DNA of 64,000 nt from Acidimicrobiia bacterium (GTDB lineage Bacteria; Actinomycetota; Acidimicrobiia; Spongiisociales; UBA11373). The notes below the pieces were generated by a model. It saw only the letters and a program-made list of their open reading frames with translations. It ran no database searches and was not told the origin of the DNA. This document shows positions 1-64,000 of this stretch, one piece after another. How positions within the stretch are numbered: the stretch's first letter is position 1; each line of letters opens with the position of its first letter. Position numbers and translations under genes: made by a program. The stretch is taken from positions 4,363 to 68,362 of the forward strand of contig JBBDWO010000020.1 in NCBI GenBank assembly GCA_040902765.1, in the 5' to 3' direction.

Positions 1-63
1 TCCGTCATCCGTCATCCGTCATCCGTCATCCGTCATCCGTCATCCGTCATCCGTCATCCGTCG
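1..63. repeat. Heptamer tandem array, unit TCCGTCA (9 copies)
   Basis: Eight exact copies of TCCGTCA are followed by one copy with a single change (TCCGTCG). The array is cut by the window edge, so the true copy number is unknown. No gene covers it. It belongs to a family of period-7 arrays seen at many gene junctions here, each with a different unit. Confidence 0.95.
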
Positions 64-76
64 GAGTCTCCTGCGG

Positions 77-151
77 TCCCCTCCCCCGAAGGGGGAGGTG
101 GCATCGGCCGCAGGCCGATGACGGAGGGGGAGGGCTGGCGCGTCGCGAGGC
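77..151. repeat. REP-like palindromic repeat, copy 1
   Basis: A 75-bp element aligns without gaps to 48102-48176 with about 5 mismatches. It contains a C-run/G-run hairpin (CTCCCCC..GGGGGAG) and an inner hairpin CATCGGCC-GCA-GGCCGATG. Both copies lie within 40 bp of a GCTACTC/GAGTAGC heptamer array. No gene lies in 1-221; the stretch holds this element between two heptamer arrays. Confidence 0.85.
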
Positions 152-163
152 ATCCCTAGAGAC

Positions 164-233
164 CGCCCCTCGCCCCTCGCTACTCGCCCCTCGCTACTCG
201 CTACTCGCTACTCGCTACTCGCTACTCGCTACT
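164..233. repeat. Heptamer tandem array, unit CGCTACT (10 units)
   Basis: Ten consecutive 7-mers, mostly CGCTACT with three CGCCCCT variants. The minus-strand gene at 222-602 ends inside it: its last Ser-Ser-Glu codons and TAG stop are repeat units. The same unit recurs at 40710-40730 and, on the other strand, at 48046-48066. Confidence 0.95.
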
Positions 234-602
234 TCTCGCCAGCAGGCGGCGAACCGCGCGAGCGCTCGTCCGGCCGGCGATTCTCCCCACCTCATCCCCC
301 GCTTCGTCCTTGACGACGATCAGGGGGACACCGGAGACACCGACGGCGGTGAACACATCCCGGTGGTGGTCGTATCGGAACTCTTCGAAGTCGACTCCTT
401 CTGCCACGAGGACGGACCGAGCCTGATCGCAGTTGGCGCAGCCGGCGTCGCTGAACAGTGTGACCGCGGACCGGAGGCTGCCCAGGTCGAGCGGTGCCTT
501 CGCCACCCGACGACGCTCACCCAGCCTGAAGCCGAGAGCGACCCCGATCGCCACGGCGACCGCAGCCGCCACGACAAGGAACCTGACGACCGGCTCACTC
601 AT
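222..602 (-). CDS. Membrane-anchored thioredoxin/glutaredoxin-like protein
   Basis: A 126-residue protein with one N-terminal membrane segment (about residues 7-25) followed by a small thioredoxin-fold domain. The redox motif is CANC (sequence DAGCANCDQA), and the SGVPL segment supplies the cis-proline expected opposite the active site. It should face the outside of the membrane and act in thiol-disulfide exchange; the substrate is unknown. The ATG start overlaps the end of the upstream DUF5719 gene by 8 bp, implying an operon with it and the glycosyltransferase. The last residues (SSE) and the stop codon are encoded by the heptamer array, so the native C-terminus was probably overwritten or extended. 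The fold is clear; the specific role is inference. Confidence 0.8.
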   Translation of the reverse strand: MSEPVVRFLVVAAAVAVAIGVALGFRLGERRRVAKAPLDLGSLRSAVTLFSDAGCANCDQARSVLVAEGVDFEEFRYDHHRDVFTAVGVSGVPLIVVKDEAGDEVGRIAGRTSARAVRRLLARSSE

Positions 603-1935
603 CGGGTGGAACCGGGATGCCCGCTGAGAAGGCGACCCGACCGTCGGCCCTCACCGACCAGGCGGCGCTGAACGGATCGGCGGATCTGACCATGTAACCG
701 ATGGTGTCGCCACCGACGACCGGAATCTCGGTGACGGTGCCCGGCTCGAGGATCTCGTTGGTGTTGAACACTTCGTCACCGGTGAGCCGGCTCACCGTGA
801 CCACGACGGCACTGTCGCTCGTGTTGAGCAGCCACAGGGAAGCACTCTTGCCCGCCTCGGGACGCGTGCCGGGCAGCAGCCAGGTACCCGCCTGCTGCTC
901 GACGCCGCTGGTCACCGCGGTACCCAATGCTCCTGTGCTCACCACGCCGGCAGCCACCGGCGTCGGGGAGGACACCCGGGCGGCCACGACGTCGAAGTCG
1001 AGATCGACGGTCGACAGGTCGAGCCGGGCCGGTGCCTGGGCAGGGATGTCGAGGACCAGCTGGGTGCGCTGGGCACCCTCGGTGCCGAACAGTTCGACGT
1101 CGACGGCGATGTCCCCAAGGCTCGGGTTGGCCACCACGATTGCCGCCGAGTCATCTGCTGACAAGCGACTGATCGGCAACTCCCAGGCTGTTGCGAGACC
1201 CGTACCGGACCACCACGCCTGGTCGACACCCTGGGTGAACGCCATGGCCGGAACCGCCAACCCCGAATCGAGACGCACCGAAACGATGAGCGACTGCCGC
1301 TGGCGCAGTTGCTCGGCGAAGTCGAGATCCGTCCACGACCGCGAGCTGATCGTCACCTTCGACATGCTCCCGAGGACTTCAGTGCCGATCTCGGAGAAGG
1401 CCGACACGGTCACCGTGGCAGCTTCCGGGAAGGGGTTGAACAGCCTGAGCCGCAACGCCTCGCCGGTCATGGTCGATCCGCCCACGAAGAACCATTCGTC
1501 GCCTGCGTGCCCGACGCAGGCGTCGGCGGCGAGGACTTCGCCCGACACCACCACGGCGGCCCCCGACGGGCCGCCGGCGAACTCGACGAACCCGGGCGAA
1601 TCGCCTCGCTGGGCGACCTCTGAGAGGGTGATCACCGCACCGCCGGGGCCGTCGATGGCCGTCGAGACCCGGTCGGGCGGCTCCCCCGGGATGAGTACGG
1701 GGAGCGTGAGGTCGGCCACCGCCGGGGCCGCTGCCACCAGCGAGATCGCCGAGTCACGAGTGGTCGTCGCCTGCGCCCACGGGCAGTACCAGATCGTCGC
1801 ATCGGTTGGAGACGAGATCCCGAGACGCTCGATGACCACCCCCGACAGGGGTGGAGGAGGCACAGCAGGCGCCGGCATGAGGGCAGACGCAGCACCGAGG
1901 GCCGCCACCGACAACCCCAGGAGCAGGCGCCTCAT
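595..1935 (-). CDS. DUF5719 family secreted/anchored protein
   Basis: A 446-residue protein starting with a hydrophobic signal or anchor (MRRLLLGLSVAALGAASAL). The rest is a repetitive beta-rich exported region with a DEWFFVGGST motif and NPF/NPS-type segments characteristic of actinobacterial DUF5719 proteins. I chose the ATG at 1935 because it overlaps the TGA of the upstream glycosyltransferase by 4 bp (ATGA) and yields a signal sequence; longer readings upstream have no such support. DUF5719 genes sit beside membrane glycosyltransferases in other actinobacteria (recalled), which suggests a cell-envelope role. No catalytic residues are recognisable. Confidence 0.75.
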   Translation of the reverse strand: MRRLLLGLSVAALGAASALMPAPAVPPPPLSGVVIERLGISSPTDATIWYCPWAQATTTRDSAISLVAAAPAVADLTLPVLIPGEPPDRVSTAIDGPGGAVITLSEVAQRGDSPGFVEFAGGPSGAAVVVSGEVLAADACVGHAGDEWFFVGGSTMTGEALRLRLFNPFPEAATVTVSAFSEIGTEVLGSMSKVTISSRSWTDLDFAEQLRQRQSLIVSVRLDSGLAVPAMAFTQGVDQAWWSGTGLATAWELPISRLSADDSAAIVVANPSLGDIAVDVELFGTEGAQRTQLVLDIPAQAPARLDLSTVDLDFDVVAARVSSPTPVAAGVVSTGALGTAVTSGVEQQAGTWLLPGTRPEAGKSASLWLLNTSDSAVVVTVSRLTGDEVFNTNEILEPGTVTEIPVVGGDTIGYMVRSADPFSAAWSVRADGRVAFSAGIPVPPDE

Positions 1936-4733
1936 CGCTCGGCCCTCCTGCCGTTGGCGACGGCGACCAGCAGCGCGAGGAGCCACACACCGGCACCGAT
2001 GGCCATGAACCGGCGCGGGGCATACCCGCTGAAGCCGACCTCGGTGAGGCTTCCGCTGATCGAGTTGCGCCATCCGTCCTGGCTCCACGCCCCGGGACCC
2101 CAGCGGTGGTCGGCATTGCTGGCGACGATCACCTGACTCGCCGTCGGGGCTCCGTCGGGGCGCCGATACGAGGTGCCGTCGCCCACCCATGGCGTCCCGT
2201 CGGCGGCCAATGCCGGAGCGGCGGGGGCATCGTTGAGCAACACGATCGGTTGGGAGAGCGAGGTCAGGCGGACCATGTCGAACTGGGCCTCGAACAACTG
2301 CGTGAGCGGGTAACGCTCGGTGAACGCCACCCACCCGATGCCGAACTCGGCGAGCTCGGCGCCGGCGCGGCGGATCCGACCGTCGATGAGATCCTCGAGC
2401 AGGCGATGGAGCGCGTCGTCACCGAGACGCGGTTCGTTGAGATAGGCCTCGCCGCTCGTCGGATATGGCGGCGTGAACACCCGATAGGAAAGCCCCTCGA
2501 GCTCGCGCGTGGTGCCGGGCAGATCCTCGCCGAACATGAGAACCCGATCGGGGGTACCGGCGGACGGGACGGCGAACCCGAAGACCCCGGTGAGTGTGTC
2601 GCGGGGCAAGCCCGCCCGGCCCGGTCCCGTGACGAGGAACGTGGACAGCAGCAATCCGACGGCGGCGAGGCTCCCCACAACCGCGACGGCGCCGGGGGCA
2701 CCGGTGGGTCGGGTCCGGCGACGAACCATCTCGAAACACGCTCCGGCGGCGATGGCGATCCCGAGTCCCGCCAACAGAGTGCCGGCCACCTGCACTTCGC
2801 GTCCCGTCCCCAGCGAGCCGGTCCTGGCCGTGAGAACACCGAGTCCGGCGATCACCCCACCCCAGGCTGCCAGAGCGGCGACGGTGCGGTCCGATGACAG
2901 CAGGGCTCCGAGGATGGCCAACGCCGCCAGGACGACGACCACGAGGCCGGGCGTCCAGAAGGCGGCGGGTCCCTCGGTGAGGAGCGACCCGAAGTCCTCA
3001 TAGAGCACCCACGGGAGCAGCAGCGGGATGGCGAGGGCGGTGGCAAGCGCGAGTCGGATCAGCCCTCCGACTCGCTCTCCGACACCGGTGAGCGCCCAGA
3101 AGGCGCCGGCGATCAGAGGGATCACGAGCGCCAGTGGTACGAACGCCCCCGCCACCCCGACGGCGAGAGCGATGCCAGCCAGCCGCGACGCTCGAAGCAG
3201 TCGTCGCTCGGGCCATGGTCGCAGGGCGCCGCCCAGGGCCCAGGGAAGCGCCGCGGTGGCGGGGAGCGCCACCCAATGGCTGTCCCCGACCACAGCGCCG
3301 ATGGCCGGTCCGGCCATCAACACCAGGCCGGCGAAATACCCGGGGATCGGGGCCACGCCCCACACCCGCAGCATGCGAGCCATGCCGAACACACCTCCGA
3401 GGATCGAGCCCACCGTGATCACGGCGACGGCGAGGCCCCCCCGGCCGAGGAGCAGCATCTGGAGGACGGCGGTCGCAGCGACGTGGGGACGCACCACCTC
3501 CGGCGACCCGAGACCCGCAGGATTCCATCCACCGGCGTACGCCCCGAGCGTCGCAGTCGCCGAGGACGCGGGCGGCAGGGAGAAACCGACCACGGGGAGA
3601 TGGGCGGTCCAGACATCGCGGGTGGCGACCAGCGTCAGCATCACCACGAACATCCCGACGAAGAGTGCCGGGTGCCGGATGCTCTGCTGGCCGCTGACCA
3701 CAGCCTCCGAGAATCCCGACAGGACGCCATCGGGAAAGCGTCGGGCGATGCGTTCCAGCAGGTCCTCGTAGAGATTACGAAGGCGCACAGAGCCGCTGGT
3801 CTGGTACCGGAACAGCTCCTCGTCACCGGCCTCCCGGCCCCGTCTCGCCTGCCATCGGGACCGCAGCGCCGAGGGGAGCCGGACGATGTTCCAGCCCCAT
3901 GCGGCAAGCACGCCGGGGAGCGGAAATCGCCCGGTGAATGGGCGAAGGACCGACTCGACGAGACCGATCATGAGGGAGACCGGTAGCGCCCACGCCAGGG
4001 TGAGAGGACCGTAGGCCTTGATCATCGCCCTGATCTCGCCGGCCCGTTCCCGCCAGCGGGGCTCCGGATCGGGTCCCTGGTACTCGACCACCGACGAGGG
4101 CACTACCACGATGCGCCCGCCGCGCAGCCGAGCACGCTGGCAGAAGTCGATGGCGGCGGAGGTCGGCGCCATCTTGAGGTCGACGCCGCCCAAGCCTTTG
4201 AACAGATCCCGACGCACCAGCATCGACGTCCCGCCGGCGGCCGCCACGTCCCGGATGACGTCGTACTGCGCCTGGTCCACCTCGTCGGCCTCGAGACCGC
4301 TGTACGGGGCAGCGAACACGTCGGTGGCATACCCCACCGAGATGAGCCGCTGCGGATCCTCGGCGTCGACGACCTTGGAGCCGGCCACCGACGCATCCAC
4401 CCGCTCCCCATCGTGAATGAGCGCCGCCAGGGCCGCCGGTCGGGGACGCGAGCGCTCCCGGAGGAACCAGACGTAGGTGATGTCACGCTCGATCGAGTCG
4501 TACACGCCGCGCAGGTTGGGTCGCCAGGTCGCACCCGACTCGCTGGCGACCTTGCGGGCGGCATCGTCGCCACCGACGACGAAGACCCGTTTCGGCTGGA
4601 AGGTCTGTTCGCTGACGGCGGCGAGGCACGGCCCGAGGATCTCCGCATCGTCTGCGGTGACGACGGCGACGACGGTCGGCGCGGTGGGCTTCTCGGGCGG
4701 CCCTGAAGGGTCCGTGGACATGGGTTGGGTCAT
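1932..4733 (-). CDS. GT2-type glycosyltransferase with large multi-TM C-terminus
   Basis: About 933 residues. Residues 1-270 form a GT-A glycosyltransferase family 2 domain, with the nucleotide-binding strand TVVAVVTADD near the start and a GTSMLVRRDLF acceptor-side segment. The C-terminal two thirds holds about ten hydrophobic membrane segments with short loops and a larger extracytoplasmic region near the end. It probably transfers a sugar to an envelope polymer or lipid carrier at the membrane. The ATG at 4733 (MTQPMSTD) was chosen because it opens the domain directly and lies divergent from cofD; MSTDPS at 4721 is an alternative. It heads a three-gene operon with the DUF5719 and thioredoxin-like genes. 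Confidence 0.8.
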   Translation of the reverse strand: MTQPMSTDPSGPPEKPTAPTVVAVVTADDAEILGPCLAAVSEQTFQPKRVFVVGGDDAARKVASESGATWRPNLRGVYDSIERDITYVWFLRERSRPRPAALAALIHDGERVDASVAGSKVVDAEDPQRLISVGYATDVFAAPYSGLEADEVDQAQYDVIRDVAAAGGTSMLVRRDLFKGLGGVDLKMAPTSAAIDFCQRARLRGGRIVVVPSSVVEYQGPDPEPRWRERAGEIRAMIKAYGPLTLAWALPVSLMIGLVESVLRPFTGRFPLPGVLAAWGWNIVRLPSALRSRWQARRGREAGDEELFRYQTSGSVRLRNLYEDLLERIARRFPDGVLSGFSEAVVSGQQSIRHPALFVGMFVVMLTLVATRDVWTAHLPVVGFSLPPASSATATLGAYAGGWNPAGLGSPEVVRPHVAATAVLQMLLLGRGGLAVAVITVGSILGGVFGMARMLRVWGVAPIPGYFAGLVLMAGPAIGAVVGDSHWVALPATAALPWALGGALRPWPERRLLRASRLAGIALAVGVAGAFVPLALVIPLIAGAFWALTGVGERVGGLIRLALATALAIPLLLPWVLYEDFGSLLTEGPAAFWTPGLVVVVLAALAILGALLSSDRTVAALAAWGGVIAGLGVLTARTGSLGTGREVQVAGTLLAGLGIAIAAGACFEMVRRRTRPTGAPGAVAVVGSLAAVGLLLSTFLVTGPGRAGLPRDTLTGVFGFAVPSAGTPDRVLMFGEDLPGTTRELEGLSYRVFTPPYPTSGEAYLNEPRLGDDALHRLLEDLIDGRIRRAGAELAEFGIGWVAFTERYPLTQLFEAQFDMVRLTSLSQPIVLLNDAPAAPALAADGTPWVGDGTSYRRPDGAPTASQVIVASNADHRWGPGAWSQDGWRNSISGSLTEVGFSGYAPRRFMAIGAGVWLLALLVAVANGRRAER

Positions 4734-4762
4734 TGTAAGGATGTCCGGGCTCTGCGAGCCCG

Positions 4763-4797
4763 GACAGCAGGCAGCTGGCAGCAGGCAGCCGGCAGCA
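4763..4797. repeat. Heptamer tandem array, unit GGCAGCN (5 units)
   Basis: Five 7-mers (GACAGCA, GGCAGCT, GGCAGCA, GGCAGCC, GGCAGCA) lie in the 121-bp divergent region between the glycosyltransferase and cofD. The last base varies from copy to copy while the period stays at 7. Confidence 0.8.
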
Positions 4798-4854
4798 CCG
4801 CCAACTAGGTCGCACTTCTGCCACCGAGCGTCCTCGACCGGCGACAATGGCGCC

Positions 4855-5769
4855 ATGCCCAGGGTCGTCCTTCTCGCTGGCGGTGTCGGCGGTGCCCGCG
4901 CCGCCCGCGGCTTCGCTGCCGTACTCGGCCCAGCGGACTTCACCGTGGTGGGCAACGTCGGCGACGACGACTGGATGTACGGCGTCCACGTCTCCCCCGA
5001 CCTCGACACCATCGTCTACACGCTCGCCGGCCTCGAGGGTCCGGAGGGCTGGGGCCGCGCCGACGACACCTTTGCGGTGATGGCCGGCCTCGAGCAGATC
5101 AACGTCGACACCACCTTCCGTCTCGGTGACAACGACCTCGCCGTGTGCCTGGCGAGGACCCGCGCCTTGGACGAGGACGAGCCCCTGTCGCTGATCTCGG
5201 ATCGCATCGGTGCCCTGCTCGGGGTGCAGCACCAGGTGCTCCCCGCCACCGACGACCGGCTGCGGACGCGCATCCACGCCAGAACGGGTGAGTGGATGTC
5301 GTTCCAGGAGTACTTCGTCCTGCGGGGTCAGCAGGACGAGGTCGCCGAAGTGGTCTTCGACGGAGCCGACCACGCCCACCCGGCACCGTATGTGCTCGAC
5401 GCGATCACCGGAGCCGACCTGGTCGTCATCGCCCCGTCGAATCCGATCCTTTCGATCTGGCCGATCCTCGCCGTGGGCGAGATCGCCGAGGCCGTAGGCG
5501 AGGCGCGCCGGGTCATCGCGGTGAGTCCACTCTTCGGGGGCAAGGCGCTCAAGGGCCCCGCCGATCGGGTGATGAAGTCGCTCGGACTCCAACCGGGGAC
5601 CGCCGGGATCCTGGAGGCGTACCGCGGCCTGCTCACCGACCTCGTGGTCGACATCGGCGACGCCGAGGACGCCGGCATGTCCGAGGACGTTCGCATCCAT
5701 GCCCTCGACACCCGCATCGCCGAACCGAAAGCCGCCGAACGGTTCGCCACCGAAGTGCTGGCCCTATGA
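4855..5769 (+). CDS. cofD: 2-phospho-L-lactate transferase (F420 biosynthesis)
   Basis: A 304-residue CofD/FbiA protein. It transfers the phospholactyl-type (or phosphoenolpyruvyl) moiety from a GDP-activated donor to 7,8-didemethyl-8-hydroxy-5-deazariboflavin (Fo), giving F420-0 or its dehydro form. The N-terminal MPRVVLLAGGVGGARAARGF and the NVGDDDWMYGVHVSPDLDT segment are hallmark CofD motifs, followed by APSNPILSI and SPLFGGKALKGPADR. The length matches the family. It overlaps cofE by 4 bp (ATGA), so the pair is translationally coupled. An F420-type oxidoreductase at 56599-57597 is a plausible user of the cofactor. Confidence 0.93.
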   Translation: MPRVVLLAGGVGGARAARGFAAVLGPADFTVVGNVGDDDWMYGVHVSPDLDTIVYTLAGLEGPEGWGRADDTFAVMAGLEQINVDTTFRLGDNDLAVCLARTRALDEDEPLSLISDRIGALLGVQHQVLPATDDRLRTRIHARTGEWMSFQEYFVLRGQQDEVAEVVFDGADHAHPAPYVLDAITGADLVVIAPSNPILSIWPILAVGEIAEAVGEARRVIAVSPLFGGKALKGPADRVMKSLGLQPGTAGILEAYRGLLTDLVVDIGDAEDAGMSEDVRIHALDTRIAEPKAAERFATEVLAL

Positions 5770-6473
5770 CCCTGACCATCCACCCGCTGACAGGCATCCC
5801 CGAGGTCGAGCACGGTGACGATCTGGCGGCGCTGCTGCTCGAGGCGATCCGGGAAGCGGGCCTGGCCCTGGAAACCGGGGACGTGCTCGTGGTCACCCAC
5901 AAGGTCGTATCGAAGGCTGAAGGCGCGGTGGTCCCTCTCGAGGGACCAAACGAGGACGCCGCCTACCGGGCAGTGGTGATCGACGAAGCCGCCGAGATCG
6001 TGCGCCGTCGCGGCGACCTGATCATTGCCCGGACCAAGCACGGGTTCATCTGCGCCAACGCTGGAGTCGATCGGTCGAATGCGGCGCCGGGGACCGCCAT
6101 CCTCCTCCCCCACGACCCGGACCGCTCGGCCCACGGCCTGCGGATGTCCCTGAAGGCAGCCACCGGCATCGACCCGGTGGTCGTCGTTTCCGACACGTTC
6201 GGCCGTCCCTGGCGCCGTGGGTTGGTGGACGTCGCCATCGGCATCTCGGGCATGGAGGCGATCCTCGACCTCCGCGGCACCGTGGACGGTGTCGGCCGGG
6301 AACTCCAGGTGACCGAGATCGCCCTCGCCGACGAGATCGCCGCCGCTGCCGACCTGGTCATGGGCAAGGCCGATCGCATACCGGCGGCGCTGATCCGCGG
6401 GCTGTCGGTGCCGCGGGGGGAAGGCCGAGCCGCCGACCTGATCCGGCCACCCGAGGAAGAGCTGTTCCGCTGA
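5766..6473 (+). CDS. cofE: Coenzyme F420-0:L-glutamate ligase
   Basis: A 235-residue CofE-family ligase that adds gamma-linked glutamates to F420-0 in a GTP-dependent reaction. Recognisable segments are VVTHKVVSKAEG, FICANAGVDRSN and VVSDTFGRPWRRGLVDVAIG. Mycobacterial FbiB carries an extra C-terminal nitroreductase-like FMN domain; this protein stops after the ligase domain, so any F420 reductase or extension activity must be encoded elsewhere. Its ATG is inside the cofD stop (ATGA overlap). About 85 bp with no recognisable feature follow before the protease remnant. Confidence 0.92.
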   Translation: MTLTIHPLTGIPEVEHGDDLAALLLEAIREAGLALETGDVLVVTHKVVSKAEGAVVPLEGPNEDAAYRAVVIDEAAEIVRRRGDLIIARTKHGFICANAGVDRSNAAPGTAILLPHDPDRSAHGLRMSLKAATGIDPVVVVSDTFGRPWRRGLVDVAIGISGMEAILDLRGTVDGVGRELQVTEIALADEIAAAADLVMGKADRIPAALIRGLSVPRGEGRAADLIRPPEEELFR

Positions 6474-6559
6474 CCGGCGCGGCGAGTCAGGGGATGCCGG
6501 ACCCGCGGTTACGGTCGACATGAGACGGCAGCGCCCGGCGCGCCCGGACGTCTAAACCG

Positions 6560-7712
6560 TCAGAAGCCTCCACCCACCACGGCACTCGTAGACCCGCCCC
6601 GTGCCGCGTCGTACACCAACTGCGTGCTGGCGTTGAACTTGGGGCCGTGCATCGCCTTCACGCCGCGGTAGCCGTACGAGTTGACGGAGATCACAACGCC
6701 GTTGTGCCCGCTCGTCTTCGACTTGATCCACGGGCCTCCGGACGACCCGCCGGTCATGTCGCACAGGTTGAGCCGGTAGGTCGCGTTGGCATTGCTCGGA
6801 TCGGCAGTCACGCCGTTGGCGCAGTAGGTCAGCTACTGGCCGTTGTACTTCTGCGCGGCCGGGTAACCGAATGCCCAACCCTGCACCGAGTTGTCTGTGG
6901 CCACTGCGTTGAAGTCGATCCCCAGCGGCGTGACCACCACATCGAGATAGTCCATCGCGTGCCCGCCTTCCAGGGCCATGGCGAAGCCGAAGTCGTACCG
7001 CGTGGCCGTCGAGTTGAAGCTCGACTGACTGGCGTATCCGTCATGGACGAACAACGCGGCTGCGCTCCAGCACCCGAGGTGGGTGTCGTCGCAGTACGAC
7101 GAGTTCGATGTCGACAAAGGTGCGGGGGCCGCGTCGTAGTTCGGGATGAACACCCAATGCTGGGCGAACTGGTTGTTGACCTCGTCGTACACACAGTGAG
7201 CCGCGGTCACGATGACCGACCGCTCGGCAACCCCGTCCGTGACCACGCTCGCCGAGCACACGTAGTAGGACGACCCGAGGGCGAACAGCACCTTGCCGCT
7301 GGCGTTGGCGATGTCGCCACCCTGAGTCCAGCGAGCACCGCTGACGACGACGATCTCATCTCCGCCATCCGGCACCGTGGTGGTCGTGGTCGTTGTGCTG
7401 GTGGTAGTGGTGGTGGTGTCATCCGGGCAGTCGCGCGGCACTCCGGGAGGGCCTCCACAGTGCCCGGGCGCGTGATGCGCCGGGAGCACGCTCGTCCCCA
7501 GCACGTCAGGCGCGTCGAGCACCATGTCGCGCGGGATCGCTCGAGCGACGCGAGCGTGGGTCCAGAAGCTCGAGGGTCCTCTGATGATTTGCCCGTACGC
7601 CTTCGGCCGGCGTAGAACCCGACTGTCCGCCACCCCCCGACCCGGCTCCGGCGATCGCGGGAACGGCGACCACCAGCACTGCGGCGACTACTGCCAGACG
7701 AAGCCACTTCAT
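6560..7712 (-). pseudogene. Trypsin-like serine protease, broken by frameshift and amber stop
   Basis: Three pieces together spell a secreted chymotrypsin-fold protease. A signal peptide starts at 7712 (MKWLRLAVVAAVLVVAVPAIAGA). A Thr-rich linker then leads into the catalytic domain in another frame, with VTAAHC (His) and YDFGF (Asp). After an in-frame TAG at 6833-6835 the same frame continues with MTGGSSGGPW (Ser). Removing one G from the G6 tract at 7633-7638 (minus-strand reading) would join signal peptide and protease; reading through TAG would restore the serine. The amber lies in a short inverted repeat, CAGTAG-N5-CTACTG (6822-6838). It is either a decayed gene or two sequencing errors. 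Confidence 0.8.
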
Positions 7713-7855
7713 GGTCGGACCTCCGCGCTAGGTGAGTGCGTGAAGAGCGTAGCGATCAGGCGGTGCGCGCGCCGGGGGCTCGGCGAGCAAGGGCCGGAGG
7801 TCGTCACCTGCCCCATCGCCCGGAATGTGTCATACCCGAGGGTCATGATGCAGTC

Positions 7856-8998
7856 ATGGAGTTGGCACGAATCCGGGAAGCAGTCGGGGTACTCAAGGCG
7901 GAGCTGAACAGCCTGGTGCCGTCGATGGTCGACCCGGGAATGGCGCAGCGGCTCATCGAAGCCCTAAGCGAAGGAAGCCGAGCCTGCTCCAGTGCGACCG
8001 CGCTTCTCGCCTCACGGGTCGGCGATCCCGACCGCCTCGCCCGGGACCTCGGAACCTCGATCGGGCGAGCGCGCGCCGTGAGTGATCTCTCCAATCAGCT
8101 GAAGCGCACCCCGGCCCTCGACCGGGCCATGCGCGACGGCGCGCTGTCGGTAGACCAGGCGACCGAGATCTCCAAGGCCGAAGCCGTGGTCCCGGGTTCG
8201 GCCGACCATCTTGTCGAGGTTGCCCGGTCCGAACCCTTCCACGAGCTCAAGCGCCAAGCCCGCCAGGCGATCCTCGACGCCGATCGCGCCCGACTGCCCG
8301 ACCGCCAACGACGGGCCCGACGCGCCGCTCACTGGGTCACGCCGCTCGGCATGGTCCACATCGAGGCCGACCTCGAGCCCCACATCGGCGCCCCCATCGT
8401 CGAGTGCCTCGACGCCGACGCTCGCCGCATGGCCAAGAGCGGTGTCGAACCGTTCCAGCACCATCTCGCCGACGCCGTCGCCGAAGCCCTCGGAGGGAAC
8501 GGCTCGGCACCGTCGTCACGAAGCGATGTGGTCGTGCTCGTGAGCCACGAAGTCGCCGAGCGCGGGTGGATCGATGTCCGGGACGACGAGCACTGCCACA
8601 TCGTCGGCGTCGGCCCGATCGGCCCGCAGACGGCGAAGGGCATCGCCGACGATGCCTTCCTCAGCGGAGTGCTCTTCGACGGCAAGGATCTGCGTCACAT
8701 CAAGACCTGGGGTCGGCATGTGCCTGCGCCGGTGCGGCTTGCGCTGCGGCTCGGTCCGGGTCCCGAGTTCGACGGTCCCCGCTGCATCGACTGCGGCAAT
8801 CGTCTCCAACTCGAGCTCGATCATCAGACACCCCTGTCCGAAGGTGGGCCAACCAGTTTCGACAACCTCGAACCCCGATGCGAGAAGTGTCATCTAGCGA
8901 AGACACGGCGCGAACGCAGACGGCGCCGGCTGGACCGGGCGGCAAGCGGCGTGTCGGCGGGCGTTAGTGGTGCTGTCCAGGAACGCTCGCCGCCCTAA
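7856..8998 (+). CDS. DUF222 / HNH endonuclease domain protein
   Basis: A 380-residue protein with the actinobacterial DUF222 architecture. A helical N-terminal region (about 1-300) contains the SVDQATEISKA and HELKRQARQ segments. The C-terminal HNH nuclease domain has CIDCG, LELDHQTPLSEGGPTSFDNL and CEKCHLAK, so the HNH residues and the four zinc-binding cysteines are all present. Such genes are multicopy and variable in actinobacteria; their function is unresolved and mobility has been proposed. The ATG at 7856 was preferred to an upstream GTG because the conserved region starts here. It converges on, and overlaps by 4 bp, the end of the Kelch-like gene. Confidence 0.85.
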   Translation: MELARIREAVGVLKAELNSLVPSMVDPGMAQRLIEALSEGSRACSSATALLASRVGDPDRLARDLGTSIGRARAVSDLSNQLKRTPALDRAMRDGALSVDQATEISKAEAVVPGSADHLVEVARSEPFHELKRQARQAILDADRARLPDRQRRARRAAHWVTPLGMVHIEADLEPHIGAPIVECLDADARRMAKSGVEPFQHHLADAVAEALGGNGSAPSSRSDVVVLVSHEVAERGWIDVRDDEHCHIVGVGPIGPQTAKGIADDAFLSGVLFDGKDLRHIKTWGRHVPAPVRLALRLGPGPEFDGPRCIDCGNRLQLELDHQTPLSEGGPTSFDNLEPRCEKCHLAKTRRERRRRRLDRAASGVSAGVSGAVQERSPP

Positions 8999-11973
8999 GG
9001 AGACGGCTCCGCAACCCCGGGCCATCCGCCCACGTACTCCATCGAATTCAGAAGGTCGAGGACCTGTGCCCGGGTCTCTTCCGAGGCGTCATCACCGATC
9101 GCCACGAACACGAGGAGCGCCCGATCGCCATCCACGAACGCGACCCAGCGGATATAGAGGTCGTGCCGGTCCTCCCGATACAGACACTCGGCGGCCTCGG
9201 TGTTCGCTCCCCACTCGTCGAGCCACTCGTAGGTGAACTCCTCGGGGTGGGGCAAGGACGCGTATCGACCTGGGCCGAGTTGCACGGATACAAAAGCACT
9301 CGTTGGACCAGTGACCTCCAGAGCAAACTCGGGTACCTGAGCACAGCGACTTCCCCCCGGTCGCATCGGAAAGGTCGCGGCCGAGAAGATCTCCGTCGGG
9401 ATGGCCAGCGCCGGCGTGAGCGACTCCTCAGCAACGATCCACCCGGCCGGGACCTCGAAGCGATAGCCCTCGGCCTCGTGCGCAACCCACGCGCGGTTGA
9501 ACACGATCGGAATGTCGTCGCACCGTGTCCCTCCGTCGGGACAGGGCGCGCCGGGGTCGAGGAGCACCTCGATCTGGTAGTCGACGGCCCGCTCGATGGC
9601 GTAGGACGCGGTAGCGAGGTCGTCCCAGTACCACACCTCGCCTCGTCGCTCGACGATCCGCACGTCGACGGCGCGTATGAAGTACTCGGTGAACAGGTGC
9701 TGCAGGATCTCGGCACGATCGCGCTCGATGATCGCCGCCACCCGGTCGCGATCGGTGTCACCCTTTACCGGGAGCGACCCGGCGGAACCCGTGAGGTGTG
9801 GCGCCGCTGCCGGGCAGTCAGACGGGCTTTGCGTGAAGATCGTCTCCGAGCACGGCCCGGATCGGAAGGGCAGGGCTGCGGTGTACGGCTCGGCATCGCC
9901 GACCGCAACGGTCACCTCGACACACGGGTCGCCGGTGAACACGAACCCGCCGACGAACTGGGCCGGCTCGTCGGCGCACGGCAGGAAGGTCACTGCCCGC
10001 TCGTGCCGGTCGACCCGATACGCGCCTCCCGAGTTCCAACGATCCGAGTTGTAGAGGTGGGCGGCACGATGGACGTAGGACGGTGCGATGGTGAGCGTGA
10101 CGGAGACACCGGGCTCGAGGACGGCGATCGTCTTCGTCGATGGATCCGCGCCGGGGCCGCCCTGTCCCGCCGGGGCGACATGCCACAGCCACAGGGGTCC
10201 ATATCGGATGGCATTGTCCTGCCAGCCCTCGGACATGTTCTCGATGCCACAGTCGCCTTCTGTCACATATGCCTCGGGTTCCGCCACGGGCTCGTCCCAC
10301 GGCGACCAAAGGCCAGCGACAAAAGCGAGGGCGTCGGAGCGGGCAAGATCCTGATCGGGAAGCGGCGGTGGGTTCTCGCAGAAGACCATGACGAAGTCGC
10401 TGGTGCCGGTTGCGATGGCCAGGCCCACACCGCCCTCGACACCGGGGAACTCGTGCGCCTCGACGGGCGTCCGTCCTGGGCGATCCACCAAGACCGTGGC
10501 AATCGCCCCCTCGAATGCGAGGTCGAGGTTGGTGTAGGTCGATGACACCGTGCACACCCGACCAGCGCTGGCTTCGAACACCACGCCGATCGTCGAGTCG
10601 TCGGGGATGAAACCCTCCGCACCCTGCTCCGGGGCAAACGACGACACGAGTTCGAACCCGTCGGGGATGTCCAGCTGCATCACGCCGATGGGGATAGTGG
10701 GTGGGACGGCGATCGATCCGTCGGCGTCTCGCTCGATCCGCAGCCTCCTGAGGTGCGGCCCGACCTCGTACAGAGCGTCGTCCGTACCCACGAGTGTCCC
10801 GCCCGAGGAACCGGACACATCACTCAGCGCCATCGGGATCCATGCGGCGCGGACGGCATCCCACACCGCCACGCCGGAACACATGCGCACCACCGGGGTG
10901 CCCCCGACCGATGATGCCTCGGGAAGGCACTCGTAGAACCGCAGCGGCAGATCACCCGGGCGGGTCCACTCCTCGTCGCGGTAGAACGCCGTTGCCATGT
11001 CGTATGTCACGACCATCAAGCCCTCGTCGGTCCACACGCTGTCGCGGGCTCGTTCAGGTACCGGCGGTCCGTCGAGCAACACCCAGGCATCGTCGCCCGG
11101 CGTCCACGCTCGAAGCGAGCCCGACCCGATGGCAAGCACGCGGTCCCCGGTCCAGTGGGCACGTTGCGGGCTGTGCACCGCATCGTCGGCGCCGCCGGGA
11201 AAGGCGGGGAGATCGAGGGGATGTGGGGAAAACCAGTCGTAGGCCATCTGCTGACGAGGTGCAACGAGCAGCTCACCGGTCCACGCCACCGAAACGAGCG
11301 GCGCCAGCCGCGAGAAGAAGTCGCCGCGCAGGGGTTCCCACGTGCCCGTTTCCGGGTGGTACGCCGCGGTGCCCACACAATCGTCGACGATGAGCGCCGC
11401 CCCCTTCAAGATGATGACATCGTCGACGGCTATGGCTTGTGTCTGGCCGAGCGGTGAGCACACCTCGTCAGGAAGGGGCTCGACGGGACGCCAGATCGCA
11501 GTCTGCGGGTCGAACAGGAAACCGTCCTGGTGGTACCAGCTGTAGTCAAGTTGATCTTCGAGTCCCGGAGTGTCACCACCGCCCCAGGCAAACAACTCGG
11601 TGCCCGTCCAGGCCGTCGCGACTCCGTACCGGCCCGCGATCGGTCCGGCGTCGAGTTCCTCCCAACCGGCACCGAGGATCGGGACGGGTTCACCCGACAC
11701 GCCACCTGGGTGGGTCGTCGTGGTCACGCCGGTCGTCGGCACGGTCGTGTCGGGAAGCGTCGTCGACACGGCGGCGGTGTCATCGGGTGGCCGTGTCAGG
11801 ACCAGGACGGCCACAGCGGTCAAGAGCACACTCCCGACCGCCGCCCCGGCAAGGACTCGGGTGCGGCGCATCCTGCGGTCCCGATAGGCGGCCGCATCGA
11901 GCGGGTCGCCCACGCGAGCGGCCATGCGATGCGCGTGCTCGGCGGCGCGACGGGCGACGTCGTCGAACTTCAC
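8995..11973 (-). CDS. Large membrane-anchored Kelch-like protein, coupled to ECF sigma
   Basis: A 992-residue protein. It has a short cytoplasmic N-terminus (about 40 residues, VKFDDVARRAAEHAHRMA), one membrane segment near 45-65, a Thr-rich linker and a very long extracytoplasmic region. Residues 90-420 repeat the pattern AWTGTELFAWGGG / FDPQTAIWRPVEPLP typical of Kelch/galactose-oxidase-type beta-propellers. The remaining roughly 550 residues hold Cys-containing domains I do not recognise. The GTG start lies in the sigma gene's stop (GTGA overlap), with GGAGG just upstream. The position is that of an anti-sigma factor, and the short cytoplasmic tail could hold the sigma, but no zinc anti-sigma (HxxxCxxC) motif is visible. 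Confidence 0.7.
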   Translation of the reverse strand: MKFDDVARRAAEHAHRMAARVGDPLDAAAYRDRRMRRTRVLAGAAVGSVLLTAVAVLVLTRPPDDTAAVSTTLPDTTVPTTGVTTTTHPGGVSGEPVPILGAGWEELDAGPIAGRYGVATAWTGTELFAWGGGDTPGLEDQLDYSWYHQDGFLFDPQTAIWRPVEPLPDEVCSPLGQTQAIAVDDVIILKGAALIVDDCVGTAAYHPETGTWEPLRGDFFSRLAPLVSVAWTGELLVAPRQQMAYDWFSPHPLDLPAFPGGADDAVHSPQRAHWTGDRVLAIGSGSLRAWTPGDDAWVLLDGPPVPERARDSVWTDEGLMVVTYDMATAFYRDEEWTRPGDLPLRFYECLPEASSVGGTPVVRMCSGVAVWDAVRAAWIPMALSDVSGSSGGTLVGTDDALYEVGPHLRRLRIERDADGSIAVPPTIPIGVMQLDIPDGFELVSSFAPEQGAEGFIPDDSTIGVVFEASAGRVCTVSSTYTNLDLAFEGAIATVLVDRPGRTPVEAHEFPGVEGGVGLAIATGTSDFVMVFCENPPPLPDQDLARSDALAFVAGLWSPWDEPVAEPEAYVTEGDCGIENMSEGWQDNAIRYGPLWLWHVAPAGQGGPGADPSTKTIAVLEPGVSVTLTIAPSYVHRAAHLYNSDRWNSGGAYRVDRHERAVTFLPCADEPAQFVGGFVFTGDPCVEVTVAVGDAEPYTAALPFRSGPCSETIFTQSPSDCPAAAPHLTGSAGSLPVKGDTDRDRVAAIIERDRAEILQHLFTEYFIRAVDVRIVERRGEVWYWDDLATASYAIERAVDYQIEVLLDPGAPCPDGGTRCDDIPIVFNRAWVAHEAEGYRFEVPAGWIVAEESLTPALAIPTEIFSAATFPMRPGGSRCAQVPEFALEVTGPTSAFVSVQLGPGRYASLPHPEEFTYEWLDEWGANTEAAECLYREDRHDLYIRWVAFVDGDRALLVFVAIGDDASEETRAQVLDLLNSMEYVGGWPGVAEPSP

Positions 11974-12512
11974 TCCTCCACCTCCAGCCGCTCTGCGAGC
12001 GCGACACGCGCCCGTGCGAGGTGGACGCGGACCGTCGAGGCCGAGATGCCGAGGACCGCAGCCACGCCGTCCGAATCGAGATCGTCGACATACGTCAGGG
12101 CCACGACCTGGGCCTGTCGCCGCGGCAGCGCGCGGACCTCCGCCCAGAACCGATCGGACACGGGATCTGCCGGGGGTGAGACGTCGTTGGGACGCAGCCT
12201 CAGCACGGCACGGGTCTCGGCGCGCACCTGCCTCCATCGACCGATCGCCAGGTTGAGTGCGACGCGACGAACCCAGGCGGCGGGTCGCTCCAGGCGCCCA
12301 ATGCGGTCCCAGTCGCGCCAGGCGCGGAAGAACGCCTCCTGGGTGGCGTCCTCAGCGTCGCCGGTTCGCCTCGTCAGTCCGATGGTCACTGCAAGCACGC
12401 CGCGCACCTCGCGCCGGTAGAAGGTCTCGAAGGGCTCAGGCGACCCGACGACCTGTCGATCATCCGACCGCTGACGCCGCCGGTCTCCCCGTTCCATGTC
12501 TGGGGTATACAC
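11970..12512 (-). CDS. ECF-family RNA polymerase sigma factor
   Basis: About 180 residues. Region 2 is EPFETFYRREVRGVLAVTIGLTRRTGDAEDATQEAFFRAW in outline (residues 26-65: core-binding and -10 recognition, with the D-A-T-Q-E-A-F-F-R-A-W signature). Region 4 is ALPRRQAQVVALTYVDDLDSDGVAAVLGISASTVRVHLARAR in outline (helix-turn-helix for -35 recognition). The start is uncertain: GTG at 12512 has a GGGAG about 11 bases upstream, ATG at 12497 has none. It is coupled to the downstream membrane Kelch-like gene, so it probably responds to an extracytoplasmic signal. Only 55 bp separate it from the divergent DNA glycosylase. Confidence 0.88.
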   Translation of the reverse strand: MYTPDMERGDRRRQRSDDRQVVGSPEPFETFYRREVRGVLAVTIGLTRRTGDAEDATQEAFFRAWRDWDRIGRLERPAAWVRRVALNLAIGRWRQVRAETRAVLRLRPNDVSPPADPVSDRFWAEVRALPRRQAQVVALTYVDDLDSDGVAAVLGISASTVRVHLARARVALAERLEVEE

Positions 12513-12567
12513 GCGCCGGGCCGCTCCCGTGCTTACCTAATGCCGCCCGCGACGCGACAATCACGCC

Positions 12568-13446
12568 ATGCCCGAGCTCCCCGACGTCGAGATCTACGTC
12601 GAACGTTTCGATGCGCTCGTCGGCGGCAGCCCGCTCGAGCGACTCCGGGTAGCCACACCCTGGGTGCTGCGCACCTACGACCCGCCACCGGAGGAGTTGG
12701 AGGGCCGGGCCCTCATCGGTGTGACGCGTCTGGGCAAGCGGATCGTGCTCGAGTTCGACGGTGACCGGTACGCGGTCATCCATCTGATGGTGGCCGGGCG
12801 GCTCCGGTGGCGAGCACCCGGCTACGCCATCCCCAAGACCCGCGGCCTCGCCGCCTTCGACTTCCCAACAGGCACCGTCCTGTTCACCGAAGAGGGGAAG
12901 ACCAAGCGGGCCAGCCTCCACCTGCTGCGCGGCCGCGACGGGCTGGCCGAACACGACCGTGGCGGCCTCGAGCCGATCGGCAGCGACCCCAGCGCGTTCG
13001 CCGAAGCCCTCCGACGCGAACGCCACACCCTCAAGCGCTCACTCACCGACCCTCGGCTGTTCTCCGGCATCGGCGGCGCCTACGCCGACGAGATCATGCA
13101 TCGGGCCAGGGTGTCCCCCATCGCCATGACCGACCGCCTCACCGACGAGCAGATCACGGCACTGCACGAGGCCACCACGATGGTGCTCACCGAATGGGTG
13201 GAGCGGCTGCGTGAGGAGGTAGGCGACGGCTTCCCGGAAAAGGTCACCGCGTTCCATCCGGAGATGGCCGTCCACGGCAAGTACGGCCAGCCGTGCCCCG
13301 ACTGCGGGGCGCCGGTCAAGCGCATCGTGTACGCCGACAACGAAACCAACTACTGCGCCCGCTGCCAGACCGGCGGCCGCATCCTCGCCGACCGCGCCCT
13401 CAGCCGACTCCTGAAAGACCAGTTCCCCCGCCAGTTGGAGGATTGA
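12568..13446 (+). CDS. Fpg/Nei-family DNA glycosylase (AP lyase)
   Basis: A 292-residue base-excision-repair glycosylase. The N-terminus MPELPDVE supplies the catalytic Pro2 and Glu3, and the LGKRIVLEF segment provides the conserved lysine. HxTH-type helices (SGIGGAYADEIMHRA) follow, and the C-terminal zinc finger is CPDC-16 residues-CARC, complete. It removes oxidised bases such as 8-oxoguanine or formamidopyrimidines and nicks at the abasic site. Fpg and Nei types cannot be separated confidently from motifs alone, so I give no symbol. A heptamer array and a hairpin follow the stop. Confidence 0.9.
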   Translation: MPELPDVEIYVERFDALVGGSPLERLRVATPWVLRTYDPPPEELEGRALIGVTRLGKRIVLEFDGDRYAVIHLMVAGRLRWRAPGYAIPKTRGLAAFDFPTGTVLFTEEGKTKRASLHLLRGRDGLAEHDRGGLEPIGSDPSAFAEALRRERHTLKRSLTDPRLFSGIGGAYADEIMHRARVSPIAMTDRLTDEQITALHEATTMVLTEWVERLREEVGDGFPEKVTAFHPEMAVHGKYGQPCPDCGAPVKRIVYADNETNYCARCQTGGRILADRALSRLLKDQFPRQLED

Positions 13447-13449
13447 GTC

Positions 13450-13505
13450 CAACGGGCAACCGGCAACCGCTAACGGGCAACCGGCAACCGGCAACCGGCA
13501 ACGGC
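13450..13505. repeat. Heptamer tandem array, unit CAACCGG (8 units)
   Basis: Eight 7-mers (CAACGGG, CAACCGG, CAACCGC, TAACGGG, CAACCGG x3, CAACGGC) begin 4 bp after the glycosylase stop codon. The array runs directly into a GGCTGAGCC hairpin. Confidence 0.9.
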
Positions 13506-13523
13506 TGAGCCGAAGGCTCAGCC
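13503..13523. terminator. Bidirectional stem-loop between convergent genes
   Basis: A perfect 9-bp stem GGCTGAGCC / GGCTCAGCC with a GAA loop. It overlaps the stop codon of the minus-strand epimerase (13518-13520) and lies 56 bp after the plus-strand glycosylase. There is no T-run, as is common in high-GC actinobacteria. Confidence 0.65.
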
Positions 13524-14447
13524 CCTATACCACTCCACCGTCTTGCGCAGACCCGACTCCAGCGAGGTCCACGCCTCCCAGCCCAGGACCTTCTTCGCCT
13601 TCGACGAGTCGACCACGTTGCGACGAACGTCACCGGGACGCGGGGGTCCGAACACCGGCGCCTTGCTGTACCCGGTGATGGCGGCCAACTGATCGAACAG
13701 TTCGATCACAGACGTCTCGACACCGCTCCCGACATTGAGCAGCAGACCACCCCCGGCATCTGCCGCCCGCAGGAAGGCGTCACATACGTCGCCGACGTAA
13801 ACGTAGTCCCGGGTGTGGCCACCGTCGCCGTTGATGGTGATCCTCCCGTTCTCCAGCATGGCGCGGGCGAAAATCGCCACGACGCCGCCCTCCAGACCGG
13901 GGTCCTGGCGGGGGCCGTACACGTTGGCCAGCCCGAGCAGCGTGTAGTCGAGCCCATGGGTCGCCGAGTACCAGGCGAAGTAGTCCTCGACGAGCTTCTT
14001 CGAGATCCCGTACGGTGACCCCGGGTGCTTGGCAGCCGTCTCCTTCGCCGGGAGCTTCACCCCACTCCCGTAGATCGCACCCCCGGACGAGGCGAAGACG
14101 ATCTTGCGAGCCCCCGACCGCCGGGTCGCCTCCAGCACGTTGAGCGTTCCGATCACGTTGACCATGGCGTCGTGGATGGGATCGATCACGGACGGTGCCA
14201 CCTTGCTCTGTGCGGCAAGGTGAAACACGACCTCAGGACGAAAGCGCTGCATGACGTCGGCGAGGTCTTCGGACTGGATGTCGGTGACGTGGACCGACAC
14301 GTTGCCCCGGCGACGCGCCCCCGCCAGCCGATCCATCTCACCGAAACTGAGGTCGTCGACCACCTGGATATCCCATCCGTTGTCGACGAGGACGTCGACG
14401 AGGTGACTGCCGATGAACCCGGCCCCACCGGTCACGATCCCGCGCAC
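13518..14447 (-). CDS. NAD-dependent sugar epimerase/dehydratase (GalE-like)
   Basis: A 309-residue extended short-chain dehydrogenase. The N-terminus has the GGAGFIGSH dinucleotide-binding loop; the catalytic YGISK (Tyr-x-x-x-Lys) and the upstream SSGGAIYG serine segment are present, as is NVYGPRQDPG. It probably interconverts or dehydrates an NDP-sugar, with UDP-glucose/UDP-galactose-type epimerisation most likely. I chose the GTG at 14447 because GGAGG lies six bases upstream and the Rossmann motif follows at once. It is downstream of a sugar nucleotidyltransferase and an LCP ligase on the same strand, suggesting supply of activated sugar for a cell-wall glycopolymer. Confidence 0.87.
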   Translation of the reverse strand: MRGIVTGGAGFIGSHLVDVLVDNGWDIQVVDDLSFGEMDRLAGARRRGNVSVHVTDIQSEDLADVMQRFRPEVVFHLAAQSKVAPSVIDPIHDAMVNVIGTLNVLEATRRSGARKIVFASSGGAIYGSGVKLPAKETAAKHPGSPYGISKKLVEDYFAWYSATHGLDYTLLGLANVYGPRQDPGLEGGVVAIFARAMLENGRITINGDGGHTRDYVYVGDVCDAFLRAADAGGGLLLNVGSGVETSVIELFDQLAAITGYSKAPVFGPPRPGDVRRNVVDSSKAKKVLGWEAWTSLESGLRKTVEWYRG

Positions 14448-14463
14448 GTCACACCTCCGACCG

Positions 14464-15444
14464 TCATTCTGGTGGCTGGAACCTGATCGCCGCTTCACCG
14501 AGCACCGCATCCGGGGCGAGCCGCGCACCGCCGGTGAGCTCGCAACGAGCGCCGACCACGGCCCGCGCCCCGATCATCGAGTCGCCAGTGACGGTCGCTC
14601 CTTCGCCTACGACGGCGTCCCACCCGATGACGCCCCGGCGAACCACGGCGCCGCTACTGATCCGGGCACCGCCGAGCACCACCGCCTCCTCGACGACGGC
14701 CTCCGGAGCCACGGTCGCCGACGGATCGATCCACGACCACGCGCCCCCATCACCGAGCATCCCGCCGTGGGCGTCGAGATACAACGTGGGAGTGCCGATG
14801 TCGAGCCATCGCCCGTCGAGCGTCACCGCGGCGAGCGCACCGCGTCCGGCGAGATCGGGGAACACGGTTCGCTCGAACGAGAGGGGTCCCGGCGGGTAGT
14901 CCTCCAGCGCGCCCCGAGACATGACGTACACGCCCGCGTTCACCGTCCTCGCCGGCGCATCGGCCGTGGGCATCTTCTCGAGGAAGCGCTCGACGCGTCC
15001 CTCTCCGCCAACCACCACCACCCCGTAGGCACTCGTGTCGTCGACCTCGACGAGGGCGAGCGTCGCCTCCGCGCCGGCGTCGGCCACCAAGGGACGCAGA
15101 TCGGCTTCGAGGATCACATCCCCGTTCAGCACGAAAAACCGGTCGTCGAACCCATCGAGCGCCGACCGGACCCCACCGGCCGTATCGAGTGGTCGATCCT
15201 CCACGATGAGACGCAGCTCGACCCCCCCTACCGGCTGGGAGGCAAACGCCTCCCACTCCTCCAGCAGGTGCGTCCCGACGGTGAGAAACACCTCGTCGAC
15301 GCCGAGCTCGGCGAGGCGGGCGATCTGATACTCGATGAACGGCAGCCCGGCGAGCGGGAGCAGGCCCTTCGGGATCTCGGCGGTGATGGGCCACATCCGC
15401 GTGGCGCGCCCGCCCACGAGCACCACGGCCTGGCGGACGGTCAC
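14464..15444 (-). CDS. Sugar-1-phosphate nucleotidyltransferase
   Basis: A 326-residue enzyme with an N-terminal nucleotidyltransferase domain (LVGGRATRMWPITAEIPKGLLPLAGLPFIEYQ in outline: the GG-x-x-TR-x-x-P-x-x-x-x-x-PK signature). NGD in FFVLNGDVIL marks the metal site. Residues 235-326 are hexapeptide-like left-handed beta-helix repeats (ATVAPEAVVEEAVVLGGA). The overall form resembles mannose-1-phosphate guanylyltransferase or glucose-1-phosphate nucleotidyltransferase; the nucleotide and sugar cannot be fixed from sequence. The start is a GTG, six bases after the stop of the LCP gene, so co-transcription with LCP and the epimerase is likely. Confidence 0.85.
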   Translation of the reverse strand: MTVRQAVVLVGGRATRMWPITAEIPKGLLPLAGLPFIEYQIARLAELGVDEVFLTVGTHLLEEWEAFASQPVGGVELRLIVEDRPLDTAGGVRSALDGFDDRFFVLNGDVILEADLRPLVADAGAEATLALVEVDDTSAYGVVVVGGEGRVERFLEKMPTADAPARTVNAGVYVMSRGALEDYPPGPLSFERTVFPDLAGRGALAAVTLDGRWLDIGTPTLYLDAHGGMLGDGGAWSWIDPSATVAPEAVVEEAVVLGGARISSGAVVRRGVIGWDAVVGEGATVTGDSMIGARAVVGARCELTGGARLAPDAVLGEAAIRFQPPE

Positions 15445-15450
15445 GGGGTC

Positions 15451-16749
15451 TCAGCCGGTGGGTGCATCCAGGCCGACGATAACCAGCAGATCGACGCCAT
15501 CGGGGGTCCTCCCGACGACCGCCCGGCCGTATCCGAGCTCGGCCACCACCGCCTCGGCGGCCCTGAGGTCGTTGGCGCGCGCCACCACCAGGGTGATGGC
15601 GTAGTCGGTCCGCGTCGAATTCGTGGTGGCGACCACATCGAAACCGGCAGCCGTCAACACGTCGCCGACCTGCGTGGCCGCCCCGCTGCGGCCGTTGCCG
15701 TTCTGGACCTCGACGGCGGCGTCGCGGCCCACCGCGCTCCCGATGGGACGCCCGGCGACGAAGGCGGAGATCATCTCAGATGTCAGCGGCTCGTCGGCGA
15801 CCACGTACGACACGCCGCCCTCATCGCTGATGCGGCCCGGGAGAGTCCCGGTGTCCATGCCCTCGGGCTCGATGTTGCGCATCGACCAGGCGAGGTTGAT
15901 TATCTCGTCCTCGCGAAAGTTGCTGTCGGTGGTGACGAAGCCACCCAGGGCGTCGAGCAGCGAGTTGAAGCCGGCTGGCGACGACGGTGGCTCGATCTGC
16001 GTGATGATCGCCATGAGGATGTCCTGCTGGCGGCGCGTCCGCCCGAAGTCACTGCCGTCGACGCTCACCCAGCCGCCGCCCTCCCGCTGCTCCTGGTACG
16101 AACGGCTGCGGGCGAGGGCGAGCGCCTGCTGGCCATCGAGCGTCTGAGTGCCTGCGCCGATCGAGAGGTTCGACTTGAGGTCGCGCGCCGGATACGGGAA
16201 CGTCATGCGCACGCCACCGATGGCGTCGACGATCCCGGCGAACCCGCCGAAGTCGACCTCCAGGTAGTGATGGATCGGCGCGCCGATCAGCTCGGTCACC
16301 GCGGCGACCAGATCACCTGCCCCGTTGGAGAAGGTGCCGTTGATCTTCTGGGTGACCCCTCCGTATACGACCTTGAAGTCACGGGGGATCGACAGCATCT
16401 GGACCGACCCCTCCCGTGGGCGGACCGTGACCAGCATGATCACGTCGGCCCGCTCGCCGCCGAAGGAGCCGGTGTGGGCGAACTCGCTGCCCAGCCCCTC
16501 CCGCCGATCGCTACCGACGAGGAGGAAGGTCCTCGGGCCCAACGGTTCCGATGATGGGGGGGTGAGCTGCAGTTCCTCGGCCGGAATGGTGGGGATGGCA
16601 CCGCTCACCTGGTTGGCCGCCCACCAGATCGCTCCGAGGGTCCCGAAGACGGCGACGTTGGCGAAGATGAGGATGCCGATGATGGCGCGCCGCGCTCCGC
16701 TCTTGCGGGGACGGCTACGCGGCGCGGGGGGCGTGAGAGGTGATGGCAT
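15451..16749 (-). CDS. LytR-CpsA-Psr (LCP) family glycopolymer ligase
   Basis: A 432-residue type II membrane protein with a Pro/Arg-rich cytoplasmic tail, a membrane segment near residues 22-42 and an extracytoplasmic LCP domain. Visible LCP landmarks are FLLVGSDRREG, RADVIMLVTV, MLSIPRDFKV and ALALARSRSY, including the conserved Arg/Asp residues that bind the polyprenyl pyrophosphate. A LytR_C domain (VEVQNGNGRSGAA.. to the end) follows. LCP enzymes transfer glycopolymers from lipid carriers to peptidoglycan. I chose ATG at 16749 because an upstream AAAGGA could serve as ribosome site and the longer reading adds only low-complexity sequence. Confidence 0.9.
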   Translation of the reverse strand: MPSPLTPPAPRSRPRKSGARRAIIGILIFANVAVFGTLGAIWWAANQVSGAIPTIPAEELQLTPPSSEPLGPRTFLLVGSDRREGLGSEFAHTGSFGGERADVIMLVTVRPREGSVQMLSIPRDFKVVYGGVTQKINGTFSNGAGDLVAAVTELIGAPIHHYLEVDFGGFAGIVDAIGGVRMTFPYPARDLKSNLSIGAGTQTLDGQQALALARSRSYQEQREGGGWVSVDGSDFGRTRRQQDILMAIITQIEPPSSPAGFNSLLDALGGFVTTDSNFREDEIINLAWSMRNIEPEGMDTGTLPGRISDEGGVSYVVADEPLTSEMISAFVAGRPIGSAVGRDAAVEVQNGNGRSGAATQVGDVLTAAGFDVVATTNSTRTDYAITLVVARANDLRAAEAVVAELGYGRAVVGRTPDGVDLLVIVGLDAPTG

Positions 16750-16806
16750 CGGCGGGAGGTCCTTTTGTAGCAGTCGCCAGGCGCTACGCGGTGGCGGCGG
16801 AGGCTG

Positions 16807-16834
16807 AGGGGGTGAGCGAATAGGCTCGCCCCCT
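16807..16834. repeat. GCGAATAGGC stem-loop element, locus 1
   Basis: An 11-bp stem (left 16807-16817, right 16824-16834, with one G-T wobble) closes a GAATAG loop between the hydrolase at 16942-17616 and the LCP gene. The 23-nt segment 16808-16830 reappears on the minus strand at 55357-55379 with one difference. The rest of 16835-16941 shows nothing I can name. Confidence 0.75.
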
Positions 16835-16941
16835 GAGACGCTACGAGGGCCGCCGCCGGTTCCCGGGTCCGACCCTGCGGTGGATCTCACGCAACTCGTC
16901 GCCGTCCGGGAGGTACTCGAGGGCGGCGCCCGGCGACCCGG

Positions 16942-17616
16942 TCACGCCGGCGCGAGCACCGTGAACCGGTCGAGGAAGGCGACCAGGCGATCCGCCATGT
17001 CCTCGAAGGCGGCGTAGTCGAAGTCGTCTGCGTCCTCGTCGAGCAGGGAGGACGCCGTGGTAGGAAAGACAGCCCACTCGCCGCGGCCCACCGACCCATG
17101 GAGGGCCCGAACCGCCTCGCCCTCGTCATCCGGCTCGTTGGCGATGATCCCCAAAATCGGTCCACGGACGGATCCCAACACCGTTTCCAGGTCGGTGACG
17201 GGACCGCCGAGGATCACCAGGGGGCCACCGATGTCGGTGGCGGCTCCCGCCCCGGCCACGGCCGATCCCCCGACGGCGACCACGGCCGGGGGTTCAGGTC
17301 GACAGAACGCCGACCACCCGTGCCGCATCGTCTCGGCAACCCGCACCGCGTCGTCGGCCACCCGGTCGGGCGACAGCTCTGTATCGCCGCCGCGGGAGAG
17401 ATCAGGGGCGGCGGCGGCGTACCCGTACCGGGCGAGGCGTCGACACAGTGCCCGGACACTCGGCGTCTGGCCGTCCTCGTCGTGGAGCACGACAACGGCC
17501 GGATGGCGACCCACCACGTCGGGACGGCTCAGATAGACGGATCGGTGTGGCGGCGACGGCAGCACGGTCCGTCCGTAGAGGATCTGAACCCGGCCTTCCC
17601 CGTCGATGAGAGCCAT
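16942..17616 (-). CDS. Dienelactone-hydrolase-like alpha/beta hydrolase
   Basis: A 224-residue protein with an alpha/beta-hydrolase outline: HPAVVVLHDEDG (oxyanion-side strand), RRLARYGYAAAAPDLSRGGDTE (second strand and loop) and AVVAVGGSAVAG at the position of the nucleophile elbow. The expected GxSxG or GxCxG is not cleanly kept there (V-G-G-S-A-V-A-G), and the C-terminal histidine is not obvious, so activity is doubtful. It is followed after about 190 bp by the LCP gene on the same strand. Confidence 0.6.
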   Translation of the reverse strand: MALIDGEGRVQILYGRTVLPSPPHRSVYLSRPDVVGRHPAVVVLHDEDGQTPSVRALCRRLARYGYAAAAPDLSRGGDTELSPDRVADDAVRVAETMRHGWSAFCRPEPPAVVAVGGSAVAGAGAATDIGGPLVILGGPVTDLETVLGSVRGPILGIIANEPDDEGEAVRALHGSVGRGEWAVFPTTASSLLDEDADDFDYAAFEDMADRLVAFLDRFTVLAPA

Positions 17617-17649
17617 AGGAAGAGGGTAGCGAGCAGCATTGGGGTCGCC

Positions 17650-17712
17650 AGCTACCGGCTACCAGCTTCCAGCTACCAGCAATCCGGCTAAGAGCCATGA
17701 GCTACGAGCTCC
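17650..17712. repeat. Heptamer tandem array, drifting unit (9 units)
   Basis: Nine uninterrupted 7-mers: AGCTACC, GGCTACC, AGCTTCC, AGCTACC, AGCAATC, CGGCTAA, GAGCCAT, GAGCTAC, GAGCTCC. The period holds although the unit drifts. The stop codon of birA (17702-17704) and its last two serine codons lie inside it. Confidence 0.8.
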
Positions 17713-18370
17713 GTACGTGCCTCACCTCGCCCGAGTCGAGCACCACGGTCCCTTCTGGTGTATCGACGATGAGGCCGCCGCGGTCGTCCACACCAACGGC
17801 ACGGCCCGAGCCGTTCGGATCCCAGGTGATCTCGGTGCCGAGCGTGGTGCACCGCTCCTCGTACTCGTCACGGCCCCAGTCGTCCGGGCCGCGATCCAGC
17901 CGGGCAACGGCCTCGAGCGCCCACCGCACGGCAAAGGAGCGCGACGCATCATCCCCCGGATCTTCCGAGAAGAGCGCCGCCGCCCCTTCCATCGGGGACG
18001 GCCAGTAGAGGTTGACCCCCATGCCGATCACCACGAGGTCACCGTCTGACTCGACGAGGAGGCCACCGACCTTCGAACCACCCCGCACCAGATCGTTGGG
18101 CCACTTGAGTCTCACCTCGAACGTCGCTGCGGCGGCGAGGCCGGCGACGAGGGGCACGACCGCCAAAGACTCGGCCGGCCACGGCAGCCTCACGGCCAGC
18201 GACGTGGCGACCGCCCGGTCGGCATGGACCCAGGTACGCCCGGTCCGCCCCCGGCCGCCCGTCTGGCGAGCGGCGGTCACCAGGAGCGGCGCCTCGCCGA
18301 CCCTGGCCCGCGCCTCATCCATCGTGGAGGCGGTTTCCTCCAGGTGGACGACGTCGAGGGGTGTAGCCAT
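17702..18370 (-). CDS. birA: Biotin--[acyl-CoA-carboxylase] ligase
   Basis: A 222-residue monofunctional BirA without the N-terminal DNA-binding domain. It forms biotinyl-AMP and biotinylates the carrier lysine of acyl-CoA carboxylase. Landmarks are STMDEARA, ARQTGGRGRTGRTW (biotinyl-AMP loop), LKWPNDL and KVGGLLVE, followed by a small C-terminal SH3-like barrel. It is divergent from the carboxylase genes by 65 bp, and its obvious substrate is the BCCP domain at the end of 19988-21742. The final residues RSS and the stop are heptamer-derived. Confidence 0.93.
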   Translation of the reverse strand: MATPLDVVHLEETASTMDEARARVGEAPLLVTAARQTGGRGRTGRTWVHADRAVATSLAVRLPWPAESLAVVPLVAGLAAAATFEVRLKWPNDLVRGGSKVGGLLVESDGDLVVIGMGVNLYWPSPMEGAAALFSEDPGDDASRSFAVRWALEAVARLDRGPDDWGRDEYEERCTTLGTEITWDPNGSGRAVGVDDRGGLIVDTPEGTVVLDSGEVRHVRSS

Positions 18371-18435
18371 ATGCGCGGTGATGGGAGTCGAACCTCAGAG
18401 CGACCATACTCATCCACCGAACCAGCAGGGAGCGC

Positions 18436-19986
18436 ATGAGCACCTCCGACCGCATCGAACGGCTACGCCAGATCCGCGAGGAAGCGGCCCACGCCGGGAG
18501 TGCCCGCGCCGTAGCCAAGCAGCACGAGTCCGGGAAGCTCACCGCCCGGGAGCGCATCGACCTGCTCCTGGACAAGGACTCGTTTGTCGAGATCGACAAG
18601 TTCGTACGTCACCGCGCCACCGCCTTCGGCATCGGAGAGACCCGCCCGCCGGGAGACGCCGTCGTCACCGGCTGGGGCACCGTCGACGGGCGCACCGTGT
18701 TCGTGTTCGCCGAGGACTTCACCGTCTTCGGTGGCTCACTGGGCGAGGCGGTGAGCGAGAAGATCTGCAAGCTCATGGATCTCGCCATGGACACCGGCGC
18801 ACCGATCATCGGGCTCAAGGACTCCGGCGGCGCCCGCATCCAGGAGGGCGTCATGGCACTGGACGCCTACGGGAAGATCTTCAGGCGCAACGTCGCCGCC
18901 TCCGGCGTCATCCCGCAGATCTCGGTGATCATGGGTCCCTGCGCCGGCGGCGCCGTGTACTCCCCCGCCATCACCGACTTCGTGTTCCAGGTGGAAGGGA
19001 CCGCCCACCTGTTCATCACGGGCCCGGACGTCATCAAGGCGGTCACCGGCGAGGACGTCACCTTCGACACCCTCGGCGGCACCCAGCCGCACAGCACCGT
19101 GTCCGGGGTCACCCACTTCGTCACCGACGACGGCGAGCAGGCGCTGGAGGAGGTCCGATACCTGCTGTCGTTCCTCCCACAGAACAACCTGGAGGCTCCC
19201 CCCTTCTTCGCTCCCTCCGATCCCGCCGATCGCATGGACGACGAGTTGACCGCCATCGTCCCCGACTCGCCGAATCAGCCGTACGACATGAAGCGCCTCG
19301 TCGAACTGGTGGTCGACAACGGCGAGTTCTATGAGGTCCAGGAACACTTCGCCCCCAACCTGCTCATCGGATTCGCCCGCCTCGACGGATACAGCGTCGG
19401 GATCGTCGCCAACAACCCGGCGGCCCTCGCCGGTACCCTCGACATCGACGCCTCGGTAAAGGGGGCGCGGTTCGTTCGGTTCTGCGACGCCTTCAACATT
19501 CCCATCGTCACCTTCGTCGACGTGCCCGGCTTCCTCCCCGGCGTCGATCAGGAGCACGGAGGGATCATCCGTCACGGCGCCAAGCTGCTCTACGCCTACT
19601 GCGAGGCCACGGTGCCGCGAGTGACCGTGGTCACCCGCAAGGCCTACGGCGGGGCATACCTCGTCATGAACTCGCGGGCGGTCGGCGCCGACATCGCCCT
19701 CGCCTGGCCGACCGCCGAGATCGCGGTCATGGGCGCCCAGGGAGCGGTGAATGTGATCCACCGGCGGGCGATCGCCGACGCCGAGGACGCGGACGCCAGG
19801 CGGGCCGAGCTCATCGCCGAATACGAGGGTGCCTTTTCCAATCCCTATGTGAGCGCCGAACGCGGGCTCATCGACGAGGTGATAGAGCCACGGGAGACCC
19901 GGCCGCGGCTCATCAGGGCGCTCGACATGCTGCGTACCAAGCGCACGTCGCTGCCTCCGAAGAAGCACGGGAACATCCCTCTCTAG
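18436..19986 (+). CDS. pccB: Acyl-CoA (propionyl-CoA) carboxylase beta subunit
   Basis: A 516-residue carboxyltransferase subunit that moves CO2 from carboxybiotin to propionyl-CoA (or acetyl-CoA). Landmarks are ARERIDLLLD, GGSLGEAVSEKI, LKDSGGARIQEGV, GPCAGGAVYSPA and, in the C-terminal half, VPGFLPGVDQEHGGIIRHGAKLL in outline and KAYGGAYLVM. GGGAGCGC precedes the ATG. The alpha subunit starts 2 bp after the stop. With the mutase, adenosyltransferase and BirA in the window, propionyl-CoA carboxylase is the favoured assignment. Confidence 0.92.
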   Translation: MSTSDRIERLRQIREEAAHAGSARAVAKQHESGKLTARERIDLLLDKDSFVEIDKFVRHRATAFGIGETRPPGDAVVTGWGTVDGRTVFVFAEDFTVFGGSLGEAVSEKICKLMDLAMDTGAPIIGLKDSGGARIQEGVMALDAYGKIFRRNVAASGVIPQISVIMGPCAGGAVYSPAITDFVFQVEGTAHLFITGPDVIKAVTGEDVTFDTLGGTQPHSTVSGVTHFVTDDGEQALEEVRYLLSFLPQNNLEAPPFFAPSDPADRMDDELTAIVPDSPNQPYDMKRLVELVVDNGEFYEVQEHFAPNLLIGFARLDGYSVGIVANNPAALAGTLDIDASVKGARFVRFCDAFNIPIVTFVDVPGFLPGVDQEHGGIIRHGAKLLYAYCEATVPRVTVVTRKAYGGAYLVMNSRAVGADIALAWPTAEIAVMGAQGAVNVIHRRAIADAEDADARRAELIAEYEGAFSNPYVSAERGLIDEVIEPRETRPRLIRALDMLRTKRTSLPPKKHGNIPL

Positions 19987-19987
19987 G

Positions 19988-21742
19988 ATGCCCGGAATGC
20001 ACTCCGTGCTGGTCGCCAACCGCGGCGAGATCGCCGTCCGCGTCATCCGCGGCATACGAGAGATGGGCTTGCGGGCCGTCGCCGTCTACTCGGAACTCGA
20101 CCGCGATGCCCTCCACACCCGGATCGCCGACGAAGCGTGGAATGTGGGTCCCGCCCCGGCCGCCGAGTCCTACCTGGACATCAACGCCATCCTCCGGGCC
20201 GCCGCCGAGGCCAAGGTGGATGCGATCCACCCCGGATACGGGTTCCTCGCCGAAAACGCCGAGTTCGCCCGAAGGGTGATCAAGGCCGGGATCACCTGGA
20301 TCGGGCCGCCCCCGGACGCCATCACCGCCATGGGCGACAAGATCTCATCTCGGAAGGTGGCCGAACAGGCCGGGGTCTCCGGGGTGCCGGGAACGATGGA
20401 GGCGCTGACCACCGCCGAGGACGTCGAGCGGGTCGCCGAGGAGTTCGGCTATCCGATCGCGATCAAGGCGGCCCACGGCGGAGGTGGCAAGGGCCTGCGG
20501 GTGGTCCGAGAACGCTCGGAGGTCGCCGAGGCGTTCGAGGCGGCGTCACGGGAGGCGGATGCCTACTTCAAGAACCCCGAGGTCTACGTTGAGAAGTACC
20601 TCGAGCATCCCCGCCACGTCGAGGCGCAGATCATCTTCGACCAGCACGGCAACGGATTCTTCCTCGGTGAGCGCGACTGCTCCCTGCAGCGCCGACACCA
20701 GAAACTCATCGAGGAGACCCCCTCCCCGGTGATGAGCGACAAGCAGCGCAAGGCGATGGGCAAGGCCGCACTCGCCATCGCCCGCGCCGCCGGTTACGTC
20801 AATGCCGGCACCGTCGAGTTCCTGGTCGACCGGTCCGGAGACTTCTACTTCCTCGAGATGAACACGAGGCTCCAGGTGGAACACACCGTGACCGAGATGG
20901 TCACCGGCATCGACCTGGTCCGCGAGCAGCTACGGGTCGCCATGGGTGAGAAGCTCGATCTGGTGGTCGAGCCCCGGGGCCACGCCATCGAGTTCCGGGT
21001 CAACGCCGAGGATCCGGCGACCGGGTTCCTGCCGTCCCCGGGCACCATCGTCGAATACCAGGAGCCGGGCGGGTTCGGGGTGCGCGTCGACAGCGGGTAC
21101 GGTCCCTCGTCGACGGTGAGCCAGTACTACGACAATCTGGTTGCCAAGCTGGTCGTCTGGGGCCGGGACCGCTCGGAGGCGATCGAACGCTCGCGCCGGG
21201 CGCTCGGCGAGTTCAAGGTGACCGGCATCGCCACCACCATCCCGTTCCACCTGCTGGCCCTCGACGATGCCTCCTTCATCGCCGGCACCCACCACACGCG
21301 TACTGTCGAGGAGGACATGGACCTGTCGGGTCTCACCCATCCGGCGGCCTCGGTGCTGCCGAGCGACGAGGAGATGGCCGAACGGGAGATGACCGTCGAG
21401 GTGGGCGGACGCAAGTTCGTCGTCCGTCTGTGGTCACCCGAGATCCCGGTCGCCGGCGTCGCCGGACGCCGCCAGACGCCGCGGCGTCGCCCCCCAAAGC
21501 TCACTCCGGCTCGCTCCTCCGCCGGAGGCGAAGGCACCGTCACTGCCCCGATGCAGGGGACCATCGTCAAGGTGTATCGCAAGGCCGGAGATCGGGTCAC
21601 GGCCGGGGAACCGCTGATCATCCTCGAAGCGATGAAGATGGAGAACGAGGTCAGGTCGCCGCTCGATGGCGAGATCGTCGATCTCAGGGTGCAGCCCGGC
21701 GACCGGGTCTCGGCGGGCGCGGTGCTTGCAATCGTGAAGTAG
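19988..21742 (+). CDS. pccA: Acyl-CoA carboxylase alpha subunit (biotin carboxylase + BCCP)
   Basis: A 584-residue protein. Biotin carboxylase domain, residues about 4-450: VLVANRGEIAVRVIR, AIHPGYGFLAEN, the KAAHGGGGKG ATP-grasp loop and EMNTRLQVEHTVTE. A linker of low conservation follows (450-510). The biotin carrier domain has LEAMKMENEV, with Lys550 as the biotinylation site, 34 residues from the end. It carboxylates biotin with ATP and bicarbonate and works with the PccB-like subunit immediately upstream. The length matches actinobacterial AccA/PccA proteins. The heptamer hairpin 21757-21817 follows the stop. Confidence 0.93.
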   Translation: MPGMHSVLVANRGEIAVRVIRGIREMGLRAVAVYSELDRDALHTRIADEAWNVGPAPAAESYLDINAILRAAAEAKVDAIHPGYGFLAENAEFARRVIKAGITWIGPPPDAITAMGDKISSRKVAEQAGVSGVPGTMEALTTAEDVERVAEEFGYPIAIKAAHGGGGKGLRVVRERSEVAEAFEAASREADAYFKNPEVYVEKYLEHPRHVEAQIIFDQHGNGFFLGERDCSLQRRHQKLIEETPSPVMSDKQRKAMGKAALAIARAAGYVNAGTVEFLVDRSGDFYFLEMNTRLQVEHTVTEMVTGIDLVREQLRVAMGEKLDLVVEPRGHAIEFRVNAEDPATGFLPSPGTIVEYQEPGGFGVRVDSGYGPSSTVSQYYDNLVAKLVVWGRDRSEAIERSRRALGEFKVTGIATTIPFHLLALDDASFIAGTHHTRTVEEDMDLSGLTHPAASVLPSDEEMAEREMTVEVGGRKFVVRLWSPEIPVAGVAGRRQTPRRRPPKLTPARSSAGGEGTVTAPMQGTIVKVYRKAGDRVTAGEPLIILEAMKMENEVRSPLDGEIVDLRVQPGDRVSAGAVLAIVK

Positions 21743-21756
21743 CGGCTCCAGACGAG

Positions 21757-21817
21757 ACGCTTAACGCTCAACGCTCAACGCAGGAGCGTCTTGCGTTGAG
21801 CGTTAAGCGTTAAGCGT
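21757..21817. terminator. Hairpin built from AACGCTC heptamers
   Basis: A 26-bp stem with one mismatch (21757-21782 with 21792-21817) and a 9-base loop, made of GACGCTT/AACGCTC heptamers on the left and their complements on the right. It lies between the convergent ends of the carboxylase and EamA genes and abuts the EamA stop at 21818. The left arm is identical over 26 bases to 28813-28838. Confidence 0.8.
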
Positions 21818-22654
21818 TCAAGCCACCACTATCAATACCAGGGCTACGGCGGCGAGCGCCATCCCGACCGCTTGTGTTCGATCGACACGCTCGTGGAGCA
21901 CCAGTCGGGCGAGGCCCACGGTGGCCGCCGGGTACATGGACATGATCACCGACACCAGGGCAAGCAGCTCGAGACGAACCGCCACCAGGAACATCATGTT
22001 GGCCAGCAGGTCGAGCACGCCGGCAGAGACCGTCAGGCTTCCCGAGCGCCCGGTGGCGATCAGGGGGCGGCCCCGTGACAGCGCGACGGTGACCATGAGG
22101 AGGAGCGCAGCACCTCGGGCCGACGCCAGCGGCCACATGCCGGAGTCGGCGGCGCTGCGCGACAGGAAGATCCCGAAGAACCCGAACAGCGTCCCCGAGG
22201 TGAGTCCGAGCAGCACGGCCCGCATCGGCGTGTCGGCGGCGCGAGTGGCGCGGTTGCCGGCTCCGATGAGAACCACTGCCGGAAGGGCCAGCCCGACACC
22301 GATCCAGGCGAGCAGCGACGGACGCTCCCCCACCATCACGCCGAAGACGACCGGGGCCAGGGCACCCATCACGGCGGCGACCGGCGCCGCCACCGCCATC
22401 CGCGTCGTGGCGAGGGCGTGGTAGTAGACGACCAGCCCCAGGGACCCGCAGATACCCGCCAGGGCACCCCACACGAGGTCGGCCGGTGTCGCCGATCCGC
22501 CGACGAACAACAGCGCCAGAGCAACTCCGGCGAGGCCGATGACGTTGACGCCAACCGTGACGGTGATCGCCGGGGCCCGACGGGTGGCCAGCCCACCGAG
22601 GAAGTCGGCGACCCCAAAGGTCAGCGAGGAGAGGGCGGCGAGGAGGAGGGGCAT
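21818..22654 (-). CDS. EamA/DMT-family transporter
   Basis: A 278-residue protein with ten hydrophobic segments arranged as two five-helix EamA repeats (about 1-135 and 145-278). The opening LLLAALSSLTFGVADFLGG and the second-repeat start LLGLTSGTLFGFFGIFLSR resemble each other, as expected. It is an inner-membrane drug/metabolite-type exporter; the substrate cannot be inferred. Transcription faces the carboxylase operon, with a shared heptamer hairpin between the stops. A heptamer array begins 6 bp upstream of its ATG. Confidence 0.85.
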   Translation of the reverse strand: MPLLLAALSSLTFGVADFLGGLATRRAPAITVTVGVNVIGLAGVALALLFVGGSATPADLVWGALAGICGSLGLVVYYHALATTRMAVAAPVAAVMGALAPVVFGVMVGERPSLLAWIGVGLALPAVVLIGAGNRATRAADTPMRAVLLGLTSGTLFGFFGIFLSRSAADSGMWPLASARGAALLLMVTVALSRGRPLIATGRSGSLTVSAGVLDLLANMMFLVAVRLELLALVSVIMSMYPAATVGLARLVLHERVDRTQAVGMALAAVALVLIVVA

Positions 22655-22659
22655 AGGTC

Positions 22660-22729
22660 AGTTACCCGTTACCCGGTGCCCGGTGCCCGGTGCCCGTCCG
22701 AGGTCCTGGAGCCTGGGGCCTGGGGCCTC
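22660..22729. repeat. Heptamer tandem array, two unit types (10 units)
   Basis: Ten uninterrupted 7-mers drift from AGTTACC/CGTTACC through CGGTGCC x3 to GAGCCTG, GGGCCTG, GGGCCTC. The array fills the space between the EamA start and the stop codon of the LpdA-like gene (22728-22730), which it partly encodes. GAGCCTGGGGCCTC also occurs at 30972-30985 at the end of pepA. Confidence 0.85.
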
Positions 22730-24098
22730 AGTCCGCCGCATCGGCGAGGCTCTCGGTGAGCGACGGGTGGACCATCAGCGTTTCCACCAGCACGTCCACC
22801 CGAATACCCGCCTGGACGGCGAGGGCGAGGATGCCGATCAACTCGGATGCGTGATGACCCACGATGGTCCCGCCGAGGATGACGTGGGTGGCGGGGTCGG
22901 ACACTACTTTGGCGAAGCCGGTCGGGTTGCCTTGTATCAGCGCCCGGGGGTTGGCGGCAAAGGGCACCTTGGTGATGCGCACCTTGCGCCCTTCGGCGCG
23001 CGCATCGACCTCCTTGAGACCGACGGAGGCGATCTCGGGTTCGCTGAAGATCGCCTCTGACACCTTCGAGTAGTCGAGCGGCTTGGTCTGGTCGCCCATC
23101 AGATGCCCGGCGATCTTGCGACCCTGCATCGTCGCCACCGATGACAGCGGCATCTGGCCGGTGACGTCCCCGGCGGCGTAGATGTGGGGAACGCTGGTCC
23201 GCTGATACTCGTCGACGACGACGACGAAACCTCGCCCGTCGACCTCGATGCCGGCGGTGTCGAGACCCAGCCGTTCGGTATTGGCCTCCGATCCCACCGC
23301 CAGCAGCACGTGGCTGCCGACGACCCGGCGCCCGTCCTCGGCGGTGACCACGACCCCGTCGTCGGTACGGCGGGCCGAGTCGGCGCGCGCTCCCTTGAGC
23401 AGGACGACGCCGCGGTCGAGGAAGTCCTCCTCGAGCGCCGCGGCGACCTCGGGGTCCCGGTGCGGGAGCACATGGTGACGGCTCACCAGCAGGGTCACCT
23501 GCGAGCCCATGCTGGCGAAGATGTGGACGAATTCGACCCCGGTCACCCCGGATCCGATGATCACCATGTGCTCCGGTACTTCGTCGAGGTGATAGGCGTG
23601 CCGGGTGGTGAGGATCCGCTCGCCATCGACCTCTGCCCAGTCGGGGACCCGCGGGCGGGATCCCGTGGAAACGAGGGCGAAGTCGAACTCGACGGCCTCC
23701 TCGCCGTCCTCAAGAGCAACGGCCAGGTCATGCGCGCCGGTAAACCGGCCGTAGCCGCGGAGGATCCGCACTTCCTGGGCCTCGAGCAGATCGGTGGTCG
23801 ACGCCGACAGGCGATCGGACAGGGCATCCGCCCTGGTCGACATGGCCTTCATGTCCACCTCCGGATCGCCCACCCCGCCGATACCGAGCCGCACCGCGGA
23901 GCGCAGCGAGTCGAGACGCATCGACGACGCCACCATCGCCTTCGAGGGGATGCAGTCCCACAGATGGGCGGCACCACCGACGACCGATGCCTCGACTACG
24001 GTCACCTCGGCCCCCCGAGCCGCGGCGATGGTGGCCGCGCTCACGCCCGCCGGACCACCGCCGACGACGACGAACCGCGGTCCCGGAGGGTCACTCAT
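22728..24098 (-). CDS. LpdA-like FAD pyridine nucleotide-disulfide oxidoreductase
   Basis: A 456-residue flavoprotein of the dihydrolipoamide-dehydrogenase fold: FAD site [13 protein letters not shown] at the N-terminus, NAD(P) site [13 protein letters not shown], second FAD motif YAAGDVTG and a C-terminal dimerisation domain. The redox motif is [10 protein letters not shown]: only one cysteine of the usual C-x4-C pair remains. That pattern is known in mycobacterial LpdA (NAD(P)H:quinone reductase, recalled), so quinone or related reduction is more likely than lipoamide oxidation. It starts in the stop of the mutase gene (ATGA) and is therefore co-translated with it. Confidence 0.82.
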
Positions 24099-25684
24099 TC
24101 GCCGGGACGGTAGCGCCCGAAGACACCTTCGAGAACGCCCGAGACCTCCCCCACCGTCGCACCGAGGGCCAGCGCCTGCTTCATCGGATAGAGCAGATTC
24201 GCGGTACCACCCGCAGCCGCCTCGACCTCGGCGAGGGTCGCGTCGAGGGCGGTCCCGTCGCGTGCCGCCCGCCACGACGCCAGTCGCTCCGCCTGTCGAG
24301 CCTCCGACTCCGGGTCCATCCCCAGCGTCTCCGGAATGGCGGCGCCTTCGGAGACGAACCGGTTGACCCCGACGACCACGGTCTCCCCCGACTCGACGCG
24401 ACGGGCATGGGCGTAGGCGGAATCCTCGATCATCCCCTGCACGACACCCGCCTCGATCGCCGCCACCGCACCACCGGCGTCGGCGACGGCGCCCATCACC
24501 CGCCGCGCCGCTGCCTCCACCGCATCGGTGAGCGACTCGACGAAATAGGACCCGGCGAGAGGATCTGCCGTGTCGGCCACTCCCGACTCGTGAGCGAGGA
24601 TCTGCTGGGTGCGCAGGGCGATCAGCGCCGAGTCATCGGTGGGGAGGCCGAGCGCCTCGTCGAAGGCGTTGGTGTGCAGCGACTGGGTGCCACCGAGCAC
24701 GGCGCCGAGCGCCTGGATGGTGGTGCGCACGATGTTGTTCTCCGGCTGCTGCGCGGTGAGCGTGCTGCCCGCGGTCTGAGTGTGGAAGCGCATCTTGAGG
24801 GAGTCGTCGCGCTGCGCACCGAGGCGGCGCATCTCATGAGCCCAGATGCGACGGGCCGCCCGGTACTTCGCCACCTCCTCGAACAGGTGGTTGTGGCCAT
24901 TCCAGAAGAACGACAGCCGCGGGGCGAAGTCGTCGATGTCGAGGCCGGCGTCGATGGCGGCCTCGACGTACGCCAGGCCGTTCGACAGGGTGAGGCCGAC
25001 CTCCTGGGCGGCGGTGGCCCCCGCCTCTCGGATGTGATAGCCGCTGATCGAGATCGTGTTCCACGCCGGGAGCTCGGCGGCGCAGTAGGAGAACACGTCG
25101 GTCACCAGGCGCATCGACGGCGACGGTGGGTAGATGTAGGTGCCGCGCGCCGCGTACTCCTTGAGGATGTCGTTCTGAAGGGTCCCGCGGATCGCATCTG
25201 GAGCGACCCCTTGCTCCTCGGCGACCAGCTGGTAGAGGAGCAGGAGGATGCCGGCGGTGGCATTGATCGTCATCGAGGTGGACACCTCTCCCAGAGGTAT
25301 GTCGGCGAAGAGCCGGCGCATGTCCTCCAGGGAGTCGATGGCCACCCCCACCCTGCCGACCTCTCCCGCCGCCGGCGGAGCGTCAGAGTCGAGGCCCATC
25401 TGGGTGGGGAGGTCGAACGCCACCGACAGCCCTGTCTGGCCGGCATCGAGCAGAGCCCGGAAGCGCTCGTTGGTTGCCTCGGCGGTGCCGAATCCGGCGT
25501 ACTGGCGCATCGTCCACGCCCGACCCCGATACATCGTGGGGTAGGGGCCACGGGTGAACGGGAAGGCGCCGGGCGCTCCGAGCGCCTCCTCGGCGTCCCA
25601 TCCCCCGAGGTCTGCCGGTCCGTAGACGGGGTCGATCGGGATGCCGCTCGACGTCTGACGTTCCGGTCCGGAATCCTGGGCCAT
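24095..25684 (-). CDS. Methylmalonyl-CoA mutase, large (substrate-binding) subunit
   Basis: A 529-residue mutase TIM-barrel domain without the C-terminal B12-binding domain. [19 protein letters not shown] near the N-terminus binds CoA and substrate. Tyr62 (in RQYAGF) and Arg180 (in KEYAARGTY) sit where methylmalonyl-CoA mutases keep the Tyr/Arg pair that grips the substrate carboxylate, so (R)-methylmalonyl-CoA to succinyl-CoA is the likely reaction. [13 protein letters not shown] and FHTQTAG are conserved. The B12-binding small subunit must be outside the window. It is divergent from the PBP gene across 77 bp and coupled to the LpdA-like gene. Confidence 0.88.
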
Positions 25685-25761
25685 GGGTACACTCCGTAGT
25701 CGGCCGGGATGCTACCCGGGAACCCCTGCCCCACCCTGCGACGTCTCCCCCGGGGCACCCC

Positions 25762-28215
25762 ATGGACAATCCCATCAGAGAAGCCGAACGCCTCGAACGC
25801 GAGGGCAAAGGCTTCGTCGCGTCGGCCATCCTCGCCGGGATGGCAGTCGTGGCCGCCACCTGGATGGGCCTGTTCGTGTTCCTCGGCGCCAACGCCGCCC
25901 ACGGCACCCTCGAAGACCTCCGCGCCCGGTGGATCCCCGAAGTCCGGTCGATGGCGCTCGACCTCCCCGACCTGTCCCGCCTGTCGGAGGTTTACACGGT
26001 CGACGGGGTCCTGCTCGGCAAGTTGACCGAGCGCAACAGCCAGCCGGTCGAGTTCGAGGACATCCCGACGCTGGTGCTCGCTGCCGCGCTCTCGGCCGAG
26101 GACCGCAACTTCATGACCCACACCGGGGTGGATTACCGCGCCGTGGCTCGTGCCTTCGCGCGCGACATCGGCGGCGGCCCCACCGAGGGCGGGTCAACGA
26201 TCACGCAACAGGTGGTCAAGCTCAACTTCGTCGGCACCGAGCCCACCCTGCGACGCAAGGTGGCGGAAGCGGTCATCGCCATCGAACTCGAGCGCCGGTA
26301 CACCAAGGAGCAGATCCTCGAGTACTACCTGAACTCGGTGTTCTTCGGGAACAACGCCTACGGCATCCGCGCCGCCGCCCAGGAGTACTTCGGCAAGGAA
26401 CTCAGCCAGTTGACCATCGCCGAGGCCGCCGCCTTGATGGTCCCGGTGCGGAACCCCTCGCTGTACGACCTGCGACGCGATAGCACCATCCCGCTGCGGG
26501 CGCGCAACGCCGTCATCGACAACATGGTCCTGGATCGATACATCACCGAGGAGGATGGCGAAGCGGCCAAGGACGACCCGATCATGGTCGCCGCTCCCCA
26601 GGAGTTCTACGACCCGGCGCCGCAGGTCCTCATCGCCGCCCGCGACACCATCCTCAACGACCCGCGGTACGGCCTGGGGTCGACCTTCCTGCAACGCAAG
26701 CGGGCGCTCTTCGGATGCCCGGCGGACGACGCCGAGTGCACCGGCGGCGGCGGACTCCGCGTGTACACCACGGTCGACTTCGGACTCCAGGAGCAGGCAC
26801 GACGGATCCTCCAGGAGTGGTTCCCGCCGGGTTCGAACGGACCGACCGGAGCGATCGCCATGGTCGACAACCGGACGGGCGCCACGGTCGTCATGGCCTC
26901 CGGACTCGACTTCGGTACCGACCTGGAGGCAGGACAACGCCAATACGACCTGGCGACCAAGGGTCGCCGCAACCCGGGGTCGGCCTTCAAGCCCTTCGGT
27001 GCGGTGGCGGCGCTGGAGCAGGGGATCACCCTCAACTCGTACTGGAACCAGACCACTCCCCGGGAGCTCGACTTCGGCGGAACGACGCTCTGGCGATGCG
27101 CCAACGCCGGGACCAACGACCCGGGGATTCGCTCGCTGGAGAGGGCCCTCATCGCGTCGACCAACACGGTGTTCTGCCAGGTGGCGATCGAAGTGGGCGG
27201 CGAGGCGATCGTCGACGCTGCCCGGAGGATGGGCATCCGGAGTCCCCTGCTACCGATCCCGGCCATCGTGCTCGGCGCCCAGGCGGTGAGCCCGCTCGAG
27301 ATGGCGGCCGCCTTCTCGACGCTCGCCAACCTCGGCGACCGGTACGACAACTACCTGATCGAGCGCATCGAGGACGACGACGGCAACGTCATCTACCAGC
27401 ACGAGGTGAGCCCGAACCGGGTCATCAGCCCGCCGCTGGCCGCGGCGGTCGTCAACACGCTGGAGCTGGCGATCACCCAGGGCACCGGCGGCAACGCCAA
27501 CATCGGCCGACCGATGGCCGGTAAGACCGGCACCCACGAGAACTTCACCGACGCCTGGTTCGTGGGGTTCATACCGCAGTACACGACGGCCGTGTGGGTC
27601 GGCTTCCCGGACCGGCAGGTCGAAATGCGCAACCTGACCATCCGCGACACCTTCTACGCTCGCGTGTTCGGGAGCACCATCCCGGCTCCGATCTGGCGGC
27701 AGTTCATGTCGGTGGTCACCGCCGACCTCCCCGTCGAGGACTTCCCCGAGAACCCGGAGGGAACCGCCGCCTACTACCGGACGATGCGCGTCGCGATCCC
27801 GGACGTAGAGGACATGGACCTCGACGAGGCCACCGAGGAGCTGTACGACGCCGGTCTGGACTTCACCGTCACCATCGTCAACTCGGACAAGCCCGCCGAC
27901 ACCGCGGTCGAGACGGACCCGCCGGCAGGACGGCAGATCAACCAGGGCAGCACGATCGAGCTCTTCGTGTCCTCCGGGCTCGCCCCCGAGACGGCCATGC
28001 CCGACCTGGTGGGCCGCACCCGCGCGGAGGCGGATCAGATCCTGAACAACCTGCGTCAGGCCACCCAGATCGACTTCACCTGGACCTTCGTCGAGGTCGC
28101 CACCGACGATCCCGAGAACGACGATCGAGTCAGTTCGACGAGTCCGTCCTCGAACGGGACGATCACCGAGGGAACCGCGATCCAGGTGTCCGTGTTCGCG
28201 ATGGAGGGGGGATAG
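25762..28215 (+). CDS. Class A penicillin-binding protein with two PASTA domains
   Basis: An 817-residue bifunctional peptidoglycan synthase. One membrane anchor (about 20-42) precedes the GT51 glycosyltransferase domain with ALSAEDRNFMTHTGVD, EGGSTITQQ, RRKVAEAVIA and NSVFFGNNAYGI. The transpeptidase domain has SxxK as SAFK in NPGSAFKPF, SxN as STN in ASTNTVF, and KTGT. Two C-terminal PASTA repeats (about 680-815) would bind uncrosslinked muropeptides. All catalytic residues are present. It polymerises and crosslinks the cell wall outside the membrane and stands alone between divergent and convergent neighbours. Confidence 0.93.
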   Translation: MDNPIREAERLEREGKGFVASAILAGMAVVAATWMGLFVFLGANAAHGTLEDLRARWIPEVRSMALDLPDLSRLSEVYTVDGVLLGKLTERNSQPVEFEDIPTLVLAAALSAEDRNFMTHTGVDYRAVARAFARDIGGGPTEGGSTITQQVVKLNFVGTEPTLRRKVAEAVIAIELERRYTKEQILEYYLNSVFFGNNAYGIRAAAQEYFGKELSQLTIAEAAALMVPVRNPSLYDLRRDSTIPLRARNAVIDNMVLDRYITEEDGEAAKDDPIMVAAPQEFYDPAPQVLIAARDTILNDPRYGLGSTFLQRKRALFGCPADDAECTGGGGLRVYTTVDFGLQEQARRILQEWFPPGSNGPTGAIAMVDNRTGATVVMASGLDFGTDLEAGQRQYDLATKGRRNPGSAFKPFGAVAALEQGITLNSYWNQTTPRELDFGGTTLWRCANAGTNDPGIRSLERALIASTNTVFCQVAIEVGGEAIVDAARRMGIRSPLLPIPAIVLGAQAVSPLEMAAAFSTLANLGDRYDNYLIERIEDDDGNVIYQHEVSPNRVISPPLAAAVVNTLELAITQGTGGNANIGRPMAGKTGTHENFTDAWFVGFIPQYTTAVWVGFPDRQVEMRNLTIRDTFYARVFGSTIPAPIWRQFMSVVTADLPVEDFPENPEGTAAYYRTMRVAIPDVEDMDLDEATEELYDAGLDFTVTIVNSDKPADTAVETDPPAGRQINQGSTIELFVSSGLAPETAMPDLVGRTRAEADQILNNLRQATQIDFTWTFVEVATDDPENDDRVSSTSPSSNGTITEGTAIQVSVFAMEGG

Positions 28216-28225
28216 GGCTGGGCCA

Positions 28226-28308
28226 GCTATTGGCTCTTAGCAATTAGCAATTGGCCAGACCCTTGATCCTGTCTGGCCAAGAGCCAATAGCCAATAGCTA
28301 ATTGCCGC
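28226..28308. terminator. Imperfect hairpin of TTAGCAA/GCCAATA heptamers
   Basis: An inner 10-bp stem TTGGCCAGAC / GTCTGGCCAA (28251-28260, 28271-28280) and an outer 11-bp stem GCTATTGGCTC / GAGCCAATAGC (28226-28236, 28281-28291) are separated on the left by TTAGCAATTAGCAA. Both arms have period 7. It lies between the convergent PBP and hypothetical gene and contains the TAG of the latter (28298-28300). It is AT-rich compared with its surroundings. Confidence 0.75.
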
Positions 28309-28750
28309 CCTCTGCTTCCAGCGCCCTTCTCAGCAAGAAGCGGTATTCACTGCGTAGGCGGGGCGAAAGTCGGCGGATCTGCTTCTCGCCGAGATAGGGG
28401 ATCCGAGGCGGCACCACGATCGTCTCCGCTCTCGTTTCGACCAGGCCCTCGGCGATGAGTGACGAAAGGTTGTACGGCCGGCGGATGAGGCGGCCGGTAC
28501 GGGCCGCGGTGAGCAACCGCAGCAGATCGGCGACCGCTCCCGCGCCGAGCACGGCCGTCCAGTAGCGCCGCACCGCCGGGTCCGCAGGGTGGTGGCCGGA
28601 ACCCGGGTCGATCCCGAGACACGGCTCGATCCACGGCCGTTCGGTGGCGGCGAGCCAGCGGACCGCAGCTGCGCCCGGGGCTGGCGCGACTTCCGCGTCG
28701 ATGGGAGGACGATCATCTCGACGGATGAACCCGGGCGCAACGGCGGTCAT
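28298..28750 (-). CDS. Hypothetical protein, possible winged-helix-like C-terminus
   Basis: A 150-residue protein I do not recognise. It is Ala/Arg/Pro-rich at the N-terminus (MTAVAPGFIRRDDRPPID). A helical part (AVADLLRLLTAARTGRLIRRPYNLSSLIAEGLV) could be a DNA-binding winged helix, followed by basic helices (KQIRRLSPRLRSEYRFLLRRAL). No membrane segment is visible. ATG at 28750 is preferred to a TTG at 28786. The final EGGN and stop lie in the heptamer hairpin. It is divergent from the sirtuin gene. Confidence 0.55.
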   Translation of the reverse strand: MTAVAPGFIRRDDRPPIDAEVAPAPGAAAVRWLAATERPWIEPCLGIDPGSGHHPADPAVRRYWTAVLGAGAVADLLRLLTAARTGRLIRRPYNLSSLIAEGLVETRAETIVVPPRIPYLGEKQIRRLSPRLRSEYRFLLRRALEAEGGN

Positions 28751-28812
28751 GAGAAGTTGATAGCAGTTACGAGCAGTTATATGCAAGAGGTGCGAGGGGG
28801 TGCGCGAAAGAT

Positions 28813-28894
28813 ACGCTTAACGCTCAACGCTCAACGCAAGAAAGATGGACAGACCGCTCCAGGCGTTGAGCGTGGAGCGTTGAGCGTGGAGCGT
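28813..28894. repeat. Facing AACGCTC and GAGCGTG/GAGCGTT heptamer arrays
   Basis: The left arm 28813-28838 is identical to 21757-21782. The right arm (28863-28894) is built of GAGCGTT and GAGCGTG units and is roughly complementary. Unlike the other hairpins it sits between two divergent genes (hypothetical and sirtuin), so it cannot be a terminator for them; it occupies their promoter region. Confidence 0.8.
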
Positions 28895-28910
28895 TTCTAC
28901 CCTCACGCGC

Positions 28911-29669
28911 ATGTCCGACCCGATCACTGCCGCCGTCGACGCCCTCGCCGGTTCGACGCGTCTGCTCGTCTTCACCGGCGCCGGCATTTCCACTGAGTCG
29001 GGCATTCCGGACTTTCGCGGGCCCGACGGGGTCTGGACCCGCGTCGATCCCGATGAATTCACCATCGATCGCTATCTAGAGAGCCGGGAGACGCGGGTGG
29101 CGTCATGGCGACACCGGGACGAGTCGGGTGTCCTCGACGCCATTCCCAACCCGGGGCATGAGGCCCTGGTGCGCCTGTGGGAGTCGGGGAGGATGCTCGG
29201 CTGTGTCACCCAGAACATCGATGGGCTCCATCAGGCGGCGGGTCTACCCGACGATGCGGTGGTCCAGCTCCACGGCAATGCCCGGCACACGATCTGCACC
29301 GGCTGTCGCCACCGAAGCGACACCACCGACATACTCGCCCGGGTCAAGGCTGGCGATGACGACCCACACTGCGATCGCTGCGGCAGTCCGCTCAAGGTGG
29401 ACGTCGTGTTCTTCGGCGAGGCGATGCCGGTCGATGCCATGCTTCGGAGCCACGACCTGGCCGAACGGGCGGATGCGGTCCTCGTGATCGGGTCGACCCT
29501 CTCCGTGTTCCCCGCTGCTTACATCCCGCTGGCGGTCGTGGACAACGGACATCCGATGGTCATCGTCAACCGGGGAGCCACGGAGTTCGACCACCTGGCG
29601 TCGGCGACCGTAGAAGCGGCGGCGGGTGAGGCCCTTCCGGCGATCGTGACCGGGATCGCCGGGCGCTGA
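28911..29669 (+). CDS. cobB: Sir2-family NAD-dependent protein deacylase
   Basis: A 252-residue sirtuin. NAD-binding GAGISTESGIPDFRG, catalytic-core TQNIDGLHQ and the base histidine in LHGNARH are intact. The zinc ribbon is CTGC and CDRC. Late NAD-binding segments are IGSTLSVFPAA and IVNRG. It removes acetyl or longer acyl groups from lysines with NAD; acyl-CoA enzymes such as those in this window are common targets in other bacteria (general knowledge, not shown here). It ends one base before the stop of the convergent sugar transferase, leaving no room for a separate terminator. Confidence 0.93.
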   Translation: MSDPITAAVDALAGSTRLLVFTGAGISTESGIPDFRGPDGVWTRVDPDEFTIDRYLESRETRVASWRHRDESGVLDAIPNPGHEALVRLWESGRMLGCVTQNIDGLHQAAGLPDDAVVQLHGNARHTICTGCRHRSDTTDILARVKAGDDDPHCDRCGSPLKVDVVFFGEAMPVDAMLRSHDLAERADAVLVIGSTLSVFPAAYIPLAVVDNGHPMVIVNRGATEFDHLASATVEAAAGEALPAIVTGIAGR

Positions 29670-29670
29670 C

Positions 29671-30942
29671 TCAGCGAGCTCCGAAGCCCGAAAGCACCGT
29701 CCACACCGAGCGGCCCAGCACCTCGAGGTCGAGCCACAACGACAGGTGCTTCACGTAGTACAGGTCGTAGGAGAGCTTCTCCACGGTGTCCGCCTCGCTG
29801 TCGGCGTACCCGAAGTTCACCTGTGACCAGCCGGTGATCCCGGGGCGCACCAGGTGCCGGTGACCGTAGAACGGGATGGTCTGGCTGAACTGCTCGACGA
29901 AGGGCTGCTGCTCGGGCCGGGGACCGACGAGGCTGAGATCGCCGCGCAGCACGTTCCACAGCTGCGGCAGCTCGTCGATGCGGAATCGCCGCAGCACCTT
30001 GCCGACCCGGGTGAGTCGGTGGTCGTCCTGGGCGGCGAACCGGGCGCCACTCCCCCAGTCGTTGCGCATGGTCCGGAACTTGTAGAGCGTGAACGGGTGA
30101 CCCTCGAGACCGACACGCTCCTGCCGGAAGATCGCCGGACCACGCGACTCGATCCTGATCGCCAGCCAGATGACGATTCCAAGGAGCACGGACAGCGGCG
30201 AGGTGGCGAGAACGAGCGCGGTGTCGAGAGCGCGCTTGATCCGAACGTACGACCGATTGCCCGACAGGGGCACGGTCAGCTCCCACCCCTCCCTGAGGTG
30301 GATGATCGGGAGCCTGCCGGTGTGCTCCTCGTAGGTACTCACCAGGGACCGCATCGGGTACCCGGCGATGCTCGACGACGACACGAAGCGGGCCATGGAG
30401 TCGCTCAACACGGCGCGCAGATCTATGGCGATGGTCGAGCCCGGCTCCAGGGGCTCCTCGGGCGCCTCCGCGCTGGGGTCGAGGACGGCGACGAGGTCGG
30501 CGTGGGGAGCGCCGAGGAGGTCCCCGATCAGCGCCTTCTCCGAGGAGATCACCACCATTCGCTCAGCCCAGGGACGCCGACGGCGCAGCCACCGGTGGCC
30601 GAGAGCGAGCACTAGCCAGACGGCGGTTGCGGTGAGCACGAAGGCCCGCGACCAGAACGCCCGGGTGAGGACGATGGTGACCGCGGTGGTGCCCAGCATG
30701 ACCGCCCCGATCGTCAGCGCCCTGCCGTACGACGGTCGCGACGGACCCTCGGCGGCGGGACGGAAAACGAGGAAGGTGCCGAGCAGGGCCCCGAACGCCA
30801 TCGAGGCGATCATCGTGCCCGAGCCGGGCCGGGCATACCACGGGTACGGCTCACCGAACACGGTGAGCGATGCGATCAACATGGCGACGGCGAGTGCCGA
30901 CAGGTCGAGGACGATCGCCACCGGGAGTTTGCGACGCGGCAT
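29671..30942 (-). CDS. Polyprenyl-phosphate glycosyl-1-phosphate transferase (WcaJ-like)
   Basis: A 423-residue protein with several N-terminal membrane helices (about 8-125), a Rossmann-like middle (120-215) and a C-terminal bacterial sugar transferase domain (225-423). The latter shows the signature RIKRALDTALVL (reentrant helix), FRQERVGLEG, LYKFRTM, LRRFRIDELPQLWNVLRGDLSLVGPRP in outline, and RPGITGWSQVN. It starts glycopolymer assembly by moving a sugar-1-phosphate onto undecaprenyl phosphate. It could feed the LCP ligase at 15451-16749. Confidence 0.9.
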   Translation of the reverse strand: MPRRKLPVAIVLDLSALAVAMLIASLTVFGEPYPWYARPGSGTMIASMAFGALLGTFLVFRPAAEGPSRPSYGRALTIGAVMLGTTAVTIVLTRAFWSRAFVLTATAVWLVLALGHRWLRRRRPWAERMVVISSEKALIGDLLGAPHADLVAVLDPSAEAPEEPLEPGSTIAIDLRAVLSDSMARFVSSSSIAGYPMRSLVSTYEEHTGRLPIIHLREGWELTVPLSGNRSYVRIKRALDTALVLATSPLSVLLGIVIWLAIRIESRGPAIFRQERVGLEGHPFTLYKFRTMRNDWGSGARFAAQDDHRLTRVGKVLRRFRIDELPQLWNVLRGDLSLVGPRPEQQPFVEQFSQTIPFYGHRHLVRPGITGWSQVNFGYADSEADTVEKLSYDLYYVKHLSLWLDLEVLGRSVWTVLSGFGAR

Positions 30943-30964
30943 TGCCGACGATGCTACCGGTCGC

Positions 30965-32434
30965 TCACCCGGAGCCTGGGGCCTCAGGTGCCTCGGCGGT
31001 CTGACGGGCCAGTTCGACGAGCGTTCGCACGCCGAAGCCGGTGCCGCCCTTGGTCAGGTAGTGATCGGCCTCGGTGAACGTCCGGGCAGGACCGGCGATG
31101 TCGAGGTGGGCCCACGGCGCATCGCCGACGAACTCTTTGAGCAGGAGCGCTGCGGTGATCGCGCCGCCGTAGCGGCCGCCGGTGTTCTTCATGTCGGCGA
31201 CGTCGGAATCGATGTCCTTGCGGTAGTCGTCAGGGAGGGGCAGCCTCCACACCCGCTCCCCGGCCGCATCGGCGGCTGCAGTAACCCGCTCGACGGCCGC
31301 GTCGGTCCCCATGAGACCGGCGATGCGCTCACCGAGGGCGACGATGCAGGCACCGGTCAGGGTCGCCACGTCGACGATCAGATCGGGCGACTCCTCGGCG
31401 GCCAGGACGAGGGCGTCGGCGAGGACCAGGCGCCCCTCGGCGTCCGTGTTGAGTACCTCGATCGTCTTACCGTTGCGGATCTGGAGGACGTCCCCGGGTC
31501 GGAGCGCCCCGCCCCCCGGCATGTTCTCCGTGAGCGGGGCGAAGGCCACCACCTTCACCGGCAGCTTCAACTCGGCGATCACTCGCATGGCGGCGAAGAC
31601 CGCCGCGGCACCCGACATGTCGGTCTTCATCCGCTCCATCGCCTCTGCCGGCTTGAGCGACAGTCCCCCGGAGTCGAACACGATGCCCTTGCCCACGAAG
31701 ACCAGGAAGCCGGCCGCCCCCTCCGGCTCCCAGCGGAGCTCGACGAGGCGGGCAGGGTTGTCGGCTCCCAGGGCCACCCCCTGGAGCCCGCCCAGGCGTT
31801 CGGCGGCGATCTCGTCCTCATCGAGGACGCGGACGCCAAGGCCCACCTCCTCGGCCATCCGGGCAGCGGTATCGGCGAGCGCCGCCGGCGGCATGCCGAT
31901 GGCAGGTTCGTTGACCAGGTCCCTGGCGAACCCGACACCGGCGGCGATCAGGGCGCCAACTCGCGCCGCGGCCAACTGCTCCTCGGACCCGTCGATGAGG
32001 ATCAGTCGCTCGATGAGCGAGGGCTTCTTCTCGCTCTTGTGCTTGACAAAGGTGTAGGCGCCGAGTGTGAAGCCGAACCCGACCGCCTCGGCCATCCCGG
32101 GTGGTGCGTGCAGAGTGGTGGCGACGGTCGCCAACCGCGACAGTGCCTTCGCCGCGCTCCCCGCCGCCCGACGCACCGTCTCGGGATCGACCGGGGCGTC
32201 TCCCAGGCCAACGACGACCACCTTGCGAAACGACACTTCGCCGCCTCCGGCCGTGGTGAGGAGCTGCCCCTTCTTCCCGGTGAACTCGGCATCGTCCATG
32301 GCCGCCTCCAGCCACGGCAGCCGTCCGATGAGCCAGCGTCCGTCATCGTCGGCGTCCCGACCGGCCCGAACGCCCACGACGAGGGCATCGGCGCTCGCTT
32401 CTTCGAGGCTTCCCCCGATCTCCAGGTCCATCAT
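30965..32434 (-). CDS. pepA: Leucyl aminopeptidase (M17 family)
   Basis: A 489-residue M17 peptidase with an N-terminal regulatory/macro-like domain (1-165) and a C-terminal di-metal catalytic domain. Diagnostic segments: VGKGIVFDSGGLSLKP (metal lysine/aspartate), MKTDMSGAAAV, and NTDAEGRL, the family signature with catalytic Arg. It cleaves N-terminal residues in the cytoplasm. ATG at 32434 has GAGGAG six bases upstream and overlaps the adenosyltransferase stop. The last residues PEAPGSG are encoded by repeat-like GAGCCTG/GGGCCTC units shared with 22709-22729. Confidence 0.92.
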   Translation of the reverse strand: MMDLEIGGSLEEASADALVVGVRAGRDADDDGRWLIGRLPWLEAAMDDAEFTGKKGQLLTTAGGGEVSFRKVVVVGLGDAPVDPETVRRAAGSAAKALSRLATVATTLHAPPGMAEAVGFGFTLGAYTFVKHKSEKKPSLIERLILIDGSEEQLAAARVGALIAAGVGFARDLVNEPAIGMPPAALADTAARMAEEVGLGVRVLDEDEIAAERLGGLQGVALGADNPARLVELRWEPEGAAGFLVFVGKGIVFDSGGLSLKPAEAMERMKTDMSGAAAVFAAMRVIAELKLPVKVVAFAPLTENMPGGGALRPGDVLQIRNGKTIEVLNTDAEGRLVLADALVLAAEESPDLIVDVATLTGACIVALGERIAGLMGTDAAVERVTAAADAAGERVWRLPLPDDYRKDIDSDVADMKNTGGRYGGAITAALLLKEFVGDAPWAHLDIAGPARTFTEADHYLTKGGTGFGVRTLVELARQTAEAPEAPGSG

Positions 32435-32976
32435 CGCTCCTCGCGACTCGGAATCCACTGACCCTCCGCCGAACGGGCCAGCACGTACAGGTAGTCGGCG
32501 AGCCGATTCAGAAAGATCACGGCGACACTGTCGGCCACAACGGCGGTTCGCACATGGCTGATGGTCCGCCTCTCGGCTCGTCGGACGATGGTGCGCGCCA
32601 GGTCGATGGCGGCGGCGGCCGGCGATCCCCCGGGGACGACGAACTCCGTGGGCAGTCCGGACGCCGCCTCCACCTCGTCGATGGCGGCTTCGAGATCATC
32701 CACCATGCCCTGGGTCACGAGGCTCACGCCCGGTTGGAGTCGTTCTCGCTTTCCCGGCGCGGTGGCCAGCTCGGCAGCGAGCACGAACAGGGACCGCTGG
32801 ACCTGGAGGATGCGATCGGCGAGCGGCTCGTCGGCGGCGGCGCGGGCGAGTCCGAGGGCTGCCACAGCCTCGTCCACCGTGCCGTAGGCCTCCGGACCGG
32901 TGTCGTCCTTGGCGACGCGGCCGCCGTGGAACAGGCCGGTCGAACCGTCGTCGCCCTTTCGGGTGTAGATCTTCAT
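32431..32976 (-). CDS. Cob(I)alamin adenosyltransferase, PduO type
   Basis: A 181-residue trimeric-type ATP:corrinoid adenosyltransferase. N-terminal MKIYTRKGDDGSTGLFHGGRV (first 21 residues) includes the ATP-binding TRKGDDG motif; RTIVRRAERRTI and FLNRLADYLYVLAR are the C-terminal signature helices with the active-site Arg and Asn. It makes adenosylcobalamin, the cofactor of the methylmalonyl-CoA and isobutyryl-CoA mutase subunits in this window. It overlaps pepA by 4 bp. ATG at 32976 is the family-typical start. Confidence 0.93.
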   Translation of the reverse strand: MKIYTRKGDDGSTGLFHGGRVAKDDTGPEAYGTVDEAVAALGLARAAADEPLADRILQVQRSLFVLAAELATAPGKRERLQPGVSLVTQGMVDDLEAAIDEVEAASGLPTEFVVPGGSPAAAAIDLARTIVRRAERRTISHVRTAVVADSVAVIFLNRLADYLYVLARSAEGQWIPSREER

Positions 32977-33021
32977 GGCTCCGATACTACGGCCTGGCGC
33001 GGCCGCCACCTCACCGGCCAC

Positions 33022-33687
33022 TCAGGCCAATAGACGACCCAGGACCACGGCGCCGGTCGAGGTGAGCACGGCGAGGTAGGACAGGCCAGTCGCTGCCATG
33101 ACCCCGGCGTAGCCGCGCTCCCCCAACGCGGAATACACCATGACCATGAGCAGGGCCGAGGTGACCCCCAGAACGAGCCACCCCCAGCCGAGAACCATCT
33201 GCGTGTCACCCCAGGACGTCGCACCGGCCGCCGCCGAAAAGATCACGTCGGCGCCGATCCCGGCGACACCGGCCAGCGCCATGGCGCGCAGCACCGGCCG
33301 CGGCAAGCGGGGATCGACGAGATACCAATGCCCCAGCATCATCTCCGTGGTGATCGCACCGAGGGCGACCGCCCCGGTGACGGCGAGGGCCACGGGACTC
33401 CCGGCCTCGACCGAGGCGATCGTGAAGGCGACCGCGCCGAGCCCGCCGAGCGCGACAACGCTCGGGGTATGCCCGGCGAGTAACGCCGCCATGGCGACCA
33501 CCGCGCATGCCCCGTAGGCCCACCACGAGGATCCCGCCACCGCAGCGAACAATCCGAAGAGCGTGGTGGTGCCGACGGCGAGCCACACGTAGCCGCGCCG
33601 CACGATGCGACGCGCGGCGACGGCAGCGAGGCCGGCGCTCAGGCCGGCAGACCACATGGTCAGGATGCCCGCGGGAGTGACCTCCAC
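33022..33687 (-). CDS. Uncharacterised multi-pass membrane protein
   Basis: A 221-residue protein with about seven hydrophobic helices and short Arg-containing loops (VAARRIVRRGYVWLA near residue 25). No catalytic motif is recognised; a GHWYLVDPRLPR segment near residue 120 is the most distinctive part. It lies 45 bp upstream of the adenosyltransferase on the same strand, so shared transcription is possible, but a role in cobalamin metabolism is only a guess. Confidence 0.7.
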   Translation of the reverse strand: MEVTPAGILTMWSAGLSAGLAAVAARRIVRRGYVWLAVGTTTLFGLFAAVAGSSWWAYGACAVVAMAALLAGHTPSVVALGGLGAVAFTIASVEAGSPVALAVTGAVALGAITTEMMLGHWYLVDPRLPRPVLRAMALAGVAGIGADVIFSAAAGATSWGDTQMVLGWGWLVLGVTSALLMVMVYSALGERGYAGVMAATGLSYLAVLTSTGAVVLGRLLA

Positions 33688-33716
33688 GGCGGGCGAGAGT
33701 AGCCCGGTCGGTCGTC

Positions 33717-33776
33717 AGAGGGTATGCGAATAGGCCGGACTCCGAAGTCACTTAGGGGCCGATCCGCATACCCTCT
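33717..33776. repeat. GCGAATAGGC stem-loop element, locus 2
   Basis: A 12-bp perfect outer stem (33717-33728 with 33765-33776) closes a region with an inner hairpin GACT-CCGA-AGTC. The left arm contains GCGAATAGGCC. It lies between two minus-strand genes; its right arm touches the stop of the small gene at 33776-33985. Confidence 0.75.
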
Positions 33777-33985
33777 CAGTCCAGCTTGGCGGCGACCGTC
33801 TCGCGAGCCTCGGCGGCCTTGTCCTTCGCCTTGGAGGTCGCCTTGGAGGTCACCTTGCGAGCGCCCTTCCAGAGGGACTTGGCGCCGCGGCCGATGAGGC
33901 GACCCGACTCGGCACCGAAGGTGGCGAGGCCACCGAGCGCCGACTTGGCGAGGTCGGTGTTGCTGCGAAGAGTGGTGGATTTCAT
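33776..33985 (-). CDS. Small Lys/Ala-rich basic protein
   Basis: A 69-residue protein. The first half (MKSTTLRSNTDLAKSALGGL) is mildly amphipathic; the second half is a Lys/Ala-rich helix (KVTSKATSKAKDKAAEARET) resembling histone-like or LEA-type tails. An AAAGGGACC ribosome site precedes ATG 33985. It could bind DNA or envelope phosphates; no family is recognised. It stands alone between hairpin repeats. Confidence 0.6.
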   Translation of the reverse strand: MKSTTLRSNTDLAKSALGGLATFGAESGRLIGRGAKSLWKGARKVTSKATSKAKDKAAEARETVAAKLD

Positions 33986-34050
33986 GATGGGTCCCTTTCG
34001 AGAATCTTGGAAACCCGATGGTACGAGCCGGGCCGGGGTATGAGACATCG

Positions 34051-34120
34051 CGGCTACCGGCTACCGGCTGCCGGCTGCCCGCTACCGGCTACCGGCTAGC
34101 AGCTACCGGCTACCGGCTCT
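34051..34120. repeat. Heptamer tandem array, unit CGGCTAC (10 units)
   Basis: Ten uninterrupted 7-mers, mainly CGGCTAC with CGGCTGC, CCGCTAC, CGGCTAG, CAGCTAC and CGGCTCT variants. The transketolase stop (34110-34112) and its last codons (ESR) are inside it. Confidence 0.92.
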
Positions 34121-36053
34121 CCAGCCAGGCCGCGATGCGGTCCGCCACGGCCTCCGGGGTGAAGCCCCACTCTTCGGCGAGCCGCTGCCAGGGTGCCGAG
34201 GCGCCGAAATGGTCGATGCCGATGATCAGACCGTGGGCACCGACCCATCGTTCCCAGCCAAAGGTGGCGGCGGCCTCGACCGAGACGCGGGGAATCCCGT
34301 CGCCGAGAACGTGCTCCCGGTAGCCCGGATCCTGTTCGGCGAACGCCTCCCAGCAGGGCATCGACACCACGCGTAGCGATACTCCCCTCCCGGCGAGCGC
34401 CTCCGCCGCCTCGAGTGCCACCCACACCTCGGAACCGGTGGCGAGCACAACGGCGTCCGAGCCATCCCGAACGACGTACGCCCCGCGGGCCACCTGTCCG
34501 GCCACCTGCGAGCGATCGAGCACCGGGACGGCCTGGCGAGTCAGGACGATGGCGGTGGGGCCGTCCTCGCGGGCGAGGGCCAGTGCCCAGGCTTCGGCGG
34601 TCTCCCCGGCATCGGCGGGTCGCACCACCCACATCCCCGGGATGGCGCGCAGGGAGGCGAGATGTTCGATCGGCTGATGGGTCGGTCCGTCCTCGCCCAG
34701 GAAGATCGAATCGTGGGTGTACACGAAGATGCTGGGAGCCTCCATCAGAGCGGCGAGCCGCACGGCCGGTCGCATGTAGTCGCTGAACACCAGGAAGGTC
34801 CCGCCGTAGGGGCGCAACCCGCCGTGGATGGCCATCCCATTCAGCGCGGTTCCCATGGCGTGCTCGCGGACACCGAACCGCAGGTTGCGGCCCGCAGGAT
34901 CGTCCTGGAACTCGCTCGAATCCTTCAAGTAGGTGTTGTTCGACGGCGTCAGGTCGGCGGACCCACCGATCAGGTCCGGGCGCAGAACGGCCAAGGCGTT
35001 GAGGGCTTTACCGGACGCCGATCGGGTGGCGACCTGGGCTCCGACCTCGAAACCGAGGTCGGGCGGCTGGACCTCGGGCGGCGCGTGGTAGGCCTCCCAC
35101 ATCCCCCGTCGCTCCGCATCGAGCGCCGCCAACCGCTGCGCCCATTGCCGCCGCGCCGCGCCTCCACGGTCCATTGCGCCGGCGAAGAAGTCACGAGCCT
35201 CTGGTGGGACGACGAAGGTCTGGTCGGGGTCCCAACCCATCGCCCGCTTGGTGGCGGCCACCTCGTCGGCGCCGAGCGGTGAGCCGTGCGCCTCGGCGGT
35301 GTCCTGCTTGGTCGGGGCCCCGTAGGCGATGTGCGTGCGACAGGCGATGAGCGAGGGCCGATCGTCCCGCTTGGCGGTCTCGATGGCGTCGTGGATGGCT
35401 TCGCGATCGTGGCCGTCGACCCTGAGCGCGTGCCATCCGTAAGCCTCGAAACGGGCGAGTACGTCTTCGGTGAAAGCGAGCTCGGTGCTCCCGTCGATGG
35501 TGATCGAATTGTCGTCGTACAGCACGACGAGCTTCCCGAGGCGCAGCCGGCCGGCGAGCGACGCCGCTTCAGAGGCGACGCCCTCCATGAGGTCCCCGTC
35601 ACTGGCGAACACCCACGTTCGATGGTCGACGAGGTCGTCTCCGAGAACGGCCCGCAGGTGCGCCTCGGCGATCGCCATCCCGACCGCGCTCCCGAACCCC
35701 TGACCGAGAGGGCCGGTGGTCATCTCGATCCCGAGATGCGGCTCGCGTTCCGGATGCCCGGCCGTCGGGTGACCGAACTGCCGGAAGTTGCGCAGATCGT
35801 CGAGGGACAGGGGGAACCCGCTCAAGTGCAGCAGGCCGTAGAGGAGCATCGAACCGTGGCCGTTGGAGAGGACGAAGCGGTCGCGGTCCGGCCACTCGGG
35901 GTCGCCGGGGTCGACCAGGAGGTGCCGTCCCCAGACAACGGCGGCGATGTCGGCCATCCCCATCGGCATCCCCGGATGCCCGTTGGCAGCCGCCTCGACC
36001 GCATCCATGGCAAGAGTGCGCAGCGTGTCGGCGGCGACCTGTTCGTGATCCAT
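34110..36053 (-). CDS. tkt: Transketolase
   Basis: A 647-residue transketolase. It transfers two-carbon ketol units in the pentose phosphate pathway using thiamine diphosphate. Landmarks: [13 protein letters not shown] at the N-terminus, [10 protein letters not shown], the TPP motif GDGDL variant in [15 protein letters not shown] with later [10 protein letters not shown], the FGVREHAMG catalytic Glu segment, and [20 protein letters not shown] in outline. The C-terminal domain ends AAWLESR, where the last residues are repeat-encoded. ATG 36053 (MDHEQVAAD) is preferred to a TTG 18 bases upstream. M24 peptidase gene lies upstream across a heptamer array. Confidence 0.94.
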
Positions 36054-36069
36054 CAGGATGGGAGGGTAC

Positions 36070-36104
36070 AAGCAAGCAGGCAGCAGGCAGCAGGCAGGGC
36101 TACT
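36070..36104. repeat. Heptamer tandem array, unit CAGGCAG (5 units)
   Basis: AAGCAAG, CAGGCAG x3, GGCTACT fill the junction between the transketolase start and the stop codon of the M24 peptidase (36100-36102), which falls in the last unit. Confidence 0.85.
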
Positions 36105-37197
36105 CGACGAGGAGCAGAGAGCGCGGAGATCGGTTGAGTTCGTCGATCCCGTCGGCAGTGCACACCACGATGTCCTCGATCCGCATGCCGAAGGCGCCCG
36201 GCTCGTAGATCCCTGGCTCGATCGAGAAGGTCATCCCCTCCTCCAGCGACGCCTCGTTGCCTTCCACCAGGTACGGGTGCTCGTGGACCTCGAGGCCGAT
36301 CCCGTGCCCGGTGCGATGGATGAAGCGGTCGCCGTATCCAGCGTCGTCGATCATCCGGCGGGCCACCCGGTCCACCTCCTGCGCCGCCACCCCGGGCCGT
36401 ACCGCCTCTCGGGCTGCGGCCTGGGCTTGCTCGAGCACCGTGTAGGCGGCTGCGAAGTCGACCGACGGCTCGCCCACATGGAGCGTGCGAGTCGTGTCCG
36501 AGTGGTAGCCGCGGTAGCGGCCCCCGAAGTCGAGCACGATGGAGTCGCCGGCCTCGATCACCCGGCGCCCGGTCTCGTGATGGGGCGACGCCGCGTTGGG
36601 ACCCGACGCGACAATGGTGAAGGTGGACACATCGTGCCCCTCGGCGACGACACGCTCGGCGATGTCCCCGGCAACCTCGCGCTCGGAGCGGCCAGCGAAG
36701 CGGATGTCGCCCAAAACGGCGACCACCCGATCGGCGGCGGCCCCCGCAGCACCGAGACACTCGATCTCCGCAGGCTCCTTGCGCATCCGCAGACCGGCCA
36801 TGAACGGGGTCGCCGGAGCGAAACGCGCCGCCCCGAGCTGCTCTTGGAGCGCCAGCAGGAACACGGACCATGTCTGGTCGCCGACCAGCAAGGACGCCCG
36901 TGACCCGACCAGCTCTCCAGCGAGCGCCACCGGATCCTCGGTCTCACCCCATGCCCGGACGCGAAACGCCCCCTGCCGATCGTCGACCCGCGGCGCCTCG
37001 AGCATGGGCACGAGGAGCGTCGGCTCCCCATCGGACGGGAGCACCAACATGGTGAGGCGCTCCAGCGGCATGGCTTCGTAGCCGATGAGGTAGGGGAGGT
37101 CGGCACCGACCGACACCAGGAGGGCATCGACCCCTGCCCGTCGCAGCCGATCCCGCGTGTGTTCAAGGCGGGCGGCGTAGTCGAAGTCGGGGAACAT
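36100..37197 (-). CDS. M24-family Xaa-Pro aminopeptidase/dipeptidase
   Basis: A 365-residue pita-bread-fold metallopeptidase. An N-terminal creatinase-like domain (1-135) precedes the catalytic domain, where the metal ligands are visible as Asp in [18 protein letters not shown] in outline (both Asp residues), His in [11 protein letters not shown], Glu in FSIEPGIY and Glu in MRIEDIV. It would cleave dipeptides or N-termini with proline in the cytoplasm. Closest in layout to PepQ. Same strand as transketolase, separated only by a heptamer array. Confidence 0.9.
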
Positions 37198-37259
37198 CGG
37201 CTCCGGAGCCTACCGGGTGTGCCTCGCCCGTCACCGGAATCGCCATACCAACAGTTACC

Positions 37260-39149
37260 ATGGTGTGTCCCTCAACTTTCCAAATCAAGTCACCGATGAG
37301 TCTCGACGTGCACCCTCCCCATCCAAACTATCCCGCCTTCGTCCGCTCTCGGCGCCTCGTGGGCTTCATCGCCGCCCTGACCTGTGTTTCGGTGTGGGTG
37401 ACCGCCCTCGTCATCCTGTCGATCGGCGAACGGCACCGACGCGATGAGCTCGCTTCCGAGCTCATCGTCATCACTCGATCGATGGCCGAGTACGTGGGGT
37501 CGCTGCTCTCCGAGCAACAGGCTCGCGCCGCCGGCATGGCGGCCCTGCCGGGAGTGGCAGAGGCAACGGAGTCGCTCGCCGTCGACGGCGATGCGGGCCA
37601 CCTCGAGCAGGTGGAGAACGTGCTCTTTGTGGCCAGCCGGTTGGGTGCTTCGCTGGTCGAGTACGTGCTCGTCTCGCCCGACGGACGGCTCCTGGCGAGC
37701 AACATCCCCGACGTCATCTGGACCGAGGGGGCGCTCCAATGGGAGGAGGGCATCGAGGTGCTCGTCTTCGAAGCCACCGGGGACCGCATCGGCGAGATCC
37801 GCATCCGGGTGTGGGCACCGGTGGCGACCGAAGATAGCGCGGTCGTCGGCTATCTCGGGCTCTCCTCCGACGTCGCCCCGGTCGCCAGGTTCCTGGTGGC
37901 GACCCTCGGCACTTCGGCGTCTCGGGAGATCTACCTGTTCGACGGCGATGGGCGGCTGCTCACACCCACCCGCTTCGAAGCCAGCCTCGCCGGGCTCGGT
38001 CTCCTCGAACCGGGGGAATCCTCGATCGGCCTTCGGGTCGCCGATCCCGGCCGCGACCTGCGCGACGGCGGGACCGTCGACCCTGACGCACCACTCACCC
38101 GGATGGCGGCGAGCGCCACCTCGGGAGAAAACGGCTTCGATGTGAGCGGCTACCGCGACTACCGGGGTGTGACCGTGGTCGGGGCGTGGCAGTGGATCGC
38201 CGAACCCGGGATCGGTCTCAGCGCCGAGGTCGACAAGGCCGAGGCGTTCGCCGTCTTCTGGTCGACCCGGCGACTGTGGATGATCGCCGCCGGGGTGCTC
38301 ACCGCTCTCACCTTGCTGCTCGCCGCCACCTTCCTCGTGACGGCGAGCCGTCTCTCTCGCACCACCAACGCCCTGCGACGCCTCTCGGAGGGTCTGGAGC
38401 GGGAGGTGGAGAATCGCACCGAGGAACTCAGCGCTTCCCGGGCCCAACTCCAGGCCGAAGCGGCGGTCAAGGACAACCTGATCGCCGCCGTGTCTCACGA
38501 GTTGCGCACGCCACTCTCCGGGGTCATCGGGTTCGCTTTGGTCGCCCTCGAGTCCGACAGGCTCGACGCCCACACCCGTGACCTGTTCGAGACGATCCTC
38601 GGCCAGGGGAAGGACATGGCCGATATCGTCGACGACCTGACCGCGATCAGCCGGCTGTCCACCAACACCCTGCGCCTCGACCTGTCGGAGTTCGACCTCC
38701 TCGAAGAGGCGACCCGGGTCGTCCACCACTGGGATCCGGCTCAGGGGGGTTGGATCGAAGTATCCGGTTCGTCGGTGACCGCGCTCGGAGATCGAGCCCG
38801 CACCCGGCAGGTGATCCGGAATCTGGTCTCCAACGCCCTTCGATACGGGGGTCCGACCATCACCGTGACGGTCGCCGCCGAGGTTGACGGTGCGACCCTC
38901 GCCGTGGGCGACGACGGACCGCCGCTCACCCCGGAGGTCGAATCCAACATGTTCGACCCCTACTTCCGCGGGACCTCGGACGGCCCCGCCCCGTCCATGG
39001 GCATCGGCCTCGGGCTCAGCCGGAGTCTGGTGGCGGCAATGGACGGCACGCTGACCTTCCGCCGCATCGACGACCGCAACACCTTCATGCTGTCGCTCCC
39101 CGCGGCAGTCGCCTCGAGATCGTCCGCCAGTACCCCGGTCGACCACTAG
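37260..39149 (+). CDS. Membrane sensor histidine kinase
   Basis: About 629 residues. TM1 (32-54), a large extracytoplasmic sensor (about 57-338, Cache-like, containing YVLVSPDGRLLASN and EIYLFDGDGRLLTP repeats) and TM2 (340-362) are followed by a short coiled linker (LEREVENRTEEL), HisKA with His413 in AVSHELRTPLSG, and HATPase with NLVSNALRYGG, GDDGPPLTPE and a GIGLGLS G2 box. The two similar sensor segments point to a double Cache module. ATG 37260 or an in-frame ATG at 37296 may be the start. No response regulator gene is adjacent. Confidence 0.88.
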   Translation: MVCPSTFQIKSPMSLDVHPPHPNYPAFVRSRRLVGFIAALTCVSVWVTALVILSIGERHRRDELASELIVITRSMAEYVGSLLSEQQARAAGMAALPGVAEATESLAVDGDAGHLEQVENVLFVASRLGASLVEYVLVSPDGRLLASNIPDVIWTEGALQWEEGIEVLVFEATGDRIGEIRIRVWAPVATEDSAVVGYLGLSSDVAPVARFLVATLGTSASREIYLFDGDGRLLTPTRFEASLAGLGLLEPGESSIGLRVADPGRDLRDGGTVDPDAPLTRMAASATSGENGFDVSGYRDYRGVTVVGAWQWIAEPGIGLSAEVDKAEAFAVFWSTRRLWMIAAGVLTALTLLLAATFLVTASRLSRTTNALRRLSEGLEREVENRTEELSASRAQLQAEAAVKDNLIAAVSHELRTPLSGVIGFALVALESDRLDAHTRDLFETILGQGKDMADIVDDLTAISRLSTNTLRLDLSEFDLLEEATRVVHHWDPAQGGWIEVSGSSVTALGDRARTRQVIRNLVSNALRYGGPTITVTVAAEVDGATLAVGDDGPPLTPEVESNMFDPYFRGTSDGPAPSMGIGLGLSRSLVAAMDGTLTFRRIDDRNTFMLSLPAAVASRSSASTPVDH

Positions 39150-39181
39150 CGTTCGGCCAGCATCACCGCCAGGAGGCGCTC

Positions 39182-39700
39182 ATGTCGGCGCCCGCCACCA
39201 GACTCAGAATCGCTGCCGCCACCCTGGCGTTGCTCGTCGTCGCCTGCGGCGATGACGGCGGCACTATCACCACCGTCGGTGAGCTGACCACGACGACCGG
39301 GGCCACCGCCAGCACCACCACCGAGGCGACTGCACCACCCGGGCGGTGCGACGACCCGGCCGAGCCGCTCACGCTGGGGATCCCGTACGAGGGCGTGATC
39401 GATGCCACCGCCGATCCTTACCCGGCGAACGCCCGGTACTTCTGCGTCGAGGTTCCCGCAGGGGCCAGCACCCTGGTGTTCACCCTCACGGACCTCGAGG
39501 CCGACCTCGACCTCTACGTGGGCTTGGGCTCGATCGAAAGCGTCCAGGGCGTCAATACATGGGAGTGGGCGGGACAGGAGTTCGAGAACGCTCCCGAGTA
39601 CATCGAAATCGTCAATCCGGAGGGTGGCGTGTACTACATCGAAGTCTTCGACTACAACGGGGCCGGATCGACCTACACGGTGATGGCGACCGCCGACTGA
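39182..39700 (+). CDS. Lipoprotein with PPC-type beta domain
   Basis: A 172-residue secreted lipoprotein. The signal ends in LLVVAC (lipobox; Cys lipidated), followed by a Thr-rich linker. The C-terminal domain (about 70-172) has the bacterial pre-peptidase (PPC) pattern: AEPLTLGIPYEGVID, FCVEVPAGASTLVFTLT, DLDLYVG and YYIEVFDYNGAGSTYTV. PPC domains usually accompany secreted peptidases; here the domain stands alone. It starts 33 bp after the histidine kinase stop, so it may be co-transcribed and conceivably assist signal sensing (inference). Confidence 0.78.
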   Translation: MSAPATRLRIAAATLALLVVACGDDGGTITTVGELTTTTGATASTTTEATAPPGRCDDPAEPLTLGIPYEGVIDATADPYPANARYFCVEVPAGASTLVFTLTDLEADLDLYVGLGSIESVQGVNTWEWAGQEFENAPEYIEIVNPEGGVYYIEVFDYNGAGSTYTVMATAD

Positions 39701-39787
39701 GTCAAGGCACCGTTGGTTTCTGTCGATACAGCCGACATGCGCGTCGCGACCGCCGCCATCGTCCTCTCCGTCGGCGACTGATCGGCC

Positions 39788-40666
39788 TCACTCCCCCCAG
39801 CGGTGCTCGATGAGCCAGCGCGCCGTATCGACGTGGTTTTCGAGCACGCGGTCACCGTCGAATGCCCAGGCGATCGTCTGTCCGATGGTCCAGGCGGCGG
39901 CCCGGGTCGAGTCCAGGTCGAGGGCGTCCACCAGCCGATCGAACCGTTCCAACACCTCGGCTTCGGAGTGACCCAGTTCGTAGGACCTGACGATGGGTGC
40001 CACCGAAAACGCACGATCGCCGACGAGCGGCTTGGGGTCGATCGCCAACCACGGCTCGCGTGTCGCCCGTAGGACGTTGTGCCCGTGGAGGTCCTGGTGG
40101 AGCAGCACCGCCGAGGAACCGCCGATGACACCGGTCAGCGCATCGACGGCCGCATCGATGAGGCGACGCTCGACGGAGCGCCGGACGCGCTCCCAGGCGG
40201 CGGGGATGTCCTCGATCCATCCCCGGGCCTCCTCGTCGAGCGAACGGAATGGCCCGTCGGCGGCGACCCAGAGGCGAGGCAGCAGTCCGATGAGGACCTC
40301 CAGGGCCACCTCCGGTCCGGCGTCGGCGAGGTGATCCCCCGGGTGGCACGGTTCGATGAGCAGCGCGAAGAGATCGGGCTCGTGCCCGAGGAGCCGGACC
40401 GCGCCGTCCCCGTCCCACACCCGCAGAGCCTCGGCCTCGTGCTCCGACTCGTCGTGCGGGAACTGGATCTTGAGCATCGCGGGCTCGTCGTGCCTCGTGA
40501 CCGGCATCACGAGGGACACGTAGGACCCCGGGAACGGGTCGCCCACGATCCGCAGCGACCACCGGTCGACGGCGTCGCCCACGAGTCGAGGAAGCGCGGC
40601 TACCCATTCAGGGCCGCCATCGACCGAACGGATGCGCTCGAGGGAGTCGGGTAGGCGGAGGTCCAT
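39788..40666 (-). CDS. Streptomycin 6-kinase-like aminoglycoside phosphotransferase
   Basis: A 292-residue kinase-fold protein of the APH(6)/hydroxyurea-resistance type. Catalytic loop VLLHQDLHGHNVL (Asp as base, Asn as metal ligand) and the DFG-equivalent AIDPKPLVGDRAFSVAP are intact; the nucleotide lysine is in AMLKIQFPHDES. Family members phosphorylate streptomycin, but chromosomal relatives may have other small-molecule substrates. Only 8 bp separate its ATG from a heptamer array, so it lacks a normal ribosome-binding site. Its 3' end faces the PPC lipoprotein. Confidence 0.8.
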   Translation of the reverse strand: MDLRLPDSLERIRSVDGGPEWVAALPRLVGDAVDRWSLRIVGDPFPGSYVSLVMPVTRHDEPAMLKIQFPHDESEHEAEALRVWDGDGAVRLLGHEPDLFALLIEPCHPGDHLADAGPEVALEVLIGLLPRLWVAADGPFRSLDEEARGWIEDIPAAWERVRRSVERRLIDAAVDALTGVIGGSSAVLLHQDLHGHNVLRATREPWLAIDPKPLVGDRAFSVAPIVRSYELGHSEAEVLERFDRLVDALDLDSTRAAAWTIGQTIAWAFDGDRVLENHVDTARWLIEHRWGE

Positions 40667-40674
40667 GGGACGAC

Positions 40675-40737
40675 GCTACCGGCTACCGGCTACCGGCTAC
40701 CGGCCAGACTCGCTACTCGCTACTCGCTACTCCTCGC
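40675..40737. repeat. Two heptamer arrays back to back (GCTACCG x4, TCGCTAC x3)
   Basis: GCTACCG repeats four times (40675-40702), one mixed unit GCCAGAC follows, then TCGCTAC three times and TCCTCGC, all in one 7-bp register. The stop codon of the LipB-LipA gene (40720-40722) and its final SSE residues lie in the second part. This shows two unit types joined without loss of phase. Confidence 0.92.
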
Positions 40738-42354
40738 CGCCGCTTCCTTGGCGTGGTAGGAGGAGCGGACCAGCGGGCCACTCTCCACGTGCCGCAGGCC
40801 GAGGCGTCGGCCCTCGGAGGCGAAGGCGACGAATTCGTCGGGATGGACGTAACGATCGACCCGCCGGTGACGCGCCGTCGGACGCAGGTACTGACCGATC
40901 GTGACCACGTCCACCCCGACGGCGCGAAGGTCCGCCAGGGCACCCATCACCTCGTCGGTGGTCTCTCCCATGCCGACGATGAGGCCGGATTTGACCAGGG
41001 AGGCGGGACCCAGCCACCGGGCCCGGGCGAGCAGTGCCAGCGACCTGCCGTAGTTGGCCGCGGTACGCACGTCGCGCTGTAGTCGGAGGACGGTCTCGGT
41101 GTTGTGGTTGAGGACATCTGGTTCGGCAGCCATCACCGTCTCCAAGGCAGCCCGATCACCCTTGAAGTCCGGGATCAGCACCTCGACGTCGCAGGCGAGG
41201 CGGGTCCGGATCTGGCGGATCGACTCGGCAAAGACCTCGGCCCCGCCATCGGGGAGGTCGTCGCGATTCACCGAGGTCAGCACGGCGTGCTCGAGCCGCA
41301 TCTGGGCGACGGCCTCGGCAACGCGCTTCGGCTCGTCCCGGTCGACCTCACCCGGTCGACCGGTGGCGACGTCACAGAAGCCGCAGGCTCGGGTGCACAC
41401 GTCACCGAGGAGCATGAAGGTTGCCGTCCCGCTCCCCCAGCACTCATAGATGTTGGGGCACCCGGCCTCTTCGCAGACGGTGTTGAGGTCGAGGCCCTCC
41501 ACCAGCCGCTTGAGGTCGCGATATCCCGGTCCCAGGTCGAGCTTGACCTTCATCCACTCCGGCTTTTCCGGCTCTCCCGGCAGGCGCCCGCGCACCGTGA
41601 TCGGCACGGCCTGGCGGCTGCGCGGGGTGAACGTGCCACTGGCGAGGAGCGCGTCGACGTCGAAGGCGGCATCGGCCCTGGCCGTGCCCCTGATGAAGGC
41701 AGCCCGCTGGTCGTCGACGAGGTCATGGCCGAAGACCTCGGCGAATCGAGGAATCAGGGCGTCGGCTACCTCTTCGACCGAGATCTCGCCCAGGAGGCGC
41801 TGTAGCGAGGTAACCGGTCGGTCCGGGATGCCACAGGGAACGATGTGATCGAACCAGGTCAGATCGGTGGTCACGTTGAGAGCGAACCCGTGGGTGGTGA
41901 CGCCGCGGGCGGCTCGTACCCCGATGGCGGCCACCTTGCCCTGCGCGGTCCAGACGCCGGTGAATCCGTCCTCCGCCCACGCCTCGACTCCCAGATCGGC
42001 GAGTGTGCGGATCAGCACCTCCTGGAGGCGGGCGACATGCCCGGCGACCTCCATGGACGAACCGAGCCGAACGATCGGGTATCCGACCAGCTGGCCCGGA
42101 CCGTGGAAGGTCACGTCGCCGCCTCGATCCACCCGGAACACGGTTGCGCCGAGGGCCGCGGCTCGGGCGTCGTCGATGAGCACGTTGGCACCGCTGGAGA
42201 ACCGGCCGACCGTGTAGGTGGGCGGATGCTCGAGCAGCAGCAGGTAGTCGTCGTCGGTGCGGCCGAGCAGCCGCCCCTCGTGGAGCGCTCGCTGGAGATC
42301 CCAGGCTTCGTCGTACGGGAGCCGACCCAGCCACCGGGACCGGAGCCGGGTCAC
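40720..42354 (-). CDS. LipB-LipA fusion: octanoyltransferase + lipoyl synthase
   Basis: One 544-residue reading frame carries both lipoate-biosynthesis enzymes. Residues 1-220 are Lip[28 protein letters not shown], Lys140 in [10 protein letters not shown] and the acyl-accepting Cys174 in [13 protein letters not shown]. Residues about 250-544 are LipA: Cys294/Cys299/Cys305 bind the sacrificial auxiliary cluster, Cys320/Cys324/Cys327 (CTRACGFC) bind the radical-SAM cluster, and RSSYHA near the end supplies the conserved serine. The linker (221-250) has no stop. Its GTG overlaps the E2 stop (GTGA), so the enzyme that lipoylates E2 is co-translated with it. The terminal SSE is repeat-encoded. Confidence 0.9.
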
Positions 42355-43841
42355 ACCAACTCCTGCTCCCAGTCCCAGTTCTCGAGGTTCTCCTTGATCC
42401 GCCTGAGGAACAGGACCGCCGTGGAGCCGTCGAAGGCCCGATGGTCCCAGGAGAACCCGAGGTACCCGATGTGGTGGATGGCGATGGCGTCGCTGCCGTC
42501 ACGATCCTGGACCACCACCGGACGCTTGGTGATCGTCTCCGTCGACAGGATCGCCACGTTGGGCACGTTGATGATCGGTGCCGACATGAACGAGCCGAAC
42601 GGTCCCGGGTTGGTGATGGTGAACGTGCTGCCGCTCACGTCGTCGGGCTCCATCTTCCCCGAACGGGCCTTCTCGGCCACACGCCGCACTTCTCGGGCGA
42701 GCCCTTTCAGGCGCAGGCCGTCGGCGCCCCGCACCGTCATCACCACCAGCCCCTCCTGATCCAGGTCGACGCTGAATCCGAGATCGATGCGGCCGTGCAT
42801 GATGCGCCGCTTGTTCTCGAGATCGAAGGTCGAGTTGACCACCGGATACTCCTCCAGGGCATCGACGGTTGCCCGGGTGATGAACGGGAGGTAGGTGAGC
42901 GAGAAGCCCTCCCGCTCCTTGAAGGCGTCACGGTTGCGGCGGCGGACCTGCTCGACGGCCTCGTAGTCGACCTCGACCGACGTCCATACGTGCGCCGTCG
43001 ACTGCTTGGCACGGATCATGTTCTCGGCGATCCGAACCCGCAGGCGGTCCATCTCCACGACGGTGTCCTCACCGGCGACGGCGGGCGGTGGTGGCGCCGG
43101 CTTCGGCGCGGCCGGGGCGGCCTTCGGCTCGGGCGCGGCAGCGGCTGGCGCCGGTGCGGCCTTCGGTTCCTCGGCAGGAGCCGGCTGGGCCTCGCCGCTC
43201 TCGATGAACGCCCCTACGTCGCGTCGGGTGACCCGGCCGCCGCTCCCGCTTCCCTCGATTCGGGTCGGGTCGATCCCGTGCTCGGCGGCGAGCCGCCGGA
43301 CCACCGGCGACAGGAGCGCACCCGATGGGGATGTCCGGGGCTTCGCCTCGGAGGATGCCGGGGCCGTCCTCGGCGGGTCAGCCGCGGGCTCGGGCTCAGA
43401 CTCGGGCTCAGACTCAGGCTCGGGCTCGGACTCAGGCTCGGGCTCAGGCTCGGGCTCGGGCTCCTTCTTGGCCTCCGGCGCCGGTTCCGGGGTCTCCTGC
43501 TCTGCAGCATCCGTTGCTGAGGTCTCGTCGGTCCCAACGGAATCGTCCTCGGCAGGGGCGGCGGACGAAGCGTCGTCACCCGGTGCGGAAGACGACGCCT
43601 CGCCGGCATCGCCGATGACGACGAGCGGCGTCCCGACGGCGACGGTGGCTCCTTCTTCGACGAGGATCTCGAGGATCGTTCCCGCCGCCGGTGACGGGAC
43701 CTCGGTATCCACCTTGTCGGTGGAGATCTCCAGGAGTACCTCGTCCTCGTTGATCGAGTCGCCCACCTGCTTGGCCCACCGGAGGATGGTGCCCTCGGTG
43801 ACCGTCTCTCCCAACTGTGGCATCGTGACCGTCATAGCCAT
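42351..43841 (-). CDS. Dihydrolipoamide acyltransferase (E2 of 2-oxo acid dehydrogenase)
   Basis: A 496-residue E2. Lipoyl domain 1-80 with Lys43 in ISTDKVDTE; an acidic Glu/Pro/Ser-rich linker (about 118-158) built of in-frame hexamer-like repeats; a peripheral-subunit-binding domain ([16 protein letters not shown], about 180-215); a second Ala/Pro linker; and the catalytic domain (about 265-496) ending [17 protein letters not shown] with the catalytic His and Asp. It carries acyl groups from E1 to CoA. With fused E1 and E3 upstream, branched-chain 2-oxo acids are the preferred substrates, though pyruvate cannot be excluded. Confidence 0.9.
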
Positions 43842-43855
43842 GGTCTTCGGCCCTC

Positions 43856-45871
43856 CTACGTGGCTGCGAGTGTGCGAACGGCTCCCACCACATCGTCCAC
43901 CTGGGGGACGAAGGCGTCTTCGAGGACGGGAGCATACGGAATGTGCGTGTGGGGCGGCGTCACCCGAATGACCGGAGCGTCCAGGTCCCAGAACGCCTCG
44001 TCGGCGACCCGGGCCGCCACCTCAGAGGCGACGCTCGAGAACGGGACGTCCTCCTGCACCACCACCAGCCGCGAAGTCTTGGCGATGGAGTCGAAGACGG
44101 CTTCCCAGTCGAGGGGGACGATCGATTGCAGGTCGACGATCTCGATCGAAACCCCCTCCCCCTCGAGGATCTCGGCCGCCTCGAGCGAGGTGTGCACCAT
44201 GGCGCCCCAGGTGACGATGGTGACGTCGTCGCCACTCCGGGCGATGCGGGCAGTGCCCAGGGGGACCTCGTAGTCACCCTGTGGGATCGACTCCTTGACA
44301 CTGCGATACAGCTTCTTGTGCTCCAGGTAGACGACCGGATTCGGGTCACGGATCGCGGCCAGGAGCAGGCCCTTTGCCGCCGTCGGCGTACTGGGAACCA
44401 CGATCTTCAATCCGGGATGGTGCGAGAGCATCCCCTCGGGGCTGATCGAATGGTACGGCCCGGCGCGCAGGCCAGCGCCGCTCGGGCCACGAACCACCAT
44501 CGGCACCGCCGCACCGGCCTTCCAGTGGTACTTGGCGGCCTCGGTGAACAGCTGATCCAAGCCGGGATAGATGAAGTCGGTGTACTGCAGCTCGGTCACT
44601 GGCCGCATCCCCTCCAGGGCGGCGCCCACCGATGCCCCGATGATCGCCGACTCGGCGATCGGCGTGTCGATCACCCGCATCGGGCCGTACTTGGCGTGCA
44701 GGCCCTTGGTGACCTTGAACGCCCCGCCGAACTCTCCGACGTCCTCCCCGAGGATGAACACCCGCTCGTCGCGTTCCATCTCCTCGTCCAGCGCCTGGGT
44801 GATCGCGTCGAGGAAGGTCACCGGCTCACCCGACGGCTCACCCGGCTCGGGTCCGGAGCCGTCGCGGACGGCGAACAAACCGGTCGTCACGTCGTCCGCC
44901 GTGGGGTCGTCTTGCTCCTCTGCCCACTCGATGGTCCGCTTGATCTTGGAGGTGATCCGCTCCTCGAGCTCGGCGCGCCGCTGCTCGTCCATCAGGCCAC
45001 GCCCCTCCAGAAATGCCTCGAACCGCGGCAGCGGGTCCTTGGCCATCCACGCCTCGCGCTCGTCGGGCTTGACGTACTCGGCCGGATCGTGCCCTGCATG
45101 ACCGAAGTGCCGGAAGGTGACCGCCTCGATGAGTGTCGGCCCCTCGCCGCGCCTCGCCCGGTCGACGGCCTCCTTGGCCGCCGAGTAACACTCGAGGACG
45201 TCGTTGCCGTCGACCACGATGCCCGGGATCCCGTAACCGTCCGCCCTGTGGGCGACGAACTCGAGGCCGAACTCGCCCTCGTTGGGCGTGGAATAGGCGT
45301 ACTGGTTGTTCTGGACGGTGAACACGATCGGCAGCCGCAGCACGGCGGCCATGTTGACCGTCTCGTGCCAGGTGCCGGTCGCCGTCGCGCCCTCACCACA
45401 GTTGGCCAGAGCCACCCGGTCCTCCCCCCGCTGTTTGAAGGCCAGGGCACAGCCGGCGGCCACCGGATAGGCATCGGGTAGCGGGGACACCACCATGAGG
45501 GTCCCCTTGGACAGCACCCCGAAGTGGGTGTTCCCGTCGCGACCGCCGGTGGGTGCCGACGCCTTGCCATAGAAGTTGAGCAGCGTCTCCTCAAGGGTCA
45601 CTCCCTTGGTCAGCTGCATCCCGATGTCGCGATGGGTCGAGCCGAGCACGTCGTCGTCGAGCAGGGCAGCGGCGAACCCGACCTGGGCCGCCTCCTGACC
45701 CACGCCCGGATACACCGACCCCGGGAGACGCCCGCCCCGATACATCGAGTGCAGGCGGCTCTCGAGCAAACGGGCGGTGAGCATCATCTCGTACATCTCG
45801 ACCAGACGATCGTCGGACAGCTCGGCGGCGTGGCCCTTGGCCTCGATCGTCGGCACGTCTGAGGCGCTCAT
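43856..45871 (-). CDS. 2-oxo acid dehydrogenase E1, alpha and beta fused
   Basis: A 671-residue protein joining E1 alpha (about 1-335) and E1 beta (about 345-671). The alpha part has RLPGSVYPGVGQEA, GSTHRDIG, the thiamine diphosphate motif starting GEGATATG and ending QNNQYA, and RHFGHAGHDPAEY. The beta part has ILGEDVGEFGGAFKVTKGL in outline, DTPIAESAIIG and RGPSGAGLRAGPYHS. It decarboxylates 2-oxo acids and acylates E2. ATG 45871 lies in the E3 stop (ATGA). The His-rich phosphorylation-loop-like segment supports a branched-chain/pyruvate alpha-beta class rather than AceE-type E1. Confidence 0.9.
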   Translation of the reverse strand: MSASDVPTIEAKGHAAELSDDRLVEMYEMMLTARLLESRLHSMYRGGRLPGSVYPGVGQEAAQVGFAAALLDDDVLGSTHRDIGMQLTKGVTLEETLLNFYGKASAPTGGRDGNTHFGVLSKGTLMVVSPLPDAYPVAAGCALAFKQRGEDRVALANCGEGATATGTWHETVNMAAVLRLPIVFTVQNNQYAYSTPNEGEFGLEFVAHRADGYGIPGIVVDGNDVLECYSAAKEAVDRARRGEGPTLIEAVTFRHFGHAGHDPAEYVKPDEREAWMAKDPLPRFEAFLEGRGLMDEQRRAELEERITSKIKRTIEWAEEQDDPTADDVTTGLFAVRDGSGPEPGEPSGEPVTFLDAITQALDEEMERDERVFILGEDVGEFGGAFKVTKGLHAKYGPMRVIDTPIAESAIIGASVGAALEGMRPVTELQYTDFIYPGLDQLFTEAAKYHWKAGAAVPMVVRGPSGAGLRAGPYHSISPEGMLSHHPGLKIVVPSTPTAAKGLLLAAIRDPNPVVYLEHKKLYRSVKESIPQGDYEVPLGTARIARSGDDVTIVTWGAMVHTSLEAAEILEGEGVSIEIVDLQSIVPLDWEAVFDSIAKTSRLVVVQEDVPFSSVASEVAARVADEAFWDLDAPVIRVTPPHTHIPYAPVLEDAFVPQVDDVVGAVRTLAAT

Positions 45872-47244
45872 GCGTGCAGGCCCCTTCCCGAGGCGGCCAT
45901 CAACGCCTCGCCGATCGTCTCGGCAAGGGTCGGATGGGCGTGTATGAAGGCGGCCGCCTCCTCGGGGAGCGCTTCCCATCCGATTGAGTACATGAGCTCG
46001 TGGATGAGCTCCCCGGCATCGGAGCCCACGATCGTCGCCCCGACCAGGGGACCGTCCTTCTCCACTACCAGGCGCACCGAGCCCTGGGTGACGCCGCGGA
46101 TCATCGCCCGGGCGATTCCGGCGAACCCCTCCTCGACGACCTCCACCTCCATGCCAGCCTCCCGGGCCTGGGCCTCGGTGAGTCCCACCGAGGCGAGTTC
46201 CGGATGGGTGTAGACGACGAGCGGCACGGCGCGATAGTTGACCGGTGCGGACGAGCCCGTGGCGATGTGGGTGACGGCCGCGATCGCCTCGGCAAATCCG
46301 GCGTGAGCGAGCTGTGGGGTACCGGCCACGACGTCGCCGACGGCGTACACCCCCTGGACGGAGGTCTCCATGGTTTCCAGGTCCACGGGCACGAACCCGC
46401 GGTCGAGCTCGATCCCTGCCTCTTCGAGACCCACACCGGATGTGAGCGGTGCCCGACCGACCGCGACCAGCACGACGTCTACCTCCACCGATTCCGCGCC
46501 GTACCGCACGATCACACCGTCGTCGCCCACCTCGGCGGGCTCGACACCGACCCCGGTATGGACCGCCACCCCGCGTTGGGCAAGGGCCCGTTCCAGCTGC
46601 TTGGCCGAAGTGGCGTCGGCCCCCGGGAGGATCTGATCCACCACCTCGAAGAGATACACCGTGGACCCGACGTCGGCGAGCAGGCTGGCGAACTCGCAGC
46701 CGATCGCGCCGGCACCGATCACGGCGATCCGGCCAGGCTGCTCTGCCCAATCGAGGGCGTGGTCCGAGGTGACGATGCGGGTCCCGTCGATTTCGTAGCC
46801 GGGGATGGTGCGCGGGACCGACCCGGTGGCGACGATCACCGTCCGACCTTCGAGGCGACGGCTACCGCCGTCGACGAGCTCGACGTCGACGATGCCCCGC
46901 CCGGCGATGCGGCCGGTGCCGGCGACGATCTCCACGTTCCGCTTCTTCAGCAATCCGCCGAGCCCACGGTGGAGCTGATCGACGATCTTGCCCTTGCGTC
47001 GTAGCGCCGCCGTCCAGTCGAGGGATGGCGGAGACGCGTCCACCCCGAACTCCCCCGACCCGGCCACCGTGGAGAACACCTCGGCGGTCTGGAGCCAGGC
47101 CTTGGCCGGGATGCAGCCACGGTGGAGGCAGGTGCCGCCCACCTCCGCCTTCTCGACCAGGGCCACCGACAGCCCGAAGTTGTGCGCATAAAGGCCAGCC
47201 GCGTATCCCCCGGGCCCGCCTCCGATGATGACGACGTCGTACAC
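45868..47244 (-). CDS. lpd: Dihydrolipoyl dehydrogenase (E3)
   Basis: A 458-residue flavoprotein with YDVVIIGGGPGGYAAG (FAD), the complete redox pair in GGTCLHRGCIPAKA, RIAVIGAGAIGCEFA (NAD), YAVGDVV and the C-terminal HAHPTLAE catalytic His-Glu. It reoxidises the lipoyl group of E2. GTG at 47244 is chosen because the FAD motif follows directly. It heads the operon E3-E1-E2-LipBA, every junction except E1-E2 being a 4-bp overlap. Contrast the one-cysteine paralogue at 22728-24098. Confidence 0.93.
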   Translation of the reverse strand: MYDVVIIGGGPGGYAAGLYAHNFGLSVALVEKAEVGGTCLHRGCIPAKAWLQTAEVFSTVAGSGEFGVDASPPSLDWTAALRRKGKIVDQLHRGLGGLLKKRNVEIVAGTGRIAGRGIVDVELVDGGSRRLEGRTVIVATGSVPRTIPGYEIDGTRIVTSDHALDWAEQPGRIAVIGAGAIGCEFASLLADVGSTVYLFEVVDQILPGADATSAKQLERALAQRGVAVHTGVGVEPAEVGDDGVIVRYGAESVEVDVVLVAVGRAPLTSGVGLEEAGIELDRGFVPVDLETMETSVQGVYAVGDVVAGTPQLAHAGFAEAIAAVTHIATGSSAPVNYRAVPLVVYTHPELASVGLTEAQAREAGMEVEVVEEGFAGIARAMIRGVTQGSVRLVVEKDGPLVGATIVGSDAGELIHELMYSIGWEALPEEAAAFIHAHPTLAETIGEALMAASGRGLHA

Positions 47245-47333
47245 GGTGGTTGAGGTTACTCCCTGGCGTCGACCACTCCAGAAGCCGCGGCGGGAGCCGA
47301 GAGATCCCGGGGTCACGGGTAGCCTCGGCCTGC

Positions 47334-47426
47334 ATGCAGACCCGCTACCTCCTCATCGCCTCCGTCGCCGTGGCCCTGGTCATCCTCGCCGCCGGTGCCC
47401 TGTGGCTGTTGCGGATCCTGTCGTGA
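47334..47426 (+). CDS. 30-residue single-pass membrane peptide
   Basis: ATG at 47334 opens a 30-codon frame: MQTRYLLIASVAVALVILAA followed by GALWLLRILS. It is one hydrophobic helix with Arg at both ends. Its TGA overlaps the GTG of the downstream hydrolase (GTGA), the coupling used for most gene pairs here, which argues that it is translated. It may be a leader that couples translation or a small membrane partner; no homologue is recalled. Confidence 0.5.
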   Translation: MQTRYLLIASVAVALVILAAGALWLLRILS

Positions 47427-48058
47427 CCGGACCGATCACCGAGTATGGGCTCACCCTCGAAGCCGCCTGGTCCGGACCCGCCTCGGGTGCCACCAACCTG
47501 TTAGTGCTGTGCCATCCGCACCCTCAGCAGGATGGGACCATGGATGCTCCGCTGATGAGGTCGCTGGCCAACCGGCTCGTCGAGCGGGGCTTTCGGGTGC
47601 TGCGGTTCAACTTCCGTGGAGTGGGCCAATCCGAGGGAGGCTGGTCGGGCGGCGATGGCGAGATCCGAGACGTGGGCGCCGCGGTCGCGTTCGCCCGCGA
47701 GGCGCACCCCGACCTCCCATTCGGCCTCGCCGGCTGGTCGTTCGGTGCGGTGATGGCACTGCGCTGGCAGGCGGAGCACGGCGACGCATCGCCCTATGTC
47801 GGCGTGGCCCCCGCCCTCGCCTACGACCCGTCGCTCCGCATGCCGACGAGTGACGAACTCCCGCCGGCGAGGCGCCTGTTCATCCTCGGCGACCGGGACC
47901 AGTTCTGTTCGGTCGACGAGCTGACGACCTATGCCGCTGGCATCGGCGCGGAACTCGAGGTGTTTCCGGGAAGTGACCATTTCTTCGTCTTCCGGGACGT
48001 GGCGGTGGGGAATCGGATCGCCGAGTTCTTCAAGGGGCGAGGGACGAGTAGCGAGTAG
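47423..48058 (+). CDS. Alpha/beta hydrolase (dienelactone-hydrolase/YqiA-like)
   Basis: A 211-residue hydrolase. LLVLCHPHPQQDGTM and FRVLRFNFRGVGQSEGGW form the first strands and oxyanion loop; GWSFGAVMAL holds the nucleophile serine; GDRDQFCSVDEL offers the aspartate; and PGSDHFF the histidine, so the triad is complete. GTG 47423 is used because it overlaps the preceding small frame; a longer reading from 47225 would run antisense through the E3 start. It ends TSSE with the TAG inside the GAGTAGC array. Confidence 0.82.
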   Translation: MTGPITEYGLTLEAAWSGPASGATNLLVLCHPHPQQDGTMDAPLMRSLANRLVERGFRVLRFNFRGVGQSEGGWSGGDGEIRDVGAAVAFAREAHPDLPFGLAGWSFGAVMALRWQAEHGDASPYVGVAPALAYDPSLRMPTSDELPPARRLFILGDRDQFCSVDELTTYAAGIGAELEVFPGSDHFFVFRDVAVGNRIAEFFKGRGTSSE

Positions 48059-48066
48059 CGAGTAGC
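48046..48066. repeat. Heptamer tandem array, unit GAGTAGC (3 units)
   Basis: Three exact GAGTAGC units end the hydrolase gene (stop TAG 48056-48058). It is the reverse complement of the 164-233 unit. The gene-free stretch 48059-48386 (328 bp) holds this array, the REP-like copy at 48102, the GC-rich duplicated palindrome at 48191 and another heptamer array. Confidence 0.9.
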
Positions 48067-48101
48067 GAGAGCGCGTTCGGACAGGGTGGACCCGTTCTCA
48101 C

Positions 48102-48176
48102 TCCCCTCTCCCGAAGGGGGAGGTGGCATCGGCCGAAGGCCGATGACGGAGGGGGAGGCCAGACGCGTCGCGAGGC
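48102..48176. repeat. REP-like palindromic repeat, copy 2
   Basis: Aligned without gaps to 77-151 with about 70 of 75 bases identical, including the CGCGTCGCGAGGC end. The inner hairpin is CATCGGCC-GAA-GGCCGATG. It follows a GAGTAGC array by 35 bp. Confidence 0.85.
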
Positions 48177-48190
48177 CCACGTAGCGTGCA

Positions 48191-48318
48191 CCCTCCCCCC
48201 TCCCCTCCGGTCGCTCCGCTCCCGGCGGGACTCCCCCCTTCAGGGGGAGGAACCGCAAGCCCTCCCCCCTTCCGGCCGGTTGCTTCGCTCCCGGCGGTAC
48301 TCCCCCTTCGGGGGGAGA
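48191..48318. repeat. Tandemly duplicated GC-rich palindromic element
   Basis: Two related units of about 60 bp, 48191-48250 and 48260-48318, each running CCCTCCCCCC - GGTCGCTCCGCTCCCGGCGG-like core - CTCCCCC(C)TTC - GGGGGAG. Each can fold into a C-run/G-run hairpin. The pyrimidine/purine runs resemble the ends of the REP-like element. Confidence 0.75.
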
Positions 48319-48343
48319 GAGTTGTAAACGGGTTCCTGCGCCT

Positions 48344-48385
48344 CTGGCCATGAGCTGGCCCTCAGGCCATGAGCCATGAGCTCCC
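48344..48385. repeat. Heptamer tandem array, unit near GGCCATG/AGCCATG (6 units)
   Basis: CTGGCCA, TGAGCTG, GCCCTCA, GGCCATG, AGCCATG, AGCTCCC in one 7-bp register, just after the end of the small gene at 48387-48596 (minus strand). Units are degenerate, so this is weaker than the other arrays. Confidence 0.6.
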
Positions 48386-48386
48386 G

Positions 48387-48596
48387 TCAGACTTCCCTGA
48401 ACCCCCGGTTACGGGCCTCGGCGAGGGTGTCGGGTCCGAAGGAGCTGAGCTGACGCCGCGCCACCAGGTTCTCACCGTCGACTCTCGCCGACAGAGCGGC
48501 GAACTGGGCCTCGTCGTCGCAGTCGTACACCCGCATGTCGTCACGGGTCCCGATGAACCGACGCTCCGGGAAGCGACGCAACCGGCCCACGGTCAC
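48387..48596 (-). CDS. Small conserved-looking protein of unknown function
   Basis: A 69-residue soluble protein, MTVGRLRRFPERRFIGTRDD then MRVYDCDDEAQFAALSARVD and a helical end (FGPDTLAEARNRGFREV). No family is recognised. Its GTG overlaps the TGA of the upstream lipoprotein gene (GTGA), which supports translation. The single Cys in YDCDD is the only notable residue. Confidence 0.6.
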   Translation of the reverse strand: MTVGRLRRFPERRFIGTRDDMRVYDCDDEAQFAALSARVDGENLVARRQLSSFGPDTLAEARNRGFREV

Positions 48597-49012
48597 GCCG
48601 TGTTGACTTCGATGAACAGCACGGCGACCCCGGTGTTGTAGTTGATGTCGATCGTGCCCAGCAGCTCGCCTTTGGAGAACTCGATGGTCCAGCGCGACCC
48701 GTCGCCCTCGGAGCGGTTGACCACGTAACCGGCGTTCACCAGCCCCACCTGGAAGTACTGCACCACCGGGACCATCTCCTGCTGCATGGTGACGGTGACC
48801 TCGGTCCGGTGGTTCACCCGGTCGATGAGCGTCGATCCGATGACGGCATCAGCGGGAATAGGGAAGTCCCGGGGCATGCTCGATGGCAGGCTTCCCGAGC
48901 CGATCTCGATCGGCTCGGGTTCGGCACCACCACCGCAACCGACGGCGACGATGGCCACCACCAGGAGTAACAGGGCCACGCGGATGGGACGGAGACGGTG
49001 CGACATCTTCAC
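48593..49012 (-). CDS. Small lipoprotein of unknown function
   Basis: A 139-residue protein. N-terminal signal with a VAVGC lipobox, then a short acidic linker and a compact alpha/beta domain beginning PRDFPIPADAVIGSTLIDR and including VTVTMQQEMVPVVQYFQVGL. The PRDFPIP phrase recurs in bacterial lipoproteins of unknown function (recalled). GTG 49012 or the in-frame ATG 49006 is the start. Outer face of the membrane. Confidence 0.68.
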   Translation of the reverse strand: MKMSHRLRPIRVALLLLVVAIVAVGCGGGAEPEPIEIGSGSLPSSMPRDFPIPADAVIGSTLIDRVNHRTEVTVTMQQEMVPVVQYFQVGLVNAGYVVNRSEGDGSRWTIEFSKGELLGTIDINYNTGVAVLFIEVNTA

Positions 49013-49054
49013 AAGTCATGGTACCGCGCGAGGCGGCGAAAACACCCCGGCGCC

Positions 49055-50694
<1,640 letters not shown>

Positions 50695-50698
<4 letters not shown>

Positions 50699-50973
50699 GG
50701 TGCCTCCGTCGTCCCGCCGATCGGCACGGTAGCGCCGCAGTTGGGGCACGGGGCCTCGCTCACCGCCCCGACGATGAAGCTGAACCCACACTCCCCACAG
50801 GTCACCTTGGGAGACGGGGTATCCGGCTCCGGCGGCGGGACGGGCGGCAGTCCGCCGGTCGGATCCGGGGCGTCTGCCCGGACCTCGTTGGGGGTTCCAC
50901 ACGCCGGACACAGGTGACGCCCGGGACCGGGAACGTCGAACCCGCTCTGGCACCTTCCACAACGCACGTTCAC
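50695..50973 (-). CDS. Small protein with two zinc ribbons
   Basis: A 92-residue protein with two CxxC-CxxC modules: CGRC (5-8) with CPAC (22-25), and CGEC with CPNC in the C-terminal half, joined by a Pro/Asp-rich linker. The knuckles resemble double zinc-ribbon proteins that bind nucleic acid or proteins; the function is unknown. It overlaps both neighbours by 4 bp (membrane gene upstream, mutase downstream). Confidence 0.7.
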
Positions 50974-51389
50974 GACTTCTCATCCTCCACGGGGGTTCCC
51001 ACGGCCCCGATCTCGACCAGGTACTCGATCTCGGCGGCCATGACTTCTGCGATGTCGAAGGGATCGTAGGCCCGATCTTCCTCGCGCCCCCGATCGAGGA
51101 TGTAGTCCATGGCGTCACCACTCCCGAGCACCGGCCTCGTTCCCTCGGATCGAGGCGCCACCACCTGGTGATAGTGGATGCCCCACTCCAGGATCAGCCG
51201 CACGTCGTGCTCGCTCAGCCGATCGGCCGTCTCCGGTGCAAGACGGTCGTGCACGAACGAGATCGCCTCGGGCAACCAGTACACGGCCGAGTCGAAGGAG
51301 CGGCGAGACCGCATCTCCTGCCATACCAACGCGGCGACGATCACCAGCAGCACCACGAACAAGATCACACCGATGCCGAAGGGGGACAT
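50970..51389 (-). CDS. Single-pass membrane protein of unknown function
   Basis: A 139-residue protein with one N-terminal membrane helix (about 5-23) and a soluble cytoplasmic or external domain rich in acidic residues, containing FVHDRLAPETADRLSEHDVR and EWGIHYHQVV. The latter region resembles small actinobacterial proteins of unknown function (recalled, weak). ATGA overlap with the zinc-ribbon gene. Upstream 51390-51525 (136 bp) shows no feature I can name. Confidence 0.65.
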   Translation of the reverse strand: MSPFGIGVILFVVLLVIVAALVWQEMRSRRSFDSAVYWLPEAISFVHDRLAPETADRLSEHDVRLILEWGIHYHQVVAPRSEGTRPVLGSGDAMDYILDRGREEDRAYDPFDIAEVMAAEIEYLVEIGAVGTPVEDEKS

Positions 51390-51525
51390 GTGGAGGCGAG
51401 GGTAGGCGCCTCAGGACCCTGTCAGGAGGTAGCCGTGCTTCGGCCTGGCAACCATCCGGATGAGGCACACCGGCGAGGCCTGGTTGGTTCGCCCGGACAA
51501 TCGGTGGCTGGACACACCGCCGGGC

Positions 51526-52203
51526 TCATCCCGTGCTGAGTCGTGCAGCCGTCGTGAGGACCCGAGGGTCGGGATAGTCCTCGCAGTATTGGTAGGCGTA
51601 CGACAGCCGGATGATCCCGTCCGACCCGACAACGACTTCTGCGGCGGCCAACCAGGGGTCGTCGACCGGTGGCCGGCCCTGCTCGCGCCGCCCGTCTTGG
51701 AACTCGACCCCAAGCTGGCGTGGGTGACTCCAGTATTCGACGGGAGCATCGAAGAGGACCTGCTCGACAGACCATTGGCCGATGCCGTAGGCCCGGTAGG
51801 CGGACTGATCTGGATCGCACAAGATCAGAGTCGCGATGTTGTGCGTCGTGCGGTAGGCGGCTGCCCGCTCGGGTTCTCCCTGGGAAACGATGATCGGCGT
51901 CAGCCCGGCCGCCGAATACGCGTCGTACTCGGTGGCAAGCCGCCCGGCACGTTCGACACCGCAGGTGCATCCGAAGTGGCGCCAGAACATCAGCAGCGCG
52001 GGTCCTGTCGACCAGTGATCGCTCAGCCTGACGGGCTCGCCTGTGTGATCGGGGAGCACAAGATCGGGAGCGGCCGTACCCGGGGCCACCAGGGTGCCAA
52101 GGCCCTCGGTGGGGCCGACCGTCCACTTCTCGAGCCACTCGGCCTCGGCAGCGGCTGTCAGATCATCCAACGATCCCATCGTCCCCCTCGGTTGGTTACT
52201 CAT
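51526..52203 (-). CDS. AhpC/TSA-like peroxiredoxin-family protein
   Basis: A 225-residue thioredoxin-fold protein of the AhpC-TSA_2 type. After a helical lead (1-35), GTAAPDLVLPDHTGEPVRLSD is the family opening; the redox site is FWRHFGCTCGVE, a CxC in place of the TxxC of classical peroxiredoxins; LILCDPDQSAYRAYGI is also typical. It may reduce peroxides or act as a thiol oxidoreductase. It is divergent from the YheO-AAA+ gene with only 44 bp between starts, so the two are likely regulated together. Confidence 0.75.
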   Translation of the reverse strand: MSNQPRGTMGSLDDLTAAAEAEWLEKWTVGPTEGLGTLVAPGTAAPDLVLPDHTGEPVRLSDHWSTGPALLMFWRHFGCTCGVERAGRLATEYDAYSAAGLTPIIVSQGEPERAAAYRTTHNIATLILCDPDQSAYRAYGIGQWSVEQVLFDAPVEYWSHPRQLGVEFQDGRREQGRPPVDDPWLAAAEVVVGSDGIIRLSYAYQYCEDYPDPRVLTTAARLSTG

Positions 52204-52247
52204 GGCACGCTAACGCACACCTCCTAGGGAGGGCGAAGCGTGCTTGT

Positions 52248-53924
52248 ATGCGGTGCGTGAGGAGACACCGACAAGACTCCGCGCCGGTAGCCGAGAGCAA
52301 ACGCCTCGAGGAGTACGACTTCTACCCGTTTGTCGTAGATGACGACGGCCTTATCGAGTTCAGCGACGAACGCTTCGTGACAGCGGTGCATCACTTCCTG
52401 GGGGCCCGGAATGCTGTTGCGGCCCGAGAGTTGATCGTGATCGGCGAGCAGAACCTGGTCCGCGACACCTTCCCAAGCGACGACGTGAAGGCCTATGCGG
52501 ATCTGTTCCGGGCTTACGACGGCGACTCAGTGATCCACGACAACGCGACCTACCTCGAAAACTACAAGAGGATCGTCCATCTGATCGGACAGTCCTTTCC
52601 CAACACCGGGATCGAGATCCTCGTCCACGATCTCGTCAATCCGTCGAAGGCCATCGTCGCCATCGAACACGGCGAGGTGACCGGACGGACGCTCGGACAT
52701 GGAGCCACCAAGCTCGTCCTCGACCTCAAGACGCGCCGCTATCACAATCGGGACAAACTGAATTACGAGCTGAACATCGGAGCGAGGCGCTTCAAGTGCA
52801 CCACGATTCCGATCTTCCGACCCGAGTACGGCCTGGTTGGCGCCATCTGCATCAACGTCGACGTGCGGTTCCTGCGCGAGGAGGTTCTTGCAGACGGCCA
52901 GCGCGTCCAGGCGTTCTTCGACAACCTGCTCCGAACGGAGTTCGAGTTGGACGAGAACATCCTCTCCAAGGCCGAGTATCGGGCAGCACTTCAGGGCAAG
53001 CGCCACTTCTTGGATGAAGCCATCCGGACGGACAGTCGTTCCGACGCGGCGCGGGCCCAGTCAGAAACGCTGCGTCTGATAGCCGGCCTGGACTCGATCG
53101 CGCTATCGAGGTTCAAAGTGGCCGGCGGGTACACCCGATTCGACCCGGTGACAAGGGAGCGGCTGCTCGATGCCCGCCTAGCGATCCGGAGTGGCCTCAT
53201 GAGCCCCACCGGTAATCGCGAGAACCACCTGGTGTGGGGTAGACCCGGGACCGGCAAGACCTTCCTTATCCACGAGATAGTGAGCGAATTCGACGGCGTG
53301 AGTTACGTCGAACTCAATCTTGCCCAAGACTCCGAAGAGGATGTCCGCGCCGAATGCAGGGCCGCCGTCGAGTCCCCGACGCCCTCCCTGGTACTCATTG
53401 ATGAAATCGACGCCAGGCCGGATGCGTCGTGGCCCTACGAGACGCTGCTTCCGTTCCTCGACGCCAATGTGGAAACCGGTAGCCAGGTCGTGTTCGTGTT
53501 GGCTGGCAGTTCGGGCGAAACCTTGGAGGAACTCGTCCGGGCCATCGATAGGCGCCCCAAGGGCAAGGATCTCATGAGTCGCACTCCCGAGGGCAATCGT
53601 TTCGCCGTCGACCCGCTGGGGGTCGGTGACCAGATTTCCGTAGCGATCTCACAGTTCCTTCGGGAGGGCAAGAGCCGAGGCCTCTCCATTGAACTTGTCG
53701 AGAAGGCAGCCCTCTATTACCTGGCTTCGACTCCTTATCTGACGAACGCTCGTCAACTGGCGGAGTTCGCCGCACGAGCGGTTCGAAGGGTGCCTGAGGG
53801 TGAGGGACGTCTCAAATACGACCACCTCTTCGGTGCCGGAGACCCCGAGAACAAGGAGTTCTGGATCGGGATGAATCGAGATGCGGCAGATCTCGTGGGG
53901 CGGTACGTCGAAGTCTCGTGGTAA
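52248..53924 (+). CDS. YheO-like PAS domain fused to an AAA+ ATPase
   Basis: A 558-residue protein. Residues about 105-208 match the YheO/DauR-type PAS fold: GIEILVHDL, AIVAIEHGEVTGRTLG and GLVGAICINVDV, a motif set normally followed by a helix-turn-helix in transcription regulators. Here a helical spacer (210-325) leads instead to an AAA+ module: Walker A GRPGTGKT (331-338), Walker B LVLIDEIDA (381-389), a sensor-1-like VFVLAGSSGE and a C-terminal helical lid (TNARQLAEFAARA). No DNA-binding or nuclease domain is visible. A ligand-controlled remodelling ATPase is the simplest reading. Codon use looks less GC-skewed than in neighbours, consistent with transfer. The start could also be the in-frame GTG 9 bases later. 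Confidence 0.75.
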   Translation: MRCVRRHRQDSAPVAESKRLEEYDFYPFVVDDDGLIEFSDERFVTAVHHFLGARNAVAARELIVIGEQNLVRDTFPSDDVKAYADLFRAYDGDSVIHDNATYLENYKRIVHLIGQSFPNTGIEILVHDLVNPSKAIVAIEHGEVTGRTLGHGATKLVLDLKTRRYHNRDKLNYELNIGARRFKCTTIPIFRPEYGLVGAICINVDVRFLREEVLADGQRVQAFFDNLLRTEFELDENILSKAEYRAALQGKRHFLDEAIRTDSRSDAARAQSETLRLIAGLDSIALSRFKVAGGYTRFDPVTRERLLDARLAIRSGLMSPTGNRENHLVWGRPGTGKTFLIHEIVSEFDGVSYVELNLAQDSEEDVRAECRAAVESPTPSLVLIDEIDARPDASWPYETLLPFLDANVETGSQVVFVLAGSSGETLEELVRAIDRRPKGKDLMSRTPEGNRFAVDPLGVGDQISVAISQFLREGKSRGLSIELVEKAALYYLASTPYLTNARQLAEFAARAVRRVPEGEGRLKYDHLFGAGDPENKEFWIGMNRDAADLVGRYVEVSW

Positions 53925-54024
53925 GCCACCTCATGGAGCCCGATGAGCATCACTGGGTACTTGGCGAATCCGCCCAGCGCGGGGGAGGCGGGGTCAGGAC
54001 ACCACTGTCCCGGTCACCAACAGC

Positions 54025-54052
54025 ACCTACCAAGTACCAGGTACCAAGTACC
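54025..54052. repeat. Heptamer tandem array, unit AAGTACC (4 units)
   Basis: ACCTACC, AAGTACC, AGGTACC, AAGTACC in register, 20 bp upstream of the DsbB start. The self-complementary GGTACC core makes each unit partly palindromic. Confidence 0.85.
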
Positions 54053-54072
54053 GATCGGTATCCTGCTCCCCC

Positions 54073-54648
54073 ATGCCAGTGGACGCCGTCTCGACATTCC
54101 TCGCCACCGGAGCCCTGCTCATCGCCGTGCTCCTGGTCGCCCTCATCGTTCTCGGCCTGGTCGCCCGGTTCAGTGGTCGGGCAGCCGACACCCTGGCGTC
54201 ACTACAGGAGTCGTTCGACGGTCTCGGCCCGATGATCGCCCTGACGATGGCCGCAGTGGCCACCGCCGGCAGTCTCTACTACTCACAGGTTGCGGGGTTC
54301 ATCCCCTGTGAGTACTGCTGGTACCAGCGGATCGCCATGTACCCCCTGGTGCCGGTGCTGTTCGCCGGGGTGCGCGCCGGGGACCGCTCGGTGCGCCGGT
54401 ATGTGATCCCCCTGGCCGTGATCGGGAGCATCATCGCCGCCTATCACACCCTCATCGAGAACTTCCCCGAGATCGCCACCGCCGAATGCAGCGGGGTCGT
54501 CGCCTGCACGGCACCGTACGTTCAGAAGTTCGGCTTCCTCGGGATCCCGTTCATGGCGCTGATGTCGTTCGGCGTCATCATCGCCGCACTGTTGCTCGAC
54601 CGCTCGGGACCGAGCCCGACACCGCCCACCAGCCAGGAGAACCTATGA
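54073..54648 (+). CDS. dsbB: DsbB-family disulfide bond formation protein
   Basis: A 191-residue membrane protein with about five hydrophobic segments. The first redox pair is CEYCWYQR after TM2, the DsbB signature; the second loop has Cys-Ser-Gly-Val-Val-Ala-Cys (ECSGVVACTAPY). DsbB passes electrons from a DsbA-like oxidant to quinones. Compared with E. coli DsbB it carries an extra N-terminal helix (about 10-30). It overlaps the following thioredoxin-fold gene by 4 bp (ATGA), which is therefore its likely partner. Confidence 0.9.
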   Translation: MPVDAVSTFLATGALLIAVLLVALIVLGLVARFSGRAADTLASLQESFDGLGPMIALTMAAVATAGSLYYSQVAGFIPCEYCWYQRIAMYPLVPVLFAGVRAGDRSVRRYVIPLAVIGSIIAAYHTLIENFPEIATAECSGVVACTAPYVQKFGFLGIPFMALMSFGVIIAALLLDRSGPSPTPPTSQENL

Positions 54649-55289
54649 CTGCCCGTACCCGTCAGAGTCAGACGCCGCGCCCCGGTGCGAAGAAGAAGTT
54701 CCCGATCATTCCGGTGGCGATAGGTGTCGCGGTGGTGGCGCTGATCGCCACGGTAATCCTGACCTTCGAGGGTGACACCACCGAGGACGCCTTCGGCACC
54801 CCTGAGATCAGCGGAGCCGGGCTCACCACGTACGCTGCCGGGGGTCTCGACCCGGCGGTCGGACAGGCCGCGCCCACCGTCGTCGGTGCCGACTTCGAGG
54901 GCAGCCGGGTGGAGATCGCCGACGACGGCCGGGCCAAGATCATCCTCTTCCTGGCCCACTGGTGCCCGCATTGCCAGGCCGAGGTCCCGATCGTGCAGAG
55001 CTGGGTGGACGCCGGCTCGCTCCCGGTCGACGTGGACCTCTACGCGGTGGCCACCAGCATCGATCGGATGCGACCCAACTATCCACCGTCGAAGTGGCTC
55101 GAGGACGAGGGCTGGACCGAGCCCATCCTCGTCGACGACGAGCTGACCAGCGTGTCGCGCGCCTACGGCCTCAACGCCTTCCCGTACTGGGTGTTCGTAG
55201 CCGCCGACGGCACGGTTCGGGCTCGACTCTCCGGTCGACTCGGTGTCGCCGAACTCGATCAGCTCACCGGGTCACTGCGCCAGGGCTAG
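54645..55289 (+). CDS. Membrane-anchored thioredoxin-fold oxidoreductase (DsbA/TlpA-like)
   Basis: A 214-residue protein with a basic cytoplasmic tail, one membrane helix (about 20-41) and an extracytoplasmic thioredoxin domain. The active site is FLAHWCPHCQAEVP (CPHC, the DsbA-type dipeptide) and the cis-proline is in NAFPYWVF. CPHC and coupling to dsbB point to thiol oxidation of exported proteins rather than cytochrome maturation. Followed by a long bidirectional hairpin. Confidence 0.88.
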   Translation: MTARTRQSQTPRPGAKKKFPIIPVAIGVAVVALIATVILTFEGDTTEDAFGTPEISGAGLTTYAAGGLDPAVGQAAPTVVGADFEGSRVEIADDGRAKIILFLAHWCPHCQAEVPIVQSWVDAGSLPVDVDLYAVATSIDRMRPNYPPSKWLEDEGWTEPILVDDELTSVSRAYGLNAFPYWVFVAADGTVRARLSGRLGVAELDQLTGSLRQG

Positions 55290-55291
55290 GA

Positions 55292-55376
55292 GGTGCGCGA
55301 ATAGCTCGCTGGCTTTATCAGGTTTCGGCTTGCCACAAGCCGAAACCTGATCCCGGGGCGAGCCTATTCGCGCACC
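55292..55376. terminator. Nested hairpin with GCGAATAGGC element, locus 3
   Basis: The outer stem of 13 bp GGTGCGCGAATAG (55292-55304) pairs with 55364-55376; the inner stem of 16 bp (55317-55332 with 55336-55351) has a CCA loop. It lies between convergent stops (plus strand 55289, minus strand 55380). On the minus strand 55379-55357 repeats the element at 16808-16830 with one base changed. Confidence 0.82.
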
Positions 55377-55379
55377 CCC

Positions 55380-56516
55380 TTAGATCCCGAGCCGGTCGGC
55401 GAGGGCTGCCCGATGGTCCGCCGGCGTGCCGAAGAGGAGATCGTCGGTCTTGGCCCGCTTGAAATAGAGATGGGCATCGTGTTCCCAGGTAAAGCCGATG
55501 CCGCCGTGGATCTGGATGGTCTCCGACGCGGCATGGAAGAAGGCTTCTGAGCAGTACGACTTGGCAAGGGGTGCAGCAATGCGGAGTTCGTCGTCTCCGG
55601 CGGTCACCGCCCAGCCGGCGTAGTAGGCGGCGGACTTGGCGATCTCGGTTTCGATGAGCATGTCGGCGCACTTGTGCTTGATCGCCTGGAACGATCCGAT
55701 CGGCCGGCCGAACTGGACCCGGACCATGGCGTAGCCGACGGACATCTCCAGACACTTCTGGGCGCCGCCGACCTGCTCGAAAGCCAGGGCCACCGCGGCG
55801 CGTTCCAGTGTCTCTTCGAGTGCTGGCCAGCCTCCACCTGTTTCGCCCAGGACCGCCGACGACGGCACCCTCACCCCATCGAAGTCGACGGTCGCCTGCT
55901 TGCGGGTCATGTCCATGGTCTCGACGCGCTGCCGGGTGACGCCCGCGGCATCGCCGTCCACGAGCACCAGGGTGACACCGTCGCGGCCAGAGGTGCCCGC
56001 CTCGCGGGCGACGACGATGAGGGTGTGAGCGGTGTGCCCATCGACGACGAAGGCCTTGGACCCGTCGAGAACGAGGTCGTCCCCGTCTCGCTGCACCTCG
56101 ATAGCGACCCCATCGGGGTCCCACGATCCACCGGCTTCGAGGTGGGCGACGGCCACCCGACGCTCTCCGGCAGCGATCTCAGGGAGCAGCGACTGCTTCT
56201 GCTCGTCGGTTCCGGCCCGCAGGATCAGGTCGGCGCCGAGTACGACGGACGAGAGGAAGGGGGCGGGGAACAGCGCACGCCCCATCTCCTCCATGAGGAT
56301 CGCCTGCTCGGTGAAGGTGAATCCGGCCCCCCCATACTCCTCGGGTATCGCCATCGCCTGCCATCCCTGGGCGGCGATCTCGGCCCAGAGTCCCTCGTCG
56401 AAGCCCTCATCGGTTTCCATGAGGCGGCGAACCTCCTCCGACGGCGCCTTCGTCTCCAGGAAGCGCCGCGCCGTCGACCTGAGCATGTCCTGTTCGGGTG
56501 TGAAGGCGAATTCCAT
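55380..56516 (-). CDS. Acyl-CoA dehydrogenase
   Basis: A 378-residue FAD enzyme. N-terminal helical domain (FTPEQDMLRSTARRFLE, PEEYGGAGFT), middle beta domain (AVAHLEAGGSW, DGSKAFVVDGHTAHTLIVVAR in outline) and C-terminal helical domain (VQFGRPIGSFQAIKHKCADM, ETIQIHGGIGFTWEHDAHLYFKRA in outline). In the QIHGGIGFTWEHD segment the catalytic Glu position of short-chain types is not certain, so chain specificity is open. It introduces the alpha-beta double bond of acyl-CoAs. Divergent from the F420 oxidoreductase. Confidence 0.9.
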   Translation of the reverse strand: MEFAFTPEQDMLRSTARRFLETKAPSEEVRRLMETDEGFDEGLWAEIAAQGWQAMAIPEEYGGAGFTFTEQAILMEEMGRALFPAPFLSSVVLGADLILRAGTDEQKQSLLPEIAAGERRVAVAHLEAGGSWDPDGVAIEVQRDGDDLVLDGSKAFVVDGHTAHTLIVVAREAGTSGRDGVTLVLVDGDAAGVTRQRVETMDMTRKQATVDFDGVRVPSSAVLGETGGGWPALEETLERAAVALAFEQVGGAQKCLEMSVGYAMVRVQFGRPIGSFQAIKHKCADMLIETEIAKSAAYYAGWAVTAGDDELRIAAPLAKSYCSEAFFHAASETIQIHGGIGFTWEHDAHLYFKRAKTDDLLFGTPADHRAALADRLGI

Positions 56517-56598
56517 GGTTCCGAGAGTAGTGAGGCGGCGACACCGTCGAAGCGGTCTCGCGGGTAGCGTGGCGTGTCGTCACGCCCGGAGGGAGCAG

Positions 56599-57597
56599 AT
56601 GCAACTGGTACTGATGACCGAGCCGCAGCTGGGCATGACCTATGACCAGATCGTCGACCTGGCGCAGCTCGCCGAGCGACTCGGCCTCGACGGCTTCTCG
56701 CGCGCGGACCACTACGGATTCCTGGACATGGAGCCGGCCCACGCCACCGATGCCTTCGCCACGCTGGGCGGACTCGCCCGCGAGACCGACCGAATCCAGC
56801 TGTGCGTCCTGGTGAGCCCGATCACCTTCCGGCATCCCGCCGTACTGGCAAAGATGGCCGCCACCATCGACGAGATGTCCGGCGGCCGCCTCGCCCTCGG
56901 CGTTGGCACCGGATGGATGGAACAAGAGCACCGGGCCTACGGCATCGACTTCCACGACCTCAACGGCCGCTTCGAACGCCTCGAAGAGGCCCTCGCCTAC
57001 CTTCATCACGCCTTCGGCCGCCGATCCGGCCGCTTCGACGGCGAGCATTACCGACTCGACCTCGATGAAGTGATCCCGGCACCGACTGGACCGCTGCCAA
57101 TCATCGTCGGCGGCAGCGGTGAGCGACGCACACCCCGCCTCGCCGGAACCTACGCCGACGAGTTCAACATGGGGATCCGATCTTCGGATGCGATGCGGCT
57201 GCGGATCGATCGTGCCCGCGAGGCCGCGAGCGCGGCGGGACGCGACCCCGACGCGCTGCGCATCAGTGTGATGACCGGCGCCATCGTCGGATCGACGGAG
57301 TCATCCTTCCAGGCGAACCTACAACGGATCGCTGCCGCCGACCCGTTCTCGAGGAGCGTCGACGATTTCACCGCCTCCTACACAGAACGCGGTCTGCCCT
57401 TCGGTACCGCCGATCAGGTAGCCGAGGTGGTAGGGCGGCTCGCCGAGACCGGAGTGAGCCGCATCTACTACCAGACCTTCGGGCCCTACGACCACGACCT
57501 GATCGAGGAGACCGTGGAGGTCCTGAGGAGTAGCGAGGAGCAAGCAGCGAGCAGCGAGCAGCGAGCAGCGAGGAGAATCCCTCTGGCTAAGAACTAA
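56599..57597 (+). CDS. F420-type luciferase-like monooxygenase/oxidoreductase
   Basis: A 332-residue LLM-class TIM barrel: MTYDQIVDLAQLAERLGLDGFSRADHYG in outline near the N-terminus, LCVLVSPITFRHPAVLAKMAATIDEMSGGRLALGVGTGW in outline (54-ish to 110), EALAYLH and PLPIIVGGSGERRTPRLAG. The closest class uses F420, and the window encodes F420 synthesis, but FMN use cannot be excluded. GGAGGGAGCAG precedes the ATG. The last 20 residues (from VLRSSEEQAASSEQRAARR) are encoded by heptamer units and are not part of the barrel. Confidence 0.85.
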   Translation: MQLVLMTEPQLGMTYDQIVDLAQLAERLGLDGFSRADHYGFLDMEPAHATDAFATLGGLARETDRIQLCVLVSPITFRHPAVLAKMAATIDEMSGGRLALGVGTGWMEQEHRAYGIDFHDLNGRFERLEEALAYLHHAFGRRSGRFDGEHYRLDLDEVIPAPTGPLPIIVGGSGERRTPRLAGTYADEFNMGIRSSDAMRLRIDRAREAASAAGRDPDALRISVMTGAIVGSTESSFQANLQRIAAADPFSRSVDDFTASYTERGLPFGTADQVAEVVGRLAETGVSRIYYQTFGPYDHDLIEETVEVLRSSEEQAASSEQRAARRIPLAKN

Positions 57598-57615
57598 GAG
57601 CCAATAGCCAACAGC
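57525..57615. repeat. Heptamer tandem array, 13 units, partly coding
   Basis: Thirteen uninterrupted 7-mers: GAGGAGT, AGCGAGG, AGCAAGC, AGCGAGC x3, AGCGAGG, AGAATCC, CTCTGGC, TAAGAAC, TAAGAGC, CAATAGC, CAACAGC. The first ten and the stop (57595-57597) belong to the oxidoreductase frame. It joins unit types found separately at 48046 (GAGTAGC) and 28281 (GCCAATA). Confidence 0.88.
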
Positions 57616-57644
57616 CCCTCTCCCTTTTCTGTACTGCCCCCGGT

Positions 57645-57659
57645 ACCGATATCCTCGGT
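57645..57659. promoter_or_regulatory. Possible operator palindrome at sufC start
   Basis: ACCGA-TATCC-TCGGT forms a 5-bp inverted repeat ending two bases before the sufC GTG at 57662. Its position would block initiation if bound. No regulator (SufR/IscR) is encoded in the window; purely a candidate. Confidence 0.25.
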
Positions 57660-57661
57660 CC

Positions 57662-58414
57662 GTGCCCGAAACCCCCCTCTTCGTTATCGAGGACCTGCGC
57701 GCCTCGGTCAACGGCATCGAGATCCTCAAGGGCGTCTCGCTCACGGTCGAGCGCGGCGAGATCCATGCATTGATGGGCCCCAATGGCTCCGGCAAGTCGA
57801 CGCTGGCCAACGTTCTGATGGGCCATCGTGCCTACAAGGTGACCGGCCGCATCCTCTACAAGGGTGAGGACGTGACCGGATGGACCCCCGACAAACGGGG
57901 CCGCGCCGGGATGTTCCTCGCATTTCAATACCCCGAGGAGATCCCGGGAGTGACCGTGGTCAACTTCCTACGGGCGGCGCTGAGCAACCGGACGGGTACC
58001 GACTACACGGTCCTCGAGCTGCGCCTCAAGGTGGCCGACACGATGCGCACGCTCGGCATGGACCCGGAGTTCGCCGACCGGTACCTCAACGAGGGGTTCT
58101 CGGGAGGCGAGCGCAAGCGGAATGAAGTCCTCCAGATGGCCGTTCTGGAGCCTGAGATGGCGATCCTCGACGAAACCGACTCCGGTCTGGACATCGACGC
58201 GCTGCGCACCGTCGCCGAGGGCGTCCAACAGCTGGCCTCACCAGAGCGCGGGTTCCTCATAATCACCCACTACCAGCGCATGCTCGACCACATCACCCCG
58301 GATGTCGTGCACGTGTTCGTCGACGGCACCGTGGTCGAGTCGGGAGGCCCCGACCTCGCCCGACGCATCGAGGAGGACGGGTACGACGCGTTCCGCGCCC
58401 CGGTGGCGTCGTGA
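57662..58414 (+). CDS. sufC: Fe-S assembly ATPase SufC (plus-strand copy)
   Basis: A 250-residue ABC-type ATPase. Walker A GPNGSGKST, the SufC-specific FLAFQYPEEIPGV Q-loop region, signature FSGGERKR, Walker B MAILDETDSGLD and H-loop IITHYQRML are all intact. It powers the SufBCD scaffold for iron-sulfur cluster assembly. The GTG start lies 65 bp after the F420 oxidoreductase. It is followed by sufS and sufU, with sufB/sufD missing from this unit. A second SufC is encoded at 62402-63157. Confidence 0.9.
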   Translation: MPETPLFVIEDLRASVNGIEILKGVSLTVERGEIHALMGPNGSGKSTLANVLMGHRAYKVTGRILYKGEDVTGWTPDKRGRAGMFLAFQYPEEIPGVTVVNFLRAALSNRTGTDYTVLELRLKVADTMRTLGMDPEFADRYLNEGFSGGERKRNEVLQMAVLEPEMAILDETDSGLDIDALRTVAEGVQQLASPERGFLIITHYQRMLDHITPDVVHVFVDGTVVESGGPDLARRIEEDGYDAFRAPVAS

Positions 58415-58439
58415 ACCCCAACGACGAACGGCGAGACCA

Positions 58440-59666
58440 GTGATCGACCTGTCGCACCTGCGTGCCGACTTCCCGATCCTCCAGCGTGAGGTCAACGGCC
58501 ACCCGCTCGCCTATCTCGACAGCGCATCGAGCACCCAGAAGCCGATCCAGGTGCTCGACGCGATGGACCGCTTCTACCGAACCAGCTACGCCAACGTCCA
58601 CCGTGGCGCTTACGCCCTCGCCGAGGAGGCCACCGAGGCCTACGAGGGCGCTCGCGGCAAGGTGGCTGCGTTCATCGGCGCTCCCGCGTCGGAACTGGTC
58701 TTCGTGCGTGGCACCACTTCGGCGATCAACCTGATCGCCTACGGATGGGGCCTGGACCACCTCGGCGAGGGGGACCGGGTGATGCTCACCCTGCTGGAGC
58801 ATCACGCCAACATCGTCCCCTGGCAGCTGGTCGCCCGTCACACCGGGGCCGAGCTGGTGTATTTGCCCCTCACCGACGACCGCCGCATCGACACCGCTGC
58901 CCTGGATGGGCTGATCGACGATCGGGTCAAGGTGGTCGCCTTTTCCGGGATGTCCAACGTCCTCGGATCGATCGGACCGGTCGACGAACTCGCCGAGGCG
59001 GCCCGATCGGTGGGTGCGATCACGGTGGTAGATGGCGCCCAGATGGTCCCCCACCTCCCCACCGCGGTGAGCGACCTCGGCGTCGACTTCCTCGCCTTCA
59101 GCAGCCACAAGATGCTGGGACCCACAGGCATCGGCGCGCTGTGGGGCAAGGCCGAGCTCCTCGACGAGATGGAGCCCGCCGAGGGTGGTGGCGAGATGAT
59201 CCGCGATGTCGATCTGCACGTCTCGACCTGGGCCGACGTGCCGCACAAGTTCGAAGCCGGCACCCCGCCGATCGCCGAGGCCGTGGGATTCGGGGCTGCG
59301 GCCGACTACCTGGCGGCGATCGGCATGGACGCCGTCAGACAGCACGAGAAGGAGATCACCGGGTACGCCCTGGAGCGGCTCTCCGAGGTGCCAGACCTCA
59401 CCGTGTACGGACCGTCCGACCTCGAGGTCCGGGGCGGGGCGGTGTCGTTCACCCTCGCCGACATCCACCCCCACGACCTCGCCACCATCCTCGACCAGCA
59501 CGGCATCGCGGTGCGGGCCGGTCATCATTGCGCCAAGCCGCTGATGCGTGCCCTCGACGTCCCGGCCACGGCCCGGGCGTCCTTCTACGTCTACAACCTG
59601 CTCGAAGAAGTCGACGCTCTCATCGCCGCCCTGCACGAAGCCAGGAGGCTGTTCGGTGTCGCTTGA
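58440..59666 (+). CDS. sufS: Cysteine desulfurase SufS
   Basis: A 408-residue PLP enzyme. Landmarks: YLDSASSTQKPIQVLDAM in outline at the N-terminus, VFVRGTTSAINLIAYGWG, LEHHANIVPWQ, DGAQMVPH and the PLP lysine in SSHKMLGPTGIGALWGK in outline; the catalytic cysteine is in RAGHHCAKPLM. It takes sulfur from cysteine and passes it via SufU to the SufBCD scaffold. GTG 58440 lies 25 bp after sufC. Histidine doublets around Cys (GHHC) match group II desulfurases. Confidence 0.93.
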   Translation: MIDLSHLRADFPILQREVNGHPLAYLDSASSTQKPIQVLDAMDRFYRTSYANVHRGAYALAEEATEAYEGARGKVAAFIGAPASELVFVRGTTSAINLIAYGWGLDHLGEGDRVMLTLLEHHANIVPWQLVARHTGAELVYLPLTDDRRIDTAALDGLIDDRVKVVAFSGMSNVLGSIGPVDELAEAARSVGAITVVDGAQMVPHLPTAVSDLGVDFLAFSSHKMLGPTGIGALWGKAELLDEMEPAEGGGEMIRDVDLHVSTWADVPHKFEAGTPPIAEAVGFGAAADYLAAIGMDAVRQHEKEITGYALERLSEVPDLTVYGPSDLEVRGGAVSFTLADIHPHDLATILDQHGIAVRAGHHCAKPLMRALDVPATARASFYVYNLLEEVDALIAALHEARRLFGVA

Positions 59667-60102
59667 CGAGCTGTACCGGCAGGTCATCCTCGACCACTAC
59701 CGCAATCCGAGGCGGGCGGGCCGCCTCCAAGAGCCCGACGCTCACGCCGAGGGCCACAACCCGCTGTGCGGCGACGAGATCTCCCTCGATCTCGAGTTCG
59801 ATGACGATCGGGTGACCGACGCCGCGGTGCTTGGGCGTGGGTGTTCGATCAGCCAGGCGTCGGCGTCGATGCTCGCCGACCGCATCGTCGGCATGACCCG
59901 CGACGAGATCGCCGGTCTGATCGAGCGGGTGAAGCGGCTCCTCGGCATCGAACCGGGAGACCCGGGCATCGACCCCGATCGCCCCGGAGAGGCCCTCGGC
60001 GACCTCGAGGCGCTGGCCGGGGTTCGGCGCTTCCCGGTGCGCATCAAGTGCGCCGACCTGGCCTGGACGACGCTCCAGGAGGCTCTGAGCGTGGATGGGT
60101 GA
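59656..60102 (+). CDS. sufU: SufU-type sulfur transfer protein
   Basis: A 148-residue SufU. The three zinc/sulfur-accepting cysteines are in NPLCGDEI, GRGCSISQAS and IKCADLAW; YRQVILDHYRNPRRAG is the family start, and the insert between helices (about 85-115) distinguishes SufU from IscU. It accepts persulfide from SufS. GTG 59656 overlaps the sufS end by 11 bp. Downstream 60103-60182 shows no feature I can name. Confidence 0.92.
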   Translation: MSLDELYRQVILDHYRNPRRAGRLQEPDAHAEGHNPLCGDEISLDLEFDDDRVTDAAVLGRGCSISQASASMLADRIVGMTRDEIAGLIERVKRLLGIEPGDPGIDPDRPGEALGDLEALAGVRRFPVRIKCADLAWTTLQEALSVDG

Positions 60103-60182
60103 GGACGGCGGGCACCTTACCCCTCGCCGCGCCATCCTCGCAGCGCCTGACTCGCCGACCGAACACGTCGAGACGGCGCCCT

Positions 60183-61573
<1,391 letters not shown>

Positions 61574-61577
<4 letters not shown>

Positions 61578-62356
61578 CCTCGCTCCTCCTCGCCGCCCCG
61601 CAGGGTAGGCGTCCCGTCGAGCGCCTCCCGCACGATCCGGGAGTACTCCGGGTACAGCCGATGGTCCCGATGCACTGAGTGCTCGGCACCCGGAAGGAAC
61701 ACATAGGTCAGCAGCGGGTTGGTGTCGACGAGCCAATCAGCGATGGTCCGAGCCATGATCCCGCCGCACGCCGGATCCGAACCGATGATCGTCGTCGGCA
61801 CCGTCAGGGCGGCGGTCTCATCGACGACGTTCCACGGCGAACTGTCTTCGATCGTCGCCGTGATCAGATCCGGTCCGGCACGGCGCAGGGCGGCCGCCTT
61901 GGTCTCGCAGTCCCTCGGATGCCAGTGGGGATTGTCGTGCGCCATCTGCTCCGGCGTGAGCGGACGCCGGTAGTCGTCCAACAGCCAGTCGATCTCTGCC
62001 TCCCGGAGTTCCGGCACCACGAGCGCTGGGTCCTGGAGGACCATCCGCTGCGTCCATCCGGTCGTCTTCGAAGCGGCGAGAACGGCGATCGAGCCGCCCA
62101 TCGAATGACCGAGCACGGCGTCCCACCGACTGCCGAGGGTGAGCACGTCGGTCGCGTGCTCACCGATCGAGTAGTCGTCCGCCGTCGGGCCGTCGCCGTG
62201 ACCGCGGAGGTCGGGGGCGGTGACCTCCCAGCCGAGATCCGCCAGGTCGGAACCCACCCGCCACCATCCGGCAGCATTGGCGCCGAGTCCGTGGAGCAGG
62301 AGTATCCGGCGATGCCCGGAACCCCAGGTGAGCGTGGGGAGCGTGAGGGGGGTCAT
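61574..62356 (-). CDS. Alpha/beta hydrolase
   Basis: A 260-residue alpha/beta-fold hydrolase. [14 protein letters not shown] is the oxyanion loop, [11 protein letters not shown] the second strand, GHSMGGSIA the nucleophile elbow (Ser), and [10 protein letters not shown] carries the histidine. The cap region (about 120-190) is helical and acidic. The substrate is unknown: esters, lactones or thioesters are possible. It is translationally coupled to fumC and lies 45 bp after sufC2. Confidence 0.82.
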
Positions 62357-62401
62357 GGCCGTCCGGCCTCCGGCGCCCGTCGCCCGACTCCCGTCACCGA
62401 C

Positions 62402-63157
62402 TCAGGGAAACGGGTTCTCTTCGGGGGGCGTCTCGAGACCGAGTTCACGGCGAAGCCCTTCGTAGCCCTTGGCGTCCAGTTCGTCGGCCAGCTCGCGGCC
62501 GCCGCTGAGAACGATACGGCCCGCCATCATCACGTGGACGCCATCGACGTCCAGGTACCGCATGATCCGGGTGTAGTGGGTGATCAGCAGCACGCCCAGA
62601 CCCGGCCCGCGCATCGTGTCGACGGCCTCGGCGACGTCGCGCACCGCATCCACGTCAAGGCCCGAGTCGATCTCGTCGAGGACCGCCGCCGTCGGGGCCA
62701 GGGCCAGCAGCTGCACGATCTCGGACTTCTTCTTCTCACCACCGGACAGGTTCCCGTTCACCCGCCGGTCGAGGAACGCCTCCATCCCCAGGACCCGGGC
62801 CGCCTCCTCGCCGCGGGCGAGGGCATCGGCTGCTCCGGCGAGCTCCATCTCGGTGAGTAGCTCGCGCAAGGTGACCCCACCGATCTCAACGGGGTACTGG
62901 AAGGCCTCGAACAGCCCGAGAAGAGCCCGCTCGTCGGTGGGAAGTCCGAGCACCTCGGTGCCACCGACGCGGGCGCTGCCCGAGACCTCGTAGTTGGGTC
63001 GTCCCATCACGGCGTGGCACAGCGTGCTCTTGCCGGAACCATTCGGCCCCATGAGCACGTGCAGTTCACCTACCGGGATATCGAGGTCGACACCGTGGAG
63101 GATCTCGACGGCACCGCGTCGAGCGTGCAGGTCGCTGACGACGAAAGCAGAGGTCAT
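62402..63157 (-). CDS. sufC: Fe-S assembly ATPase SufC (minus-strand copy)
   Basis: A 251-residue ABC ATPase: GPNGSGKST, LFEAFQYPVEIGGV, signature LSGGEKKK, Walker B AVLDEIDSGLD, LLITHYTRIM. It differs from the plus-strand SufC in the AFQYPVEI region and in the ILE of DEIDSGLD. ATG 63157 overlaps the Rieske gene stop (ATGA); the order sufD-Rieske-sufC is a normal SufBDC neighbourhood, so this copy is the likely scaffold partner. Length typical. Confidence 0.9.
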   Translation of the reverse strand: MTSAFVVSDLHARRGAVEILHGVDLDIPVGELHVLMGPNGSGKSTLCHAVMGRPNYEVSGSARVGGTEVLGLPTDERALLGLFEAFQYPVEIGGVTLRELLTEMELAGAADALARGEEAARVLGMEAFLDRRVNGNLSGGEKKKSEIVQLLALAPTAAVLDEIDSGLDVDAVRDVAEAVDTMRGPGLGVLLITHYTRIMRYLDVDGVHVMMAGRIVLSGGRELADELDAKGYEGLRRELGLETPPEENPFP

Positions 63158-63483
63158 GTCTCCGTCTCCGCGGGCAGATCGAGGAAGACCTCCCCATCGA
63201 TGACCTCGACGGCATACACCGGCACCGGCTTGGTGGCCGGCAGCGCACCCGGCTCGCCGGTCACCAGGTCGAACTCCGAGCCATGCCGGGGGCACTCGAC
63301 CGTCAGGTCGAACACCTCACCCTCCGACAAGGACGCCTCGGCGTGACTGCACCGGTCGCCGATGGCATAGAGGTCGTCACCGATGCGGAACACAGCCACC
63401 CGGTGATCGTCGAGTTCGACGAGTCTCCCCGCCTCCTGGGCGAACTCCTCGATCCTCCCGATCGAGACGCGATACGCGCTCAT
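63154..63483 (-). CDS. Rieske-type ferredoxin
   Basis: A 109-residue Rieske [2Fe-2S] protein like the ferredoxin subunit of non-heme oxygenases. Ligands are Cys/His in RCSHAEASL and ECPRHGSEFDL; the remainder forms the usual beta barrel (VAVFRIGDDLYAIGD, VEVIDGEVFLDLP). It is coupled by 4-bp overlaps to both sufD and sufC, a placement found in several actinobacterial suf operons (recalled); it may deliver electrons to cluster assembly or simply be a client. Confidence 0.9.
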   Translation of the reverse strand: MSAYRVSIGRIEEFAQEAGRLVELDDHRVAVFRIGDDLYAIGDRCSHAEASLSEGEVFDLTVECPRHGSEFDLVTGEPGALPATKPVPVYAVEVIDGEVFLDLPAETET

Positions 63484-64000
63484 GCGGTCACCCGCTCGAA
63501 CGTGGCGAGGGCGAGGTCACCGAGCGGCCCGACCACCTCGGGCACTGGGAACCGCTGCAATGCCTCTTCGAAGAAGCCCCGCACCTGAACGCGATCGGCT
63601 CGCGGCAGCGACAGTCCCCGGCTCATCAAGTAGTACCGCTGCTCCTCGTCGAGTGGCCCCACCGCGGATGCGTGACCGCAGCGAACGTCGTCGGCGAGGA
63701 TCTCTAGATTCGGGACCGACTGCGCTTTGGCACCATCGGAGAGCACCAGGTTCCGGTTGGTCTGGTGTGAGTTCGTCTTCTGACCGGCGGGCTCGATCCT
63801 GATCAGACCGGTGAACACCGATTGCGCGGTGTCGCCGACGGCACCCTTGAGGAACATGTCCGAGGTCGTGTTCGGCGCCTCGTGACGCATGAAGTACCGG
63901 TAATCGAGGGTCTGATCGCGCTCGCCGAAGTAGGCCCCATTGATGCGGGCGTCGGCACCGGCTCCCACCAGCGCCGCATCGAGCAACACCCGAGAGTAGG
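63480..64000 (-). CDS. sufD: Fe-S assembly scaffold SufD, C-terminal part (runs off window)
   Basis: The C-terminal 170-odd residues of a SufBD core protein. ARINGAYFGERDQTLDYRYF in outline, NSHQTNRNLVLSDGAKAQS, and EILADDVRCGHASAVGPLDEEQRYYLMSRGL in outline. The RCGHxSAVG segment and QTNRNLVLS identify SufD rather than SufB. The reading frame stays open to the last base of the window; the start lies beyond it, and sufB is expected upstream. The TGA overlaps the Rieske ATG. Confidence 0.9.
   Translation of the reverse strand, partial: YSRVLLDAALVGAGADARINGAYFGERDQTLDYRYFMRHEAPNTTSDMFLKGAVGDTAQSVFTGLIRIEPAGQKTNSHQTNRNLVLSDGAKAQSVPNLEILADDVRCGHASAVGPLDEEQRYYLMSRGLSLPRADRVQVRGFFEEALQRFPVPEVVGPLGDLALATFERVTA

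Follow-up and report, generated by a model that had tools for sequence, protein, structure and literature searches.

The window, a 64,000-nucleotide stretch of an Acidimicrobiia genome, carries at 52248-53924 on the forward strand a 558-aa gene that joins a YheO-type PAS domain to an AAA+ ATPase module. Its true start may be the GTG at 52257, as in the orthologues. On the reverse strand, 51526-52203 encodes a 225-aa AhpC/TSA, SelL-related redox protein (AhpC/TSA, E = 1.2e-14) with a CTC motif (FGCTCG, that is, CxC). The two genes diverge from a 44-bp gap (52204-52247), just as the first-pass annotation of this DNA had placed them, and no sigma-70-like promoter match was found in those 44 bp. 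Directly downstream of the fusion gene, DsbB-like and ResA/TlpA-like thiol-disulfide genes occupy 54073-55289. Distant relatives of the peroxiredoxin at L108, L110, L111, L112, L114, L115, L116, and L118 carry a TGA codon in place of the first cysteine (FGUxTC) and are probable UxxC selenoproteins.

Both domains of the fusion protein scored above their Pfam cut-offs, with PAS_6 (PF08348) matched at residues 103-208 (52554-52871; E = 3.5e-20, 72.4 bits against a cut-off of 27) and AAA (PF00004) at residues 328-435 (E = 8.5e-12, 46.1 bits against a cut-off of 21.2). The annotation had made its proposal of a PAS-AAA+ fusion depend on the N-terminal region matching PAS_6/YheO profiles, which it clearly does, and had described the DNA-binding part as missing; consistent with this description, neither a helix-turn-helix nor any other DNA-binding family was detected in the protein at E ≤ 1 in Pfam. 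A Guanylate_cyc domain was likewise absent from it. The PAS_6 domain is preceded by a conserved N-terminal region (residues 20-102, 52305-52553) in which an LEEYDFYPF motif leads into a helical bundle (AF2 helices at residues 40-115); an alignment of 25 sequences from several phyla (A3) indicated that this region is common to the cyclase-linked and stand-alone relatives described below. Following PAS_6, the C-terminal part of the sensor module (residues 209-269, 52872-53054) carries the motif LDENILSKxEYxxALxGKRH and marks the point where stand-alone forms stop and cyclase forms continue. The best 19-residue hydropathy value of the protein was -1.32, indicating a soluble protein with no N-terminal membrane helix.

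The AAA+ module, including its lid and a conserved C-terminal tail (RLKYDHLF..GDPENKEFW), spans residues 277-557 (53076-53918), as judged by Pfam, by an alignment of eight members over ~283 aa (A4), and by AF2 with Foldseek. Walker A (GRPGTGKT, residues 331-338, 53238-53261) and Walker B (LVLIDEID, residues 381-388, 53388-53411) are invariant in A4, as are an SR dipeptide and the ARQL of the lid; the tail is conserved among the eight members as R.KYD..F..GDP.NK.FW. The arginine of SR lies within RPKGKDLMSRTPEGN (residues 436-450, 53553-53597) and could serve as the arginine finger, while ARQL lies within NARQLAEFAARAV (residues 500-512, 53745-53783), whose arginine (NARQL) we infer to be a sensor-2-like residue. 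The earlier description of a complete AAA+ module with Walker A, Walker B, and lid thus held. Structure prediction, which the annotation had suggested as a check, agreed with both assignments: the AF2 model of the AAA half (pLDDT 77) matched generic AAA+ proteins in Foldseek (NtrC1, ORC, p97, FtsH, and RuvB, E down to 4.8e-9), and the PAS half matched PAS/LOV domains (E = 2.5e-4 to 1e-3), the models being of moderate confidence (pLDDT 77-78) and the two halves having been folded separately.

A search for homologues with the same PAS-AAA+ order recovered two loci, L001 (82% identical) and L002 (76% identical), and since they share this order, the window gene is not a chance open reading frame. 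Both halves are under purifying selection, with dN/dS values of 0.07-0.12 among the three PAS-AAA genomes, at high dS. The gene had also been described as less GC-biased than its neighbors. This was true of total GC, which at 0.608 is the lowest among the 42 window genes (0.685 ± 0.015 for the others), but GC3 was only 1.5 SD low (0.763 compared to 0.833 ± 0.046) in this comparison with genes of the window. The orthologues likewise have a lower GC than their own loci (0.613 versus 0.683 and 0.581 versus 0.623). Because the GC3 deficit is modest and the orthologues show the same offset, the low GC stems mainly from protein composition, and recent transfer was rejected as its cause.

Scanning bacterial genomes with the window protein identified 46 loci, in which residues ~18-260 (~245 aa) behave as a single module that occurs in three settings. 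In Verrucomicrobiota, Bacteroidota, and Pseudomonadota, the module is a stand-alone protein of ~280 aa (51-58% identity), while in Acidimicrobiia and one Acidobacteriota MAG it lies upstream of a class III nucleotide cyclase (59-70% identity); its position before an AAA+ module is limited to the window, L001, and L002. The two cyclase forms scanned (L003 and L006) matched Guanylate_cyc at 1.2e-13 and 6.4e-10, and the cyclase motifs FSDIV and DVxGDGVNxxSR were kept in all 11 forms inspected, with KxxGDG kept in 10 of them. Every cyclase and stand-alone form tested has an N-terminal membrane helix (19-residue hydropathy of 1.97-2.89), whereas the three AAA forms have none. The sensor module was found in 16 of 395 Acidimicrobiia genomes, with the AAA form present only in the window's genome (G000) and G004; the remaining carriers have frames of cyclase-form length. 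It is also unusually conserved, with ~59 invariant columns and a mean identity of 64% in A3. Judged by sequence, the closest kin of the sensor half are therefore the membrane-anchored cyclase-linked or stand-alone forms rather than YheO-HTH regulators. This modifies the earlier proposal that the AAA+ module takes the place of a helix-turn-helix, given that the nearest sensor relatives carry either a class III cyclase or nothing in that position and are membrane-anchored.

The comparison with known proteins runs along the same lines. YheO-type one-component regulators combine PF08348 with a helix-turn-helix, an example being Campylobacter Cj1387c (PMC4519771). The window protein shares with them a PAS_6 domain that clearly exceeds the Pfam cut-off, but lacks the helix-turn-helix, has an additional N-terminal helical region of ~80 aa, and has a sensor module nearer to those of the cyclase-linked and stand-alone forms. 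With the membrane-anchored PAS_6-class III cyclases (L003, L005-L008, and L050-L057; Acidimicrobiia and Acidobacteriota) it shares the whole sensor module from LEEYxFYPF to GKRH, the 59-70% identity extending over the segment that joins sensor to output, while differing in having an AAA+ output instead of a cyclase and in lacking the membrane helix. No papers on PAS_6 with either AAA+ or a cyclase were found in the openly licensed PMC literature.

In Verrucomicrobiota, the stand-alone module repeatedly lies beside genes for tetrahydrobiopterin synthesis and Phe/Tyr degradation (L011-L037), its neighbors including folE, 6-pyruvoyl-tetrahydropterin synthase, an SDR, aromatic amino acid hydroxylase, HPPD, and homogentisate dioxygenase (HmgA). 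This association, in one lineage, hints that the PAS_6 ligand is a pterin or an aromatic amino acid. A plasmid search returned matches to the sensor half at 25-33% identity, mostly on conjugative plasmids (14 of the 17 matches were typed as conjugative), and no AAA fusion. Among these matches, L120 (3899-4750) and L121 (3836-4684) are distant PAS_6 proteins (31-33%) with a hydrophobic N-terminus on beta- and gammaproteobacterial conjugative plasmids.

A tree of 41 rows places the three AAA forms in a single clade (support 100/98) inside a 13-row set that includes all cyclase forms (100/100) and is separate from all stand-alone forms. A single swap would explain this distribution. The direction from cyclase to AAA appears likely but is not proven because the nesting of the AAA forms beside the L003 cyclase is weak (86/70). 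Within one bacterial family, the distribution is a clean natural case of the same sensor module joined either to a second-messenger enzyme or to an AAA+ motor, with the membrane anchor present in the cyclase forms and missing from the AAA forms.

We consider it reasonably probable that the window gene encodes a soluble one-component signaling protein that arose by this exchange of output, in which a ligand of PAS_6 alters an AAA+ ring that remodels a protein partner. In such a mechanism, the PAS_6 domain would bind a small ligand, and binding would change the arrangement or assembly of the AAA+ subunits, or their ATPase activity; the subunits would form an ATP-dependent ring acting on the partner. 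Since the sensor module precedes a cyclase elsewhere and an AAA+ module here, a direct output, mechanical or switch-like, would have taken the place of a second messenger. The earlier idea of a ligand-gated ATPase survives in this form, with both PAS_6 and AAA+ present and the gating itself presumed. PAS_6 may instead be a constitutive dimerization or docking platform that addresses the AAA+ module to its partner rather than a ligand sensor, which we regard as unlikely. The module does occur alone without an output, so it can act via partners, and this PAS_6 subfamily has no known ligand; however, the ~59 columns that are invariant over several phyla include many in PAS_6 core motifs, which would point to a conserved pocket rather than a mere interface. 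The cyclase forms offer an easy cAMP/cGMP read-out for finding the ligand of this subfamily, and the conserved GKRH join marks where outputs could be cut and swapped.

A PAS-controlled transcription regulator would fit the use of PAS_6 as a regulator domain elsewhere; its AAA+ module would engage either RNA polymerase, in the manner of a sigma-54 activator, or DNA, as DnaA/Hda and ORC do. NtrC1 and ORC are indeed among the best Foldseek matches of the AAA half, and an Hda profile matched weakly (4.7e-5), but these profile scores are far under the curated cut-offs, the TM-scores are near 0.5 and thus generic for AAA+, and no DNA-binding domain was found at the E-value limit given above, such that this role seems highly unlikely. 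A string search of the window protein revealed no GAFTGA loop, and a sigma-54 activator identity was rejected. NtrC-like signaling AAA+ proteins are joined to PAS/GAF sensors (PMC1592074), and the window protein shares with them the combination of a small-molecule sensor domain and an AAA+ output; its AAA+ module, however, is from another, small family and has neither the GAFTGA loop nor a DNA-binding domain. The annotation had suggested a possible stress or defense module in which the ATPase works with the divergent peroxiredoxin, and the 44-bp spacing and the thiol-disulfide genes downstream would suit such a pairing. The peroxiredoxin has no counterpart at either of the other two loci (L001 and L002), though; upstream of the L001 gene lies a dienelactone hydrolase gene on the same strand, and the G004 homologue (88% identical) is on another contig, has an in-frame TAG, and has lost its 5' end while the PAS-AAA gene is intact. 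This last case comes from one MAG and could be an assembly error, yet it agrees with the absent adjacency. Peroxiredoxin homologues also occur in genomes lacking PAS-AAA, tabulating neighbors revealed none common to the AAA loci, and no PADLOC family fit the fusion protein, which gave matches at the P-loop level alone (E = 0.01-0.07). The stress/defense proposal is thus largely refuted and extremely improbable, and we judge the peroxiredoxin to lie outside any module with the PAS-AAA gene. The fusion is genuine and preserved across three genomes, yet it does not belong to a redox or defense pair.

The AAA+ module recurs outside this fusion, in what is evidently, on sequence grounds, a small Actinomycetota family that swaps heads: PAS_6, TPR repeats (L009/L081, 770 aa), or a MerB-like domain. 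The family is rare, being found in 4 of 395 Acidimicrobiia genomes and in two more genomes of a 246-genome phylum sample, and no relatives of the module were found on viral contigs. Among the 14 genomes of the window's own family, G000 and G004 carry PAS-AAA, G004 also TPR-AAA, G003 MerB-AAA, and G013 the PAS-cyclase. The TPR-AAA and MerB-like-AAA proteins (the latter at L079, L080, L082, and L083) share the AAA+ module and its tail with the window protein (48-52% identity), and differ from it at the N-terminus, where the former have TPR repeats and the latter a MerB-like lyase containing two TGA codons. No neighbors are common across the AAA+ loci compared.

In these MerB-like relatives, four AAA frames of 357-358 aa have a MerB-like region in frame upstream (PF03243, E = 8.5e-18 and 5.5e-19 in the two scanned). 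The genes lie at 1495-3051 on the reverse strand of L079, in a region in frame up to 2349 in L080, from 80 to ~1936 on the reverse strand of L082, and at 748-2352 on the forward strand of L083. Each contains two in-frame TGA codons at identical places in the MerB-like region in all four genomes, and both codons align with cysteines of MerB2 (5c17) that are known as the catalytic pair of MerB. A CUCUUCC-GGUC-GGAAGAG hairpin lies 3' of the second TGA, lacking one end pair in L082; its z-scores are weak when considered alone (-0.4 to -2.5 after the second TGA, about 0 after the first). All four MerB-AAA genomes (G003, G254, G455, and G464) have selB above the cut-off and strong tRNA-Sec matches. 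In the PAS-AAA genomes G000 and G004, selB was not found above the cut-off; tRNA-Sec matches there scored 46-47 bits, in one case just above the 47-bit threshold, values that resemble the background given by other long tRNAs.

The MerB-like-AAA protein is apparently a two-Sec organomercurial-lyase-like ATPase. This observation, incidental to the PAS-AAA+ fusion, may be more novel than the fusion itself. The openly licensed PMC literature searched yielded no two-Sec MerB-like protein with a fused AAA+ module, and the organomercurial-lyase-like selenoprotein suggested by these other AAA+ heads is apparently unreported. The known MerB-like organometallic lyase SaoL (NF040728) is listed with one Sec, in a CU motif (PMC13188914). 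The MerB-AAA head also has a MerB fold and a predicted Sec, but these proteins reach only 35-39 bits against the 140-bit SaoL cut-off, have two TGA codons, and are fused to AAA+. More speculatively, AAA+ could be the core of an undescribed stress-response family of Actinomycetota whose heads are interchangeable: a two-Sec MerB-like lyase in genomes that decode Sec, TPR repeats, or a cyclase-derived PAS_6 where Sec machinery is absent. The window gene would then be the ligand-gated form, lacking Sec, of an ATP-driven machine for organometal or thiol stress; we consider this reading improbable.

In G003, a merA gene (L129, 1441-3276 on the reverse strand; TIGR02053, 541 bits, above the cut-off) lies ~3 kb from the MerB-AAA gene, which supports a mercury link. 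The C-terminal piece of a second AAA+ copy, likely a decayed duplicate, is located ~2.6 kb after the same MerB-AAA gene (L129, 10166-10282). The MerB-AAA gene of G464 has a phage capsid gene, identified by Pfam, on one side and an integrase-like gene, recognized by eye, on the other (L130, 3372-4502 and 8273-9280), which suggests surroundings resembling a prophage.
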